64,000 nt of DNA. It comes from Pyrococcus sp. ST04 (GTDB lineage: Archaea; Methanobacteriota_B; Thermococci; Thermococcales; Thermococcaceae). The stretch spans positions 1,095,348-1,159,347 of the forward strand of contig NC_017946.1 of the NCBI RefSeq assembly GCF_000263735.1. The letters run 5' to 3'. Made by a program: the position numbers and the translations under genes. Positions 1 through 64,000 of this stretch are shown piece after piece. Position 1 is the first letter of the stretch; each line of letters begins with the position of its first letter. A model generated the notes under the pieces. The model saw only the letters and a list, made by a program, of their open reading frames with translations, had not been told where the DNA came from and did no database searches.

Positions 1-217
1 ATGCTCCTATACATGCGGCCATTGCGGAGTGCTCACTCTCCACGGGAATATATTGGATGTCAGCCAGACCATTAGCTATGAACTCTGCTATCTTCTCAAT
101 AATGCTCGTTTGAGGTGTGATGGGATAAGCTGCAACTACCTGAACTCTTGCATGAAGGGCTGCATAGGCAGCCGCATAATTACCGCTTACAACTTTCTTA
201 ATCGGCTTATACTCCAT
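1..217 (-). CDS. vorA: 2-oxoisovalerate:ferredoxin oxidoreductase alpha subunit, N-terminal part
   Basis: The first 72 codons of a gene that runs off the left edge of the window. It starts at ATG 217-215 after a GGTG-type ribosome binding site. The translation begins MEYKPIKKVVSGNYAAAYAA and continues through AAYPITPQTSIIEKIAEF and VESEHSAMAACIGA, the typical start of the alpha subunit (pyrimidine-binding domain) of pyruvate/2-oxoisovalerate:ferredoxin oxidoreductases. It lies 12 bases downstream of the delta subunit gene on the same strand. The enzyme decarboxylates branched-chain 2-keto acids to acyl-CoA and reduces ferredoxin in the cytoplasm. VorA rather than PorA is inferred from the order gamma-delta-alpha, as I recall it for P. 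furiosus; the paralogues are similar, so this choice is moderately sure. Confidence 0.85.
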   Translation of the reverse strand, partial: MEYKPIKKVVSGNYAAAYAALHARVQVVAAYPITPQTSIIEKIAEFIANGLADIQYIPVESEHSAMAACIGA

Positions 218-228
218 GTCCTTACACC

Positions 229-555
229 TCACTTCTCTTCTCTCACCATAGCTATTGCCTTCGTTGGACATTCATTTGCGCAAATTCCACAACCCTTACA
301 ATAATCATAGTCTATTGCAACCATACCATCTGGTTTTATGAATATTGCAGGCTCAGGACAGAATTTCCAACATATATAACACTTCACACACTTAGATTCA
401 TCGATTACAGGCATAAAAGTTCTCCAATCTCCAGTAAAGTTCACTAAGGTTGTTCCCAAACTAATGGGAGCTTCTGGATATTCTTCTACAGACTTAGGAG
501 AAATCGGTTTTGCTTCCTCTTTTGTCTTCCCGAAGAGTGTATTTACGTCTACCAC
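229..555 (-). CDS. vorD: 2-oxoisovalerate:ferredoxin oxidoreductase delta subunit (2x[4Fe-4S])
   Basis: A 108-residue ferredoxin-like electron-transfer subunit. Two CxxCxxCxxxCP-type motifs are visible: CVKCYICWKFCPEP around residues 56-69 and CKGCGICANECPTK around 86-99, each expected to hold one [4Fe-4S] cluster. The start is a GTG at 555 preceded by GGAGGT. It sits between the gamma gene (606-1163) and the alpha gene (ends at 217) with short spacers, so the three are an operon. It passes electrons from the thiamine-diphosphate site to ferredoxin. The position next to the shared gamma gene favours vorD over porD, an inference from recalled gene order in related genomes. Confidence 0.85.
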   Translation of the reverse strand: MVDVNTLFGKTKEEAKPISPKSVEEYPEAPISLGTTLVNFTGDWRTFMPVIDESKCVKCYICWKFCPEPAIFIKPDGMVAIDYDYCKGCGICANECPTKAIAMVREEK

Positions 556-605
556 TTTCCAAACCTCCCGGAAGAGGGTTATAAGAGAGCAAAAACTAAA
601 GGACG

Positions 606-1163
606 TTAAAGCTCAAACACTTGTGTCTTCTCAAAAGCTTCTTGGGCTGCTCTAGCGTTCTTTTCACCAAGCTCTCCGGAGAATGTGTCCTTGATTGCCT
701 CCTTGATGCTCTCAATCTTAACTAGTCCAGTAGCCTTTGCAATTGCACCAAGAATTGCCGTGTTTGTAATTGGGAGGCCAAGAACTTCTAGAGCTATTGT
801 TGTTGCATCCACTAGTGCAAGCTTCTTTGGCTTCTTTTTGAGCTTTTCAAGGACTTCTTCCTTGCTTTTCTCGGTGTTTATGATAACAATTCCATCATCC
901 TTAAGGCCAGCTGTCACGTCTACAGTTTCGAGAAGAGAAGGATCAAGGACTACAACAACATCTGGTTCATAGATTTGGGTCTTAATCCTGATTGGTTTGT
1001 CATCAATTCTTGTGAATGCTGTAACAGGAGCACCTCTCCTTTCGACTCCAAAGAAGGGGAATGCTTGAACATACTTCCCTTCTAGAAATGCAGCCTCTGC
1101 GAGAATGTTTGCGGCTGTAACTGCACCTTGTCCTCCTCTACCGTGAAAACGTATCTCTATCAT
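606..1163 (-). CDS. porG: pyruvate/2-oxoisovalerate:ferredoxin oxidoreductase gamma subunit
   Basis: A protein of 185 residues starting [20 protein letters not shown], the glycine-rich opening typical of the gamma domain of 2-ketoacid:ferredoxin oxidoreductases. The ATG at 1163 is chosen because AAGGAGGC lies just upstream; a longer frame from 1190 would place the ribosome binding site inside the gene. In Pyrococcus the gamma subunit is shared by the pyruvate and isovalerate enzymes (established knowledge). It is the first gene of the leftward operon, and its upstream region (1164-1413) is shared with the divergent mevalonate genes and holds inverted repeats that could be operators. Confidence 0.9.
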
Positions 1164-1286
1164 CTTCAATGCCTCCTTAAAATTTTTCAATTGATCTGGC
1201 TCATTTTTGGTTTGACCGAGTCCTATTTATTTAGTTTTCGGTGTATAGTGAAAACCTTCACGTCAATTGTCAAACCTTTCGTTGAA

Positions 1287-1305
1287 AAATGTTTATTTAA
1301 CATTT
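1287..1305. promoter_or_regulatory. Inverted repeat AAATGTT-TATTT-AACATTT
   Basis: A perfect 7-bp inverted repeat around a 5-bp centre in the 250-bp region between the divergent porG and HMG-CoA synthase genes. It is nested between imperfect outer arms (a CCTTTCGTT block at 1275-1283 and AACGAAGG at 1314-1321). The AT-rich centre could also act as a promoter element. A regulator-binding role is inference; the repeat itself is plain in the sequence. Confidence 0.5.
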
Positions 1306-1328
1306 CGATAATTAACGAAGGTCGATTT

Positions 1329-1345
1329 GGCTTTCACCGAAAGCC
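1329..1345. promoter_or_regulatory. Inverted repeat GGCTTTC-ACC-GAAAGCC next to a TATA box
   Basis: A perfect 7-bp inverted repeat with a 3-bp centre. It ends immediately before a TATA-like TTTATAATTTT (about 1346-1356) that would drive the HMG-CoA synthase operon, with a predicted start near 1378. Its place directly upstream of the TATA/BRE region fits an operator. Which regulator binds is unknown. Confidence 0.5.
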
Positions 1346-1413
1346 TTTTATAATTTTCAAGCCCTCCACATACGAAAGTTAATTCTAATGAAAGTTTGCG
1401 AAGGTGGTGGTCA

Positions 1414-2466
1414 ATGAGCAAACTGCTAAAGCCAGCTAAAGAGATTGGCATCGTTGGTTATGGAGCCTATGTCCCCATGTACAGAATAAGGAATGAGGAG
1501 ATAGGGAGAGTTTGGGGAGTTTCTAACTTTCCTATTGAAGAAAAAGCTGTACCAGGTCTTGATGAAGATGCTGTGACAATTGGGATCGAAGCAGCTAGGA
1601 ATGCTTTAAAGAGAGCTAGAATCGATCCAAGAAAAATTAGGGCTATTTGGTTTGGAAGTGAGAGCAAACCGTATGCGGTGAAGCCTTCCTCAACCATTAT
1701 AGCAGAAGCAATTGGGGCAACACCAGACCTCGAGGCGGCAGATTTTGAGTTTGCATGTAAAGCCGGAACCGAGGCGTTACAAGCTGCTATAGGTTTCGTA
1801 GCCTCGGGAATGGCAGAATATGCAATGGCCATAGGAGCTGATACAGCCCAAGGAAGGCCTGGGGACCATTTGGAGTTTACAGCTGGTGCTGGAGGTGCTG
1901 CATTCATAATTGGGGAGAAGAGTTCAGAAACTGTTGCTTACTTTGAGGGAAGCTATTCATATGTTACAGACACCCCTGACTTTTGGAGGAGGCAACATGA
2001 ACACTATCCAAGACACGGAAACAGGTTTACTGGAGAACCCGCATATTTCCACCATGTAATTACCGCAGCAAAAACACTGATGGATGAACTAGGACTAACC
2101 CCCAACGACTTCGATTATGCAGTCTTCCACCAACCAAACGTCAAATTCCCCCTTACAGCTGCAAAAATACTTGGAATACCGAAGGAGAAAGTCCTACCTG
2201 GACTTCTAACTGGAAAGATAGGAAACACTTACAGCGGGGCAACGATGGTTGGCATTTCTGCAGTCTTAGACATAGCCAAGCCAGGAGATAGGATTCTCTG
2301 GGTGAGTTTTGGCTCTGGGGCAGGAAGTGACGCCTTTAGTATAGTTGTCCAAGATGCAATAGAGGAAAAGAGAGATCTTGCTCCAAAAGTTCAGGACTAT
2401 GTAAAGAGGAGGAAAGTAATAGACTACGCACTGTATGCGAAGGCGAGGAGAAAGTATATCCTATGA
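1414..2466 (+). CDS. hmgS: Hydroxymethylglutaryl-CoA synthase
   Basis: A 350-residue thiolase-fold enzyme that condenses acetoacetyl-CoA with acetyl-CoA to HMG-CoA, the second step of the mevalonate route to archaeal isoprenoid lipids. The nucleophilic cysteine is C115 in [17 protein letters not shown] (about 79-84) and [10 protein letters not shown] hold the expected acidic and histidine residues. The ATG at 1414 is preceded by AAGGTGGTGG; an in-frame TTG at 1396 would overlap that site and is less likely. The thiolase and DUF35 genes follow closely. Work on a methanogen showed these three proteins form one channelling complex, and the same trio here suggests the same. Confidence 0.95.
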
Positions 2467-2476
2467 GGTGGTTGAA

Positions 2477-3643
2477 ATGAGAAAGGCCATAATAATTGGC
2501 GTTGGAATGACCCCCGTTGGAGAGCATTGGAAGCTTGCCTTAAGGGATCTTGCCGTCGAGGCAATTTTGAATGCAATGGATGATGCGGGTATAGATAAGG
2601 TAGATTCATTATACGTCGGGAATATGGCCTCTGGACCATTCATTGAACAAGAAAATCTAGGTGCTTTAATAGCTGATTGGGCAGGACTTGGAAACATTCC
2701 AGCAGTAAAAATCGAGGCGGCTTGTGCTTCTGGTGGGGCAGCCGTCCAAGAAGGTGTTAAGGCAGTACTTAGTGGATTGGAGGATGTAGTTCTTGTAGTT
2801 GGAGTTGAAAAAATGACCGATGCTTGGCCAAGCGATGCAACTAGGTATTTGGCATATGCTAGCGATGCAGAGTGGGAACTCTTCCACGGAGCAAGCTTCG
2901 TTGCTCTTAATGCCCTAATAATGAGGCACTACATGAATACATATGGCTATACCGAGGAGGATCTTGCATTATTCGCAGTAAATGCACATGCAAATGCAGC
3001 GAAAAATCCCTATGCAATGTTTAAGAGGCCAATAACAGTTGAAACTGTTATGAAGAGTCCGTACGTAGCTGATCCGCTTAAGTTATTCGATGCTTCTCCC
3101 GTATGTGACGGTGCTGCGGCCGTTATAATAACAACTCCAGAAAAAGCAAAGGAGCTTGGAGTTCCAAAGGATAAATGGGTTGAAGTGGCAGGAATGGGTA
3201 GAGCTGTTGACACAATTAACTTGGCAAATAGAGAGGATCTCCTAACTCTGAAAGCTGCTAAAATAGCTGCAGAAAAGGCATACAAGATGGCAAACATTAC
3301 TCCAGAGGAAGTAGATTTCTTTGAGGTTCACGATGCCTTTACAGTAATGGCCGCATTAAGCTTAGAGGCTCTCGGAGCTGCAAAGAAGGGAGAAGGTGCT
3401 AAATTAGCCAAAGAAGGACAAATAGCAATTGATGGAGACTATCCAATCCAGACCATGGGCGGTCTTAAGGCCAGAGGACACCCTGTTGGTGCGACGGGGG
3501 TATACCAAACAGTAGAAGCTGTTCTTCAGCTAAGAGGTGAAGCTCCAAACGGAATACAAGTTCCAGACGCTGAGATTGGTATAACTCAAAATATAGGAGG
3601 TACGGGATCGAATATAACTGTCACAGTTTTAAGGAGGGTCTGA
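2477..3643 (+). CDS. Acetoacetyl-CoA thiolase (acetyl-CoA C-acetyltransferase)
   Basis: A 388-residue archaeal thiolase that joins two acetyl-CoA to acetoacetyl-CoA for the neighbouring HMG-CoA synthase. The acyl-accepting cysteine is C83 in AACASGGAAV, and the C-terminal half has the GHPVGATGVYQ histidine motif and a glycine-rich end (NIGGTGSNITV). The chosen ATG at 2477 follows GAGGTGG ten bases after the previous stop. A longer frame starting at 2435 overlaps HMG-CoA synthase and is not used. It is second in a three-gene operon with the DUF35 partner starting at 3645. Confidence 0.95.
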   Translation: MRKAIIIGVGMTPVGEHWKLALRDLAVEAILNAMDDAGIDKVDSLYVGNMASGPFIEQENLGALIADWAGLGNIPAVKIEAACASGGAAVQEGVKAVLSGLEDVVLVVGVEKMTDAWPSDATRYLAYASDAEWELFHGASFVALNALIMRHYMNTYGYTEEDLALFAVNAHANAAKNPYAMFKRPITVETVMKSPYVADPLKLFDASPVCDGAAAVIITTPEKAKELGVPKDKWVEVAGMGRAVDTINLANREDLLTLKAAKIAAEKAYKMANITPEEVDFFEVHDAFTVMAALSLEALGAAKKGEGAKLAKEGQIAIDGDYPIQTMGGLKARGHPVGATGVYQTVEAVLQLRGEAPNGIQVPDAEIGITQNIGGTGSNITVTVLRRV

Positions 3644-3644
3644 A

Positions 3645-4049
3645 ATGGGAAGGCCAATGCAGGTTTCCCGATACTGGAGACACTTCAAAGAGAAGTACAG
3701 GCTTATAGGTGGAAAATGTGAAAATGGACATGTTTTCTTCCCTAAAAGACCTGTATGTCCTGTATGTGGCAGTAGGAATGTTGAGGATTTTGAATTCAGT
3801 GGAAAAGGTAAGGTAATATCTTGGACATTGGTCAGGAACCCCCCAAGTGGTTTTGAATACTATAAGCCCTATCCAATTGCCCTTATTCAGCTTGAAGAAG
3901 GGCCAGTTATACTAGCCCAGCTAACTGATGTAGACCCTGAGGAAATAAAAGAGGGTATGGAAGTTGAAATGGTTACCAGGAAAATAAGGGAGTTTGAGGA
4001 AGATGGCTTGATTTTGTATGGCTACAAGTTCAGACCTGTTCTTAAATGA
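3645..4049 (+). CDS. DUF35 OB-fold/zinc-ribbon protein of the thiolase-HMG-CoA synthase complex
   Basis: A 134-residue protein with an N-terminal rubredoxin-like zinc ribbon and a C-terminal OB fold (from about residue 48). The ribbon reads C25-ENGH ... C38-PVC41: the second half is a normal CxxC, but in the first half the usual second cysteine is missing, with a nearby histidine as a possible ligand. Established knowledge: DUF35 proteins bridge thiolase and HMG-CoA synthase and hold a shared CoA site. It starts one base after the thiolase stop, with GGAGGG upstream. Confidence 0.9.
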   Translation: MGRPMQVSRYWRHFKEKYRLIGGKCENGHVFFPKRPVCPVCGSRNVEDFEFSGKGKVISWTLVRNPPSGFEYYKPYPIALIQLEEGPVILAQLTDVDPEEIKEGMEVEMVTRKIREFEEDGLILYGYKFRPVLK

Positions 4050-4124
4050 CCTTTTTTAATTTTTAAAACGCAAGTATTTAGGAGGAAGGTCAGCTTTTTA
4101 ATACCTTTTATTCAGTACTTTTTG

Positions 4125-4565
4125 ATGACCATCTTAATAGTCTCCCTAGGAAATGAAGTTATGGGAGATGATGGGGTGGGAATTAGAGTTGGCAGAGAGC
4201 TCAAAAAATTAGGATACAGAGTAGAAGAACTTGGAACGGATATATTTTCACTTCAGCGAGTCTATAGAGGAGAAAGGAAGATAATAATCATCGATGCAAT
4301 TTTGTCTGATACCCCTGGGGAGATAATTCACTTAAAAGGAAAGGAAATATTTGAGAAGCTTAAGGCAGAAATTAGAAGTGCTCATTTTATGGGAGCCATT
4401 GAAGGTCTTAAACTTCTCATGTCAATTGATGAAAGGCTAAAAAATGCTGAACTTCATTTTGTAGGGATAACAATTAGAGAAATAAAACTTGGACTTAACC
4501 TCAGCCCTGAGGTGGAGAGAGCTGTTCCAGAGGCAATAAAGGTCATAAGGAGGATAGCAGAATGA
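4125..4565 (+). CDS. frxA: NiFe-hydrogenase maturation endopeptidase (FrxA/HycI-like)
   Basis: A 146-residue member of the HycI/HybD protease family. The N terminus MTILIVSLGNEVMGDDGVGI carries the nickel-sensing Glu/Asp pattern (GNEVMGDDGVG), and HFMGAIEG near the middle fits the conserved histidine. These proteases clip the C-terminal tail of NiFe hydrogenase large subunits after nickel insertion. A TATA box (TTTTTAATA, 4095-4103) lies about 26 bases before ATG 4125, so the message is probably leaderless. The likely client is the hydrogenase alpha subunit at 43465-44706. The symbol follows the recalled P. furiosus name for a gene in this context and is moderately sure. Confidence 0.85.
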   Translation: MTILIVSLGNEVMGDDGVGIRVGRELKKLGYRVEELGTDIFSLQRVYRGERKIIIIDAILSDTPGEIIHLKGKEIFEKLKAEIRSAHFMGAIEGLKLLMSIDERLKNAELHFVGITIREIKLGLNLSPEVERAVPEAIKVIRRIAE

Positions 4566-4807
4566 ACTTTTTAGTGCCCTTAATTTTTGGGATTCTCATT
4601 GGTTACATACTAAGGGATAGGGGAAGGTTAAATACTGAAATGCTGATGTCAATTGCAGTAATAGTTCTAGTGTTCTTAATGGGCATTAAAGCTGGGAATG
4701 TTAAAATAAATGCAATAAATGCACTTTTGATTTCCATGGTTTTGGCGATGTTTACAATTGCTGGTAGCTTAAGTCTTGCACTAGTGCTTTGGAGGGAACG
4801 TCAATGA
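4562..4807 (+). CDS. LysO-family (DUF340) membrane protein, N-terminal half
   Basis: An 81-residue hydrophobic protein with about three membrane segments. It matches the first part of the LysO/YbjE lysine exporter family, which in bacteria is one chain of about 300 residues. Its ATG overlaps the protease stop codon, and its own stop overlaps the start of the next gene (ATGA at 4804-4807), so the two halves are translationally coupled. Lysine export is known for the E. coli protein; the substrate here is inferred. The split appears to be the natural organisation and no frameshift scar is evident. Confidence 0.7.
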   Translation: MNFLVPLIFGILIGYILRDRGRLNTEMLMSIAVIVLVFLMGIKAGNVKINAINALLISMVLAMFTIAGSLSLALVLWRERQ

Positions 4808-5397
4808 AGTTCATGATAGCTGTTATAATAGCCTTAATATCTGGATACATAGCTGGCAAGTTTGGAATAAATGCTGGTAACCTGTATGAAATTGCTCTCT
4901 ACATCCTGGTCTTCATAATAGGGCTTGACATTGGAATGAACGGAAAGCTAAAAGAATTGCAGAAAAATTTATCCTGGAGAGGACTCCTCCTCCCCATAGC
5001 TACTCTGATAGGGTCAATATTTGGGGGAGTGCTAGCATCTCTCATCCTCAACCTCGACATAAAATGGGTGATTGTTGCGAGTGCTGGAGTTGGGTGGTAT
5101 TCTTTTACTGGCCCATTCATTGGGCAGTATTCAGCCTTTTACGGAGTTGTTGGATTCCTTTCAAATTTTCTCAGGGAAGTGGCCACAGTTGTACTATATC
5201 CAACCTTATCAACAAAACTTGGTAGAGAGGTCACGATATCAATCGGTGGGGCAACAACGATGGATACAACACTTCCAATTATCGTAAAATTTGGAGGAAA
5301 GGACATCACAATGCTAGCTTTTATCCATGGGTTCATACTTAGCCTATTAGTCCCATTTCTAGTTCCCCTTCTCGCAACACTAGCGGCAGGTGGGTAG
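4804..5397 (+). CDS. LysO-family (DUF340) membrane protein, C-terminal half
   Basis: A 197-residue membrane protein from ATG 4804 that overlaps the end of the preceding 81-residue gene. Several hydrophobic helices are visible, plus polar conserved stretches GVGWYSFTGPFIGQYSAFYG and GGATTMDTTLPII typical of the LysO/YbjE family. Together with the upstream gene it would make one complete transporter. It acts in the cytoplasmic membrane. Both the family assignment and the split are read from the sequence; amino-acid export is inference. Confidence 0.75.
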   Translation: MKFMIAVIIALISGYIAGKFGINAGNLYEIALYILVFIIGLDIGMNGKLKELQKNLSWRGLLLPIATLIGSIFGGVLASLILNLDIKWVIVASAGVGWYSFTGPFIGQYSAFYGVVGFLSNFLREVATVVLYPTLSTKLGREVTISIGGATTMDTTLPIIVKFGGKDITMLAFIHGFILSLLVPFLVPLLATLAAGG

Positions 5398-5398
5398 A

Positions 5399-6352
5399 GT
5401 GAATAAGATTTTGGCATTCATTGTTGTGATCATTGTACTTTCCTCCGGATGTTTGGGCATAATAAGTCCTCCAACTAACTCTCCCGTAACAAAAGTAGTA
5501 GCCCCTGAAGAATGTACAACATCCAACCTAACACAGGCGTTGGAATGCTATATAAAGCAAGATTGGCCAATACTCCTAAACCTTTCTGAAAAGTTCAACA
5601 GTTCTAGCAAAGCTCAGGTAATCTGGGATTTGTTAAAGTGGGAAGGAGAATATTTTGAATATGATAACGAAAAGAAGTCTTCGATTATATTGAGACCATC
5701 AGAATTTCTAAAAAGGAGAAAGGGTGTATGCACGGACTATACTGTCTTAACAGCTGGAATACTGTTGGCATTAAATATAACCCCAGTATATGTTCTCCTT
5801 ATTCACTTCGCAGAGACCCCAATAATGCACTCAGCCGTCGCCGTGAAAATTGATAATACCACCTTTGTTCTTGACCAAAGATTGCCACCTAAAGATTTGG
5901 GAAGTTACTGGGTTGAATTTGCGAAAGAGGGAAAAATAATCACCGAAGCTGAGGTATATGAAGTTCAAAAACCAGGAAATGTTCTATATACAGGTTTGCT
6001 TACTGTGCCAGATTTTAGAAATGAAGATTATAACCCCACATATTTTGATGCATATAAACTGAGCAAGATACTAGTTGGAATGTTCAAAAATAAAACCCTT
6101 CTATTTCCAAGAGAAGAACTCAGAATATCTATTCCTCCAGGATTCAAAGAAAGAAAAGTATGGATATTCAGATTTAATGACCTTAAGGTTGTTTATCACC
6201 CAACTTTTAGCAAACAATATGCTGAGATGATATTGGAGGAAATATTATCTGAAGAAGATGTTAAGGAAGACGTTAAAAAACATAGAATATTTTGGATATA
6301 CACTTACTGGGAAGACCAAGATCTTGTAGTTAAGCTTTTCTTAGGAAGATGA
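5399..6352 (+). CDS. Transglutaminase-like surface lipoprotein
   Basis: A protein of about 317 residues beginning with a positively charged hydrophobic leader and lipobox-like LSSGC, so it is probably a lipid-anchored protein facing outside. The core has a transglutaminase-like cysteine region, KRRKGVCTDYTVLTAG (about residues 106-121), followed by a MHSAVAV histidine and FVLDQ aspartate, giving the Cys-His-Asp set of that fold. GTG 5399 is preferred because AGGTGGG precedes it; GTG 5390 is also possible. Substrate and reaction (cross-linking, hydrolysis or a binding role) are unknown. It overlaps or abuts the LysO-like gene and may be co-transcribed. Confidence 0.7.
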   Translation: MNKILAFIVVIIVLSSGCLGIISPPTNSPVTKVVAPEECTTSNLTQALECYIKQDWPILLNLSEKFNSSSKAQVIWDLLKWEGEYFEYDNEKKSSIILRPSEFLKRRKGVCTDYTVLTAGILLALNITPVYVLLIHFAETPIMHSAVAVKIDNTTFVLDQRLPPKDLGSYWVEFAKEGKIITEAEVYEVQKPGNVLYTGLLTVPDFRNEDYNPTYFDAYKLSKILVGMFKNKTLLFPREELRISIPPGFKERKVWIFRFNDLKVVYHPTFSKQYAEMILEEILSEEDVKEDVKKHRIFWIYTYWEDQDLVVKLFLGR

Positions 6353-6374
6353 AACTTAATCTTGGCGATGGGAC

Positions 6375-6890
6375 ATGAAAGTCACGACAAAAGTTGGGGA
6401 TAAAGGAACAACAAGGCTTTTTGGTGGAGATGAAGTTTGGAAAGACTCTCCAATAACGGAAGCTAATGGGACACTCGACGAACTCACGAGCTTCTTGGGA
6501 GAAGCCAGGCACTACGTTGATGAGAATATTAGGGAAATAATAGACACTATCCAAATTCATATCTACAAGATAATGGGTGAGCTTGGAAGTAAGGGAAAAA
6601 TAAAAGGGATAACAGAAGAAGAAGTAAAATGGCTTGAGAAGCTAATAGAAGAGTACGAACATAAAGTCGAACTAAAAAGCTTCGTACTCCCTGGAGGGTC
6701 TTTAGCAAGCGCCAAGCTCGATGTATGCAGAGCAATAACAAGGAGAGCAGAGAGAAAAATTGCCACAGTTCTTAGAGAATTTGGTATTGGTAAGAAAAGC
6801 TTAGTATATCTCAACCGCCTAAGTGATCTCCTATTCCTCTTGGCTAGAGAGATTGAAATAAGAGAAGGAAAACTGAGGGAGGTAAAATGA
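6375..6890 (+). CDS. ATP:cob(I)alamin adenosyltransferase (PduO type)
   Basis: A 171-residue four-helix-bundle enzyme that transfers adenosyl from ATP to cob(I)alamin to make coenzyme B12. The N-terminal ATP-binding motif [15 protein letters not shown] (residues 4-18) and the later RRAER (about 124-128) and [14 protein letters not shown] signatures are visible. Thermococcales use adenosylcobalamin for ribonucleotide reductase and methylmalonyl-CoA mutase. Its stop overlaps the ATG of the aspartate racemase gene, which indicates coupling, although no metabolic link is clear. Confidence 0.93.
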
Positions 6891-7573
6891 AGATCATCGG
6901 AATATTAGGTGGAATGGGACCCCTAGCTACTGTGGAGCTTTTTAAAAGAATAGTGGAGAAAACCCCCGCGAAAAGAGACCAAGATCACCCAAAGATAGTG
7001 ATATACAACAATCCACAAATTCCTGACAGAACTGCATTTATACTTGGCAAAGGCGAGGATCCAAGACCCTACCTTATTTGGACTGCTAAAGAACTCGAGG
7101 AATGTGGAGTTGACTTTATAATAATGCCGTGTAATACTGCCCACGCTTTTATTGAGGATATTCAAAGAGAGATAAAGGTCCCGATTATTAGCATGGTTGA
7201 GGAGACAGCAAAGAAGCTCAGAGAAATTGGCTGTAACAAGGCTGGCCTCCTAGCTACTACTGGAACCATAGTCAGTGGAGTTTATCACAAAGCCCTCAAG
7301 AAATTTGGAATATCCCTTTTAATTCCAAGTGAAAAAGAGCAAGAAATCGTTATGAAAGGCATTTATGATGGAGTAAAGGCAGGCAACTTGGAGCTTGGGA
7401 GAGAACTTCTCTTGGGAATTGCAAAGACTTTAGAGAAGAGAGGAGCGGACTGTATAATTGCTGGATGTACTGAGGTTAGTGTTGTTCTAAAACCAGAAGA
7501 CTTAGATGTTCCTCTTATAGACCCGATGGATGTAATTGCTGAAGTTGCAGTCAAAAAGGCTCTAGAAGAATGA
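6887..7573 (+). CDS. Aspartate racemase
   Basis: A 228-residue cofactor-independent amino-acid racemase of the Asp/Glu family. The two catalytic cysteines are C82 in IMPCNTAH and C194 in IAGCTEVS, the same positions as in the well studied Pyrococcus horikoshii enzyme. It interconverts L- and D-aspartate in the cytoplasm. The gene overlaps the cobalamin adenosyltransferase gene by four bases and ends only two bases before the 3' end of the oppositely oriented tRNA-Trp, so the two transcripts converge. Confidence 0.95.
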
Positions 7574-7575
7574 GG

Positions 7576-7724
7576 TGGTGGGGGCGCGGGGATTTGAACC
7601 CCGGTCCGCGGGTTTCTCCGGCCCTCGGGGCTCCAAAGGTTCATCACGCCCCGAGGTCAGCAAACCCGCCTGTCCTCATGGCCTCTGGAGCCCGCGATGA
7701 TGGACCAGGCTACACCACGCCCCC
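7576..7724 (-). tRNA. tRNA-Trp(CCA) with a 71-nt intron
   Basis: The acceptor stem GGGGGCG/CGCCCCC, T arm GGTTCAAATCC, anticodon stem GCGGG/CCCGC and anticodon loop C-U-CCA-G-A define tRNA-Trp. The CCA tail is encoded (7576-7578 on the complementary strand). Exon 1 is 7685-7724 and exon 2 is 7576-7613. A bulge-helix-bulge is formed by CUCC in the anticodon loop pairing with GGAG at the intron's 3' end and GGCC pairing with GGCC, with 3-nt bulges AGA and AAA; this places the cut between positions 37 and 38. Confidence 0.97.
7614..7684 (-). ncRNA. tRNA-Trp intron acting as box C/D methylation guide
   Basis: The intron has a C-like box (ATGAGGA), a D' box (CTGA), a C' box (GTGATGA) and a weak D box (CCGA). 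The guide before D' (GCGGGTTT core) pairs with the exon 2 side of the anticodon stem and by the D+5 rule points to C39. The guide before the D box (TTGGAGCC core) pairs with the anticodon loop and points to C34. Archaeal pre-tRNA-Trp introns are known to guide 2'-O-methylation at 34 and 39, so this is expected; the pairing was traced by hand. Confidence 0.9.
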
Positions 7725-7784
7725 ACTCGATTAACCTTTACCCTCCGATGAACTTATAAGCTTTACCCCCATTATGGTCATTAG

Positions 7785-7796
7785 CTAAACGTTTAG
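7785..7796. promoter_or_regulatory. Palindrome CTAAACGTTTAG at the MFS gene start site
   Basis: A perfect 12-bp palindrome between a TATA-like element (CTTATAAG, about 7754-7761) and the ribosome binding site GAGGGTGAG of the transporter gene at 7809. It begins about 26 bases after the TATA centre, that is at the expected transcription start, a usual place for a repressor operator. No regulator is identified. Confidence 0.45.
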
Positions 7797-7808
7797 AGGG
7801 TGAGCTAA

Positions 7809-9041
7809 ATGAAAGCAAGAGAGGCAGTGGCGCTACAGGGAATCAGAGAAAAAGCCAGGAAAATCAAAAAGAAAAACATCACAAGACGAAATATAATATT
7901 CTTTGCGATAGCCATGTTTTTTGCGAACTTATCTTGGGGAATAGCGTTTCCTTACTTAACTGTGTACATGAAGATAATAGGGGGCACGGTTTTTCTTGTA
8001 GGGATGCTGAGCGTGGTGTTTAACTTAACCTCCACAGTGTTCCAGTACCCTTTTGGATATCTATCTGATAGCGTTGGAAAGAGAAAGCCCTTTATAGCCC
8101 TTGGAATCTTGTCATCTGCAACAACCTACATCATAGTATCTTTCATAACAACCCCACTCCTTCTCCTTGGATTTAGGGCTCTTCAAGGTGCTTTAAGTGC
8201 TTCTCTAGCCCCTGCTCATTCAGCGTTGATATCAGAGCTCTCAACGAAGGTTGGTTCTGCTTTTGGGTTCTTCAGTTTCATTGAGAACATGGGATATATG
8301 GTAGGGAATTTTATAGGGAGTTACGTTGTCAAGAAGATGGATGTAAGAAGTGCATTCTTTGTTGCATCAATATTCTCAATAATAGCGATTTTATTTCTGA
8401 TCCCCCTAAAGGAAAGAGAAAGACCAAGACGTAAAATTGAGAGGCTCATAATTGTGCAAGAAGCTCGGGAATCTGAGAGAGTTGAACTAACAAAGCTGGC
8501 TTTTAGAGAGCTTATGAAAGGTGAGTTAGGCCTCTTTTATATTTCTGTGTTCTTAGCTATGATAGCATCTGGTGAAGTTTACTCCACCGTTTCTGTATAT
8601 TTCCAGGAAAAGTTTGGAGAAGAATTTGTGGGCCTTTTCTTTGGCGTTGACTCTCTAGCAGCAGCCTTGAGCTCCCTAATCATCGGGAAGTTAATAGATA
8701 GGTATGGAGAATCACTATTCTACAAAATATCCCTGGTAGGTTATATATTCACTTTCATAGGCTATGCTCTTGCCAAAAGTGTTCTAGTAATGACATTAGT
8801 GTGCATAGTTTCTGGGGTAAAATGGGCAATGATAATAAGCTCATCATCAACATACATAGCCAAAAGAACTCCCTCTACCCAGAGAGGCCAAGGAATGGGG
8901 TTATTAAATACCATGATGAGTCTCGGATGGGTTATAGGGCCTCTACTGGGAGGATATCTTGCTGATATAAGTTTCGAACTTATGTTATATTCGACGACTC
9001 TGCCTCTAATCCTAGCCTTATTACTAGTTCTAAAGGCTTAG
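7809..9041 (+). CDS. MFS transporter
   Basis: A 410-residue membrane protein of the major facilitator superfamily with about twelve membrane segments in two halves and a basic N-terminal tail of about 35 residues rich in Lys/Arg. The loop 2-3 motif appears as GYLSDSVGKRKPF, and a related GKLIDRYGES lies in the second half. Sequence gives no substrate; drug/multidrug or sugar efflux are possibilities. The ATG follows GAGGGTGAG. Its 3' end overlaps the convergent gins51 gene by 12 bases. A palindrome at the predicted start of transcription suggests repression. Confidence 0.8.
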   Translation: MKAREAVALQGIREKARKIKKKNITRRNIIFFAIAMFFANLSWGIAFPYLTVYMKIIGGTVFLVGMLSVVFNLTSTVFQYPFGYLSDSVGKRKPFIALGILSSATTYIIVSFITTPLLLLGFRALQGALSASLAPAHSALISELSTKVGSAFGFFSFIENMGYMVGNFIGSYVVKKMDVRSAFFVASIFSIIAILFLIPLKERERPRRKIERLIIVQEARESERVELTKLAFRELMKGELGLFYISVFLAMIASGEVYSTVSVYFQEKFGEEFVGLFFGVDSLAAALSSLIIGKLIDRYGESLFYKISLVGYIFTFIGYALAKSVLVMTLVCIVSGVKWAMIISSSSTYIAKRTPSTQRGQGMGLLNTMMSLGWVIGPLLGGYLADISFELMLYSTTLPLILALLLVLKA

Positions 9042-9593
9042 TGTTATTCTATCGGCTACTTCTCTCTTTACAAGAACGTTCCCTATTGATCTGGGAAGAG
9101 TTACGAGGTCTCCCGCCTTAAATGGTCCATATTCTCTGAGTTTTTCATCAAGAATTTTTGGAATGTCGATTCTTATTAGATACAAGTCAACAATGCCATG
9201 TCTCCTTTTCACTTCTTCCTCAGAAGGTTCCTGTATTTCAAGTTCTTTGCTTTCTAAGGGTAGGGGTTCTCCATTTATAAAAGCCGAGATTATGGCAAAT
9301 ATCTTCTTTTCTTCACCAACGAGATTGCGAGGAACTCCCTCAAAGGCCATATCAACTATCTTGTGCAACCTTATTTTCAAGATTTCTCGTATAAGGTTTT
9401 GAAGGAGCGACAGTTGGGCCAGATATAGCCTTCTTTCTATTTCTTCTCCTCTTTCTTCATGCCTCTCTGCACTAATTTCCAACGCCTTCTTGAAACTCAC
9501 TATGTCCCTATAAAAGTCCTCATCAATCTCTGTTAATTCCAGGGAAGAAAGCTCCTTTTCAAGAAGCTTTCTTAAAACTTCAATATCCATTCT
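9030..9593 (-). CDS. gins51: GINS complex subunit Gins51 (Sld5/Psf1-like)
   Basis: About 187 residues from MDIEVLRKLLEKELSSLELT, with an N-terminal helical A domain and a C-terminal small beta B domain (about 140-188, ending GNVLVKREVADRITLSL). The A-then-B order is typical of archaeal Gins51 (Gins15), which with Gins23 forms the tetramer that activates the MCM helicase with GAN/Cdc45-like protein. It lies just after pcna on the same strand, the order known in Pyrococcus. An upstream ATG at 9599 adds two residues. Confidence 0.92.
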   Translation of the reverse strand, partial: RMDIEVLRKLLEKELSSLELTEIDEDFYRDIVSFKKALEISAERHEERGEEIERRLYLAQLSLLQNLIREILKIRLHKIVDMAFEGVPRNLVGEEKKIFAIISAFINGEPLPLESKELEIQEPSEEEVKRRHGIVDLYLIRIDIPKILDEKLREYGPFKAGDLVTLPRSIGNVLVKREVADRITLSL

Positions 9594-9624
9594 AAACACC
9601 TAAAAAGGGGATAGAAAGGAGATA

Positions 9625-10374
9625 TCACTCCTCAACTCTTGGAGCAAGTAGGAATGTTAGCCTACCCTCGTCCCTGATATAGTACTCCATCTGCATGGGC
9701 ATCTCATTTCCGAACTTTATAGTTACCTCGTCTGCCTTTCCAATTCCCTTAACCATATCCGCAAGGTAGCTGACTCCATATGCACTCTTTGTTTCCTCTT
9801 CAACTTCTAAATCAAGCAAACCCTCGTCCTCTAGAGTCAGCTTTATTTCAACTTCCTGCGTCTCTCCCTCTGCCCTCATTGTGAACTCATTCTCCTTGGC
9901 TATGAACTTAAGGCTGTCACTTACAAGGGATGCATCTTTTACTGCCTCTTTAAGAACGTCACCAAGAACTACGACTTTGGCCGTGAATGGAAGCTCGGGA
10001 AGATCTACTTCGACTTCTTCCACATCAATCAAAGGAAGTCTAAACGTTCTGGTGGCTGTTCCCTGAAGGCTTATTTCAAGAAAGTTCTCCTCTCCCTTCT
10101 TTAATATAAGAGTATCTTTAGCCTTTCCTCTTTTGAGGACTTTCTTTAAGTGATCCATATTCACTCCAATAGTTTCCTCTCCATCAACCTCGTACTTAGA
10201 GAATATACTTGCAGGGAGGTTAAGATCTATTAGAACGACCCTGCTTGGATCCATTGCCCTCATGCTTATTCCTTCTTCAGTAACTCTGAAAGCAGCCTCG
10301 TCTATTAGCCTGCTTGCTGTTTCTATAAGCTGAGCGAATTCTTTTGCTCCCTCAAAGACTATTTCAAATGGCAT
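9625..10374 (-). CDS. pcn: DNA polymerase sliding clamp (PCNA)
   Basis: A 249-residue clamp, MPFEIVFEGAKEFAQLIETA at the start, with the conserved MDPSRVVLIDLNLP segment of domain 1, an interdomain connecting loop near residues 117-132, and the C-terminal YYIRDEGRLTFLLAPRVEE. As a homotrimer it tethers DNA polymerases, ligase, FEN1 and RFC partners to DNA. It is cotranscribed with the upstream tfs and small ORF and the downstream gins51, combining replication and transcription functions in one operon. ATG 10374 follows AAAGGAGGTGTAATGG-type sequence. Confidence 0.97.
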   Translation of the reverse strand: MPFEIVFEGAKEFAQLIETASRLIDEAAFRVTEEGISMRAMDPSRVVLIDLNLPASIFSKYEVDGEETIGVNMDHLKKVLKRGKAKDTLILKKGEENFLEISLQGTATRTFRLPLIDVEEVEVDLPELPFTAKVVVLGDVLKEAVKDASLVSDSLKFIAKENEFTMRAEGETQEVEIKLTLEDEGLLDLEVEEETKSAYGVSYLADMVKGIGKADEVTIKFGNEMPMQMEYYIRDEGRLTFLLAPRVEE

Positions 10375-10378
10375 TCCA

Positions 10379-10543
10379 TTACACCTCCTTTAGAATATTG
10401 AGCATGAGTCTAACCCTTTCTTTACCTCTCCATAAATAAGTCTTTCCGTTGTTGGTGTCGGGTATCCTTTTATAAGCCTCCTCCAATTCCTTCAGAGCTC
10501 GTTCAGCCAGTCTCCTTAGCACTTCTACTCGTAGCTCCTCCAT
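10379..10543 (-). CDS. Small conserved-looking helical protein between tfs and pcna
   Basis: A 54-residue ORF beginning MEELRVEVLRRLAERALKEL and ending ERVRLMLNILKEV, strongly charged and predicted almost wholly helical. I do not recognise a family. Its ATG (10543) lies inside the last 19 bases of tfs, and its stop is four bases before pcna, so it is held in a tightly coupled position, arguing that it is real. A longer frame to 10564 is less likely. A role with PCNA, GINS or RNA polymerase is only suggested by the neighbours; no PIP-box (Qxx[hydrophobic]xxFF) is obvious. Confidence 0.65.
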   Translation of the reverse strand: MEELRVEVLRRLAERALKELEEAYKRIPDTNNGKTYLWRGKERVRLMLNILKEV

Positions 10544-10857
10544 ACATAACCACACTTCTTGCACTTGTAGAATATTGTACTTGGCTCATCTCCGGCTCTT
10601 GTCTGCAACTCCCACCACCATGCTTCGTTGTGACCACATCTGGGGCATGTAACCTTGGCTGTTGGGAGAGTTGAGAAATCTTGTTCAACTACTATAACTC
10701 CCTCATCTGGCTTGTGTTTAACTTCCTCCGTTCTTCTATAAGCCTTGGCATCTTCTGGGTTTATTGGTTCCTCGTAACCGCACTTTCTGCACACGAAAAC
10801 TCCTCTCTTTTTATCGGGGATCATGATACTCCCACACTTAGGACAAAACTTCACCAT
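10525..10857 (-). CDS. tfs: Transcription factor S (TFS, TFIIS-like cleavage factor)
   Basis: A 110-residue protein with two zinc ribbons. The N-terminal ribbon is MVKFCPKCGSIM ... VFVCRKCGYEE (residues 5-27); the C-terminal one is VTCPRCGHNEAWWWELQTRAGDEPST ... YKCKKCGYVW (about 69-106). The RAGDEPST loop holds the acidic pair (D-E) that inserts in the RNA polymerase channel and triggers transcript cleavage, so this is an active TFS rather than a subunit like RpoM lacking it. It is the first gene of the leftward tfs-orf-pcna-gins51 run and is divergent from the translin gene with 83 bases between them. Confidence 0.95.
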   Translation of the reverse strand: MVKFCPKCGSIMIPDKKRGVFVCRKCGYEEPINPEDAKAYRRTEEVKHKPDEGVIVVEQDFSTLPTAKVTCPRCGHNEAWWWELQTRAGDEPSTIFYKCKKCGYVWRSYE

Positions 10858-10940
10858 TTTCTCACCCCCACACTAGCCGAGGGCAAGGTTAGACCGTTCA
10901 GGATAAAAACTTTTGCCCAGATACATCTTGGGGGAAGAAG

Positions 10941-11591
10941 ATGAGGATAGAAGATATAATTGGGGCAATTAAGAAAGAACTCGACGAGAAAGATACGCTA
11001 AGGGAAGAGGCCCTTCAAATTAGCAGGGAAATTGTAAGATTAAGCGGAGATTCAATAAAAGCGATGCACAGAGGGGATATGGAACTCGCCAAGGAAAGGC
11101 TTACAAAAGCTGGCATCCTTGTGAAGCAGTTAAAAGAGAAACTTGTTAATCATCCAGATTTGTATTACACAGGCCATGTGCAAACTGCAAATCAGGAATT
11201 TGTTGAAGCCACTCTGATGTATCACTATCTTACAGATAGAGACTTTCCAAGCCATGAAGAACTTGGCATACCTCCTCAGGACTACATCCTTGGCGTCGGG
11301 GACTTTATTGGCGAGCTTAGAAGATACTTTCTAATAAACTTAATGCAGGGAAACATTGAAGTCGCAGAGAGCACTTACAGATTCATGGAAGAGGTTTATG
11401 AAGAACTAATGACCCTGGAATATCCTAAAGGGCTTGTGAACGTCAGGCAAAAACAAGATCAAGCGAGATACATTCTTGAAAGAACTCTAGAAGATATAAC
11501 TAGGGCAAAGCTCAATATGAAGCTTCAACAGAAGATGGAGGAAGTTCTCAATGCTAGAAAAGATAGCGGAAGCTCAGATGAAGCTAAGTAA
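10941..11591 (+). CDS. Archaeal translin-family protein
   Basis: A 216-residue all-helical protein. Segments such as [42 protein letters not shown] and [26 protein letters not shown] are the typical translin/TRAX signature. In eukaryotes translin and TRAX form an RNA-binding octamer with RNase activity; archaeal relatives bind or process nucleic acid, with poorly known in vivo roles. Its last 41 bases overlap the endonuclease V gene, which suggests a shared transcript and perhaps shared RNA or DNA maintenance work. Confidence 0.88.
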
Positions 11592-12102
11592 AAGGATAGT
11601 GGAGCAGAAGCTTAAAACGGTCAAAACGGTAGCCGCCGTTGACGTCTCTTATAGGGGAGAGAAGGCACGAGCAGCTTACGTACTAGCTTCATTTCCTTCG
11701 GGTAATATTTTGAAAACAAAGGTTGTTGAGTGCACCGTTTCTTTTCCCTACATTCCAACATTTTTCTTTTTGAGAGAAACAAGGCCTATCTTACTCTCAA
11801 TAAGAGGAGAATCGTTTGACGTCTTACTCGTTGAGGGGCACGGAAAAGCACATCCAAGAGGATATGGGCTGGCTTCGCACATTGGAATTCTAATAAAGAA
11901 GCCCACTATAGGCGTTGCAAAAAAGCCCTTAAAAGGTGTTCCTAGAGAGCTTTACAGAAAGGTGGGGAAGGTTTATGTAAGTGTCGGAAATTTGATAACT
12001 CTAGATGATGCTGTTAGGATAGTCAGAGAATTATTAGATGAAAAAGGTTATCCGAAACCATTAAAATTTGCCGATAAACTTTCAAAGGGGAAGATAAAAT
12101 GA
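11551..12102 (+). CDS. nfi: Endonuclease V (deoxyinosine/inosine-specific)
   Basis: A 183-residue nuclease that cleaves the strand one base 3' of (deoxy)inosine. [18 protein letters not shown] holds the first catalytic aspartate, [11 protein letters not shown] is the PYIPS-like wedge motif, and [21 protein letters not shown] carries the conserved Glu-His region, with THR/VAKKPL after it. ATG 11551 overlaps the translin gene by 41 bases; an inner ATG at 11578 would drop nine family residues. The stop overlaps the ATG of the riboflavin kinase gene, so three genes are coupled. Confidence 0.95.
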
Positions 12103-12737
12103 AAGTTAAAGCCCTTTATTTACTCATAAGTCTCGCTAAGAGAGGGGGGATAGGGAAACAAGTCTTCATAACCCTAAGAGAGCTTGGAAATGAACTTGGT
12201 GTATCCCCTCAAACAGTATTAAGATGGCTCGAGGAGCTTGCTGATCGCGGCTATATACTCAAGCAGGAATCAAGGAAAGGAACTTTGATAGAGATAACTG
12301 ATAAGGGCATTAAACTTCTTGAAAGTTTATACGAAGAGTTGTCCTCTGCCCTTTATAGCGGGGTTATAGTGGGGGAGGTGGTCTCTGGTATTGGTGAAGG
12401 AGCTTACTATGTTCAGCAGTATGCCCCTCTAATTAAAGAATATCTCGGCTTTGACCCGTATCCCGGAACATTAAATGTTAAAGTCATATTTCCTAAGACG
12501 ATATTCGATGCTCTTTGCAACTCAAGACCCATAATAATTCCTGGTTTTGTGAAAGATGGACGAACATTTGGAGATGTGAGGGCTTATAGAGTTAAAATAG
12601 ATGGAATTGAAGGAGCTATAGTCATACCCTCGAGAACAATCCACCCACCAAAAATAGCAGAAGTCATAGCTCCAGTAAACTTGAGGATGGTTTTAAACCT
12701 TAAAGATGGGGATAGAGTAAGGATTGAAGTAATATAG
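12099..12737 (+). CDS. ribK: CTP-dependent riboflavin kinase with N-terminal HTH domain
   Basis: A 212-residue protein. Residues 1-80 form a winged helix ([26 protein letters not shown]), and residues 85-212 a DUF120 riboflavin kinase barrel with the [11 protein letters not shown] and [16 protein letters not shown] motifs. Archaeal RibK phosphorylates riboflavin to FMN using CTP rather than ATP. The HTH fusion, known in several archaea, suggests that it also senses flavin and controls transcription, which is inference. The gene ends at the very edge of a GC-rich RNA on the opposite strand. Confidence 0.92.
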
Positions 12738-12895
12738 GCCCGGATTATCCGCCCGCCCTCATTGTCCGCCATTCTCGGCTTCCTCAGGCGGCCCCGGAGA
12801 CCGGGCCCTGTCCGCCCGGCGACGTCGCCTCGTTCATTGCGCGCCATTCCCGGCGCGCTCCCTCGGTCGGGCCACCCGGGCGGGGTCGGACAGTA
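12738..12895 (-). ncRNA. GC-rich small RNA, probable H/ACA guide
   Basis: A very GC-rich island in AT-rich surroundings with no convincing coding frame. Read on the minus strand, a CCGCCCGG arm (about 12876-12883) pairs with CCGGGCGG and is followed at once by ACA, the pattern of an H/ACA hairpin. A second hairpin is closed by GGCCCGG/CCGGGCC and followed by UAUA rather than ACA. Both upper stems have GA/UGA-type internal loops able to form kink-turns for L7Ae. A TATA box at about 12914-12926, read on the minus strand, places the start near 12893. The end abuts the ribK stop. GC-rich islands of this sort are known guide RNAs in Pyrococcus. Confidence 0.75.
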
Positions 12896-12911
12896 ATAAC
12901 TAACCAAAAAG

Positions 12912-12926
12912 CATTTTTAAATATAT
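12912..12926. promoter_or_regulatory. Shared TATA element for the GC-rich RNA and pheS
   Basis: The AT block CATTTTTAAATATAT reads as a TATA box on both strands. To the left it lies about 26 bases from the expected 5' end of the GC-rich RNA near 12893. To the right it predicts a start near 12944, giving pheS a leader of about 12 bases with a GGTG site. Bidirectional use is inferred from spacing only. Confidence 0.45.
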
Positions 12927-12955
12927 GACCCTTACACCACGGGGTGTGAGTGGGA

Positions 12956-14455
12956 ATGCTAGGTTATAACGAAAAGCTTGTCCTTCTAAAACTTGGCGAA
13001 TTAAAAAAGGCATCAATTGAAGACCTTACAAAAGCAACTGGTTTGGAGCAAGTAGCCGTTATGAGGGCTATATTGACACTCCAAAAGGAAGGACTCGCAA
13101 AGCTTCATGAGAGAAGGATAAAGGTTGTTAAATTAACAAATGTGGGAGAGAAGTATGCTGAAATAGGCCTCCCAGAGATAAGAGCTCTTAAGGTTTTACA
13201 AAAGAAGAAAAGAATCAAACTTGAGGATTTAAAAGAAGTTCTTACAGAAGACGAAATAAAGCCAATTGTTGGTCTTTTAAGGAGAGAAGGATGGGTAAAA
13301 GTTGAGAAAACTCCAGAAGGTCTGATACTAGAGATAACAGAAAAAGGGGAAAAACCAGAGAAGAGGCCAATAGACCAAGCACTCGAACTTCTCGCTAGAG
13401 AAAAAGAACTGCCTCTTGAAGATGTTGAAAAGGTCATAAGCATAAAGGAACTCAAAAGGAGAAAAGTCGCCCAAGAAGAAGAAGTTACTGAGAGAGAAGT
13501 TGAAATAACAGAGAAGGGGCTTGAGATAATAAGGAAAGGAATAGAGCTTAAAAGAGAGGTAAGCATTCTAACTCCAGAACTAATTACCTCAGGAAAGTGG
13601 AGAGAAGTTGAATTTAAGCCATTTAACATAAAAGCTCCGGTAAAAAGAATATATCCTGGCAAAAAGCAACCATACAGGGTTTTCTTGGATAAAATAAGAA
13701 GAAGGTTAATTGAAATGGGATTCATTGAGATGACCGTGGAAAGCCTAATAGAAACACAATTCTGGAACTTTGATGCACTGTTCCAGCCTCAAAACCATCC
13801 CGCCAGAGAGTGGACAGACACATATCAACTTAAGTACCCTGAGAAGGGCTTTCTCCCAGATGAAGAGCTAGTTAAGAAAGTAAGAACTGCCCATGAGAGA
13901 GGGCTTGCTGGATCTAGGGGATGGGGCTATGTATGGTCACCAGAGAGAGCCATGCTTTTAATGCCAAGAGCCCATGCAACGGCCCTAAGTGCAAGACAGC
14001 TCGCAAAAGGGGTTGAAATTCCCGGAAAGTACTTCACAATTCAAAGGGTATTCAGGCCCGATGTCTTGGATAGAACACACCTGATAGAATTTAACCAAAT
14101 AGACGGATTCGTTGTTAGTGAAGATTTAACATTCAGACATCTCCTCGGAATACTTAAGAGGTTCGCCATAGAAATAGCCGGAGCAAAGAAGGTAAAGTTC
14201 TTCCCAGATTACTATCCCTTCACAGAACCTAGTGTTCAACTTAGCGCATACCATCCGGAACTCGGATGGGTAGAATTTGGTGGGGCGGGAGTATTCAGGG
14301 AGGAAATGACTGAGGCTTTAGGAATTAAAGAGCCAGTTATAGCTTGGGGGATTGGAATAGATAGGCTCGCAATGTTTAAGCTCGGAATAGATGACATAAG
14401 ATACCTCTTCAGCTACGACCTAAAATGGCTTAGAGAGGCAAAGCTGATCTGGTGA
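12956..14455 (+). CDS. pheS: Phenylalanyl-tRNA synthetase alpha subunit
   Basis: A protein of about 499 residues. The N-terminal 200 residues are repeated winged-helix DNA/RNA-binding-like domains rich in Lys/Glu. The catalytic class II core starts near residue 220, with motif 2 near [24 protein letters not shown] and motif 3 [14 protein letters not shown] close to the end. With PheT it forms an (alpha-beta)2 enzyme charging tRNA-Phe. ATG 12956 follows GGTG; a GTG two codons upstream is also possible. pheT begins nine bases after the stop. Confidence 0.97.
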
Positions 14456-14464
14456 GGTGATAAC

Positions 14465-16132
14465 ATGCCAAAGTTTGATGTTTCGAAGTCAGATTTGGAA
14501 AGGCTCATCGGAAAGTCTTTCACCATTGAAGAATGGGAAGACTTGGTACTCTATGCAAAATGTGAACTTGATGACGTGTGGGAGGAAGATGGAAAGGTAT
14601 ACTTCAAGCTGGATTCCAAGGACACCAACAGACCTGATCTCTGGAGTGCGGAGGGTGTTGCAAGGCAGATAAAGTGGGCACTTGGAATAAAAAAAGGATT
14701 ACCAAGATATGAAATTGAAAAGAGTGATGTCGTTGTATATGTGGACGAGAAGCTCAAGGACGTAAGGCCTTACGGAGTTTATGCTATAGTCGAAGGACTG
14801 AGGCTTGACGAGGATTCATTAAGCCAAATGATACAGCTTCAGGAAAAAGTAGCCCTAACATTTGGAAGGAGGAGAAGAGAGGTAGCCATAGGAATTTTCG
14901 ACTTCGATAAAGTTAAGCCCCCAATCTACTATAGGGCCGCCAGGAAGGATGAGAAGTTTGTTCCTCTAGGCTTCAACGAAGAGATGACGCTTGAAGAGAT
15001 ACTTGAGAAGCATGAGAAAGGAAAGGAATATGGTCATCTAATAAAAGACAAGCCCTATTATCCACTTTTAGTTGATAGTGAAGGTAATGTCCTTTCAATG
15101 CCTCCGATAATAAACTCCGAATTCACTGGGAGAGTTACCGAGGAAACTAGAAACGTCTTCATAGATGTCACGGGATGGGATCTAAGGAAGGTCATGCTAG
15201 CCTTAAACGTCATGGTTACAGCATTAGCCGAGAGAGGTGGAAAAATAAAGAGTGTTAGGGTTGTCTACAAGGATTTTGAGATAGAAACGCCAGATTTAAC
15301 TCCCAGAGAATTTGAGGTGGAGGCAGAGTACATAAAGAGGCTCTCTGGTCTTACCCTGAGTGAAGAGGAAATCAAAGAGCTACTTGAGAGAATGATGTAC
15401 GAAGTAAAAATCTATGATGGCAAGATTAAGCTTAAGTATCCAGCGTTTAGAGATGATATAATGCACGCTAGGGATGTCCTTGAAGACGTTCTAATAGCGT
15501 ACGGATATAACAACATAGAACCTGAAGAGCCTCAGTTGGCTGTCCAGGGGAGAGGAGATCCATTTAAAGATTTCGAGGATGCGATTAGGGATTTGATGGT
15601 AGGATTTGGCCTGCAAGAGGTAATGACATTTAACTTAACCAATAAAGAGGCTCAGTTCAAGAAGATGAACATTCCAGAAGAGGACATCGTAGAAATTGCG
15701 AATCCAATAAGTCAGAGATGGAGCGCTCTGAGAAAGTGGCTCCTTCCAAGTCTAATGGAGTTCTTAAGCAATAACACTCATGAAGAGTATCCTCAAAGGA
15801 TATTTGAGGTCGGTTTAGCAACCTTGATAGATGAATCTAAGGAAACCAAAACTGTAAGCGAACCCAAGCTTGCAGTTGCACTGGCGGGCACGGGATATAC
15901 CTTTACAAACGCAAAGGAAATTCTTGACTCTCTAATGAGGCACCTGGGAATTAAATACGAAATAGAAGAGACAGAGCATGGAAGCTTTATACCCGGAAGA
16001 GTAGGAAAAATCCTTGTAGATGGGAAAGAGATAGGTATCATAGGAGAGATTCATCCACAAGTCCTTGAAAACTGGAATATTGAAGTTCCTGTAGTTGCCT
16101 TCGAGTTGTTTTTGAAACCTCTTTACCGCTAA
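14465..16132 (+). CDS. pheT: Phenylalanyl-tRNA synthetase beta subunit
   Basis: A 555-residue beta chain of the archaeal/eukaryotic size (shorter than bacterial PheT, lacking the N-terminal tRNA-binding and C-terminal anticodon domains). KFDVSKSDLERLIGKSF opens it; the B3/B4 editing domain region is about 85-270, the B5 domain follows around 275-345, and the catalytic-like core ends the chain (NPISQRWSALRKWLLPSL). Editing removes Tyr mischarged to tRNA-Phe. GAGGTGATAAC precedes the ATG. It is co-transcribed with pheS. Confidence 0.97.
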   Translation: MPKFDVSKSDLERLIGKSFTIEEWEDLVLYAKCELDDVWEEDGKVYFKLDSKDTNRPDLWSAEGVARQIKWALGIKKGLPRYEIEKSDVVVYVDEKLKDVRPYGVYAIVEGLRLDEDSLSQMIQLQEKVALTFGRRRREVAIGIFDFDKVKPPIYYRAARKDEKFVPLGFNEEMTLEEILEKHEKGKEYGHLIKDKPYYPLLVDSEGNVLSMPPIINSEFTGRVTEETRNVFIDVTGWDLRKVMLALNVMVTALAERGGKIKSVRVVYKDFEIETPDLTPREFEVEAEYIKRLSGLTLSEEEIKELLERMMYEVKIYDGKIKLKYPAFRDDIMHARDVLEDVLIAYGYNNIEPEEPQLAVQGRGDPFKDFEDAIRDLMVGFGLQEVMTFNLTNKEAQFKKMNIPEEDIVEIANPISQRWSALRKWLLPSLMEFLSNNTHEEYPQRIFEVGLATLIDESKETKTVSEPKLAVALAGTGYTFTNAKEILDSLMRHLGIKYEIEETEHGSFIPGRVGKILVDGKEIGIIGEIHPQVLENWNIEVPVVAFELFLKPLYR

Positions 16133-16305
16133 CCTCTTTTACATATTTTCTCATGATTGTGATCATAATATCAAAGTTTTCTAGATTAATAATCAACTCA
16201 ATGTCCATTTTTCTCTCCCGCCAATATGTTACAATAGTAATATCCTATAAACATTTGGCAAAGAATATTGAAAAAGAGCCAAAAAACTTTACAAAAGTAA
16301 ATGTA

Positions 16306-17352
16306 CTACTTTAGCATGAAAACAACTTTTCCAGTTTTGCCAGCCCTCATAAGCTCAAAGGCTTCTTCATACTTATCGAATCCCTTATACTTGTGGGTTA
16401 TTATTGGGTCAATGTTAAGCTTTCCACTCTGGAGAAGTCTGGAAACAGTATACCAAGTCTCCCAAAGGTGTCTTCCAGTTATGCCGTACACAGTCAGAGC
16501 CTTGAAGATTATTAGGTTGTTGAAGTCTATACTAACCTTACCTGGGAAGAGACCTAGTAAGGAAACCCTACCAGCGGGGGTAACAGCTTGTAGTCCCTGT
16601 TCTAATGCTTTTGGAGCCCCACTAAATTCTAAGAAGACATCAACTCCATTTCCGTCAGTTATATCCATTACCTCTTTGACAACATCTTCTTCAAATGGAT
16701 TAATAACATAATCAGCGCCAACTTTCTTTGCTAAGTTTCTCCTGAACTCACTGGGTTCTGAGACTATTACTGGATATGCACCGGACGCCTTCGCAACGGC
16801 TATTCCTAGAAGTCCCAGGGGGCCAGCCCCTGTTATTAAAACGCTCTTACCAGCTATTGGTCCTGCAAGAACAGTGTCTACAGCGTTTCCTAGGGGTTCT
16901 TGGAGGGTGGCATATTCGGGTGGTATGCTCTTTGGATTCTTCCAAACATTCTGAGCAGGAATTATTGCGTACTCAGCAAATACTCCATCTGTGTCAACAC
17001 CAAATATCTTCGTGTTCTGACAGACGTGATACTGTCCCCTCCTACAAGCATAACACTTACCACAGACTATGTGAGTTTCAGCGGAGACGTAGTCACCGAC
17101 TTCTATTCCCTCAACCCCTGGGCCAACTTCCACAACTTCGCCGGCAACTTCATGACCCATTATCTGAGGAGGCTTTATCCTGCTTTGTGCCCATTCGTTC
17201 CACTCATATATGTGCAAGTCAGTTCCACAAATGCTGGTTGCTAGAACTTTTATCAAAACTTCTCCCGGCCCTGGCTTTGGAACATCAACTTCGACAAGTT
17301 CAGCCCCGTACTCTGGCTTTGTCTTCATGATAGCTACCATTTTTTCTGACAT
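16306..17352 (-). CDS. tdh: L-threonine 3-dehydrogenase
   Basis: A 348-residue zinc-dependent medium-chain dehydrogenase oxidising L-threonine to 2-amino-3-ketobutyrate with NAD+. Catalytic zinc residues lie in [17 protein letters not shown] and [13 protein letters not shown]; structural zinc is bound by [15 protein letters not shown]; the Rossmann motif is [11 protein letters not shown]. The product next passes to 2-amino-3-ketobutyrate CoA ligase, not seen here. The start [10 protein letters not shown] at 17352 follows GGGGTGA; an extension to 17379 would cover that site. The 173-base gap to pheT shows nothing recognisable. Confidence 0.97.
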
Positions 17353-17428
17353 CGAATTCACCCCATTAATATTTGACAATTTTACATATTAAATATAGAT
17401 TTAAACGCTTTATGGGGATAAAATTAGA

Positions 17429-18370
17429 CTAGAATCCAATCTTAACCTGCATTCCTGCCCAAAATACTGCCCCTGCCATCATTGAAACAAGGATTCCATA
17501 CTTTGCACCAGCTGAAAATTTTCCCTCTCTTATTATTCCAATTCCCAGTCCTGTTATAAATCCTTGGATAATTGAGAATAGCCATAAGATTATTCTCAGT
17601 TCATTAACTGGTATTTGAACCTCCATTCCAGAGTACGTCATCATAGTTGCTATGTTCGAAATTACAGCAACAATAAATGGACCGACAAACCCTCCAGAAG
17701 TTATGAAGAACATCATTTGCATTCCGGTAGACGCCTTTCTCTCTTTCTTTATCCTTAGGACTTCCCTGACATCATTACCCACGGCTACAAGAACGTCTGC
17801 CATTGGGGCACCTCTTTCAAGGGCTTCAATTATTATCATCATTGCCCTGTATATAACCTCGGATTTTTTATTCCTCAGTGCAAATGCCCTTAAGGCATCT
17901 ATAGTTGGTCTACCCCTCTTAATTTCTGCTACGGTTCTTCTAAATTCTTGGGTTAGAGCTCCGAATTTTGCGTTTGTTAACTCTTCAAGAGCTTCGGAAA
18001 AAGATACACCTGCTCTCAAAGAGCCTGCAAGGTAAAAAAGAGCATCCGGAAGAGCTTTTTCCATTTCATCAATTCTTCTTGAAATTCTAAGGTGAGGATA
18101 GGCGTATCCTATTCCAAGGCTCCCAAATAAAAATCCAAGTGCCAGGAGAGTGATATTATTACTAAAAATGAATAGTATCGCACCAATGATGATCCCTATT
18201 ATTAGTGACAATACTATATATTCAGATGCCTTGAAGTCAATACCAGCTGAATATAACAGAATATCATATCTTTTAAGTGCCCTCCTTGGCACGATTCTTT
18301 CTATGATTCTCGTTAATATTGGAGTTATTACTCCTTTCTTTGCCTCACCACGTCTTTCCAATAATATCAC
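17429..18370 (-). CDS. Type II/IV pilus assembly membrane protein (TadC/FlaJ-like, T2SF domain)
   Basis: A 313-residue membrane protein with N-terminal helices, a central cytoplasmic T2SF helical bundle (AGSLRAGVSFSEALEELTN around 125-145; GAPMADVLVAVGNDVREV near 200) and C-terminal helices. It is the second of two paired platform proteins, as in Tad loci (TadB and TadC). It overlaps the upstream TadB-like gene by four bases (ATG within ATGA-type junction). It would form the inner-membrane platform driven by the ATPase at 19453-22293. Confidence 0.85.
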   Translation of the reverse strand: MILLERRGEAKKGVITPILTRIIERIVPRRALKRYDILLYSAGIDFKASEYIVLSLIIGIIIGAILFIFSNNITLLALGFLFGSLGIGYAYPHLRISRRIDEMEKALPDALFYLAGSLRAGVSFSEALEELTNAKFGALTQEFRRTVAEIKRGRPTIDALRAFALRNKKSEVIYRAMMIIIEALERGAPMADVLVAVGNDVREVLRIKKERKASTGMQMMFFITSGGFVGPFIVAVISNIATMMTYSGMEVQIPVNELRIILWLFSIIQGFITGLGIGIIREGKFSAGAKYGILVSMMAGAVFWAGMQVKIGF

Positions 18371-19437
18371 CTCGGCTCAGCTCTCTTTATCATAATTATC
18401 ATTATTACAGAAAGCATCGGAAATGCAAATAGCATTAGAACTACAAGGCCAGATATTGTAATTACGAGCCTTTTAGCTAGTAAAGATCCTGCCAAAATTG
18501 CCACTATCAAAAGTGTAGGCATGACGACAGACATGAACATATATACGAACGATAAGCCATTTATTTTCTGCACATAGTCCATTAGCTTGATTCTATACTC
18601 AAATGCAAACTCATCTGCCATTTTATATAGGATATCTGCAAGATTTCCTCCAAACTTTATTGCTCTTAATATCTGTTTAGTTACCTTAACTACGTTATCA
18701 GAAGCCATTCTCTCCTCGAATCTTGAGAGAGCATCCTCAAAACTTGCACCTTTATGCATGTCCTGGACTATCATTTGAAACTCCTCTGAGATAACCCCAT
18801 AATCAGCCTTCGCAACGGAAACCATTGCCTCTGCTATTCCAACACCAGCACTTAATAGAGAGGCCATATGCCTAAGGACATATGGAAGGGCCCTCTCAAC
18901 CTCTTCAACTCTTCTCCTCCAAACGAGCTTTGGATATATCCTCATGTAGAAAAAGCCCAGGATAAAGCCAAGAAAGGCCAATAAAATAGCTAAATCCCAA
19001 GGAAGATATATTATTATTGCAAAAGCTAGGCTCATTAGGGAGACTATTATACCAACAGCCAACATAAGGGCTACGTACTTTTCTTTGGACATTGTTATAT
19101 TAGCTCTGTATAGATCAATTTCAAGACCCTTGATTGACTTACTTAACGATTCAACGGGACCTCGGAAGTATTTAAGAAATCCCTCAGCAATTCTCTCTGA
19201 GAGAGGTGTCTTCTCAATAACTTTCTCACGCCATTCAATTGTCTCCTCTATTAACTTCTCTTCCTCTTTGGCCTTCTCCTCCTCTATTTGCTCCCTCATC
19301 TGTTTAAGATATTCGAGCCTCTCCTTTATTGATACTCCCCTCTCTGGGATTTTTCTTACTGGAACTTCAGCTACCTCTAGGGTTTTTCCCCCAAGCTTTT
19401 CCAGGAATTCTAAAAATGCGGAAATGATCCCCATCAC
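18367..19437 (-). CDS. Type II/IV pilus assembly membrane protein (TadB/FlaJ-like, T2SF domain)
   Basis: A 356-residue platform protein. A long charged N-terminal region (about 1-115) includes a coiled-coil-like Glu/Lys stretch, followed by membrane helices, a T2SF domain (ASLLSAGVGIAEAMVSVAKADYG and KGASFEDALSRFEERM), then C-terminal membrane segments. Together with the following gene it makes the two-protein platform typical of Tad systems, where archaella have a single FlaJ. It starts 15 bases after the ATPase stop, with GGGGGAAC-type sequence upstream. Confidence 0.85.
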   Translation of the reverse strand: MMGIISAFLEFLEKLGGKTLEVAEVPVRKIPERGVSIKERLEYLKQMREQIEEEKAKEEEKLIEETIEWREKVIEKTPLSERIAEGFLKYFRGPVESLSKSIKGLEIDLYRANITMSKEKYVALMLAVGIIVSLMSLAFAIIIYLPWDLAILLAFLGFILGFFYMRIYPKLVWRRRVEEVERALPYVLRHMASLLSAGVGIAEAMVSVAKADYGVISEEFQMIVQDMHKGASFEDALSRFEERMASDNVVKVTKQILRAIKFGGNLADILYKMADEFAFEYRIKLMDYVQKINGLSFVYMFMSVVMPTLLIVAILAGSLLAKRLVITISGLVVLMLFAFPMLSVIMIIMIKRAEPR

Positions 19438-19452
19438 TGTTCCCCCTCTGCA

Positions 19453-22293
19453 TCATATGAACTCTTTAACTTTCTTGCTCATTTCTATTGTTGCTGCTTC
19501 TCTCTCAATTTTCTTTAGGAATTCTTCTTCATCAATGTAAAATTCTCTAATCTGAGCTCCAACTTCTTCAATTTTCCTTATTCCCTTCTCAATCATCCAA
19601 TCTAATATTAGTTTTCTCTTTTCAATTTCAAGCTTGAGCTCCTCAATAGACATACCTGTGTGATAAGACAATGTTGTAATGAACCTACTTGGCACTTCGG
19701 TTCTTATAAGTTCGTCCTTCGCTGGGTCATACTTATAAAGGAAGTTAAGCTGAACGCTTTCACCCTCAATGCCAGAAACTTCCGCTATCTCCGTAATTCT
19801 TCTTATAGTGCCTTTTTTCCTAGTATGGTACCTGACTTGCATTATGATTATATCTAAGGCAGGAATCATAATCCTCGGAACATTCATCGGTGGGCTCTCA
19901 AGTCTGACTATTGTCTCCCTAGCTGAATTTGAGTGTATTGTTCCCATACAGTTTGAGACTAGGATCCCATTTGCAATGTAGTTGTGATATCCTTCAACAG
20001 TTAGATCATAGAGGTATTTTACTCCAAATGCCTCGGGGTCAATTTCTTGTACACTAACTACCTCGTCCCAGTAAATGTCACCTTTGCTAATTATCTCCAA
20101 CTTCTTTGCTAGAATTAAGGACTCTTTATCTCCAATATCTTTAGCTATCCTTTGGAATGCCAAAGAAATTCCTCTTAGTATATCTCTTCCAATTTCTCTT
20201 GTTTTGCCATCTTCTATGGACTCTATGACGTGCTCTGGAATATTCTCTCTTACATAGTATGAAACCAGCTTTGAGAGTTCAGCCCTAGTGAGGTTTAGTC
20301 TTTCTCTCAGCGTCTTCATTACAAGTGGAGGCACGGGAATGCTGTCTCCAATGAATGACTCAGCATTAACATTTTCATACCCTCTAGAAATTTGAGGAAC
20401 CCCAATCTCATGTCCCATATTTGCCATTACGGCTGAATTGTCTCCAATTCCACTTACTTCAATCCCTAGACTAGTGAAATCTGAGTACTCATATGATCTC
20501 GAGGGAATGCTTCCATACGAATCAGAATGTACGCCGATTGAGAGGAGCATTGCTATTCTATCTCCGGGTTTTAGGTTCTCGGCTTCTTTTCTGAGGATAT
20601 CTCCATGCAGGAAGGTAAAGACGGGGTGATCTTTCGTTAGAATTATCTCGTTTCCGGCCTTTGTTTTGATTAGGATAAGCTTCTCTCCCCTCTTAACCTT
20701 CCTTCTCCAGACCCTCGTAACCCTGCGCTTTCTGGCCTTTAAATCGGGCCCAACACTAACAACTTCAAATACGTCTTTCTCTTCAAGCTCGATGAACTCG
20801 AGGTCTTTGTACTTTCTGACTTTGTTGGAATATTTTTCAAACAGTCTGTCCACCAAGTTCCCAATAAACTCAACCCTTCCATCAGAGAGTTGGATTACAG
20901 AGAATCCATACAGGGCCCCATCGTGTCCAGTGTTCATAGCTGTGAACATTGTCCTCGCTTCTGGTCCTCTGACTTCACCTACGATGATTCTGTCCGGACG
21001 CATTCTAAGGGTGTTTTTAACTAGGTCATCCATGGTAATTTCTCCTTTGCCCTCAACGTTTGGAGGCCTTGTTTCAAGCCTTACCCAGTGTTCTATTGGC
21101 AATTGAAGCTCTGCAGTATCCTCTATGCTAATTACTCTCTCACTTGGGGGTATGAACATCGCTAATGAGTTTAAAGTAGTGGTCTTACCCGAACCCGTTC
21201 CACCAGCAACCAGGATATTGGCTGGCTTAACACCGAGTCCATCGACAAGGAGCCAAAGAAATGCTGCAACTTCACTGTTCATTGTTCCATATTTTATTAG
21301 GTCTATTATTGTGAGTGGATCTTTCTTGAACTTTCTTATCGTAAGTGTTGGTCCATCGAGACTTATTGGTGGTAGTGTGGCATTAACTCTGCTTCCATCA
21401 GGAAGTCTCGCATCTAAAAGGGGATTCTGTTGATCAATTCTCCTTCCAACTTCTCTTGCAATTCTTTCAATGATGTTAAGTATCTCACGTTCGTTTGAGA
21501 ATGAGATGTTAGTTTTACACATTCCAAAACGTCTGTGCCATACATAAACGGGTTTATATAGTCCTATTACCATAATCTCTTCTAAATTGTCATCTCTTAC
21601 CAGTGGGTCAAGCTTTCCATATCCTATCATGTTCTGAACTATTAACTCTGCAAGAAGCTCAACTCTACCTTCAGATAGTGTTGGAGCCATTTCTTTAACC
21701 ATCTTTCTGACTTCTCTCATGAAAACCCTTCTTCTCTCCTCGTAATTTGGTATGGATTCTGGGTCAATTTGTATTTCAACTATAGCCCTGTCTCTAACCA
21801 TCTTAAGCAGCTTTTCTTCTTCCTTACTTAGCTTTGGTAAGTTTATCTCATATATTGGAACGGCTTCTCCTTTAACTTTTAGTATTCTAACATTTCCATA
21901 AACATCCAGAACCTTAACTTCTCCAATATACCTCCCTGGTTTTCCCGTTGGGGATAGAATCTCTTGAAGAGTTGGTCCTATTGGTCTTCTTTCTTCAGGC
22001 TGTGGTTCGGGCTTTTTTAGAATTTCCTCAAGTTTTGGGGCACTTGGTTCCTGGATAAATGCTAATGGTAGTGCTGGTTTTTCTTCCTTTGCGGGCCTTG
22101 TTTCTTTAGTGAGGGATTTCCCCATCAATATGTCTCCAAGTGTTACAGATTTTGACGTCTCTAATGTCTCCTTTTTTTCTTCTTTCTTTGGAGGTGTAGC
22201 TCCTTTCTTAAGAATAGCCTCGAGAGTTAAATTATCACTACTTAAGATCTCATCAATCCATGAACGTTTTTTCTTCTCTTCCAAAACTCTCAC
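19453..22293 (-). CDS. klbA: Secretion/pilus ATPase (KlbA/TadA-VirB11 family) containing an intein
   Basis: A 946-residue precursor. Residues 1-125 are a proline/lysine-rich variable tail; the secretion ATPase follows, with Walker A AGGTGSGKTT (about 363-372), an Asp box, Walker B region IIVGEVRGPEA (437-447) and the His box GTIHSNSARE after the intein. The intein A460-N781 interrupts TGHDG/CMGTIHSNS. Mature length after splicing is about 624 residues. The ATPase powers assembly through the downstream TadB/TadC-like proteins. The start GTG 22293 is followed by an in-frame TTG at 22284 with a better spaced GAGGTG, so either may be used. Confidence 0.9.
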   Translation of the reverse strand: MRVLEEKKKRSWIDEILSSDNLTLEAILKKGATPPKKEEKKETLETSKSVTLGDILMGKSLTKETRPAKEEKPALPLAFIQEPSAPKLEEILKKPEPQPEERRPIGPTLQEILSPTGKPGRYIGEVKVLDVYGNVRILKVKGEAVPIYEINLPKLSKEEEKLLKMVRDRAIVEIQIDPESIPNYEERRRVFMREVRKMVKEMAPTLSEGRVELLAELIVQNMIGYGKLDPLVRDDNLEEIMVIGLYKPVYVWHRRFGMCKTNISFSNEREILNIIERIAREVGRRIDQQNPLLDARLPDGSRVNATLPPISLDGPTLTIRKFKKDPLTIIDLIKYGTMNSEVAAFLWLLVDGLGVKPANILVAGGTGSGKTTTLNSLAMFIPPSERVISIEDTAELQLPIEHWVRLETRPPNVEGKGEITMDDLVKNTLRMRPDRIIVGEVRGPEARTMFTAMNTGHDGALYGFSVIQLSDGRVEFIGNLVDRLFEKYSNKVRKYKDLEFIELEEKDVFEVVSVGPDLKARKRRVTRVWRRKVKRGEKLILIKTKAGNEIILTKDHPVFTFLHGDILRKEAENLKPGDRIAMLLSIGVHSDSYGSIPSRSYEYSDFTSLGIEVSGIGDNSAVMANMGHEIGVPQISRGYENVNAESFIGDSIPVPPLVMKTLRERLNLTRAELSKLVSYYVRENIPEHVIESIEDGKTREIGRDILRGISLAFQRIAKDIGDKESLILAKKLEIISKGDIYWDEVVSVQEIDPEAFGVKYLYDLTVEGYHNYIANGILVSNCMGTIHSNSARETIVRLESPPMNVPRIMIPALDIIIMQVRYHTRKKGTIRRITEIAEVSGIEGESVQLNFLYKYDPAKDELIRTEVPSRFITTLSYHTGMSIEELKLEIEKRKLILDWMIEKGIRKIEEVGAQIREFYIDEEEFLKKIEREAATIEMSKKVKEFI
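19951..20916 (-). other. KlbA intein (class with Ala at position 1), 322 residues
   Basis: In-frame insertion in the secretion ATPase. Block A is ALYGFSVIQLSDG with Ala1 in place of Cys/Ser; block B is GNEIILTKDHPVFTF with the TxxH motif; blocks F/G are YLYDLTVEGYHNYIANGILVSN, ending Asn with Cys as the +1 extein residue. KlbA inteins are known to start with Ala and splice by direct attack of the +1 Cys. The penultimate residue is Ser rather than the usual His. Between blocks B and F are about 170 residues without a recognisable LAGLIDADG motif, but with a helix-turn-helix-like stretch (LRERLNLTRAELSKLVSYY, about residues 662-680 of the precursor). Confidence 0.9.
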
Positions 22294-22294
22294 C

Positions 22295-23257
22295 TCACCC
22301 TCTAGACCATTTAAACTTGTACTCTATTTCAATGGAATTCTTATCCCCTAACCATATTATCCATATTGGATAATCTATTTTCTCAAACTTAACGTTTTCT
22401 TCTTTCTTAGCTTCAAAATTTGTAGAAAGCAAGCTGTCTGTTATATCATATAGGACTATATCTTCAGATATCTCTTTCTCTATGGGTGTTTCGTGCGGTA
22501 TCATATTCCAAAATGTTCCACGAATGTAGGAGATATAATCTGAATAATTCATTGTTGGCTCGGGATAGAAATCATACATTTTTGCATTTGGGAAGAATAT
22601 TGGAATAGCAACGGCAAACCAGTCTCTTCCTAGGGTGACATTTTCTATTCCCTTGTCATGGGTGATATTTAACTTAACGAGTCCTTCATAGCTGTAAAGA
22701 ACTATATTCTTTTCTCTATACTGGAAGAATGTCTCTGGCTTGAGAAAAATTGGGGAGTTGATGAGTTGAGGGTATAGGATATCACAAAATGGCCCATTAT
22801 CTAAAGTGCCGTAGGGAATGTCTATCATGGGAGTTCCAGAGATAACCCTAACTTGTCCGGCACATGGAAGGGTTGTATAATCCCTTAATTTAATCGGAAA
22901 TTTTGTTGGTGTATCAATAAAGAATTTTACCTTCAAAACTTCATTGGGGTATATCCAAAATCCGATTCTCGAATTTAAGATGTTAAGATTGGGAGAGCCT
23001 ATATACCCTGTATCGCCACTTATGTGGTGCAAAACCTCACTCTTGTCTTCCCTAATAACTTCAAATTGATATCTAGGATTTACTATAATGAACTTTGGCT
23101 CATCTCCTGTATTTATAAGCGTGAAGTTTATTTCTAAGCTGATTAAAGCTGTTAAATACATATTGTTGGGTGCAATAACTTCTTGGGCAGATGCTGGAGA
23201 TGTTTGGATGACCAAACTACCAACTAATAATAAAATCAAAAAGAGGGGCCATTTCAT
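22295..23257 (-). CDS. Secreted or membrane-anchored protein of the pilus/Tad-like locus
   Basis: A 320-residue protein with a clear signal peptide (MKWPLFLILLLVGSLVIQTSPASA, cut expected near residue 24) and an extracytoplasmic body rich in Asn and aromatic residues and beta-strand patterns. Two cysteines (about 119 and 147) might form a disulfide. I do not recognise a family. It lies between the DUF515-like gene and the ATPase, one base before the ATPase start, so it is almost surely part of the same operon. A role as pilus-assembly or surface component is inferred from context only. Confidence 0.65.
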   Translation of the reverse strand: MKWPLFLILLLVGSLVIQTSPASAQEVIAPNNMYLTALISLEINFTLINTGDEPKFIIVNPRYQFEVIREDKSEVLHHISGDTGYIGSPNLNILNSRIGFWIYPNEVLKVKFFIDTPTKFPIKLRDYTTLPCAGQVRVISGTPMIDIPYGTLDNGPFCDILYPQLINSPIFLKPETFFQYREKNIVLYSYEGLVKLNITHDKGIENVTLGRDWFAVAIPIFFPNAKMYDFYPEPTMNYSDYISYIRGTFWNMIPHETPIEKEISEDIVLYDITDSLLSTNFEAKKEENVKFEKIDYPIWIIWLGDKNSIEIEYKFKWSRG

Positions 23258-23263
23258 CTTAGA

Positions 23264-24682
23264 TCACCCCGAGATTTTGCCTATAACTAGAGAATTCTCT
23301 GCCTTAAGCACTTCTTCCATAAACTCTGAAGGTATTTCAACGATCACAAGGACTCTAGTTCTATCTGGATCCAATGCCAGGAGGTTAGTTTGTTCTTCTA
23401 AATTCAAAACCCTCCATCCATAACCCTCTAATACCTCCTTAACTGTATCAGGGCTCTTAATTTTTCCTGCTGCTATTGCTTTGAGTACTTCCCCAAGATT
23501 TACATTGTAGGAATACCCCGCAGACAGGGATTCAGAGATCGTCTGTTGGACAGATGTCTGAGAGCTTATACTCTGAGATTCTTGATAAGAGGTCTCTCCG
23601 GGGGAATAGTTTGTAGTAGAAGATTGCTGTGAAGACTTTGTTTCTGAGTAGCTTTCACTCTTACTCTTAGATTGAGTCTCGGCTAAGTTTATTTGGCTCG
23701 CATCTACTAACACGAGAACTACGTATCCTTCTGGAACTAATCTTTTTCCGGTTCTTTTGTCATATATTTCGATTTTGTCTCCTGGCTTTAAAAAGCCTCC
23801 ACTCGCATCTTTTCTGGATAATACGAGAGCTATTTGAACGAATTTCACTTCCCGTACTTGGTACTGAAGCAAGTCTGCAAGGCTTTCGACTTTACTTATA
23901 ACCTCTTTAGCTTCACTCTTTGTATAAATATTGGTTACATTGCCTTTAACTAGGATAACTTTTGTAGTTGGTATAGAATCAATTCTGTAGTAATAGACTT
24001 TCTTCCATAGGTCTAGCAGATAAGGATTAGGATCAATAGATAGTACCTCTTCCTTTGTCTTTGCTTCATCTACTTCTTTCAAGAGCATGTTTAAGGTATC
24101 TACAATCTCCTTTCTAAGGGTGTCTGGAACTTGAACTTGCAATAATGGTTCAAAAGCTATTTCTATGTTCTCTTTCGTCTTATTCTTAATTTCTGCTAAT
24201 TCTCTAGCTAATTTTTCTTCTTCTGCTTTACGTTTAGCTTCTTCATATGCTTTCCACCTTTCTTGGCATACTTCCTTCACATTTATTTTTTGTAATTCCT
24301 CAAGACTATTAGCGGCCATTATGGCATTTATTAGTTGAATTTTAGCAGTATCATTAGCTAATGGTCCTTTAAAACATGCATTAACTTCTGCAATTTTAGC
24401 TTTTTTTGCATTTTCTAACTCCCTTGCGGCTTTATTTTCTAAATAGATGTAAACACTTATTATCGCACCAATAATAATTATTGCTAACACAAGAGCACCG
24501 ATAATTATCCTTTTTCGTCTTTCTCTCTCCCTAAGCATACCAACTCTTGATATTCTTCTCCTCGGAGGTCTAGGAGGGGCAGGAGTAGGGGGTTGTTCTT
24601 CACTTTCACTTACGGCTCTCCCTAACTCTCTAAGCCTCCTTATCTTTGCCTCAATATCCTCGGCCACCGTTGACACCACCAT
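23264..24682 (-). CDS. DUF515-like single-span protein with CpaB/SAF-like region
   Basis: About 472 residues: a basic proline-rich cytoplasmic tail (1-58), one strong membrane helix (IIIGALVLAIIIIGAIISVY, about 58-77), a long charged helical/coiled-coil region (80-220), a beta region containing GGFLKPGDKIEIYDKRTGKRL (about 300-325), a Ser/Gln/Thr-rich linker and a C-terminal domain. I recall DUF515 as a family of such archaeal proteins. The GxLKPGDxV-like stretch resembles the SAF/CpaB (RcpC) region of Tad pilus systems, which is inference. ATG 24682 is given; GTG 24667 (with GGTGGTG upstream) may be the true start. It is the first gene of the pilus locus. Confidence 0.65.
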   Translation of the reverse strand: MVVSTVAEDIEAKIRRLRELGRAVSESEEQPPTPAPPRPPRRRISRVGMLRERERRKRIIIGALVLAIIIIGAIISVYIYLENKAARELENAKKAKIAEVNACFKGPLANDTAKIQLINAIMAANSLEELQKINVKEVCQERWKAYEEAKRKAEEEKLARELAEIKNKTKENIEIAFEPLLQVQVPDTLRKEIVDTLNMLLKEVDEAKTKEEVLSIDPNPYLLDLWKKVYYYRIDSIPTTKVILVKGNVTNIYTKSEAKEVISKVESLADLLQYQVREVKFVQIALVLSRKDASGGFLKPGDKIEIYDKRTGKRLVPEGYVVLVLVDASQINLAETQSKSKSESYSETKSSQQSSTTNYSPGETSYQESQSISSQTSVQQTISESLSAGYSYNVNLGEVLKAIAAGKIKSPDTVKEVLEGYGWRVLNLEEQTNLLALDPDRTRVLVIVEIPSEFMEEVLKAENSLVIGKISG

Positions 24683-25103
24683 TGGGTTATCTGTAAAAAT
24701 AATAATCATCCAGCAAAATATCCTACTATTCATCCATGTTCTTATGTGTTTATTTAGATTTCGCCACTATAATTTTATCCCAAATATTATTAAACTTCCT
24801 CTAGGTGATCACACGTGGAACGATTAGTGATAAAGGTTGTAGAGATCAGGGGAAATTGTCCTGTATTTAAAATTGGAGATAAAATTACTATAGAGGGTCC
24901 AGAAGTAGTGCTGGAAGAAACAGACGCAATTTGTACGCATGCATTTGCATCGTTGCTACCATATATAGTAGCCCTTAGGAAAGGCATAAAGCCAAAAGAT
25001 CTTGGGCTTGGAAAAGGTGAAAAAGCTTACGTTCAGTGTCTAGATCCTGGTCCTCCTTATACCAACGGAGGCACTGTAATATTTGAAATAACGGTGGTCA
25101 GAG

Positions 25104-27229
<2,126 letters not shown>

Positions 27230-27383
27230 CAAGGAGATCCACGTGAGAAGAAATGCCACAGATTTCTTTATTTTGAAGTTCTTGAAAATGCAAACGCTTG
27301 AGCTGCTTATGAGGATGAGGGATTAAAAAACCAGAAATAAAATGTAACCCTTCGAAGATGTTTGAAATGGTGAGGAGATAAGT

Positions 27384-28067
27384 TCAGCAAAGAATTGAAT
27401 CTTCACTTAAGACATCAAACTCAACTTTCCCTATCCCTTCGATCCAAGCTTCAATTTTGTCTCCATGCCTTAAAGGTCCAACTCCCGGCGGTGTTCCGGT
27501 GGCTATTATGTCACCTGGCTCTAACGTCATTATTGAGCTTATGTATTCAATTAACTCTGGAATCTTGAATATCATCTGACTCGTTCTTCCAATTTGCCTT
27601 AATTTGCCGTTTACCTTAAGTCCTATCTCGAGGTCACTAGGATCGAGTTCCCTTTTATCAACCACTCTGGGCCCAACGGGAGCAAATGTATCAAATCCTT
27701 TGCAAACCGTCCAGGGGTGTCCTTTCTTTCTTGCCTCATCTTGTAAGTCTCTGGCAGTAATGTCCAGGAGAATCGTATAGCCAAGAACGTACTCAAAGGC
27801 CTTTTCGGCAGGGACTTTTCTCGCTCTCTTTCCAATAATTACTGCAAGCTCAACTTCGTGGTCAACTCTTTTGCTTTTCCTAGGGAGTATAATAGGGTTT
27901 CCTGGCCCTATGAGGGCAGAAGGGGGCTTTAAAAATATTATGGGTTCGTCTGGAGGCTCATCATTCATTTCTTTGGCATGCTCAACGTAATTCTTTGCCA
28001 GAGCAACTATTTTGGTAGGCCTCACTTCATAATAGCCATCCCTAAATGGCAATCTAACATACCCCAT
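27384..28067 (-). CDS. Fumarylacetoacetate hydrolase-family protein
   Basis: A 227-residue FAH-fold enzyme. The metal-binding EVELAVIIGKRARKV (H-E-x-E pattern at DHEVELAV), LLDITARDLQD and the C-terminal IATGTPPGVGPLRHGDKIEAWIEGIG motifs are complete. Members include 2-hydroxyhepta-2,4-diene-1,7-dioate isomerases, acylpyruvases and oxaloacetate decarboxylases; the substrate cannot be chosen from sequence. The gene stands alone on the minus strand, 53 bases downstream of the nitrilase-family gene on the other side, with which it may be unrelated in function. Confidence 0.88.
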   Translation of the reverse strand: MGYVRLPFRDGYYEVRPTKIVALAKNYVEHAKEMNDEPPDEPIIFLKPPSALIGPGNPIILPRKSKRVDHEVELAVIIGKRARKVPAEKAFEYVLGYTILLDITARDLQDEARKKGHPWTVCKGFDTFAPVGPRVVDKRELDPSDLEIGLKVNGKLRQIGRTSQMIFKIPELIEYISSIMTLEPGDIIATGTPPGVGPLRHGDKIEAWIEGIGKVEFDVLSEDSILC

Positions 28068-28120
28068 TTTAGCAACCCTTCTTAATTTGGTGGATTCTGA
28101 GTTTAAACATCTTATTATCT

Positions 28121-28909
28121 TTACATGAAATAATACTCGGGCCTTCTATCTTTGAAGATATCGTTAAGCTCATTAATTCTCTTATTCCTGACTATATGTA
28201 CATCAATATCAGCTATCCCAACTTCTTCCTCAGTTTCAGAGGCTATGGAGAGCACTTCTGCTTTTGGAGAAGCTATAAGACTTTTCCCTATGAATTTTAG
28301 ACCTCTTTCTTCACCTACCCTATCTGCTGTTATGGTATAGACTCTGTTTTCGAGGGCTCTAATTGGCATTGCTCTAGGTGCGTAAGGCATTACAAGATTG
28401 GCTGGATGAGCTATGACGTCAGCTCCCTTTAGTGCTAGTGTTCTTGCACTTTCCGGAAAGAACCAGTCAAAACATATCATAACCCCTACTTTAAGGAAGC
28501 CCAAGTCAAAAACTCGAAATCCCAAGTTTCCAGGCTCAAAGAAGTATTTTTCTCGGTAGAATAGATGAACTTTCCTATATTTTCCCACGTATCCTCTTGG
28601 CCCAACAACAACAGCTGAATTATACAAACTTTCTCCTTCTTTTTCTGCAGTTCCAGCTACTATATATACTCCAAGATCTCTAGCAACATCCATAAGAAAA
28701 GTCGTCGTTTCTCCATCTGGAATCGGTTGAGCTATTTCAAAAACCTCATCCCTATTTTCAAAGTTATAACCACTATCAAAAAGCTCTGGAAGAACTATCA
28801 ATTTAGCCCCTTTTTTTGCTGCTTCTTTTATTAGCCCTTCGGCCTTTGAATAGTTTTTATCAGGATTTAGGAGAAGTGGTTCCATTTGGACATACGCCAC
28901 TTTTACCAT
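28121..28909 (-). CDS. Carbon-nitrogen hydrolase (nitrilase superfamily)
   Basis: A 262-residue enzyme with the Glu-Lys-Cys triad: E42 in LIVLPELFDSGYNF, K in YRKVHLFYREKYF (about 113) and C146 in VMICFDWFFPES. Relatives from Pyrococcus hydrolyse small nitriles or amides; structure is known for the P. horikoshii protein. The start MVKVAYVQMEPLLLN (28909) is chosen over the frame starting at 29044 because GGTGAGAG lies directly upstream and family members begin here. In-cell substrate is uncertain. Confidence 0.93.
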   Translation of the reverse strand: MVKVAYVQMEPLLLNPDKNYSKAEGLIKEAAKKGAKLIVLPELFDSGYNFENRDEVFEIAQPIPDGETTTFLMDVARDLGVYIVAGTAEKEGESLYNSAVVVGPRGYVGKYRKVHLFYREKYFFEPGNLGFRVFDLGFLKVGVMICFDWFFPESARTLALKGADVIAHPANLVMPYAPRAMPIRALENRVYTITADRVGEERGLKFIGKSLIASPKAEVLSIASETEEEVGIADIDVHIVRNKRINELNDIFKDRRPEYYFM

Positions 28910-29176
28910 ACTCTCACCGAGGGTTGTTTTAATTTTGAGGCTAATTAAGTTTATGGGGTATCTTTTATCAGATAATATAGCTCTTATCTTGTAAAAAGTT
29001 GCTAATTCAGTATTTTTATGCGATTTCGATAAAATAAATATCACATTATCAAATTAAAGCTAAAAACACTCTTATTCCCTCTGAAATCCACAGATAACTT
29101 AGATAAAAATTTTGATTGATAAAACTTAAAAGATAAGGGTCTGCCCTTAAAACTGAGAGATTGGGAGGTGACGCTC

Positions 29177-29290
29177 ATGAAGAGGAGGCCAAGGAAATGG
29201 AAAAAGAAGGGTAGAATGAGGTGGAAGTGGATTAAAAAGAGAATTAGGAGACTCAAGAGACAGAGAAAGAAGGAGAGGGGACTTATCTGA
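29177..29290 (+). CDS. rpl41e: Ribosomal protein L41e
   Basis: A 37-residue, extremely basic protein, [18 protein letters not shown] followed by more Arg/Lys, ending GLI. It is the smallest ribosomal protein, one helix bridging the two subunits. GGGAGGTGAC precedes ATG 29177, and a TATA-like ACTTAAAAG lies about 29126-29134. The stop at 29288-29290 is two bases before the phosphoesterase ATG at 29293, so the two are probably an operon. It is easily missed by gene finders because of its size. Confidence 0.9.
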
Positions 29291-29292
29291 CC

Positions 29293-29931
29293 ATGGACTT
29301 TTCTTTATATTCTTTTGAATTTGAAAGTTCCAAAGGGAAAGTTTTAGTTTTTGCAGATCCCCATCTAGCCTTTGAACCTTTTAGAGGGGTTCAAATAAGG
29401 TCGAGGCTAGAAAGTAAACTTGCAGAATATATCTTGAGTGTAGACCCAGACGTTTTGATAATTCTTGGAGATGTTAAGGAGGAGCTTGGAATTTCCAAAT
29501 ATACGCAAAGGATACTACTTGAATTCTTCTCTAAGATTAGAGATATTGAGGTTATCATAACCAAGGGAAATCACGATGGTAAGATCGAGGAAGTTACAGG
29601 AAAGTTTGAGAACATAGAGGTTGTCGACTACTACATCCTGGATGATATCCTATTTATTCATGGGCATAGGGACCTTCCAGAAGACCGCGACTTCAAGAGG
29701 GCTTTCCTGGGTCACGTTCATCCAACGGCCTTGATCGATTTTGGCGGAGTAAAAAGAAAAGTTAAATGCTTTGTAAAAGTGGGAAAGTTCATTATATTCC
29801 CTACAATAAATCCGTACTTGGAAGGAATAAGGGTGAATGAGGGAATAAACATGATACCGTTTTTAAAGAATGTTAAGGAAGTCTCCCTAATTCTCCCCCC
29901 GGGAATATATATTGATAAATATTTTATATAG
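29293..29931 (+). CDS. Calcineurin-like metallophosphoesterase (COG1407 type)
   Basis: A 212-residue metallophosphoesterase. The metal-binding blocks are FADPHLAFE (about 19-27), ILGDVKEE (57-64), TKGNHDGK (about 91-98), FIHGHRD (near 122) and LGHVHPTA (about 138-145), all typical of the calcineurin-like fold. COG1407 members often sit near DNA-repair or helicase genes and are proposed ICC-like nucleases or phosphodiesterases, but the substrate is unknown. It follows the L41e gene directly, suggesting co-expression with the translation machinery. Confidence 0.88.
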   Translation: MDFSLYSFEFESSKGKVLVFADPHLAFEPFRGVQIRSRLESKLAEYILSVDPDVLIILGDVKEELGISKYTQRILLEFFSKIRDIEVIITKGNHDGKIEEVTGKFENIEVVDYYILDDILFIHGHRDLPEDRDFKRAFLGHVHPTALIDFGGVKRKVKCFVKVGKFIIFPTINPYLEGIRVNEGINMIPFLKNVKEVSLILPPGIYIDKYFI

Positions 29932-30007
29932 AATATTTTGGAGTCTATATTATACTTCGGCAAGATATTTATATTTAAAAGGCAACGTTTAGCCGGGTGA
30001 AATCGCC

Positions 30008-31231
30008 GTGATAATTGGCGATCCTTGGGTTCTGTTCACGATAATTTTGGGGCTTGCGATGGCATGGGCAATTGGTGCTAACGATGCCGCAAACTCCATG
30101 AGCACCGCTGTTGGAGCAGGTGCAATAACTCCTAGACAAGCCGTTCTAATAGCTGGTGTTTTGGAGTTCACAGGTGCGTACTTCTTTGGAAAGAGTGTTA
30201 CAGAAACCATAAGGAAGGGAATAATAGATCCCTCTAAGATTACTGACCCGAACGTTTTAATATATGGGTCAATAGCTGCCCTCCTAGGGGCTACAATCTG
30301 GCTTGTAATAGCAACGAAATACGGTCTCCCCGTATCAACAACACACTCAATTATAGGGGGTATAGTGGGTTACGGAATAGTTTATGCTGGAACATCTATA
30401 GTGAACTGGGGCAAAATGGCGAAAGTTGTTATGAGCTGGATTCTTTCGCCAATAGTTGGAGCAATATTTGCATTCTTTATTTTCAAAGCAATAACAAGAA
30501 CTGTCTTACAAAGCCAAGACCCAATAAAAAGTGCAAAAAGATGGTCACCATTCTGGATTGGGCTGGCATTCGTTGTTATAGGAACGATGTTCTACCTAAA
30601 AGTTCTTCACGGGAAATCTCTCTTCGTCGGCATTGTAAAGTTTGGGATACCTGTAGGAATAATTACGTTCATAATAGTTACCTTGATACTAAAAGTCAGA
30701 TTCCCCAAAGTTGATCCATATCTAGGAGCGGAGGCTATATTCAGAAGAGTCCAAGTAATAACTTCAGGATACGTGGCTTTAGCCCACGGAGCTAATGATG
30801 TTGCGAACGCCATAGGTCCAGTTGCTGCTGTGTATACAATAGCAACTATGGGAATGGCCGGAGCAAAGGTTCCAGTTCCGAGGTGGATTTTGGCCTTGGG
30901 TGGTCTTGGGATAGCTATTGGAGTCGCCACTTATGGATATAGAGTTATGGAGACTGTAGGAAAGAAGATAACAGAATTAACAAACACCAGAGGATTTACG
31001 ATAGATTTCTCTGCCGCTACTGTTGTTCTGATAGCAAGCTGGCTCGGAATGCCTATTTCAACAACCCATACGGTTGTAGGAGCTGTTATTGGAGTTGGAC
31101 TTGCCAGGGGGATAAAAGCAATAAATAAGGATATTGTTAAGGATATAATAATCTCATGGTTTGTTACTGTTCCCACAGCAGGAGTTATCTCAGCGATTAT
31201 TTTCAAAGGCCTAATGCTGATTGTGGGGTGA
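30008..31231 (+). CDS. pitA: PiT-family inorganic phosphate permease
   Basis: A 407-residue membrane transporter with about ten or more helices. The inverted repeats of the PiT family are plain: IGANDAANSMSTAVGAGAI at 22-40 and AHGANDVANAIGPVAAVY in the second half, plus two GLPVSTTHSI/GMPISTTHTV motifs. It brings phosphate in with Na+ or H+. GTG 30008 follows GGGTGAAATC; a TATA element TTTATATTTAAAAG lies at about 29969-29982. The PhoU-like DUF47 gene starts right after it, the usual archaeal pairing. Confidence 0.93.
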   Translation: MIIGDPWVLFTIILGLAMAWAIGANDAANSMSTAVGAGAITPRQAVLIAGVLEFTGAYFFGKSVTETIRKGIIDPSKITDPNVLIYGSIAALLGATIWLVIATKYGLPVSTTHSIIGGIVGYGIVYAGTSIVNWGKMAKVVMSWILSPIVGAIFAFFIFKAITRTVLQSQDPIKSAKRWSPFWIGLAFVVIGTMFYLKVLHGKSLFVGIVKFGIPVGIITFIIVTLILKVRFPKVDPYLGAEAIFRRVQVITSGYVALAHGANDVANAIGPVAAVYTIATMGMAGAKVPVPRWILALGGLGIAIGVATYGYRVMETVGKKITELTNTRGFTIDFSAATVVLIASWLGMPISTTHTVVGAVIGVGLARGIKAINKDIVKDIIISWFVTVPTAGVISAIIFKGLMLIVG

Positions 31232-31235
31232 TATC

Positions 31236-31904
31236 ATGCAGGTTTGGACCAAGTTATTTGCGAAAAGTCCGTTTAAGCCCCTAATAAAGCATGCAGAGGT
31301 TGTCGTTCAAACCGTGGAGACACTCGAGAAGGCTCTTGATCTTTGGGCCAAGGGGGATTATGAGGAGATGGCAAAATATGCTATTGAAGTAGATAGATTA
31401 GAGGATGTTGCCGATAGAATAAAGATGGAGCTCAGGAATAGTATCACTTCAAAACTTCTAATGCCAGTTCAAAGAACAGACATATTGGAATACCTCCACA
31501 TGCAGGATAAGGTGGCCGATGCCGCTGAAGACACTGCAAAATGGCTCATAGTGAAGAAAGAACCCCAGATCCCAAATGAGATAAAAGAAGTGATTTTAAA
31601 AATGGGCAAAGAAAGCATAAAGGCTGCAAAGCTAGTTTATGAGGCAATAAAGCAGATGGATACTGTTGTTGAAAGTGGGTTTTCGGAGAAAGAAATAGAG
31701 AAAGAGTATGAGATTATAAGGCAAATAGAGGAAGTTGAAAACAAGATAGATGGGCTTGATACAAAGCTTATGATGCTTGTATTTAATAACCACCTAGACT
31801 GGACTGATGGTCTATACATACTCAACATTGCAAGGACTCTTAGTAATATCTCTGATAAAGCGAAAGATGCTGCTGAAAGGATAAGAATAATGATGAACAA
31901 ATGA
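31236..31904 (+). CDS. DUF47 PhoU-like phosphate transport regulator
   Basis: A 222-residue helical protein, MQVWTKLFAKSPFKPLIKHA at the start, with PhoU-like three-helix repeats and conserved acidic metal-binding motifs (EVDRLEDVADRIK and EYEIIRQIEEVENKID). DUF47 proteins are paired with PiT permeases and believed to control them. ATG 31236 follows GGGGTGATATC and lies five bases after the permease stop. The 158-base gap after it (convergent with the RAM gene) holds no gene that I can see. Confidence 0.9.
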   Translation: MQVWTKLFAKSPFKPLIKHAEVVVQTVETLEKALDLWAKGDYEEMAKYAIEVDRLEDVADRIKMELRNSITSKLLMPVQRTDILEYLHMQDKVADAAEDTAKWLIVKKEPQIPNEIKEVILKMGKESIKAAKLVYEAIKQMDTVVESGFSEKEIEKEYEIIRQIEEVENKIDGLDTKLMMLVFNNHLDWTDGLYILNIARTLSNISDKAKDAAERIRIMMNK

Positions 31905-32062
31905 CCTGGTAAAAGGTTAGAGAGCCAATAACTTCTCACTCTCTTCGACTTAGCCTACTAGCCTCTCTGAGTCCATTATTACATTTAAAAAAGAGTTTAC
32001 GTGGCTCAAATGTTGTATCTTCAGTATGAACAGTGAGACTTCCAAAAGAAAAAAGCTAAAGG

Positions 32063-32290
32063 CTAAATTGCTATCATCGTTGACGTCATTTGAATCTCAG
32101 GCATCTTTCTAATTCTTTCAGTTATGAATTGATCGAGGTCTTTTAGTGTATCAGTTTCAACTTTAACTATTAGATCATACTCACCATAGACTACATATGC
32201 CTCCTTAACCTCAGGCATCGCTAAAAGTTTCTCCATGACTTCCCTCTCCTTACCCGCGGCCGTAACCATCAGGATAAAAGCCGTCACCAT
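32063..32290 (-). CDS. Stand-alone Lrp/AsnC ligand-binding (RAM) domain protein
   Basis: A 75-residue protein, MVTAFILMVTAAGKEREVME onward, a complete beta-alpha-beta RAM domain with the EAYVVYGEYDLIVKVETD core, and no DNA-binding helix-turn-helix. Such stand-alone domains in Thermococcales oligomerise and bind amino acids, and may modulate full-length Lrp-type regulators. It lies alone between the phosphate genes and cysS. The start is GTG or ATG near 32290 after a weak site. Its ligand and partner are unknown. Confidence 0.85.
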   Translation of the reverse strand: MVTAFILMVTAAGKEREVMEKLLAMPEVKEAYVVYGEYDLIVKVETDTLKDLDQFITERIRKMPEIQMTSTMIAI

Positions 32291-32397
32291 TTTTCCATCA
32301 CCAAATAGAATTATTTTCCGCTAGGTATTTAAAGGTTGTCTTACCATTACCGACACTCTAATAAAAGGATAATCGAAGGTTCTAGGCGGTGGGTGTC

Positions 32398-33828
32398 ATG
32401 GTTCTAAAGGTTTACAATACCCTCACAAAAAGAAAAGAAGAATTCAAGCCTCTAAAAGAAGGAGAAGTTAGGATGTATGTTTGTGGTCCAACAGTTTACG
32501 ATTATCCCCATCTGGGCCATGCGAGGACTTACATAGCATTTGACGTGATTAGGAGGTACCTTGAACACAAGGGGTATACGGTTCTCATGGTAATGAACTT
32601 TACGGACATTGATGATAAGATAATTAGGAGGGCAAACGAAACTGGGGAAGATCCAAAAGAATTGGCAGAGAAGTTCATAAAAGTATTCTTAGAGGACATG
32701 AGGGCTTTGAAAGTTAAACCTGCCGACATATATCCAAGGGTTACTGAACATATAGAAGACATAATAAGGTTCATCGAAAAGCTAATAGAAAAGGGTTATG
32801 CCTATGAGGGAAGTGACGGAGTTTATTTTGAAGTACAAAAATTCTCCGAATACGGAAAGCTAAGCGGAATAAAAATCGAAGAACTGAGGAAAGGAGCTAG
32901 AGTAGAGCCTGGTGAAGGAAAGAAAAATCCAGAAGACTTTGCTTTATGGAAAAAGGCCAAACCAGGAGAGCCCAAGTGGGAAAGTCCATGGGGAGATGGA
33001 AGACCTGGATGGCACATTGAATGTTCAGTTATGAGCAGCAAGTATCTTGGAGAAAGCTTTGACATTCATGGGGGAGGCAACGACTTAATATTTCCCCACC
33101 ACGAGAATGAAATTGCCCAAAGTGAAGCCTGCTTTGGTCATGAATGGGTTCGTTACTGGCTCCATACTGGCTTTGTTATGGTGAAAGGAGAGAAGATGAG
33201 CAAGAGCCTCGGAAACTTTGTGACAGTAAGGGAACTTCTCCAGAGATATAATCCCGAAGTTATAAGATTCTTTGTCCTCCAGAAACACTATAGATCACCA
33301 CTGGATTACACAGAGGAAGGCCTGCAACATGCCAAAAATAATCTCGAAAGGCTATACAATACTCTCGAAAACATAAGGACTGCAATGAAAGAGGCAGAAC
33401 TGTCATATACTTGGGGGGAGGAAGAGTTTGAAGCATATGAAGCGATAAAAAGTGCAAAGAGGAAATTCTACGAGGCCATGGATGATGATTTTAACACTGC
33501 AGAAGCCTTGAAAGCCGTGTTTGAAGTTAGTAATGCAATAAATAGATATCTAACTGAAGTTGAAAGACCTAAGGAATCAGTGCTAAGAAAAGCGTGGGAA
33601 TTCTTTAAGATTGTAAGTGAGATATTTGGAATCTTTGAAGACTACTTTAAGGAAGAGAAAGTTGGAGAAGAGGAGAAGTTGATAGAGCTACTGGTTGAAG
33701 TTAGGAGTCAACTCAGGAAAGAAAAGAAGTATGATCTTGCCGACAAGATTAGGGAAGAACTAAGAAAGCTTGGAATACAGCTTGAGGACAAGAAAGACAA
33801 AACAATATGGAAGAGAATAAATGTCTAA
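32398..33828 (+). CDS. cysS: Cysteinyl-tRNA synthetase
   Basis: A 476-residue class I synthetase. The HIGH signature appears as YPHLGHARTY (about 37-46), the zinc site involves C28 (MYVCGPTVYD), C209 (HIECSVMS) and HHENEIAQSE, and KMSKS is GEKMSKSLGNF. C-terminal helices form the anticodon-binding region. It charges tRNA-Cys. ATG 32398 follows GGCGGTGGGTGTC; the frame from 32389 is discounted. Its 3' end overlaps the convergent small gene by four bases. Confidence 0.97.
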   Translation: MVLKVYNTLTKRKEEFKPLKEGEVRMYVCGPTVYDYPHLGHARTYIAFDVIRRYLEHKGYTVLMVMNFTDIDDKIIRRANETGEDPKELAEKFIKVFLEDMRALKVKPADIYPRVTEHIEDIIRFIEKLIEKGYAYEGSDGVYFEVQKFSEYGKLSGIKIEELRKGARVEPGEGKKNPEDFALWKKAKPGEPKWESPWGDGRPGWHIECSVMSSKYLGESFDIHGGGNDLIFPHHENEIAQSEACFGHEWVRYWLHTGFVMVKGEKMSKSLGNFVTVRELLQRYNPEVIRFFVLQKHYRSPLDYTEEGLQHAKNNLERLYNTLENIRTAMKEAELSYTWGEEEFEAYEAIKSAKRKFYEAMDDDFNTAEALKAVFEVSNAINRYLTEVERPKESVLRKAWEFFKIVSEIFGIFEDYFKEEKVGEEEKLIELLVEVRSQLRKEKKYDLADKIREELRKLGIQLEDKKDKTIWKRINV

Positions 33829-34115
33829 TCCTCCGGCCCATGAATGCAAGAAAAGTTCATTGTTAAGAGAACATCTATTAATCCTTTCTCTATGTTCTCT
33901 TTTATCTTCGGCATTATTTCCTTTAGTTCTTCCTCTGTAAGTGGTCTCTTATCCTTTAACCTCTTTATCCTGCCGTCATTTTTATCCAACACTATTATCT
34001 CATCTCCTTCAAAGTATAGGGGAAGATAATTTATCTTAAATCCGTAAAATTTTTCGGTAAACTCCATTCTTGCCCTAACAAGGGTTAAATATTCTTTTAT
34101 TTCTTCCATTTCCAT
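33825..34115 (-). CDS. Small hypothetical protein next to queE
   Basis: A 96-residue protein rich in charged residues, containing NYLPLYFEGDEIIVLDKNDGRIKRL and a helical PLTEEELKEIMPKIKENIEKGLIDVLLTM region. No family is recognised. It starts at ATG 34115 (34118 or 34109 also possible) and sits 40 bases downstream of the queE gene's stop on the same strand (queE lies at higher coordinates? its stop is 34158), so it may be the last gene of the QueD-QueE operon. One internal Cys and His near the C terminus (FSCIHGP) could bind metal. Function unknown. Confidence 0.6.
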   Translation of the reverse strand: MEMEEIKEYLTLVRARMEFTEKFYGFKINYLPLYFEGDEIIVLDKNDGRIKRLKDKRPLTEEELKEIMPKIKENIEKGLIDVLLTMNFSCIHGPED

Positions 34116-34157
34116 CACTTTAACTTTCCTGGAGATGACTTATACACGTTTTGGTAG

Positions 34158-34922
34158 CTAAAGAACATTCAAGTATTTGTGAACTTGAAAGCTAAGTCCA
34201 ACATTTTTCTTCCCCAAAATGTCAGATGCTACTTTGTAAAAGCTCATAAGCTTATCCATTGAAACGTCCATTGGTTCCTTTGGTTGAATTGCAAGCGGGG
34301 CTAATCCTTTTAGCAGAGATGCATACCACTTAATGTTTTCCGTTTTTGTATCCCTTGTAACAACTAGCTTTGCATACACTTCAGCCCCCGCTTCCCTGAG
34401 GATTTTTATGCTTCTAATTTCTCTAAGAACAAGGTCTCTCCAGTTTTTTGTAGCTTTGGCACTCTCATCCTTTATATCGACGCTAGCATAGTCAGTGAGG
34501 TCAGCAACCTGAGCTATTAACTCCGGAAACCCCCCATGAGTTTCCAGAAAATTGTCAAAGCCAAGAGACTTTAGTTTGCTCATGAGTATTCTAAGGCCCT
34601 TAACCTGGAGAGTTGGCTCGCCCCCAGTGTAACTTATTGAGTGTATATCTCCCGTATCCAACTTTAAAACAGCGTTAATAACTTCATCAACTTCAGCAGG
34701 ATTGTTCTTATATTCAAATTTCCACGTAAAAGGCTCAACCTCTACCCGGTACTTCTTAACTTTTCTTGCATCCCAGAATTCCCTAGAATCACAGTACGAG
34801 CATCTAAGATCACAGCCTGCAAACCTAATAAATATTTGTCTCCTCCCAAATGCACTCCCAGGAACGCTTCCTCCTTCACCCTGCCAGCTATTGAATATCT
34901 CGGCCAATATTATCTTCACCAC
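34158..34922 (-). CDS. queE: 7-carboxy-7-deazaguanine synthase (QueE, radical SAM)
   Basis: A 254-residue radical SAM enzyme converting 6-carboxytetrahydropterin to 7-carboxy-7-deazaguanine, on the route to archaeosine in tRNA. The start IFNSWQGEGGSVPGSAFGRR (substrate-binding) and the cluster motif FAGCDLRCSYCDSREFW (C-x3-C-x2-C, about residues 36-43) are clear, and SYTGGEPTLQ is the glycine-rich SAM motif. The gene overlaps the QueD-like gene by seven bases, as expected for a pathway operon. Confidence 0.95.
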   Translation of the reverse strand: MVKIILAEIFNSWQGEGGSVPGSAFGRRQIFIRFAGCDLRCSYCDSREFWDARKVKKYRVEVEPFTWKFEYKNNPAEVDEVINAVLKLDTGDIHSISYTGGEPTLQVKGLRILMSKLKSLGFDNFLETHGGFPELIAQVADLTDYASVDIKDESAKATKNWRDLVLREIRSIKILREAGAEVYAKLVVTRDTKTENIKWYASLLKGLAPLAIQPKEPMDVSMDKLMSFYKVASDILGKKNVGLSFQVHKYLNVL

Positions 34923-35263
34923 TCAAGCTCCACCCCATAGTCTTTTCCTTCCCACAATACAAGTCTCTTTAGACTTACGTTACCAGGTAGCTTTTCTTTT
35001 ATTCTTTCAGCAATCCATAGTGCTATGTTTTCAGTTGTTGGATTATCGAAGAATTTGTTAAGATTCCTGTGATCTAATTCTCTAGTTACACTTTCCACAA
35101 GCTTTTGGAGCTTTACAAAGTCCATAATATATCCATGCTTTATAGAACCCTCAACTGTGACTTCCAAGAAAAACGTGTGGCCATGAAGCTCTTCCCAGTC
35201 TTCTTCAACTTTAACAGCATGAGCAGCATCGAAGCTAGTCCTGACTATTACCCTAGATTTCAT
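34916..35263 (-). CDS. queD: QueD/6-pyruvoyl-tetrahydropterin synthase-like protein (PTPS-III type?)
   Basis: A 115-residue T-fold enzyme of the PTPS/QueD family. Zinc ligands are the FDAAHA histidine (about 15) and the LHGHTF pair (29-31). The usual catalytic cysteine four residues before HGH is a Trp here (DWEELHGH), with Glu at minus 3 and minus 2, as in the PTPS-III class, where Glu replaces Cys. Being upstream of and overlapping queE, it most likely supplies 6-carboxytetrahydropterin for archaeosine; a pterin side pathway is the alternative. Confidence 0.88.
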   Translation of the reverse strand: MKSRVIVRTSFDAAHAVKVEEDWEELHGHTFFLEVTVEGSIKHGYIMDFVKLQKLVESVTRELDHRNLNKFFDNPTTENIALWIAERIKEKLPGNVSLKRLVLWEGKDYGVELEW

Positions 35264-35318
35264 GAAACCACCAAGAATAGAATGAATATGGAAATAGATA
35301 AAATTAATGGAAGGAAAA

Positions 35319-35864
35319 TCAAATACCCTGGGAAAGGATCTTGGTTGTTACATCATTTCCATTCTTATCATAGATTCTGTAATAGCACTTACATGGGAAC
35401 TTCATTGCGGCTCTTCTAGCTCCCTCAAGGGCAAACTTTAGGTGTTGCCTGTTTACTCTTATGCTCAGGATCTTCTGATCCTTCTTAAGCCTTGCAGCGA
35501 GTCCTATTGGTTTCCCAAAAGGTCTCCTCATTCCATTACCATAACGATCTGCCTTTCTTCCCGTAGCCATTGGGTTTTCTCTGAGAACCTGGAATGGGTA
35601 AACCCTTATCTTAAAGTGGTAGTTGCTTCTACCAACGTTCTTCTGGAGGTATCTATTTACTTGCTGCCTAGCAGCTTCAAGGGCATTTTGTCTTATCTGA
35701 ACTGGTTCGGCCGTGTGAAGTGCCACTTCAAACTCAAAATCGCCTGCAGGGTTCCCCATATCAAATATAGTTATCTTTGGACCAGGGGCTCCTCTTATGT
35801 ATTCCCTCCTTGTATAAGCGGGCTTGTCAACGTACCTATCTATCTTGGCAGGCCTTAGAGCCAT
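35319..35864 (-). CDS. rpl10e: Ribosomal protein L10e (uL16 family)
   Basis: A 181-residue large-subunit protein, [22 protein letters not shown] onward, with the [23 protein letters not shown] loop that reaches the peptidyl-transferase region in uL16 proteins. All expected family segments are present. AGGAGGTGAG precedes ATG 35864, and a TATA box (TTTTATAAA on the minus strand near 35917-35925) lies upstream. It is a single-gene unit here, followed 55 bases later by the QueD-like gene. Confidence 0.97.
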
Positions 35865-35935
35865 AATCTCACCTCCTGATTATCACAATGAAGCCTATTG
35901 GCTAACCTGCTCTCAGTTTTATAAAAGTTTTGGAG

Positions 35936-36289
35936 CTATACTCTTCTCTTATTTTCAAACTTTCCAATTATATTATTTCTCAGATCGTACACGTATACTT
36001 TGTCAAACTTAATAAGGGCAAATCGTTCCATAATATCTCCAACTATCCTGGAATATGCCATAGCCGCTCCACCTAGAATATTGTATTCTGCCTGACTCTC
36101 AAATTTCAACCAAATTTTTAATGTATCACCTGAGACTTCAAGGGCAGCAACTACCCCCGAGTCAAGAATATTATCACCAGTTATCGGGTCTATAATGCGC
36201 TTAAGCTCTTCAAGCACCTCTTTATATTCTGGAGGCCAATCCCTATCTGGGTGGTACACTTTCATGGTCTTATCTTTAGACGACCCCAT
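35936..36289 (-). CDS. DUF59/MIP18-like protein
   Basis: A 117-residue protein from ATG 36289. The core DPITGDNILDSGVVAALEVSGDTLKIWL resembles the MIP18/DUF59 (SufT-like) iron-sulfur assembly family, in which a DPE...N..DLGLV pattern is typical; the match is partial and the family's reactive Cys is not seen. A TATA-like AATTTAAACTTT lies about 36 bases upstream, implying a very short leader, so starts further upstream (36385) are unlikely. It is divergent from the MgtE-like gene. An Fe-S cluster role is inference. Confidence 0.65.
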   Translation of the reverse strand: MGSSKDKTMKVYHPDRDWPPEYKEVLEELKRIIDPITGDNILDSGVVAALEVSGDTLKIWLKFESQAEYNILGGAAMAYSRIVGDIMERFALIKFDKVYVYDLRNNIIGKFENKRRV

Positions 36290-36367
36290 TTTAAACTTAA
36301 TTTTTGAATATGCAAAAAGTTTAAATTTGCTTCTATTGTCAAAAGTAAGGGCAAGAAAAAGTGGAGC

Positions 36368-37525
36368 GTGATAATAGTGAGACAAGAGGTTTTAGAAAAA
36401 GCTAAAAATATTCTAAAATTGACTTTTCCCGCATTACTGGTATGTTTGCTTTTAGATTTTGTTGGTGGGACTGTGCTGGGGGAAAATTATTCAGAGATAG
36501 CAACAAAGTTTCCTATTTTACTAGTGGTACTCCCAGGACTTATGGACCTTAGAGGGAATGTTTTTGGGGCTTTAGCATCCCGCTTAACGACTAAACTCAA
36601 TCTAGGTGTAGTCTCCAGTATCTTTGATAAAGAAGTTCAGAGGGAAATAATTAGGGCGGTGTTTTCTTCCAAGGTTCCTCTTGTATTATTGTGGATCGTA
36701 GGAGTGTTACATGTGGATAATTTTAGGTCTGCAATAGATTCTCTGATTGTTGTACTAATGTCTGCTCTCTCAATAGGCCTACTCCTCGGGTACTCTGCTG
36801 CCTTGATAACAGTAATTCCATACAAAAAGGGTTTTGACCCTGATCTACTCGCTACCCCATTAATAACCTCTCTTTCTGATATAATTACAATTCCAACGTT
36901 AATATTCTTCCTTCACCTTTACGAAGTTAGGAGAGAAGCATTCTACCTCATTTTCGCTTTTATGGTACTTCTCTTAGTTGTTCTTACTATAAAAACTGGT
37001 GGAACTTTTGACAGGAGCTTTCGGGAAATTTCTGGTATCCTAACTGGGTTAGTTATCTTGGAAGCATTTGCGGGTTCAATTCTTGAAACTTATTCATCGA
37101 GAATATCAAGGGCTATCCTTTTGGCTGTTTTGTACCCTTCTATCCTAGATAGCCTAGGGAATATTGGAAGTGTCGGAGTTGCAAAGCTTTCAACGTACTA
37201 CCATCTTGAAGGAAGGAGCGGAGTTTTGAATTTTGAGGCATTATTGGAGGTTATTGTGTTAGCTCTCCTCGCAATTCCCTTGGGAATAATCGCAAACTTA
37301 GTTGGAATTGTAATAGTCGAGATTCTCCTGCATTCAAAGGCCGGAATAATTGTTCCTTTAATCCTTGGGTTTCCATTAATAACTGTAACTATCTTAGCTA
37401 TTGGGATAAGTATGGTTCTTTTATCAGAGGCGATTCACTTGGATCCCGATAACCTTGGGGTTCCTCTTATAACTACTATAGCAGATGTCCTAGGGACAAT
37501 ATTCATTGTTAGTTTAGCCAGTTAA
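36368..37525 (+). CDS. MgtE/SLC41-like divalent cation transporter (membrane domain only)
   Basis: A 385-residue polytopic membrane protein built of two similar halves. Each half has a proline-glycine motif, VVLPGLMDLRGNVFGALASRL (about 55-76) and AVLYPSILDSLGNIGSVGVAKL (about 253-274), and a second repeat DPDLLATPLITSLSDI / DPDNLGVPLITTIADV. These are the Mg2+-channel signatures of MgtE; the cytoplasmic N and CBS domains of bacterial MgtE are missing, as in SLC41-type members. Probably Mg2+ transport. It starts at GTG 36368 (or GTG 36377). Confidence 0.85.
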   Translation: MIIVRQEVLEKAKNILKLTFPALLVCLLLDFVGGTVLGENYSEIATKFPILLVVLPGLMDLRGNVFGALASRLTTKLNLGVVSSIFDKEVQREIIRAVFSSKVPLVLLWIVGVLHVDNFRSAIDSLIVVLMSALSIGLLLGYSAALITVIPYKKGFDPDLLATPLITSLSDIITIPTLIFFLHLYEVRREAFYLIFAFMVLLLVVLTIKTGGTFDRSFREISGILTGLVILEAFAGSILETYSSRISRAILLAVLYPSILDSLGNIGSVGVAKLSTYYHLEGRSGVLNFEALLEVIVLALLAIPLGIIANLVGIVIVEILLHSKAGIIVPLILGFPLITVTILAIGISMVLLSEAIHLDPDNLGVPLITTIADVLGTIFIVSLAS

Positions 37526-37543
37526 AGAAAGAAGTAGAAAAAG

Positions 37544-38974
37544 CTAAGCGATTTGGAAGATTTTTATTGAGTTCGTTCCTACGGTCTTTTCTATTGGCTT
37601 ACCCTCCGTCATTAGCACCATGTCGTCGCTCTCTACCAGCCCAAGTCCCTTAATCAGCCTTACTATGTCTTTCTCATCAAATCCTTCCTCAAGGCAGAAC
37701 GGATAAACCCCATAGCTGAACATTAAGTTGTTGCAGACTCTTTCGTTTGTTGAAAATGCTAGAATCCATTGTTTTGGCTTGAACCTTGAAATTAGCCTTG
37801 CCGTTCTTCCCGTCCTTGTCGGGGTCAAGATGAACTTAATATCTACGGTGGACAATGCGTCTATTATACTCCTAGTTATGGCCTCCTTTATGGTTCCCTT
37901 ATGGGAGTTTGTCTCTAGCCATTCCCTAATTCTGCTCATCCCAAAGCTCTCCCTATATTCCTCAGTAACTCTAGCTATTTTTGCCATCATCTCCACTGCC
38001 TCAATTGGAAACTTACCTACTGCCGTCTCTTCTGAAAGCATGACTGCATCTGTACCATCTAAAATAGCGTTTGCAACGTCGGTAACTTCTGCCCTAGTTG
38101 GGACTTTTTCAGTGGTCATCGAAACGAGCATTTGGGTTGCAGTTATCACCGGCTTACCTTCCTGGTTGGCCTTCCTTATCAACTTTTTCTGAAGTATTGG
38201 AAGCCTTTCTATTGGAACTTCAACTCCCAGGTCTCCCCTAGCTATCATTATCCCATCGGCGGCATTTAATATCTCCTCGAAATTTCTCACTGCATCTGGT
38301 CTCTCTATCTTTGCTATTACAAATACATCACCAGCATTCCTTTTTTCCAGGAATCCCTTAACTTTTAGAACGTCATAAACGCTTCCAACAAAGCTTAACC
38401 CTATTGCATCTATCCCATGTTCAATCGCAAATTCTATTATTTCCATATCTCTTGGTGTAACTGCTTCTACTGGTAAGTGAGCCTTTGGGATGTTTATGCC
38501 TTTTCTTGAGAATAGTCTCCCCCCAGATACTACAACGGCTTCAACTTCATTTTCCTTTACATCTTCAACTCTAAGAACTATGTATCCATCACTGAGATAA
38601 ATTGTATCCCCCTTTGACACCAGCTTTGGGAACTCTTTGTATTCCACTGGAATCGTTGTTTCATCTCCTTCAACATCTCGTGTTGTTAATACTATTTTTT
38701 CTCCCCTCTTTAAATCTACATATCCCCCCTTTATTTCTCCAACTCTTATCTTAAGCCCTGGAAGATCTCCTAATATTGCAACTCTCCTATCGAGCTTCCA
38801 TGCAACTTCTCTGATCATTTCAATAACTTTTGCATGTTCTTCAAATGTCCCATGGGAGAAGTTTATTCTTGCAACGCTCATTCCGCTCTTTATTAGCTTC
38901 TCTATCATTCTCTTGGAGTTTGTAGCAGGACCTATTGTCGCTACTATTTTTGTCTTATGATTGGGCAACTTCAC
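37544..38974 (-). CDS. pyk: Pyruvate kinase
   Basis: A 476-residue glycolytic enzyme making pyruvate and ATP from phosphoenolpyruvate and ADP. KIVATIGPATNS opens it, the N-terminal barrel carries RINFSHGTFEEH, active-site VIAKIERPDAVRN with the catalytic lysine, MIARGDLGVEVP and TQMLVSM, and the C-terminal domain is complete. The start overlaps the stop of the MFS gene at 38971, so the two are co-transcribed from a promoter near 40150. Confidence 0.97.
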   Translation of the reverse strand: MKLPNHKTKIVATIGPATNSKRMIEKLIKSGMSVARINFSHGTFEEHAKVIEMIREVAWKLDRRVAILGDLPGLKIRVGEIKGGYVDLKRGEKIVLTTRDVEGDETTIPVEYKEFPKLVSKGDTIYLSDGYIVLRVEDVKENEVEAVVVSGGRLFSRKGINIPKAHLPVEAVTPRDMEIIEFAIEHGIDAIGLSFVGSVYDVLKVKGFLEKRNAGDVFVIAKIERPDAVRNFEEILNAADGIMIARGDLGVEVPIERLPILQKKLIRKANQEGKPVITATQMLVSMTTEKVPTRAEVTDVANAILDGTDAVMLSEETAVGKFPIEAVEMMAKIARVTEEYRESFGMSRIREWLETNSHKGTIKEAITRSIIDALSTVDIKFILTPTRTGRTARLISRFKPKQWILAFSTNERVCNNLMFSYGVYPFCLEEGFDEKDIVRLIKGLGLVESDDMVLMTEGKPIEKTVGTNSIKIFQIA

Positions 38975-40137
38975 CTTTCCCCACCGGAAGTTATTTTGGT
39001 GAACTTCCTAATTTCCTTTACCATTATTAACGAGAGAATTGCTAATGGATAATACGGGAGAAAAGCCAAATGTAAAATCGAAAAAGATCCAAGAGAATAC
39101 GCTAGTCCAAATATTATCCCTCCAATGAACGTCGATATATTTTGAATCCCATTAATGCCTCCTATTGCCAGAGAAGATCGAGAGTGCGAAACTAAGACTT
39201 TTCTAGAGATCGGCCTGAAGGAGTTCACAGAGACTAGTGCCAAGAATATCCCTATGATAATAGTCGGGAGGACTTTAATCGAAGCAAAAAACGGAGATAA
39301 TCCGGCTAACACAGAGATCAGCCTCAATGCCTGAGTAGTTCCCATTGAATCTGCAATCCAAGACAACAAATACGAAGTCAGAGATGAAAGAAAGCTAACC
39401 GTTCCAAGCAAGACTGCCGTTTTTTCCTTGCTCATATCGAGTGATTCCGAAATATAAACATAGGTTACCTCACCAAATGCAAATGCCGAGAGGAAGGAAA
39501 ACAATGCACCAAGTCCGAGAATTATTTTCGGATCAATTTCAAGCTCTGACTTTTTGTCTCCTGACACTTTTTTAACACTACCTATAAGGAGGTAGGCAAA
39601 CAGCATCAAAAAGCCTGTGGAGACGTAAAAGAGACCTGATATTACCATTTGGCCTTTTATGCCTAGATTAGACGTAAAAGCGTAAAGATAGTTACCAGTG
39701 AGAGATGCTAAACTTCCAGCAAAAAAGTAAATTGCACTAATTCTGGCCCTTATATTCTTGGGGGAAGCATATGCGACGGCAAGTTGTGCTAGAGGCCAGC
39801 TAATTCCATTTAAAAACCCGTTAGCGAGTTTTATCCCAACTATTTCCATCCAACTTGTCGCGAGAGAATAAAGATACACCAGGGGGGCATTTAATGCCAT
39901 TGCAAGGGCTCCAAGAAAAATAAGCCTAGGCCTCTTATCTACTACATAACCCCCTAAAACAGCGGCAAAGGCTCGAGCAAATATGAAAGAAGTTGATATT
40001 ACAGAGATAGATACCATTGAAGCTTTTAGAACATCCCTGCTATAATAAGCTATTGCGGGAACGGCCAGCCTAAATGCCAACGTACCCGTGAATGCAGATG
40101 CTATTAAAAGGATGACCGCTAAGATGTTCTTCTTCAC
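38971..40137 (-). CDS. MFS transporter co-transcribed with pyruvate kinase
   Basis: A 388-residue major facilitator protein with about twelve helices. A conserved loop 2-3 motif is seen as GGYVVDKRPRLIFLG. GTG 40137 is chosen because GGTG lies six bases upstream; TTG 40149 is the longest frame. It overlaps pyruvate kinase by four bases. Substrate unknown. Its promoter faces that of the CoA disulfide reductase gene across only about 95 bases, so a sulfur-responsive factor could touch both. Confidence 0.8.
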   Translation of the reverse strand: MKKNILAVILLIASAFTGTLAFRLAVPAIAYYSRDVLKASMVSISVISTSFIFARAFAAVLGGYVVDKRPRLIFLGALAMALNAPLVYLYSLATSWMEIVGIKLANGFLNGISWPLAQLAVAYASPKNIRARISAIYFFAGSLASLTGNYLYAFTSNLGIKGQMVISGLFYVSTGFLMLFAYLLIGSVKKVSGDKKSELEIDPKIILGLGALFSFLSAFAFGEVTYVYISESLDMSKEKTAVLLGTVSFLSSLTSYLLSWIADSMGTTQALRLISVLAGLSPFFASIKVLPTIIIGIFLALVSVNSFRPISRKVLVSHSRSSLAIGGINGIQNISTFIGGIIFGLAYSLGSFSILHLAFLPYYPLAILSLIMVKEIRKFTKITSGGER

Positions 40138-40195
40138 TTCAGACACCAAACTGAACTTTCAGATGAAAGTTTTTAAAACGATTGTCAAGCTTTTT

Positions 40196-40212
40196 AACCG
40201 AAAGTTAAGAAC
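40196..40212. promoter_or_regulatory. Extended SurR motif (AACn5GTTn3AAC) in the CoA disulfide reductase promoter
   Basis: The sequence AAC-CGAAA-GTT-AAG-AAC matches the full SurR pattern (GTTn3AACn5GTT on the opposite strand). SurR is the redox-sensitive regulator that switches Pyrococcus from hydrogen to sulfur metabolism. The site directly follows TTTTT and overlaps the TATA-like CTTTTTAAC (about 40190-40198), ending a few bases before the expected transcription start, a position that fits repression when SurR is reduced (no sulfur). Confidence 0.8.
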
Positions 40213-40231
40213 AAAAGGTTGGTGAAGAGAG

Positions 40232-41557
40232 ATGAGAAAGACTGTAGTTGTTATCGGTGGAGGAGCAGCCGGTATGAGCGCAGCCTCTAGGGTAAAGAGG
40301 TTAAAGCCCGAATGGGATGTTAAAGTTTTTGAGGCGACAGAATGGGTAAGTCATGCTCCTTGTGGAATTCCTTACGTTGTTGAAGGCATATCTCCAACTG
40401 AGAAGTTAATGCACTACCCTCCAGAAGTCTTCATAAAGAAGAGAGGTATAGACCTGCACCTCAACGCCGAAGTAATCGAAGTTGACCAGGGATATGTAAG
40501 GGTGAGGGAAGGAGGCGAGGAAAGAAGTTATGAATGGGATTACCTTGTCTTTGCTAATGGGGCCTCGCCAAAGATACCCCCTGTGGAAGGCATTGAACTT
40601 AAAGGTGTATTCACTGCAGATCTACCTCCAGATGCCGTTGCAATAAAAGAGTATATGGAGAAAAATGAAGTGAGAGATGTTGTTATAGTTGGAGGGGGAT
40701 ATATAGGGGTTGAAATGGCGGAGGCTTTTGCTGTCCAGGGGAAAAACGTGACTGTTATAGAAAGAGGTGATAGAATCCTAAAAAGGTCATTTGATAAAGA
40801 GGTCACTGACATTCTAGAAGAGAGAATGAAGCAACACGTGAACTTAAGGCTTCAGGAAATTATAATGAGGATCGAAGGAAAAGATCGAGTTGAAAAGGTT
40901 GTTACCGATGCAGGAGAGTATAAAGCTGATCTCGTTGTTCTTGCTACTGGTATAAAGCCAAACACTGAACTAGCTCGTCAACTTGGGGTTAGAATTGGAG
41001 AGACTGGGGCAATATGGACCAATGAAAAGATGCAAACCAGCGTTGAGAACGTGTATGCTGCTGGAGATGTTGCTGAAACAAGACACGTTATCACAGGAAG
41101 AAGAGTTTGGATGCCTCTTGCACCAGCGGGTAACAAGATGGGGTATGTAGCGGGAAGCAACATAGCAGGCAAAGAAATAACCTTCCCAGGAGTCCTTGGA
41201 ACTAGTGTGACCAAGTTCATGGATATAGAAATAGGAAAAACTGGGCTGACAGAAAGAGAAGCAATAAGGGAAGGATACGACGTAAGAACGGCATTCATAA
41301 AGGCAAGTACAAGACCACATTACTACCCAGGTGCAAAACCAATTTGGCTAAAAGGAGTCGTGGACAATGAGACTAATAAGCTCCTTGGAGTCCAAGTAGT
41401 TGGTTCTGAAATATTACCAAGAATAGATACGGCTGCTGCAATGCTAATGGCAGGATTTACGACAAAAGATGCCTTCTTTACAGATTTGGCATACGCCCCT
41501 CCATTTGCTCCAGTTTGGGATCCCCTTGTCGTTCTTGCTAGAGTCCTAAAGTTTTAA
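40232..41557 (+). CDS. cdr: Coenzyme A disulfide reductase / NAD(P)H sulfur oxidoreductase
   Basis: A 441-residue flavoprotein of the pyridine nucleotide disulfide reductase family with a single active cysteine, C44 in [15 protein letters not shown] ([14 protein letters not shown]) and NAD(P)H ([16 protein letters not shown]) folds and the C-terminal dimer domain are present. It reduces CoA disulfides and elemental sulfur with NAD(P)H in the cytoplasm; the P. furiosus relative (NSR) is induced by sulfur. GGTTGGTGAAG precedes ATG 40232. A SurR motif in its promoter supports sulfur control. Confidence 0.95.
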
Positions 41558-41558
41558 C

Positions 41559-42908
41559 TTATTCTATTATCCTTTTCATCCAACTACCACTCAAAAACCA
41601 AGCCAGACCAATAATTGCCGAAATTACGTTACTAAGCCCCATCCCTATCCAAACACCAGCACTGTCTTCCAATATCCTTCCTAAAAAGTAGCTTAGTGGG
41701 ATTCTTAGGCCCCACAGTCTTATTGTTCCTAGAACAAGATTTTTCTTTGTATGGCCGGCAGAGGAAAAAACGTTAGTGACTGCTGAAAATATCCCAAAGA
41801 ATGGAAACGATGCGGCAAAATACTTAACAACCTTTTCGCTCTCTCTTAATATTCCAGGGTCATGGGTAAACACCATAAAGATTTTCTCCCTGAAAACTAT
41901 GAACAGTATTGTTCCCGTCGATAATATTGCAAAGTTAATCAGCATGGCCTTTTCAGCAATTTTCTTGGCCCTTTCATATTTTTCAGCTCCAACGTTTTGC
42001 CCAATCATAGTTCCCATTGCCTGACTTATCCCATTTGCAAAAGCGAACATGAAGTTTGTTAGCCTATTTGTAATTGTATAGGTAGCAAATGCTACTGTCC
42101 CAAACTCATATATTATCCTAGTTAGGAGAACAAAGCCAAACGAGTTGGCAGAATCCCCAAGGGTTGCCGGAAGACCTATCTTGAAGGTTTTCCAGTAGAG
42201 GCCAAGATCTGGCTTCATATCCTCTAGGGTCAGATGGACACTTACCTTCCCTGTAAAGAGAAGGTAACCTCCTATGACTGAACCTACTCCCTCAGAAACA
42301 ACGGTTGCTAATGCAGCCCCAAGCACTCCAAGTTTCAGGGGAAATATGAATATCGGATCTAAGACCATGTTGAGTATTATTGTTAATATGTTCACTGCAA
42401 CAGGAGTTTTAGTGTCCCCGACAGCTCTCAAAATGAAATTGAAAGCGTAAAGTGTGAGTGCTATGGGAATTCCTGCAAATACTATCCTCATGTATCTCAG
42501 GGCAAATGGATAAACTTCTGGGGTCACCTTAACAAACCTAAGCGCATATGAAGAGATTAATATCCCAAAAACTGCCAGAATCGATGACAAAACTAGAAGA
42601 AGAGCATAGAGAGAACCAGCAACTCTGCTCGCCTTTTTGAAGTCTCCAGCACCCACATATTGGCTCACCATTGCAAACCCAGCAACGACAAAACCGCTTC
42701 CAAGGCTTGTCATAAACCAGAGAAGAGGCCAAACGGTTCCGGGAGCGGAAAGTTCAGCTCTACCAAGCTTTGCTAACCAGAACGTGTCAGCAAGGTTATA
42801 CATAACCTGAACTAAATTGTTAACTATCAGAGGGAATGCAAGCTTTAAAAGTGTCTTCTCAATGCTCCCGTGAAGTATCTCCTCTCTGGCCTTTTGAAGA
42901 GTTGACAT
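41559..42908 (-). CDS. MATE-family efflux transporter
   Basis: A 449-residue membrane protein with twelve helices in two bundles. Start LKLAFPLIVNNLVQVMYNLADTFWLAKLG and second half VGDTKTPVAVNILTIILNMVLDPIFIFPLKLGVLGAALAT are typical MATE segments. It exports drugs or metabolites in exchange for Na+ or H+. Its stop is two bases from the convergent CoA disulfide reductase gene. Substrate unknown. Promoter region to AlaX (about 53 bases) shows a TATA-like TTTATTATA. Confidence 0.92.
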   Translation of the reverse strand: MSTLQKAREEILHGSIEKTLLKLAFPLIVNNLVQVMYNLADTFWLAKLGRAELSAPGTVWPLLWFMTSLGSGFVVAGFAMVSQYVGAGDFKKASRVAGSLYALLLVLSSILAVFGILISSYALRFVKVTPEVYPFALRYMRIVFAGIPIALTLYAFNFILRAVGDTKTPVAVNILTIILNMVLDPIFIFPLKLGVLGAALATVVSEGVGSVIGGYLLFTGKVSVHLTLEDMKPDLGLYWKTFKIGLPATLGDSANSFGFVLLTRIIYEFGTVAFATYTITNRLTNFMFAFANGISQAMGTMIGQNVGAEKYERAKKIAEKAMLINFAILSTGTILFIVFREKIFMVFTHDPGILRESEKVVKYFAASFPFFGIFSAVTNVFSSAGHTKKNLVLGTIRLWGLRIPLSYFLGRILEDSAGVWIGMGLSNVISAIIGLAWFLSGSWMKRIIE

Positions 42909-42961
42909 CAGATATCCATCGAAGCGTTATAATAAAAAGTTTATTATGGGAATAATAACCA

Positions 42962-43417
42962 TCACAGAACATCAAAGCTTATCTCAAGGAGCCCTTTGCT
43001 TTTTCTAAATCTAACCTTTCTAATTCTTATCTCTCCAACTTCTCCCGTCGTCATCGTGTGCTCCTTATTGCAAGCATTAATATTCCACCCTTTTATTTCA
43101 ACGACTTTCAAGATCTTAATGTCATCTGGAACCGGGAAAAGATCGTACATATCTTCACCAAACATTTCCTCAGCCTTTTCTCTCGGAAGCTCATGCACAA
43201 TTATTGGAACGTTCTCCCTAACCTTTTCATTCGCAAGTCTCTCGATCTTTCTGATTTCCTCTTCCGTTGGCTTTCTATTGAATTTAACAACAAGAACTCC
43301 TCTGTTTCCCTTGACATAGGTTGAAGCTGTCCATTTAGCTTCTTTCCCAAGAACTTTAACAACAGCTCCCTTAACTACATGAAGGGCAGTATGCGCTCTT
43401 ACTTCTTCTGCTGTCAT
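42962..43417 (-). CDS. alaX: Alanyl-tRNA editing protein AlaX-S
   Basis: A 151-residue free-standing editing domain that removes serine (and perhaps glycine) wrongly attached to tRNA-Ala. Zinc ligands appear as HTALH (9-13) and CNKEH (C116-H120). It matches the small class AlaX-S, of which the P. horikoshii member is well studied. It is the only gene between the MATE gene and the hydrogenase operon, on the same strand as both. Confidence 0.95.
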
Positions 43418-43464
43418 GCCTTATCTTAAGTCTTATCTGAGATATAAAGTTTAAAGGAAAAACA

Positions 43465-44706
43465 CTACATTTTAACGAAATGAACCGAGCATGAGATGCA
43501 AGGATCGAAAGCTCTAATGACCTCCTCAAGTTTTGCTTTTAATGAATCCTCGGGTAGTGAACCATACATTCTCCTTGCATCCTCAAGAAGACTAAGCTCC
43601 ATTATTCCCTGATTGAAAGCCGTGGGCGTTATTGTGTTGGACCACACAATTTTCCCATCCTCTATCCTGTAGTGATGAACTAGAACTCCTCTCGGTGCTT
43701 CCACGTATCCTACTCCTTCCCCCTCCTTCTCCTCAGGCTCAACTATCACTTTCTCAATGCCCTCACATAACAATTCCTCACAGATCTTAGAAACTTTCTC
43801 AAGGGCATAGACAAGTTCTATCGCTTGAGCTAGATTATTATAGATAACATACCTGCTCTCAATTTTCTCCCTATGTTCCCTTAACAATCTCTCAGCTTCT
43901 CCGGATTCAGCAATGCCCTTCAAGAGCACTCTAGCTAGTGCACCTACAAAGATAGGGCTCCCTTTATAATATGTGTGTTTAGCAAAGCTATAACTGACTG
44001 GCACTTCCTCTAGATCTTCATACTGAATCCTTTCTCCTTCAATAATTAATTCATCACCCCATAGGTATTCACTAGTCGTCATTGCTGTTTCAGCTTTTGC
44101 ACCCCTGGGTTCCTGGGATGCAAATATTCCAACAACTCTCCTAGCGAACCTGACAAGAGACCTTGCATGTTTCGCTATGTTCTCAAGCTCCGCCTCACTT
44201 GGGTACCTACCAAATCCCCCTGGCTTTACGTTTATTCCATGTATCTCTCTTCCTCCTATCACCTCTCTAATCGTGTTTCCCAATGCCTTAATTGCTAATC
44301 CCTCTTTGATAATCTCTCCGTGCCTTTGAACCATTGAAATGGCATCAGGGTACCCTAGAACATCTGGAAGTGCTAGGAGGTACAGGTGTAGAGAATGGCT
44401 TTCAATGATCTCCCCCCAAAGACCAAGTTCCCTGAGTTTATTTACGCTCTCAGGTACATCAATTTTAAGAGCATTTTCTATGGCTCTAACCGATGCTATT
44501 GAATGGGAGAGGTAACAGATTGCACATATCCTAGCTTCTAAATCGGGCACATCCCAGTAATTCCTTCCTAAAGTTAAAACTTCGAAGAATCTTGGTCCTT
44601 CTAGTATTTTAACCCTTGCCTCTTTTATTGTCCCGTTCTCCACTACTATCTCAGCTTTTCCCACTCCTTCAACCCTCGTAAATTCATCCAATTCTATAAT
44701 CATCAC
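43465..44706 (-). CDS. hydA: Cytosolic NiFe sulfhydrogenase alpha (large, catalytic) subunit
   Basis: A 413-residue precursor. The NiFe centre is bound by R-x-C61-AIC64 in ARICAICYLSHS and C403-ISC406 in FDPCISCSVH. After His409 comes a 4-residue tail (FVKM), removed by a maturation protease such as the one at 4125. It exchanges H2 and protons with electrons from the delta/beta subunits. It is the last gene of the beta-gamma-delta-alpha operon. By adjacency to sudBA it corresponds to sulfhydrogenase II rather than I, an inference from recalled P. furiosus order. Confidence 0.95.
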   Translation of the reverse strand: MMIIELDEFTRVEGVGKAEIVVENGTIKEARVKILEGPRFFEVLTLGRNYWDVPDLEARICAICYLSHSIASVRAIENALKIDVPESVNKLRELGLWGEIIESHSLHLYLLALPDVLGYPDAISMVQRHGEIIKEGLAIKALGNTIREVIGGREIHGINVKPGGFGRYPSEAELENIAKHARSLVRFARRVVGIFASQEPRGAKAETAMTTSEYLWGDELIIEGERIQYEDLEEVPVSYSFAKHTYYKGSPIFVGALARVLLKGIAESGEAERLLREHREKIESRYVIYNNLAQAIELVYALEKVSKICEELLCEGIEKVIVEPEEKEGEGVGYVEAPRGVLVHHYRIEDGKIVWSNTITPTAFNQGIMELSLLEDARRMYGSLPEDSLKAKLEEVIRAFDPCISCSVHFVKM

Positions 44707-45429
44707 TCACCACCTTGCAAAAGTCCTAAGCTTTTTGCTAATCTCCTCTTCTGGAAGGATATTTTTCAGAACTTCAACCATTCCTGGAATGTTAGCATCC
44801 ATAGAAGGGCCCCTACATCCAATGCATCCTAACCCCAACGCCGGACATTGGGCATTGCATCCACCAGCAGTTACAGGACCAAGACATGGGATGCCTTTCT
44901 TTAAGAGAACACACTCGTACTCATTAAGCTTACATTCTAGGCACACGGGATAGTCCTTTGCAACTGGTTCGACTCCTCTTGCTAGTTCCATGAGAACTTG
45001 AAAGAGCTCCTCCTTGTTATACGGGCATCCGGGAATAGCAAAGTCCACTGGAACATGGTCTACAACAGGTCTTGGGTCAAATACCTTTGTTGGACCTCTT
45101 ATATCCCCATAAATTCTCCGAAAGGCTGCTTTGGTATCATCTACGCTCCCCTGAACGCTTCCATGTGTTGCGCAGGTTCCTAGAGCTATTAAATATTCGC
45201 TTCTGTTTCTAGCATCTTTAAGAACCTCCAAATCCCTCTGAGTTGAGACCGTTCCAGTAACTATTGCCACATCAAGCTTTTCTCTGCTCCGAGATGAACT
45301 TGCCATATGGAATTCCGTTATCTCGTAGAACTCAAGAATGTCGAAGAGTTTTTCGTATAAGAACAGTATGTTGAGAGCACAACCTCCGCAGTCGGTAAGC
45401 TCAAAAACTCCTAGTTTCATCTTCATCAT
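44707..45429 (-). CDS. hydD: NiFe sulfhydrogenase delta (small) subunit
   Basis: A 240-residue small subunit that carries three [4Fe-4S] clusters. FELTDCGGCALN at the start (C14, C17), GTCATHGSVQG, AIPGCPYNKEE and the C-terminal rich CysX clusters CLECKLNEYECVLLKKGIPC and CNAQCPALGLGCIGCRGP are the cluster ligands. The start ATG 45429 overlaps the gamma stop codon and follows GGGGGTTG; a longer frame to 45645 runs through gamma in another frame and is false. It conveys electrons from the NiFe site to beta and gamma. Confidence 0.95.
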   Translation of the reverse strand: MMKMKLGVFELTDCGGCALNILFLYEKLFDILEFYEITEFHMASSSRSREKLDVAIVTGTVSTQRDLEVLKDARNRSEYLIALGTCATHGSVQGSVDDTKAAFRRIYGDIRGPTKVFDPRPVVDHVPVDFAIPGCPYNKEELFQVLMELARGVEPVAKDYPVCLECKLNEYECVLLKKGIPCLGPVTAGGCNAQCPALGLGCIGCRGPSMDANIPGMVEVLKNILPEEEISKKLRTFARW

Positions 45430-46292
45430 ATCAACCCCCTCGTAGAAAGGGCATCCCAATACGTGAAGACGGGACCGTCTTTGCAGATATATTTCATAGA
45501 GACGCTGGTTCCAACGACGCAATGCCCGCACTTTCCAATTCCGCACTTCATCCTTCTTTCTAACGTCATGTAAATTCTCCCGGGGGAAAGACCCCTGTCC
45601 AAGAGCTCTTTTATCACGAACTTGTACATAACAGGCGGGCCACATATGAGGGCATAAGAATTCTCCACATTGAACTCTTCACCCCTAAACAAATCCGTGA
45701 CAACTCCTTTACACACTTTTTCTGAAAATCCTTTCTCGAGGTATATACATGAAGGGGTTTCAACTTCGTACGCAAGCTTAACGTGGCAGTTTAGCTTCTC
45801 TCCATGCTTAAGCAGGTATATTATCTCATCACGAAACAGAATATCTTCGTAACTCTTTGTTCCATAGAACAGGTAGATTCTCTCAAATTTTCCTGTATCT
45901 ATGGCATACCATAGGACAGAGCGAAGAGGGGCCATTCCGAGACCGCCAGCTACTAGAATAAGGTTTGATCCTTCCATCTTCTCAAGAGGAAACCCATTTC
46001 CATAGGGGCCCCTTATTCCTATACTATCACCTTCGTCGAACTTGTGAATTAACCTCGTTAGTCTCCCAACCCTCCTTATGCATAGCTGAATAGGCTTTCT
46101 TGTAGGAGGAGAGCATAGGCTTATTGGAAACTCTCCATAGCCCCTCAAATCAACAATGACAAACTGACCAGGCTTAAATGTGAATGTACTCTCAAGTTCT
46201 CTATCGGTAAATCGAAGTGTGAAGAGTTTTTCTCTGGAAGTTAGTTCCCTAATTTCAATTATCTTCGCTTCATAACTCTCATAGGGGTTCAT
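45426..46292 (-). CDS. hydG: NiFe sulfhydrogenase gamma subunit (FAD, NAD(P)H, [2Fe-2S])
   Basis: A 288-residue ferredoxin-NADP reductase-like subunit. The FAD domain (FKPGQFVIVDLRGYGEFPISLCS) is at about 38-60, the NAD(P) domain begins at LVAGGLGMAPLRSVLWYA (about 112), and the C-terminal cysteines KCGIGKCGHCVVG ... YIC bind [2Fe-2S]. It links the hydrogenase to NAD(P)H. It overlaps beta (start) and delta (stop) by about four bases each, indicating tightly coupled translation and fixed stoichiometry. Confidence 0.95.
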   Translation of the reverse strand: MNPYESYEAKIIEIRELTSREKLFTLRFTDRELESTFTFKPGQFVIVDLRGYGEFPISLCSPPTRKPIQLCIRRVGRLTRLIHKFDEGDSIGIRGPYGNGFPLEKMEGSNLILVAGGLGMAPLRSVLWYAIDTGKFERIYLFYGTKSYEDILFRDEIIYLLKHGEKLNCHVKLAYEVETPSCIYLEKGFSEKVCKGVVTDLFRGEEFNVENSYALICGPPVMYKFVIKELLDRGLSPGRIYMTLERRMKCGIGKCGHCVVGTSVSMKYICKDGPVFTYWDALSTRGLI

Positions 46293-47293
46293 ATTAACCC
46301 CTCCCTAATCTCCTCGAGAACCTTAACGTGTTCTATCCTGGCGGGACAGAACTCATCACACCTTCCACACCCAACGCAGTTAAAGCCGGCAGATGGATCA
46401 AAATAGCTCTTACAGTAGTAGCGATGCCTAAAACGGTCTAATCGAGTTGGTCTAAAGTTATGACCCCCCGCAACTAAGCCATGAGTTGGCATGAAGCATG
46501 AGTCATATCTTCTTTCTCTTACCGCCTCATATGCCCTTGTCCAGTTATCACAGACCTCGTAACATCTACACGTTGGACATACAAGTGTACAGTTCCCACA
46601 GCCTAAACATTTCTCAGAATATTTCTTCCATACGGGGCTATTAAATGCCAAGTCAAGTATATCTGCCAGACCTTCTCTATTTATTTCTCTTTTGAATGCC
46701 TTTGCCCTTTTTTCTTCAAATTCCTTGAAGTTCTTGAGATCTTCATCGGTAACTTCATCAAATAATTCTTGATTCTCCCACACGATCTCATGTCCTTTTA
46801 TGCTTCCTACCCTCACTAGCCAGCCGTCTGGAAGCTCGTGAAGGAAAAGGTCAAACCCATCCATTGCAAAGTCTGTACCTAGACTCTTACAGAAGCAGTA
46901 TTCATCAGGCATACAGCTAATTCCCACAATGAAAGCGTTATCTCTCCTCGCTTTGTAATATGGGTCTATAGGATCCTGGAGGTATACTCTGTCAAGTATC
47001 TTTAATCCGTGAATATCACAGGAATGCACTCCAAACAATACGAATTTTTCTACATCCTTTACTTCCTCCCATGTATTCTGCTTCAGCCTGAATAACTGAT
47101 CTCTCGGTTTGACAAAGAACTTTTTTGGTGGAAGTATTGTTCTCCTGTACTTGAGTGCTAAATCTTTAACATTGTCAACATGTTCAAATGTATACGTTGA
47201 GTTATGCTTCACTGGACCATATATTTTGCCAATCTCCTTTAAGCTCTCAAAAAATTCAGAAAAGTTTTCGGATGAAAGCTTAACGTATCTCAT
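46289..47293 (-). CDS. hydB: NiFe sulfhydrogenase beta subunit (Fe-S, sulfur reductase-like)
   Basis: A 334-residue iron-sulfur protein beginning MRYVKLSSENFSEFF at 47293 after AAGGAGGGAAG. Two ferredoxin-type motifs occur, CLGCGNCTLVCPTCRCYEVCD (about 228-248) and CVGCGRCDEFCPARIEHV near the C terminus, plus CKSLGTDFAMDGFD in the middle. The family resembles the anaerobic sulfite reductase subunit A. A longer frame (to 47608) is an overlap with sudB and is rejected. First gene of the operon; SurR motif 71 bases upstream. Confidence 0.94.
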   Translation of the reverse strand: MRYVKLSSENFSEFFESLKEIGKIYGPVKHNSTYTFEHVDNVKDLALKYRRTILPPKKFFVKPRDQLFRLKQNTWEEVKDVEKFVLFGVHSCDIHGLKILDRVYLQDPIDPYYKARRDNAFIVGISCMPDEYCFCKSLGTDFAMDGFDLFLHELPDGWLVRVGSIKGHEIVWENQELFDEVTDEDLKNFKEFEEKRAKAFKREINREGLADILDLAFNSPVWKKYSEKCLGCGNCTLVCPTCRCYEVCDNWTRAYEAVRERRYDSCFMPTHGLVAGGHNFRPTRLDRFRHRYYCKSYFDPSAGFNCVGCGRCDEFCPARIEHVKVLEEIREGLI

Positions 47294-47363
47294 GAATCTT
47301 CCCTCCTTGATATTTTGTAATGATAAAATGAGGTGATAAGAATTTCCAAAACGCCATTTTGAC

Positions 47364-47380
47364 AACTTAAAGTTTTGAAC
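47364..47380. promoter_or_regulatory. Extended SurR motif (AACn5GTTn3AAC) between hydB and sudB
   Basis: AAC-TTAAA-GTT-TTG-AAC is a full match to the extended SurR pattern. It lies between the divergent hydB (start 47293) and sudB genes. For sudB a TATA TTTTTATTATA is about 25-30 bases downstream (47406-47416); for hydB a TATA-like TTCTTATC lies about 25 bases away on the other side. Upstream-of-TATA placement fits SurR activation in the absence of sulfur. One site may serve both promoters (inference). Confidence 0.8.
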
Positions 47381-47447
47381 AAATGGTGGAATACATCGAA
47401 AGAAATTTTTATTATACCCAAAATAGAAATTTACCAAGGTGATGCCA

Positions 47448-48284
47448 GTGTACAAAATTTTACGGAAAGAACGACTCGCTCCTGGCATTAATCTTTTTGA
47501 GATAGAAGCTCCCAGAGTTGCAAAACATGCAAAACCAGGACAATTTGTGATAATTAGGTTACATGAAAGAGGAGAAAGAATACCCTTGACAATTGCCGAC
47601 GTTGACATAAGTAAAGGTTCAGTTACAATAGTTGCCCAAGAGGTAGGAAAGACAACACATGAGCTGGGAACTTACAATGAAGGTGATTACATACTTGATT
47701 TTCTAGGTCCCCTGGGAAAGCCAAGCCATATAGACAAATTTGGAACAGTTGTAATGGTGGGAGGTGGGGTTGGAGTTGCAGAGATATACCCCGTTGCAAA
47801 AGCCATGAAGCAAGCTGGAAACTATGTGATATCGATTTTAGGATTCAGAACCAAGGAACTAGTCTTCTGGGAGGACAAACTCAGGGAAGTAAGTGATGAG
47901 GTAATAGTAACTACAAATGATGGAAGTTATGGAATGAAGGGATTTACGACACATGCACTTCAAAAACTAATAGAAGAAGGAAGAAAAATCGATCTTGTGC
48001 ATGCAGTTGGCCCAGCAATTATGATGAAAGCTGTAGCAGAGCTAACAAAGCCTTATGGAATAAAAACCATGGCAAGCCTCAATCCCATTATGGTAGATGG
48101 AACGGGAATGTGTGGTGCCTGCAGAGTGACTGTTGGGGGAGAAATAAAGTTTGCATGTGTTGATGGGCCTGAATTTGACGCACACTTGGTTGATTGGGAT
48201 GAGCTTATGAAGAGACTCACATACTATCGCGACCTTGAATTGATAAGCTTTGAAAAATGGAAGAGGGAAAGGGGGATGGTTTGA
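47448..48284 (+). CDS. sudB: Ferredoxin:NADP oxidoreductase small subunit (sulfide dehydrogenase beta, NfnI-S)
   Basis: A protein of about 278 residues (GTG 47448, with AAGGTGA five bases upstream; ATG 47442 or GTG 47439 are alternatives lying in that site). FAD domain KPGQFVIIRLHERGERIPLTIADVD, NAD domain VMVGGGVGVAEIYPVAKAM and a C-terminal [2Fe-2S] site with GMCGACRV and the DGPEFDAHLVDW tail are visible. With SudA it forms the NfnAB-type flavin-bifurcating complex coupling ferredoxin, NADPH and NAD. The stop is followed by sudA at once. Confidence 0.94.
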   Translation: MYKILRKERLAPGINLFEIEAPRVAKHAKPGQFVIIRLHERGERIPLTIADVDISKGSVTIVAQEVGKTTHELGTYNEGDYILDFLGPLGKPSHIDKFGTVVMVGGGVGVAEIYPVAKAMKQAGNYVISILGFRTKELVFWEDKLREVSDEVIVTTNDGSYGMKGFTTHALQKLIEEGRKIDLVHAVGPAIMMKAVAELTKPYGIKTMASLNPIMVDGTGMCGACRVTVGGEIKFACVDGPEFDAHLVDWDELMKRLTYYRDLELISFEKWKRERGMV

Positions 48285-49712
<1,428 letters not shown>

Positions 49713-49775
49713 CTTTTCATATTTTTTGGGAAAACTACTTAAAAGATCAATTTCTGGAGATTATAGGTGGATTAA

Positions 49776-50342
49776 ATGAATAGAGTTCCCATAATCCTAC
49801 TAGTCTTTGTGCTCCCAATTGTCATCTCGGGGTGCATATCTTCACCACCTTCAACACAGACAATTTCTCAGCACGCCTCAACGACTCCAACCTCCCATCA
49901 ATCAACGACGATAACAGAAGATTGGTTGGAGGGGCTGGATAAATCAAAGTTCCACTTCTACATCTATGGACTGGACACATGCCCTCACTGTCAAAGAATG
50001 AAGGAGTTACTGCCGGAGTATTTTGGTGAGGGAAGTCTAACCTTCTATGAGGTAAGAAAATCTGAAAAAAACTTTGAAATTTACCAGAACTTCTCTAAAA
50101 TGATTGGAGTTACTGGAGTTCCTCTAATAGGAGTGTTCTATTCTGGCAAACTATATGCTATAATCGAGGGTGAAATAGATCCAAAAGTAATCCCTAAAAT
50201 TGTCAAAACGGCAATGGAACACAATAGTGTTATACTAATTTTAAGTTCTGGCCAGTATATTTTGCCATTAAACAACACAAAAGCTGAAAGCGCAGTTACT
50301 AACATGACGAAGTGGTTCCTTATGGGACAACCAGAACCTTAA
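49776..50342 (+). CDS. Thioredoxin-like lipoprotein
   Basis: A 188-residue protein with a signal sequence ending in a lipobox (VISGC, Cys20), a Ser/Thr-rich linker (20-48), and a thioredoxin/glutaredoxin-like domain with LDTCPHCQRMKELL (CxxC at about 72-75) and the cis-proline-like GVTGVPLIGVF (about 110-120). It is probably anchored to the outer face of the membrane and handles thiol-disulfide exchange. It starts 63 bases after sudA with its own upstream region, so any link to sulfur metabolism is inferred. Confidence 0.75.
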   Translation: MNRVPIILLVFVLPIVISGCISSPPSTQTISQHASTTPTSHQSTTITEDWLEGLDKSKFHFYIYGLDTCPHCQRMKELLPEYFGEGSLTFYEVRKSEKNFEIYQNFSKMIGVTGVPLIGVFYSGKLYAIIEGEIDPKVIPKIVKTAMEHNSVILILSSGQYILPLNNTKAESAVTNMTKWFLMGQPEP

Positions 50343-50343
50343 A

Positions 50344-50359
50344 TGGACACTTATGTCCA
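50344..50359. promoter_or_regulatory. Inverted repeat TGGACA-CTTA-TGTCCA
   Basis: A perfect 6-bp inverted repeat with a 4-base centre starting just after the stop of the thioredoxin-like lipoprotein gene and 46 bases before the small HTH gene. It could be an operator for that gene or an RNA hairpin at the end of the lipoprotein transcript; there is no T-run after it, which argues against an intrinsic terminator. Confidence 0.4.
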
Positions 50360-50405
50360 AAAATATTAATTAACCTCCGCTTCAATTTATTATTTGGTGT
50401 TCTGC

Positions 50406-50609
50406 ATGCATTCCAAGGAGTTTGTGTATAAAATTTTGGCCACAAAGAAGAAGGCCGTGAGTTTAAAGAAGTTGAGTTCTGAGCTTGAGACTTCTATGCC
50501 AAGGCTTCTCCAAACATTAAAGCAACTTGAAGATGATGGTCTTGTTGAAATTTCATATAAGAGTGAAATCACAGTTAGGGCAAAAACTCTCGAGGATTAT
50601 GGGAGCTAG
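50406..50609 (+). CDS. Small helix-turn-helix protein
   Basis: A 67-residue protein from ATG 50406 whose whole length reads as a winged-helix domain: MHSKEFVYKILATKKKAVSL, then KKLSSELETSMPRLLQTLKQLEDDGLVEI (recognition helix and wing), ending KTLEDYGS. No ligand domain. Position 81 bases upstream of the phosphate permease gene suggests that it could regulate that gene; this is inference. Starts at GTG 50394 are possible. Confidence 0.65.
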   Translation: MHSKEFVYKILATKKKAVSLKKLSSELETSMPRLLQTLKQLEDDGLVEISYKSEITVRAKTLEDYGS

Positions 50610-50664
50610 TTGCCTCAAAATTTATTAACTCTTTTTTGCCTTTTCTTAATGTTGTCTAAATATG

Positions 50665-50681
50665 CTATATAGAATATATAG
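50665..50681. promoter_or_regulatory. Inverted repeat CTATATA-GAA-TATATAG before the second phosphate permease
   Basis: A perfect 7-bp inverted repeat with a GAA centre that ends at the ribosome binding site (GGTGA) of the permease gene at 50691. It is AT-rich and may overlap promoter and start region. An operator role, perhaps for the small HTH protein encoded just upstream, is inference. Confidence 0.4.
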
Positions 50682-50690
50682 GTGATAGCA

Positions 50691-51644
50691 ATGATTGGCA
50701 TTGTCTTACTAGCGATGACCTTTTACATAGCGTGGAACATTGGGGCTAATGATTCAGCAAATGCCATGGGAACCGCAGTTGGTTCAGGAGTTTTAAGCTT
50801 TAGACAAGCAACACTAACTATCGCAATATTTACACTTTTGGGAGCATATTTTCAGGGATATAAGGTCATGAAAACCGTTGGAGAGGGAATAATCTCAAAT
50901 CTAACTCCTGAAATGGTACTCATAATAATGCTAGCCGCAGGAACATGGGTCACGATAGCTACTATAAAGGGCCTCCCAGTTTCAACCACCCAGTCGATAA
51001 TTGGAAGCGTTGTTGGGGTTGGATTAGCCCTAAATAAGCCAATAAATTGGGGAGTTTTTGAAAAAGTAGTTTCTGCTTGGATTATCTCGCCTCTACTAGC
51101 GGGTCTCCTTGGATTTTTATTGTACAATCTATATTCGAGGATATTCAGACGAATTAAGAGTGTAAGGACGATTGAACTCCTATATAAATGGATGGCGATA
51201 GCTGGGGGCTCTTATATGGCATTTAACTTTGGAGCAAACGAAGTAGCAAACGCAGTAGGGCCACTTGTAGGTGCTGGAGTCATGGATCCTCAAAAAGCAG
51301 GAATATTCGGAGCAATTAGCTTAGCTATTGGGAGCCTAACATTCAGTTACGCCGTGATGTATACGGTTGGAAAGAAAATCACCGCTTTGGGACCATTAAC
51401 GGCGTTTTCTGCACAATTTGGCTCTGCAATTTCAGTAAGTCTTGCAAATTATCTGGGCTTTCCAGTAAGCTCAAGCCAAGCCATAATTGGGGGTATAGTT
51501 GGCGCAGGTCTTGCAGTTGGCGAGAAAGTGAAGAAAAAAACGATAGCCGAAGTAGTTCTAGGGTGGATCGCAACGCCGATAATCGGGATAATCCTAGCTT
51601 ACATCGTGGCAATGTTGTTCTTCTATGTGGGAATGCTATCCTAG
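50691..51644 (+). CDS. Second PiT-family phosphate permease
   Basis: A 317-residue PiT transporter, shorter than the 407-residue one at 30008. The two family repeats are IGANDSANAMGTAVGSG (about 17-33) and FGANEVANAVGPLVGAG (about 180-196); the second has GANE where the usual is GAND. The GLPVSTTQS and GFPVSSSQA motifs follow. No PhoU-like gene accompanies it; an HTH gene precedes it instead. Phosphate is the likely substrate, though sulfate relatives exist (CysP). ATG 50691 follows GGTGATAG. Confidence 0.88.
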   Translation: MIGIVLLAMTFYIAWNIGANDSANAMGTAVGSGVLSFRQATLTIAIFTLLGAYFQGYKVMKTVGEGIISNLTPEMVLIIMLAAGTWVTIATIKGLPVSTTQSIIGSVVGVGLALNKPINWGVFEKVVSAWIISPLLAGLLGFLLYNLYSRIFRRIKSVRTIELLYKWMAIAGGSYMAFNFGANEVANAVGPLVGAGVMDPQKAGIFGAISLAIGSLTFSYAVMYTVGKKITALGPLTAFSAQFGSAISVSLANYLGFPVSSSQAIIGGIVGAGLAVGEKVKKKTIAEVVLGWIATPIIGIILAYIVAMLFFYVGMLS

Positions 51645-52910
51645 CCTCCTCACCTCAACACCTAACTTTGTTAGCTCCTTAATGAGACCCGTCTGAATGT
51701 AGGCTTTAATTTTGGTTTCCTCCTGGAATTCAACATCTAGAAGCTCTCCCATTGCATGTATCATAGCCAAGACCTTTCCAACTTTCCCTGGATCTGTGAC
51801 TTTAATCTCAAATCTCTGAAACTTTGGTAAGTACTCTATAGCCCTTTCAATGGCATTATACAGCTCATTAAGCGTTTTAGTTTTTGCCGAAATCTTCACA
51901 ATCTCAACGATATTTGCCCTACCATCAACGAGTTCTCTAAGTAGGATTGCTTTTTTCTCTATATCTTCTCGATTCGTAAGATCCATCTTATTTAGAGCAA
52001 CTATCATTGGCCTATCTAGTGCCTTAAGTTCCCTTAACACATCAAGAGAAGCAAAGAACTTTCTTCTAATTTCTGGCCAAGGTTCACTAGCATCGAGAAC
52101 TAGGATTATCACATCTGCCTTTACGATCTCTTCAAGAGTAGAGTGAAAGGCTTCAACTATGAAAGGAGGAAGATCATCAATAAAACCAACAGTATCAGTT
52201 ATCAACATTGTCTTTCCTCTAACTTTGAACCTTCTCGTCGTTGTGTCTAGGGTCGTAAACATCTGATTCTTAGCATCTATACTCTCACCAGTCAGAGCAT
52301 TTAAGAGCGTTGATTTTCCAGCATTTGTATAACCTGCAAGGGCTATTAACACAAATCCCTCTTCTTCTCTTTTTTTCCTCCTAATTTCTCTTTCAGCTCG
52401 TATTTTCTCAAGCTCTTCCCTTATCTTCCCCATTCTATATCGGATGTGTTTGAAGTATTGATGAACCTGATACTCACCCATTCCTTTGAATCCCGCTCTA
52501 TCACCCATCTTTATCCTTCTAATTGCCTCCTTGACTAAAGGTAGTTCATACTGCAAATTCGCTAGCTCAACTTGCAACTTTGCTTCCTTTGAGTGGGCTC
52601 TCTTTTCAAATATCTCCAAGACAAGCTGCCACTTATCTATTATGTCTACTCTAAGTTCTTTCCACAGATTATAAGCCTGTGAGGGGGTGAGCTTGTTAGC
52701 AAAAACAACCTTATCAGGATTAAGCTCCTTCACGAGTCTCTTTATTTCTTCAAGTTTTCCTGGCCCTATGTTGTATCTCGGGTGCTCTTCTCTAACCTGC
52801 TCAACTATTGCAAGAACTTCGTACCCCGCACTCTTTAACAGTTCTTCAAACTCCTCCCTACTCACCCTCTCTCGCCTTGACTTTCTAATTACCCCAATTG
52901 CTCTCATCAT
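51636..52910 (-). CDS. hflX: GTPase HflX
   Basis: A 424-residue GTPase. The glycine-rich N-terminal HflX domain (1-180, with NIGPGKLEEIKRL) and long coiled-coil helices lead to the G domain: G1 ALAGYTNAGKSTLLNAL (about 190-206), G3 DTVGFIDDLP, G4 NKMD. HflX splits stalled ribosomes and binds the 50S subunit. The gene's end overlaps the convergent permease by nine bases. ATG 52910 or 52907. Confidence 0.95.
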   Translation of the reverse strand: MMRAIGVIRKSRRERVSREEFEELLKSAGYEVLAIVEQVREEHPRYNIGPGKLEEIKRLVKELNPDKVVFANKLTPSQAYNLWKELRVDIIDKWQLVLEIFEKRAHSKEAKLQVELANLQYELPLVKEAIRRIKMGDRAGFKGMGEYQVHQYFKHIRYRMGKIREELEKIRAEREIRRKKREEEGFVLIALAGYTNAGKSTLLNALTGESIDAKNQMFTTLDTTTRRFKVRGKTMLITDTVGFIDDLPPFIVEAFHSTLEEIVKADVIILVLDASEPWPEIRRKFFASLDVLRELKALDRPMIVALNKMDLTNREDIEKKAILLRELVDGRANIVEIVKISAKTKTLNELYNAIERAIEYLPKFQRFEIKVTDPGKVGKVLAMIHAMGELLDVEFQEETKIKAYIQTGLIKELTKLGVEVRRLG

Positions 52911-52938
52911 GATAAGCTTTATATGTGAGGTTTATAAT

Positions 52939-53226
52939 CTATTGGCCTTCTGCTATTGGAGGTTTAGCTTTTCGTAAATATACCTCCTCTCTGGATCTAG
53001 CCTCTCTAACAATCTCTAAAAGCGAATTAACTTTCGGATTATTGTACTTGAGCTTGAGGGTAGTTAGTATGCCTTCAAGAAATCCATAAATCCCAGCCTT
53101 AGCAAAATGCTCTCCTCTTGTTTTTTCAATACCCTTGTTGAGGAGGATGAACCTATCTATCGCCTCTACTAGGGAATTTTCGTTTAATTCTTTACACAAT
53201 TTTTTGACTTCTTCAACTAAATCCAT
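52939..53226 (-). CDS. Small helical hypothetical protein (95 residues)
   Basis: A predicted all-helical protein, MDLVEEVKKLCKELNENSLVEAIDRF onward, with HFAKAGIYGFLEGILTTLKLKY and REARSREEVYLRKAKPPIAEGQ. I recall a Thermococcales-only family (DUF3216) of such proteins, but this is not certain. It starts two bases after the methyltransferase gene's stop and lies 29 bases upstream of hflX on the same strand, so it may belong to one run from 54284 to 51636. Function unknown. Confidence 0.65.
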   Translation of the reverse strand: MDLVEEVKKLCKELNENSLVEAIDRFILLNKGIEKTRGEHFAKAGIYGFLEGILTTLKLKYNNPKVNSLLEIVREARSREEVYLRKAKPPIAEGQ

Positions 53227-53228
53227 TC

Positions 53229-53864
53229 TTACCTAACCTCCTTTATAGCCCTGATAACCACAAAGCTCCCTTCTCCCCACCCTTCTTTTACTGGCTCAAT
53301 CTCTTTAATTTCTTCGAGCCTGTGAAAGAGTGTTTGAACGACCTTGTCGATTTTGAATCCAACTCTCTCCAAAAGTTTGATGAGTTCCTCAGTTGAAAAG
53401 AAGTTTGCATCTTTGTAGAAGACGCTTTTGTCCTTTTTCCTCTCATATTCCCTACCTATTGGGCTTTCCTTATCAACAAATCCTATTATTACAAACCCTC
53501 CCGGTTTTAAAACTCTGTGAATCTCCTTAAGCGCTTTTTCAGGATCATCAACAAAGCATATAGTCGTTACCATTAAAATACACTCTACAGAGTTATCTTC
53601 AAAAGGCAGATCTTCAGCTACTCCTGGAATTACCTTTATTCCCCTCTTTTCTGCAATTTCTGCCATTCTTCTTGAAGGCTCAACCCCAACCTTTATCCCA
53701 AGAGGAGCTGCAAACCTACCAGTTCCGACCCCAACCTCAATGCATTCGTTATCTGGAAGAACAGCCTTTACAGCGTTGAGTTCACTTTGATAAGCATGCC
53801 AGTTTCTCTCAAACCACATTTCATACCTGTCCCTATGCTTCTCAAAAGGTTCAACTTTCGGCAT
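53229..53864 (-). CDS. SAM-dependent methyltransferase (class I)
   Basis: A 211-residue class I methyltransferase of the UbiE/small-molecule type. Motif I is CIEVGVGTGRFAAPLGIKVGVEPS (about 41-64), followed by GVAEDLPFEDNSVECILMVTTICFVDDP and the motif-III region LKPGGFVIIGFVDKESP. Similar Thermococcales proteins have been crystallised without a known substrate. It lies between the 95-residue hypothetical gene and the DUF2240-like gene with short spacers. Confidence 0.85.
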   Translation of the reverse strand: MPKVEPFEKHRDRYEMWFERNWHAYQSELNAVKAVLPDNECIEVGVGTGRFAAPLGIKVGVEPSRRMAEIAEKRGIKVIPGVAEDLPFEDNSVECILMVTTICFVDDPEKALKEIHRVLKPGGFVIIGFVDKESPIGREYERKKDKSVFYKDANFFSTEELIKLLERVGFKIDKVVQTLFHRLEEIKEIEPVKEGWGEGSFVVIRAIKEVR

Positions 53865-53867
53865 TAT

Positions 53868-54284
53868 TTAACCCTCCAGCTCGTCTTTAAACCTGGCCAT
53901 GTCAAGACCTTTTTCAAGTCCATAGAGATAAGCGAGAATTCTCTTATCAAGATTACCGTACCTGTTTCTAAGTTTCTCTATCTCTTCAAGTACTTCTATT
54001 TCACTAATTCCCAAATTCTTTGCTATGTATTCGACCATTTCACCCAATATATCCTTCTTTTGCTCTTCGTCTTGGATCAAATCAACGTGAACAATTAACC
54101 CATCAGGGGTTTCCTCAATTATTCCTTCTTCCATAGCATCTTCTATTAACTTTTTAGCTTCAGACACGGTGAGCTCACCTAAGTTGTATGCGAGTATTCC
54201 GATAATTTCGCTCTTAGTTGCAAACACCTCGCCACCCTTAAGCTTGACAGCATCGAGGAGGGGCTTATACTTTCCCAAAGCCAT
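53868..54284 (-). CDS. DUF2240-like conserved archaeal protein
   Basis: A 138-residue mostly helical protein starting MALGKYKPLLDAVKLKGGEV. The repeat of short winged-helix-like segments (GELTVSEAKKLIEDAMEEGIIEETPDGLIVHVD and IAKNLGISEIEVLEEIEKL) fits DUF2240, an archaeal family of unknown role, perhaps nucleic-acid binding. It starts at 54284 or 54290 and is divergent from the thioesterase gene with a 58-base gap. First in a run with the methyltransferase and the 95-residue gene. Confidence 0.7.
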   Translation of the reverse strand: MALGKYKPLLDAVKLKGGEVFATKSEIIGILAYNLGELTVSEAKKLIEDAMEEGIIEETPDGLIVHVDLIQDEEQKKDILGEMVEYIAKNLGISEIEVLEEIEKLRNRYGNLDKRILAYLYGLEKGLDMARFKDELEG

Positions 54285-54342
54285 CCCCAAGATACATTTC
54301 CTTTTTTAAGCTCAAAAGCTTTATCTACTTTTGGTGAACGAA

Positions 54343-54732
54343 ATGGAGCAGAGAACACATAAATTAACATCCGAAAGACTTGTTGGAAAACCAGTAAGGA
54401 TAGAGCCGGGATACGCGGAAGTAGAGCTTATAACCACAGAGGAAATGAAAGTTGATGAATTTGGTCTTGTTCATGGCGGATTCACGTTTGGATTAGCAGA
54501 TTATGCCGCAATGCTTGCCGTGAATGAGCCAACAGTTGTCCTTGGAAAGGCAGAGGTAAGATTCACAAAACCCGTAAGAGTTGGGGATAAATTACTTGCA
54601 AAGGCAAAAGTTTCTGAAGACTTGGGAAGGAAGAAAATAGTTGATGTCAAAGTGTATAGAGGGGATGAAGTAGTCTTAGAAGGAACGTTCCATTGTTATG
54701 TCCTGGAGAAACATGTTTTAGAGTCTCCTTAG
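54343..54732 (+). CDS. Hotdog-fold thioesterase (PaaI-like)
   Basis: A 129-residue hotdog-fold protein. The EFGLVHGGFTFGLADYAAMLAV segment (about 38-59) carries the HGG motif and long helix of PaaI/FlK-type thioesterases, and VRFTKPVRVGDKLLAKAKV follows. Likely hydrolyses an acyl-CoA; substrate unknown. ATG 54343 follows TTTGGTGAACG. Its 3' end overlaps the convergent methyltransferase gene by 15 bases. Confidence 0.85.
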   Translation: MEQRTHKLTSERLVGKPVRIEPGYAEVELITTEEMKVDEFGLVHGGFTFGLADYAAMLAVNEPTVVLGKAEVRFTKPVRVGDKLLAKAKVSEDLGRKKIVDVKVYRGDEVVLEGTFHCYVLEKHVLESP

Positions 54733-55944
54733 CTTGGCAACAAGCTCAACATGCGGAGTGTGAGGGAACATGTCAAGTCCAATTATTTCTTCAATTCTAT
54801 AATTATTTAATTCAACGATGTTTTGATGAAATGTCTTTGGATTGCAGGAGACATATACAATATACTCAGGCCCTCTCTCGTTAAGCCTCTTTATTAGCTT
54901 TGGATGAAGCCCTGCCCGTGGCGGGTCAACTATAACGGTATCATATCCGGAAATCTCAACATCTCTATCTGTCCCCACAAAGAATTCTGCATCAACGTTG
55001 TTCAAAGCAGAGTTTTTCCTCGCCATCTCAATCGCGAATTCATTTGAATCGAATCCTGTAACTTTAGCTCCTTTCTTTGCTATATATATCCCAAACGTTC
55101 CTACCCCAGCGTACATATCAAGAATCCTATCCCCTTCCACATAACTGGCTACAAACTTAACTAAGTTGACAGCCTGATAGCTGTTTGTCTGAAAGAATGA
55201 ATTTGGATGAATCAAATATTTAACACCATCAAGCTCTTCCATTATATACTCTTTTCCCCAAAACCTTTCTACATCTCCATAGGATACGTCACTTTTACTT
55301 CTGTTTATGCTCCAGTATATGGAGGTTGCAAAATCGAAATACCCTTGAGGATTCGGTAATGTCCCTTCCTTGGTTACCAGGTTCACCATGACTTCTCCAG
55401 TAAACTTACCTTCTCTAAGAACCATATATCTCATAAATCCAGAGTCCTGCCTTATGTTCCATACGGAAATGTTCTCCTCTTCTATGAACTCTCTAAGCCT
55501 TTTTATAGCTTTCTTGGAAGTCTTGCCAAAAACGGGGCACTCGTCTATATCTACTACTTTCCACCATTTTCCTCTCTCTCTAAACCCAATCCCCTCCACT
55601 GTTACAGCCAGATCAATTCTATTTCTATGACCGAAGATTCTTGGAGAAGGAATGACCTTTACTGATATACCAAGAATTTTTTCAAGTTTTTCTTCTTTGA
55701 ACGTAATCTGATATGAGTAATCTAAATGCTGGAGAGTACAACCTCCACATTTTCCAAATACTTTACATCTCGCCCCTACTCTAATAGGAGAAGATCTTAA
55801 GAGCTTCCATTTAGTTGCTATCCTTGTCTTTTTCCTTTTATCTACGTTTTCTATTAGAACTTCATCCCCAGGAGCAGAAAATGGCACAAGAACTCTGCCC
55901 ACAACACCAAATCCATCGTCATTAAGTTTCTTAATTGTTACCAT
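54718..55944 (-). CDS. RNA m5U methyltransferase (TrmA/RumA-like, Fe-S)
   Basis: A 408-residue enzyme with an N-terminal TRAM domain, a [4Fe-4S] site (C60, C66, C69 in RCKVFGKCGGCTLQH plus the DECPVF cysteine) and a SAM domain with DMYAGVGTFGIYIAKKG and catalytic SCNPKTF. Pyrococcus has two such proteins, one for tRNA U54 and one for 23S rRNA U747, both thought to derive from bacteria; I cannot tell which this is. It ends by overlapping the thioesterase gene. tRNA-Gly lies 21 bases upstream on the same strand. Confidence 0.92.
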   Translation of the reverse strand: MVTIKKLNDDGFGVVGRVLVPFSAPGDEVLIENVDKRKKTRIATKWKLLRSSPIRVGARCKVFGKCGGCTLQHLDYSYQITFKEEKLEKILGISVKVIPSPRIFGHRNRIDLAVTVEGIGFRERGKWWKVVDIDECPVFGKTSKKAIKRLREFIEEENISVWNIRQDSGFMRYMVLREGKFTGEVMVNLVTKEGTLPNPQGYFDFATSIYWSINRSKSDVSYGDVERFWGKEYIMEELDGVKYLIHPNSFFQTNSYQAVNLVKFVASYVEGDRILDMYAGVGTFGIYIAKKGAKVTGFDSNEFAIEMARKNSALNNVDAEFFVGTDRDVEISGYDTVIVDPPRAGLHPKLIKRLNERGPEYIVYVSCNPKTFHQNIVELNNYRIEEIIGLDMFPHTPHVELVAKLRRL

Positions 55945-55965
55945 CTTTTAATCCCTCAAAAATTG

Positions 55966-56043
55966 TGGTGCGGTGGCCGGGATTTGAACCCGGGTCGCCG
56001 GCTTGGGAGGCCGGCGTCCTAGACCAGGCTAGACTACCACCGC
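55966..56043 (-). tRNA. tRNA-Gly(CCC)
   Basis: A 78-nt tRNA with encoded CCA (55966-55968). Acceptor stem GCGGTGG/CCACCGC, anticodon stem GCCGG/CCGGC, anticodon loop CT-CCC-AA, and T loop TTCAAAT are complete, with no intron. The stem-rich sequence stands out against AT-rich flanks. Confidence 0.97.
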
Positions 56044-56084
56044 ACTTCCAAAGTTTAGGAATAAATGGGTCTTTAAAAACTTTA

Positions 56085-57434
56085 TCATTCTAAGGGGGCC
56101 CTTCCATATTTTACAAAAACTTTCAACGCAGGCTCTTTACTTCTTAAAGAATTTACTAATATATCAAGGTTCGTTCTGGCTTCTTTGTAGCTTATCTTGA
56201 CTCCATGGTGGGCTAGTTGGAGCGGTCTTATATAACCCCCAGCCTTATGGGCGAGAATTAGTGGAAGAACGTCACTTATGTTCCTTTTTGACTGAACCAT
56301 ATAAATTACATCGCCCCTCTCAAACCTGACATATGCCATGTAGATACCTTTTTTCACGAGATTCTCTATGTTTCTGAAATGTTTGAGCAGATACTCGGGA
56401 ATCGTATGAGATGGTGTGATTGGTTCAGTGAATTCCAAGTATCCTTTCTCTTCCACTCCAAGAGCCTTCCTCATGACGGCATCCAACAACGCCGTGTCGA
56501 CGATTGGCAGGCCTAATTCAGATGCTAATTTTTTAGTGTAAAAGCTTTTTGCAATATAAACAACGTTCTTGTGAGTTAGGAGCTTGTCGAGGGAATATAG
56601 GTATTCAACATATGCTAGAATAACGTGAATGGCGTCTTCTATATCATCTCTGCTGACCTTGACTTTTAACCTGTCTTCTTCAAAATCCTTTAATACCTCC
56701 AAGGCACTCTTTCCTTCCTCTGCGGCCTCTCTCAAAACACTCAGTGGTATACCTTCCCTTTTTACAAGAGATCTTGGAAGTTTTACCTCTATTTTTTCGT
56801 TTAAATATCCCAAAAGCATATTATCTAAGTATTTACTCCTAAATTCTTCAGCGAACTCGTCAGCTAGAATAGGAGCACTATGCTCTTTTTTCCCTTTGAG
56901 TGCATCACTTACCCTTGAATAGTGTGATTTCAACTTAGTAAGAAACTCTAAGATTAGCTCTTCAAAGTTATCCTCCCCAAGAATATATCTTACCGTCTCT
57001 ATACTTTGGATATCCTTTGGATAAACGGGCGGCCTTATTATCGAGCCTGTTAATGTTCCGTCCATTAGAATTAGTTTCTCTTTACCGTTTAACTTCTCAC
57101 CTGCTAGATATCCAAGCATGTTTTCAAGGGTTTCCATCTGCATTCTTATAAGCTGATCAGAGATGTCGTAGTTGTATTGCATTGCATTTGCGTAATTTAG
57201 CCTGTATGATTTCCCACTCCCCACTGCGTAGGAGGAGAGAAAGTAAATTATCGTTCCACTAAGCCTCGACGTAGCCCTGCTACCATCAACTGCATAAACC
57301 TTTGAGGGCTTTTCTGGGGGTAAGGGTTTCCAAAGAGACATTATTTTGTTTAAATCCACCTGGTTTAGCGTTTCCTGGAAATTTTTCATTAGAATACTCC
57401 CAATTCTTTCCAAGCTCTCACGAGAAATCGCCAT
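56085..57434 (-). CDS. nurA: Nuclease NurA
   Basis: A 449-residue 5'-3' nuclease that works with HerA to resect double-strand breaks. The first catalytic aspartate is in KVYAVDGSRATSRLSG (about 47-62); the GTLTGSIIRP stretch (LMDGTLTGS, about 124-132) and the C-terminal VDTALLDA... and YVRFERGD segments complete the RNase H-like active site. Its start overlaps the rad50 stop. Last gene of the herA-mre11-rad50-nurA operon. Confidence 0.96.
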   Translation of the reverse strand: MAISRESLERIGSILMKNFQETLNQVDLNKIMSLWKPLPPEKPSKVYAVDGSRATSRLSGTIIYFLSSYAVGSGKSYRLNYANAMQYNYDISDQLIRMQMETLENMLGYLAGEKLNGKEKLILMDGTLTGSIIRPPVYPKDIQSIETVRYILGEDNFEELILEFLTKLKSHYSRVSDALKGKKEHSAPILADEFAEEFRSKYLDNMLLGYLNEKIEVKLPRSLVKREGIPLSVLREAAEEGKSALEVLKDFEEDRLKVKVSRDDIEDAIHVILAYVEYLYSLDKLLTHKNVVYIAKSFYTKKLASELGLPIVDTALLDAVMRKALGVEEKGYLEFTEPITPSHTIPEYLLKHFRNIENLVKKGIYMAYVRFERGDVIYMVQSKRNISDVLPLILAHKAGGYIRPLQLAHHGVKISYKEARTNLDILVNSLRSKEPALKVFVKYGRAPLE

Positions 57435-60070
57435 TAGGACACCACCTCCACTTTGGAGGCACCGTTCTCGAGGTTTATTCTTATCACGTAATCTGCGGCA
57501 TCTTTAAGCTCCTCATCGTGAGACACTATTATTACCTGAGATATTTTCCTTAAATGCCTCTCCATTATTTCAACGAGTTTTCTTCTTCTCTCATCATCTA
57601 AATAGGGGGTTGGTTCGTCTAATATCAGCAAGCTCATTCTTCCCGTTAGATACATAGACATTGCAAGTCTGAAAGCTAGTCCGAGGGCTATCTTCTCACC
57701 ACCACTCAAGAATGTTAGAGGTCTCCTTTTTCCATCATATACGACATAGAGCTTAACTTTCTTTTCTTCAGCTTCTACCACAACTTCAGAGTACTTTCCA
57801 TCTGTGAATTCTGAGAATATTTCACTTGCTATCTCACCTATTCTCTTTAAAGCATCTTCTCTAATTAAGGCCATATACTCTTTTATCTTGTTTTTAAGCT
57901 CCTCTGCGTTCCTTAGGGCTCTTTCTAGTCTTTTTATCTCTTCTTTAGCTCTCTCGACTTCATCCCTTTGTTTTTTCATTTCCTCAATTGATTCCCTTAG
58001 GTCAGCTTCCCTCTTCTCAAGCTCCCCGAGTCTGGCCTTGAGCTCACTCAGTCTTTTCTCTGCTTCAATTATGTCCTCTTGCCTCCTCTCATGCAATTCA
58101 GGGTCGTATTTTTCCTTTAGTTCTCTTAGTTCTTTGTTGACATCTTCGATTTGATCTTCGACTTCCGCAAGTTTTTCAAATGTATCGTCTAGCTCTTTTC
58201 TTTCCAAGTTGACCTGGTTTTCCAACATTTTAAGCTCGGCGTTTGCTTCTTTAATCCTAACGTACTCATTGTGAATGTTTTCCAGCTCTCTTATCCTCGC
58301 ATCTAGTTCCTCAATGGACGAGAAGCCTAGAGACTGTAAATTATTATCTAATTCATTAAGCAGTCTTGTTATTACCTTTTCCTTTTCTTTTAAGTCATTT
58401 AACCTTTTCTTGTAATCCTCTAACGCTTTTACATCTGTTTCAAGCTGGTGAATTATTCCGAGGAGTTTATTTAGTTCCCTCTTTGTATCTTCGTATTCTC
58501 TCTTCTTTTCTTTGAGCTCCTCTATATTTACATCCTTTATTTTCTCCTCAAGCTCCTGCAACTGTCTGGCAATTCCCTCAAGTTTTGAGAATTTTCTGAG
58601 CTGGATATCAGCTCTAGATATTTCATCACTCAGTTTCTTTTCTTGTTCCTTTATCTCTATGTATCTTCTTTCTATCTCCACTATCTCTTTTGAGTATTTT
58701 TCAATGAGGGATTTCTTGTGCTCTTCAGTTAGTTCCCTTCCACAAACTGGACACTTTCCTCTGGCCCTTTTTAACTCTGCTATTGCTTTCTCCCTATCCT
58801 TTCTCTTTTGTGAAAGCTCTCCAATCTCCCTTCTAACTTGAGATAACTCTTCTTCGAGCTTTTTCTTTTTCTCAACTAGCTCATTTATCCTTATGTAAAT
58901 TTCTTCAGGTTTTTTACCTTCCAGCTTGTCCTTTAACCTTTTAATTTGCCCTAAAATCGCTTCAACATCTTCAAATTTCTTTGCATACTTTTCCAGCATT
59001 TCAAGAGTATTACGAAGTTCTTTTTCTTCCTCTTTAAGTTTTTTGAGTTCCTCTTCCTTGTTCTCTAATTCTTGTATCTTCTCTTCGATTTGAGTTATTT
59101 GATTCTGAATACTGAGGAGTTTCTTCTCTAGCTCATGTCTCTCCCTGATATATTTGTCCCTGAAACCTTTCAGTTTCCTAAACTCGTACTCCTCCTTCTC
59201 GAGCTCTGGAAGTTTTTCTACCTCCTTTTTTAGTTCTCCAATTCTCTTTCTTTTTTCTTCAATGCTTCTTTCTAGGTTTTCTATCCTTTCTTCAAACCTC
59301 GCTTTTTTTGATTCTAGGCTAGCTAAGATTTTCTCCAGCTCATTTATTCTGTCTCTTATTTTCTCAAGTTCCTTTAGCTCCTCCTTTATCTCCTCAACTT
59401 TTCTCTTGGCATCAGGGAGTTCTTTATTGACTTCTTTTATTTCTTTGATTACATCAACGAGCTTCTTCTCAAAATCTCTAATTTTTTCTTCAATTCCCTC
59501 ATATCTTGTAACGAATTTCTTCTTTTCCTCTCTTCTTCTTTTAATATCTCGAATTACTCTACCTAAATTGTCTAGGGCTCTCTCATATTTCTCTATGTTA
59601 AGTATCTCTCTGACCAGCTTTCCTCTGGCCTCATCGCTCTCTAGTATTGCATCTATTTCTCCTTGTCTCACGTAGACTGCATTAACGAAAACGTCAAAGG
59701 GAATTATCCTCTCCATGAAAGATCTAACAGCTAAAGAGGTAGGTTCACTTGCATGTTTCCAAGTCCCGCTTTCTAGCCTTTTTATAAAAGATACGTCCCT
59801 GGCAAAGTCCCTTACAACCCTATACTTTGTTCCGTCATGTTCAAACTCAATTTCAATTCTAGCTCCTCTGCTCCCATCCCTTGTGAATTCTTCTTTTCTA
59901 AGGCCGATTCTACCCCTAATTGGCCAGTATAAGCCTACTAAAATTGCATCTAAGAGGGAACTTTTCCCTGACCCATTTTGCCCAATTATAAGGTTTATTC
60001 CATTTTCGAACTTTACTTCAGTATCTTTATGAGAGCGAAAGTTGTGAACAATGACTCTTTCTATTTTCAT
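57434..60070 (-). CDS. rad50: DNA double-strand break repair ATPase Rad50
   Basis: An 878-residue SMC-type protein. Walker A IIGQNGSGKSSLLDAI lies near residue 28, a long coiled coil reaches to the zinc hook CPVC (C440-x-x-C443) and returns, then signature FLSGGEKIALGLAFRLAM and Walker B SLLILDEPTPYLDDERR at the C terminus. With Mre11 it forms the clamp that opens and resects breaks. It starts three bases after the Mre11 stop. Minus-strand shadows within its charged coiled coil produce spurious opposite ORFs. Confidence 0.98.
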   Translation of the reverse strand: MKIERVIVHNFRSHKDTEVKFENGINLIIGQNGSGKSSLLDAILVGLYWPIRGRIGLRKEEFTRDGSRGARIEIEFEHDGTKYRVVRDFARDVSFIKRLESGTWKHASEPTSLAVRSFMERIIPFDVFVNAVYVRQGEIDAILESDEARGKLVREILNIEKYERALDNLGRVIRDIKRRREEKKKFVTRYEGIEEKIRDFEKKLVDVIKEIKEVNKELPDAKRKVEEIKEELKELEKIRDRINELEKILASLESKKARFEERIENLERSIEEKRKRIGELKKEVEKLPELEKEEYEFRKLKGFRDKYIRERHELEKKLLSIQNQITQIEEKIQELENKEEELKKLKEEEKELRNTLEMLEKYAKKFEDVEAILGQIKRLKDKLEGKKPEEIYIRINELVEKKKKLEEELSQVRREIGELSQKRKDREKAIAELKRARGKCPVCGRELTEEHKKSLIEKYSKEIVEIERRYIEIKEQEKKLSDEISRADIQLRKFSKLEGIARQLQELEEKIKDVNIEELKEKKREYEDTKRELNKLLGIIHQLETDVKALEDYKKRLNDLKEKEKVITRLLNELDNNLQSLGFSSIEELDARIRELENIHNEYVRIKEANAELKMLENQVNLERKELDDTFEKLAEVEDQIEDVNKELRELKEKYDPELHERRQEDIIEAEKRLSELKARLGELEKREADLRESIEEMKKQRDEVERAKEEIKRLERALRNAEELKNKIKEYMALIREDALKRIGEIASEIFSEFTDGKYSEVVVEAEEKKVKLYVVYDGKRRPLTFLSGGEKIALGLAFRLAMSMYLTGRMSLLILDEPTPYLDDERRRKLVEIMERHLRKISQVIIVSHDEELKDAADYVIRINLENGASKVEVVS

Positions 60071-60072
60071 CC

Positions 60073-61350
60073 TTACTCACCTCTAATCCAGGCCAATAGA
60101 TCCCCACGCTTCTTTGGTAGTTGTTTTAATTTTTTCTTAGCTTTATTTTTCTCTCCATTCTCTGTTGTCTTGACAACAGAAAAGCCAGCCTCTTTTTGGG
60201 TTTCTTTCTTATACTCTCCCGAGAGAAGAGATATCACGAGTTCTAGATTCTCGATGTCATTTTCACTCAGTAGCTCTATTATTTCTTTCTCAACTTCTGT
60301 GAAATAGTTTTCAAGTTTTGTTCTAGCAACAACTTTATCCTCGCTTGCCTCTGTTTCAGTATGGATTCTCACAAGTTCTGACTTTATAAAGTCCTTGATC
60401 CAGTCAACATCAAACGGCCTTCTCCACTTTATCACTATTCTCACATAGGCCTCTTTTGGAATTGGTGGAGTATAACCCCTAATCGCTTTCTTTATCTCAG
60501 ACTCAGAACCTTTGATATGGATATCTATGAAGGGCCTCACTTTCAAGGGGATGAACTTAGGCTTGAAGTTCTCAACTATATAAAATCCTTTATCCCACCC
60601 TTCTATTCTCTTGAACTTTACTCCATCCCAAATGTACCTAACTTCAAAATCCCCAAAATCCCATCTCTCCAGTGATCCAGGGTATACTACAGGAGATTTT
60701 TCATAGGTAGTTTCATATCTCTTATGAATATGGCCCAGTGCATAGTAAGCGTGACCGCGAGGTAAATCTGATAGGGAAAGTTCACTCGCAGCTGAAGAGT
60801 ACATAACGCTGTCCTCAATTTCTCTTATTCCCTGATGGAGAACTAGAATTGAATTCCCTGTACCCGAGAATATTCTTTTGAATTTTTCCAAATTTGCCTC
60901 AAACCATGCTCCCGTCATATACTTCATTCCAAAGATCTCAATTCCACAACATTCTCCATAAGAGAGCCACTGATCTCCGACGTTTCTACTCGTTATATAT
61001 TCATTCTCAAATTTTTCCTTTCTTAATCCCAAAACGTTAAGTAAGCCAAGATCTTCCAGGAGATTAAGAATTGACGGTCCTCTCTGGGTTCTGTCGTGAT
61101 TCCCCTCTATTGCGAAAACTGGAATATCATTATCTTTTAGAATTTGAAGTATCCTTATTGCTTGCTTTATAGTTCCGGGAGAAGGTCGGCTTGTATTAAA
61201 GAGGTCTCCTGCAATTATGACAAATTCTACTTTCTCTTCAACACTCTTCTCAACGGCTCTCCTAAATGTTTCAGCAAACTCGTCCATCCTCTTAGGTCTA
61301 CCAAACTGCTCATAACCAAGATGAACATCCGCCATATGGGCAAACTTCAT
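60073..61350 (-). CDS. mre11: DNA double-strand break repair nuclease Mre11
   Basis: A 425-residue nuclease. Phosphoesterase motifs: MADVHLGYEQFG (D8, H10), IIAGDLFNTSRP (D near 49), EGNHDRTQRG (N and H near 84-85) and YYALGHIHKRYE. After the capping domain comes a region that binds the Rad50 coiled-coil base (about 340-400). It has Mn-dependent 3'-5' exonuclease and endonuclease activity. Second in the operon, 11 bases after herA. Confidence 0.98.
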   Translation of the reverse strand: MKFAHMADVHLGYEQFGRPKRMDEFAETFRRAVEKSVEEKVEFVIIAGDLFNTSRPSPGTIKQAIRILQILKDNDIPVFAIEGNHDRTQRGPSILNLLEDLGLLNVLGLRKEKFENEYITSRNVGDQWLSYGECCGIEIFGMKYMTGAWFEANLEKFKRIFSGTGNSILVLHQGIREIEDSVMYSSAASELSLSDLPRGHAYYALGHIHKRYETTYEKSPVVYPGSLERWDFGDFEVRYIWDGVKFKRIEGWDKGFYIVENFKPKFIPLKVRPFIDIHIKGSESEIKKAIRGYTPPIPKEAYVRIVIKWRRPFDVDWIKDFIKSELVRIHTETEASEDKVVARTKLENYFTEVEKEIIELLSENDIENLELVISLLSGEYKKETQKEAGFSVVKTTENGEKNKAKKKLKQLPKKRGDLLAWIRGE

Positions 61351-61360
61351 GATTCCACCT

Positions 61361-63034
61361 CTAGAAATCTATCTCATAATCAGGTTCATAATTCGAAGAA
61401 TTCATTTCTTCCCATCTCTCCACAATGCTAATGTCCTCTCCTCCATACTGGCCCTTTCCTGCTTTACCTTCAAGTTCCTTGAAGTTATATATCCTAACAA
61501 GAGCGGGAAGCTTTACTGCCTGACCTACTATCACCGCTTCACCTTTTCCGAGGCCAGCGATGTCTTCCATTAAATCGCTACTGATCTGTTCACTAGCTTC
61601 AAGAACGTACCTCTGATCTCTTGGATTGATTATCCTCAGAATTATCTTAGTGTTCATCTGGCTCAATATGTCCTCGTTAAGCTTGCTAGGTCTTTGGGAT
61701 ACCACCCCTAGGCCAACTCCAAACTTTCTTCCTTCTCTTGCGATTCTACCCATTATCCTGGCCGTTTCATTGTGCTCCCCCTGGGGAGCAAAGATATGGG
61801 CTTCCTCAACTATTATGAGAATTGGATATGCAAGAGCTGGATATCTTTTCTCGATATCTTCCATAATTTTCTTGTACTCCTTGTTTCCAGTTCTTGAGAG
61901 ATTCTTTCTCGCTTTTTCATACCCAACCCTGTTCTCAAAAACCTCTTGGAGGAATTTACCAACAATTACCTTCATCTGAACTTCATCTAGTGGTCCAAGG
62001 TCTATGACGTTGACCATTCCTGGCTTTATTGAGGCTAGTAGATCCTCACTTGTAACAAACTCGCCATAATTTCTAAGGAATCTTCTTATCCTGAATATTA
62101 GCCCTCTCACGGTCTCGGTTCTTTCGCTTTTTAATTGTTCGGTAACGTATCTTTCTTTTTTCTCATCCCAATAAGTTATTGATCTTTTTCTTATCCAATC
62201 CTGCAACTTTATTTCAAGCATTTCTAAAAGAGCAGCGCCTCCAACTTCTTTATTTTCCCTTTTCACTGTTTCCCAAGCTCTTGCTAAGAACTCTCTCTGA
62301 ATTGAAGCATTTGGATGAACCTCTAGAAGATTTGCCAACTCCTCAGAGTCCAACTCGTCAATTTTTATCCTAGCCTCAATTATGTTAACTTTTTTATCTC
62401 CCGTATCGGGTAGTCGCAGATTCACATAGTCACCGTGGGGATCGAGGACAACTACTGTCCCTCCTATATCTTCAACAATTCCCTTAAGCATTACGGCAAC
62501 TGCATTGCTTTTTCCAGCTCCGGTAACAGCAAGAACAGCAAAATGCCTCAAAACAAGCTCATTTACGTTTAGCTTTATTGGAACGTTTGGCCTCAATAAT
62601 AACGTTCCAATTTCTATACTTGCTCCCTCTGGCTCATAAATGGTTTTCAGTATTTCATCTGGAGCCCTATAGACTACTTCTCCATTCCTAATTGGAACCC
62701 TATTTGGTTGGAGTTCGCCGTTTGCTACCTTCCCCAAAATCTTAACCGTCGCAACTATCTCCTCATTTTCAGCTAAGCTCTCTCCATATTCTTGGATATC
62801 TAAACTGAGAGAATTAAAATTGCTTTTTGCACTTGTCAGAAGCCAATTAACATTTTCTACGCCCCTCACGATTCCAAGAACAAGCTCGCCAGCTCTGTTC
62901 TTTGTTACAACGAACTCACCAAATGAGATTTCAGCATCAGGGTTAACAGAGAATTCAAATGTTGCATAGCTTGCCTCTCCTCTTACTATACCCAGGGGAT
63001 CCTCTGATATTGGAATCTCCTCTCTTCTCGCCAT
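61361..63034 (-). CDS. herA: Bipolar DNA helicase/translocase HerA
   Basis: A 557-residue FtsK/HerA-type hexameric ATPase. An N-terminal HAS-barrel (1-150), Walker A VTGAGKSNAVAVML (about 171-184), Walker B ILIIVEEAHIFAPQGEHNE (about 397-415) and the arginine-rich RIAREGRKFGVGLGVVSQRPSKL are visible. It pumps DNA into the NurA nuclease. First gene of the operon, with the antiporter gene ending at 63069 on the same strand about 34 bases upstream of its start. Confidence 0.97.
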   Translation of the reverse strand: MARREEIPISEDPLGIVRGEASYATFEFSVNPDAEISFGEFVVTKNRAGELVLGIVRGVENVNWLLTSAKSNFNSLSLDIQEYGESLAENEEIVATVKILGKVANGELQPNRVPIRNGEVVYRAPDEILKTIYEPEGASIEIGTLLLRPNVPIKLNVNELVLRHFAVLAVTGAGKSNAVAVMLKGIVEDIGGTVVVLDPHGDYVNLRLPDTGDKKVNIIEARIKIDELDSEELANLLEVHPNASIQREFLARAWETVKRENKEVGGAALLEMLEIKLQDWIRKRSITYWDEKKERYVTEQLKSERTETVRGLIFRIRRFLRNYGEFVTSEDLLASIKPGMVNVIDLGPLDEVQMKVIVGKFLQEVFENRVGYEKARKNLSRTGNKEYKKIMEDIEKRYPALAYPILIIVEEAHIFAPQGEHNETARIMGRIAREGRKFGVGLGVVSQRPSKLNEDILSQMNTKIILRIINPRDQRYVLEASEQISSDLMEDIAGLGKGEAVIVGQAVKLPALVRIYNFKELEGKAGKGQYGGEDISIVERWEEMNSSNYEPDYEIDF

Positions 63035-63068
63035 ATTCCAACCCCAAACACATTATTAATGACTACCC

Positions 63069-64000
63069 TTAAGAAAGTTTTCTAACGGCATGTCTAAAGA
63101 ATATAGGGGTTGTGAGAGCTGTAAGCATTGAAACAATGACTATCATTGCAAAAAGGCCTTCGTCTATTAAACCGCTCTCAAGACCAAACTTCAATATTGC
63201 CAATTCGAGACTTCCTCTTCCTCCCATTCCTATCCCAACAAGAATTGCATCCCTCCAAGAATTTCCAAAGACTTTCATTCCAAGACCACATCCAATGAGC
63301 TTTCCTAACACGGCGGAAGCATATAGCGTCATTATCATTGGTATACTGATTTCAGAAATTTCTGGATTAAACATTAGACCAACGAATATAAAGAACAAGG
63401 GAATGAAAAACTCTGTAAGCACTATTTCAAGGTCATTTATTAGTTCATTAAGCTTTATTCTACTTATTATCAGCGGATCTTTTCTTTCTCTAAGTCTACT
63501 TATTGTTAGTCCCGCCAAATATGCTCCAATTATTTGATTGAGTCCTATATTTTCTGCTATAACAGCAAGAGCAAATGTTAGAACTATTGTAAATGTGAAA
63601 AATATGTGAAGGTCTTTAATCACTTGATAAAATCGTTTTGAGCGTTTAAATACGAACTCAGATAAAAGGAGAACTCCCAGGATAAATACCACTATCTTGA
63701 ACGTCAAAATGAGCATGGGAATCAATGAAAACTCTCCCTGAGTCAACCCAGTCAACAGACCTATGAGGTAAACTGCAATTATATCATCAGCAAATGCCGC
63801 ACCCATGAGGACAGATGAAACCTCTCTCTTGACCCTCTCCCTTACCAGAACACCACTTGTAACTTCAATTGCGGTATTTCCTAGCGTTATTCCAACGAAT
63901 AGGGCTGCTGTAACTCCTTTACCAAAAAGATACACAGTTAAGAATCCCAAGATAAAGGAAAAAGCCACCCCAAGAGATGCAACTACAGTAGCCTTTAACT
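63069..64000 (-). CDS. Na+/H+ antiporter (CPA2/Kef-type), C-terminal part
   Basis: An open frame of at least 310 codons with no stop at the right edge; the true N terminus is outside the window. Polytopic membrane protein with GNTAIEVTSGVLVRERVKREV, MGAAFADDIIAVYLIG (the AxxDD motif of sodium/proton exchangers) and the C-terminal GMGGRGSLELAILKFGLESGLI. A cation/proton antiporter is clear; the exact ion is inferred. It precedes herA on the same strand. Confidence 0.85.
   Translation of the reverse strand, partial: LKATVVASLGVAFSFILGFLTVYLFGKGVTAALFVGITLGNTAIEVTSGVLVRERVKREVSSVLMGAAFADDIIAVYLIGLLTGLTQGEFSLIPMLILTFKIVVFILGVLLLSEFVFKRSKRFYQVIKDLHIFFTFTIVLTFALAVIAENIGLNQIIGAYLAGLTISRLRERKDPLIISRIKLNELINDLEIVLTEFFIPLFFIFVGLMFNPEISEISIPMIMTLYASAVLGKLIGCGLGMKVFGNSWRDAILVGIGMGGRGSLELAILKFGLESGLIDEGLFAMIVIVSMLTALTTPIFFRHAVRKLS

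Follow-up and report, generated by a model that had tools for sequence, protein, structure and literature searches.

Which machine is served by a compact operon of five co-directional genes in Pyrococcus sp. ST04, and what do the two proteins that precede its motor genes contribute to it? The operon lies in the window, a stretch of 64,000 nucleotides from a genome that consists of one contig of 1,736,885 bases, and a sequence-only reading had described it as a Tad-like or type IV pilus-like locus with unassigned accessory proteins. ORF calling and Pfam scans confirmed the layout given there: five minus-strand ORFs at 17429-24682, nearly gapless, transcribed in the order DUF515, p320, ATPase, platform 1 and platform 2, with intergenic gaps of 6, 1, 15 and -4 bases. 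The start of the DUF515 gene was placed at the ATG at 24682, which is common to its relatives, and not at position 24733 of the mechanical ORF call. The DUF515-like single-span protein, the secretion ATPase and the two T2SF platform proteins expected from the sequence were all recovered by their Pfam families (Table 1), although a 322-residue intein within the ATPase had been overlooked. Pfam scans assigned no family to p320 and detected no secretin among the five proteins. The five-gene order was kept on 14 further Thermococcaceae contigs. A gene of the TIGR04076 family (24815-25147) is divergent from the operon and adjoins DUF515 also in related genomes (L135, L137).

Table 1. Features of the five-gene operon and of the DUF515 and ATPase proteins, with window positions
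Feature	Position	Strand	Basis
DUF515 protein, 472 aa	23264..24682	-	Pfam PF04415, 498.7 bits
DUF515: N-terminal stretch EDIEAKIRRLRELG, almost invariant, preceding the span, inferred cytoplasmic	24620..24661	-	alignments
DUF515: predicted membrane span, about residues 57-80	24443..24514	-	hydrophobicity; model helix 52-103
DUF515: RcpC/CpaB-like core, residues 278-323, with GGFLKPGDKIEIYD	23714..23851	-	profile alignment to bacterial CpaB
DUF515: Ser/Gln-rich linker, residues 331-388, predicted disordered	23519..23692	-	pLDDT <50 over most
p320, exported 320-aa protein with signal peptide	22295..23257	-	relatives and model
Type IV pilus assembly ATPase, KlbA/TadA/CpaF type, 946 aa unspliced	19453..22293	-	PF00437 (T2SSE), 154.2 bits
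ATPase: KlbA-type intein, 322 aa, residues 460-781	19951..20916	-	Pfam and NCBIfam intein models
Platform protein 1, TadB-like, one T2SF domain	18367..19437	-	PF00482 (T2SSF), 78.8 bits
Platform protein 2, TadC-like, one T2SF domain	17429..18370	-	PF00482 (T2SSF), 63.8 bits

The phylogeny of the ATPase and the architecture of the platform proteins set the operon apart from the archaellum. In a tree of 28 ATPase sequences, which has some long branches and from which no finer order is claimed, a split (96/90) divided archaellum-type sequences from a set made up of the window ATPase, those of methanogens and CpaF, which places the window ATPase on the Epd/Tad side; CpaF was also its best PDB match. 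Instead of the FlaI-type ATPase and one large FlaJ of an archaellum, the operon encodes two short platform proteins, each with a single T2SF domain, and an archaellum was ruled out on these two grounds. The sequence-only reading had drawn the same distinction, but had treated paired platforms as a property of bacterial Tad systems; Epd/Clade 1 archaeal pili also have two platform proteins and have been described with a Thermococcus locus as an example (PMC4858521). The window operon fits the system described by Makarova et al. The machine itself is thus of a kind already described, Thermococci included, and not the under-described system that had been suspected.

With the bacterial Tad (Flp, type IVc) pilus the operon shares a CpaF-like ATPase, a TadB/TadC pair, a near-identical gene order and probably an RcpC/CpaB-like core protein. 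It differs from Tad in the absence of a secretin, the host being monoderm, with p320 occupying the secretin slot, in the use of an EppA-type peptidase instead of TadV, and in having its pilins encoded elsewhere.

The earlier statement that the window contains neither a short class III pilin nor a prepilin peptidase agreed with family searches, in which no class III pilin of the window passed the cut-off and no EppA-type peptidase appeared there. That statement had left two options, pilins encoded elsewhere or a non-pilus transport machine, and the whole-genome pilin search favored the former. Class III pilins that passed the Pfam cut-off were found at 643, 700 and 1254 kb, with a second pilin-like ORF adjoining the pilin at 700 kb. 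Small stand-alone pilin ORFs of 57, 65 and 67 aa carry RAQ/SQ motifs with Gln at the predicted +1 position, and the sole Arc_PepC (EppA-type) prepilin peptidase of the genome is encoded at 644 kb, beside the 57-aa pilin. One other ATPase-platform set is present, at 608-610 kb; it is archaellum-like by tree and has one 588-aa T2SF frame. The genome also has one weak T2SSE match.

A machine for protein export or other transport that builds no filament is very improbable, given these small class III pilins and the EppA-type peptidase. Such a machine would account for the distance of the pilin and peptidase genes from the motor, and the operon is known here from its genes. However, the homologous motor genes of M. 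maripaludis, mmp0038-0040, which encode two platforms and an ATPase, also lie apart from the pilin genes and are nonetheless essential for piliation (Jarrell review, PMC4187195). The operon is well supported as a pilus module, and we take it for the motor module of a type IV pilus of the EppA-dependent kind (Epd, Clade 1). We give a probability of roughly 0.7 to the fuller reading that it encodes both the motor and the envelope collar of such a pilus.

Beside this pilin inventory, we observed that the several pilin-like genes of the 1254-kb cluster (1246-1262 kb, L134), which also includes two large exported proteins, directly adjoin a CetZ tubulin gene; the linkage of a pilin cluster with CetZ in Thermococcales has been published previously (PMC9856176).

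The accessory pair was then traced across archaea by a contig scan that covered Thermococcaceae and one mis-binned contig, and by a profile search of genomes that supplied the methanogen loci. DUF515 was found throughout the Thermococcaceae and in several other archaeal families, and was not found in the sampled other families of the class to which Thermococcaceae belong. Outside the Thermococcaceae, 16 DUF515 neighborhoods were compared. Four of these loci (L094, L095, L098 and L099) read EppA, class III pilin, DUF515, an exported protein of 274-293 aa and class III pilin, with Pfam families assigned to the neighborhood genes at L094; we call them Methanococcales-type from their gene set, with M. 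jannaschii as positive control for the DUF515, pilin and peptidase models. The p320 protein was related to the exported protein of these loci (hhalign 96.4%, E 1e-9) and to the DUF515 neighbor in a further group (97.1%), and gave a weak match (26%) to the DUF515 neighbor of the pseudomurein-type group. It is a beta-rich protein, exported by virtue of an N-terminal signal peptide, and its structure model has no significant PDB fold match; the tenth-ranked entry, archaellum FlaG (E 0.39), does not count as evidence.

The slot held by DUF515 and its exported partner in Methanococcales-type genomes corresponds to that of two M. maripaludis genes. Minor pilins of this species are encoded by MMP0233 (epdA), MMP0236 (epdB) and MMP0237 (PMC4858521), so the genes between epdA and epdB are MMP0234 and MMP0235. 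The former is essential for piliation, and the latter, whose product has a signal peptide, is dispensable (PMC4187195). In addition, a transposon screen for lost transformation recovered epdF (MMJJ_08270), MMJJ_08260 and epdJ, K and L (PMC10133366); in the MMJJ numbering, epdF adjoins epdA. From gene order, not from the sequence of MMP0234 itself, DUF515 is likely the counterpart of MMP0234/EpdF, and gene order together with the profile match in Methanococcales-type genomes would place p320 in the MMP0235-slot family.

Two Thermococcaceae genomes (G040 and G093; loci L135 and L136) lack a p320 match and keep the rest of the operon and the pilins, with the DUF515 and ATPase genes about 20 bases apart. 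Such a loss in nature is in keeping with mmp0235 being dispensable and gives independent support to the assignment. The persistence of the pair while its surroundings switch from a motor operon in Thermococcaceae to an EppA-pilin cluster in Methanococcales-type genomes ties DUF515 and p320 to one machine. The assignment of both accessory proteins to pilus-locus families is new. They had been considered unassigned, which stands for p320 with respect to Pfam; neither is an orphan, however, as methanogen pilus loci contain relatives of each.

The M. maripaludis Epd pilus and the window system have in common one ATPase, two single-domain platforms, small EppA-type pilins and, judging from gene order, the pair of DUF515 and an exported partner. 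The arrangement differs: M. maripaludis-type loci hold the pair within the EppA-pilin cluster, with the motor apart, whereas the window holds it within the motor operon, with the pilins apart. The window DUF515 protein also has an extra Ser/Gln linker and a longer stalk than M. maripaludis-type DUF515. An equation of DUF515 with MMJJ_11090 was considered and dropped after the pair had been located in the EppA-pilin cluster; MMJJ_11080 and MMJJ_11090, a MinD-like ATPase and its uncharacterized partner, are fully required for M. maripaludis transformation (PMC10133366).

Three further observations concern the distribution of these genes. In archaeal families represented by L105, L106, L104 and L109, a sortase gene comes after DUF515 and its exported partner; it reaches the Pfam Sortase cut-off at L105 and L109 and was recognized by resemblance at L106 and L104. 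DUF515 is split or interrupted by a stop in a few relatives (G028, G032, G089 and G090), reflecting a frameshift, a pseudogene or a sequencing error. An Anaerolineae-binned contig (L093) carries Thermococcaceae DUF515-p320 genes and is probably a mis-binned MAG contig.

To DUF515 the sequence-only reading had attributed a stretch resembling the SAF region of CpaB/RcpC and a Ser/Gln-rich linker. The linker was recovered as a segment predicted to be disordered, and the resemblance held for a core of about 50 residues. The AlphaFold2 model (mean pLDDT 70.6) predicts one span, the bulk of the protein outside, an RcpC-like core, a helical stalk and the disordered Ser/Gln linker. RcpC (PDB 9GZR) likewise has a single span near its N-terminus with its mass outside, and shares the core; the stalk and linker are additions of DUF515, and the C-terminal halves are not alignable by sequence. 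Structure prediction, one of the checks proposed for both accessory proteins, placed RcpC (9gzr) first among 350,542 PDB chains for DUF515, in a match that was itself weak (E 0.035, probability 0.51, low TM-score), and linked p320 to no PDB entry significantly. Comparison of the DUF515 profile with PDB sequences gave nothing useful.

Profile searches pointed in the same direction. Against the Pfam RcpC/CpaB model, the DUF515 orthologue at the sortase-linked locus L105 scored 30.1 bits (cut-off 28.8) and another orthologue scored 35.4 bits. A search of 396 genomes with the RcpC model returned matches in 19, of which 9 exceeded the cut-off and one, below it, was a Thermococcaceae orthologue. Every archaeal RcpC match that was checked, by overlap with DUF515 matches or by direct scan, fell in a DUF515 protein. 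The window protein itself did not match the Pfam RcpC model at the family cut-off. When DUF515 profiles were aligned with a CpaB profile of 11 bacterial sequences, none of 200 column shuffles reached the observed score, whether for any of the four groups or for the combined set; the best group reached 48.2 against a shuffle maximum of 18.4, and the methanococcal group lay barely above the shuffles (21.2 versus 20.1). The aligned core covered about 30-57 residues and follows the pattern GGF-x-x-PGD-x-(V/I)-(D/N/E)-(V/I). A match of RcpC over the C-terminal half of DUF515 was dropped, as no significant profile match was obtained between the C-terminal halves.

Gene order adds to the case for core homology. 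The order DUF515, p320, ATPase, T2SF, T2SF parallels that of a Tad locus on a Moraxella plasmid (cpaB, secretin, ATPase, T2SF, T2SF) and that on a Streptomyces plasmid (SAF protein, unknown protein, CpaF, T2SF, T2SF); a brief, improvised query served in one of the plasmid searches, solely for locating Tad loci. Each of these lines is modest alone, and in combination they make homology of DUF515 and RcpC, limited to the core, likely. They suggest that archaea possess a counterpart of the Tad collar.

In the same pilus machine, DUF515 could instead be a stator or scaffold that is specific to archaea and has no kinship with RcpC, with GGF-x-x-PGD-x-(V/I) a common beta motif reached independently. 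The confinement of the alignment to the core, the non-significant C-terminal half, the failure of the RcpC model to detect the window protein and the appearance of a MinC beta fragment (E 0.39) when the DUF515 profile was compared with PDB sequences would all fit this explanation. We consider it unlikely, however, since orthologues exceed the RcpC cut-off, RcpC matches are specific to DUF515 proteins, none of the 200 shuffles reaches the observed score, RcpC ranks first of all chains searched and the operon slot matches that of Tad.

The best reading of DUF515 is that of an envelope collar above the platform, an archaeal counterpart of RcpC that works without a secretin. RcpC assembles in the periplasm into a dodecamer, which conveys the Tad filament onward from the platform to the secretin (PMC12307814). 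The paper on its structure reports no homologue of known function (PMC12307814), and Denise et al. name RcpC solely as an accessory part of the Tad model. A study of pseudomurein methanogens has already given a domain-based RcpC/CpaB label to a protein with a neighboring sortase E (OG0001177/OG0001178, PMC11915815), and its accessible part draws no link from this protein to DUF515 or EpdF. The DUF515 orthologues at L105 and L106, which match RcpC and lie near a sortase, are likely of the same family. Pseudomurein-type neighborhoods, unlike the window operon, lack motor genes and have a sortase. Subscription papers and supplementary tables aside, we found no published link between DUF515/EpdF and RcpC; an arCOG-level DUF515 entry in the 2016 census is possible.

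DUF515/EpdF may be the archaeal RcpC/CpaB homologue, and a collar on the platform in single-membrane archaea may predate the transfer of the machine to bacteria as Tad. Bacteria would then have placed a secretin in the operon slot held by the p320 family in Thermococcaceae, RcpC being ancestral and secretin binding a later addition. We regard this scenario as evenly poised. If an archaeal RcpC counterpart is real, it gives the Tad collar an origin and DUF515 a function, in a slot already tied to M. maripaludis piliation, and makes collar function without an outer membrane testable in tractable archaea.

In the proposed mechanism, the spliced ATPase would drive the two platform proteins. Small pilins from loci elsewhere in the genome, once processed by the sole EppA-type peptidase, would be inserted by these platforms into the growing filament. 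DUF515, anchored by one membrane helix and with most of its mass outside, would stack on the platform as a collar and guide the filament across the gap beneath the S-layer without a secretin, a role likened to that of RcpC between inner membrane and secretin in Tad pili. The p320 protein would be an exported accessory, situated at the collar or close to it, whose gene can disappear while the other operon genes are kept. Formation of the collar or ring, its size and its contacts with p320 and the S-layer are features that we infer.

By analogy with M. maripaludis, the filament may serve adhesion or DNA uptake, and we propose the operon as a locus for one of these functions in Thermococcales, for which we found no published test. 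That it serves mainly DNA uptake (natural competence), and not adhesion, is conceivable but less likely than not. Transformation is lost in M. maripaludis when epdJ, K, L, F or eppA is mutated (PMC10133366), and competent species are recorded among Thermococcales (PMC7137780). In contrast, the same pili mediate attachment in M. maripaludis (PMC4371748), the operon has no DNA-specific component, and no Thermococcales mutant was found in the literature searched.

The intein interrupting the ATPase has Ala as its first residue and Cys at +1, and its best PDB match was the M. jannaschii KlbA intein (2JMZ, from MJ0781), with which it shares the host protein and both of these residues. Intein-free relatives read MNTGHDG-CMGTIHSNS exactly at the insertion point of the window intein. 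In the ATPases of relatives the site is either empty or filled by a far larger intein that has LAGLIDADG-like motifs (entire ATPase 1140-1224 aa); inspection by eye recognized no LAGLIDADG core in the window intein. At 322 aa, it is larger than the 168-type mini-intein of M. jannaschii KlbA, and it is an intein of an already known kind.
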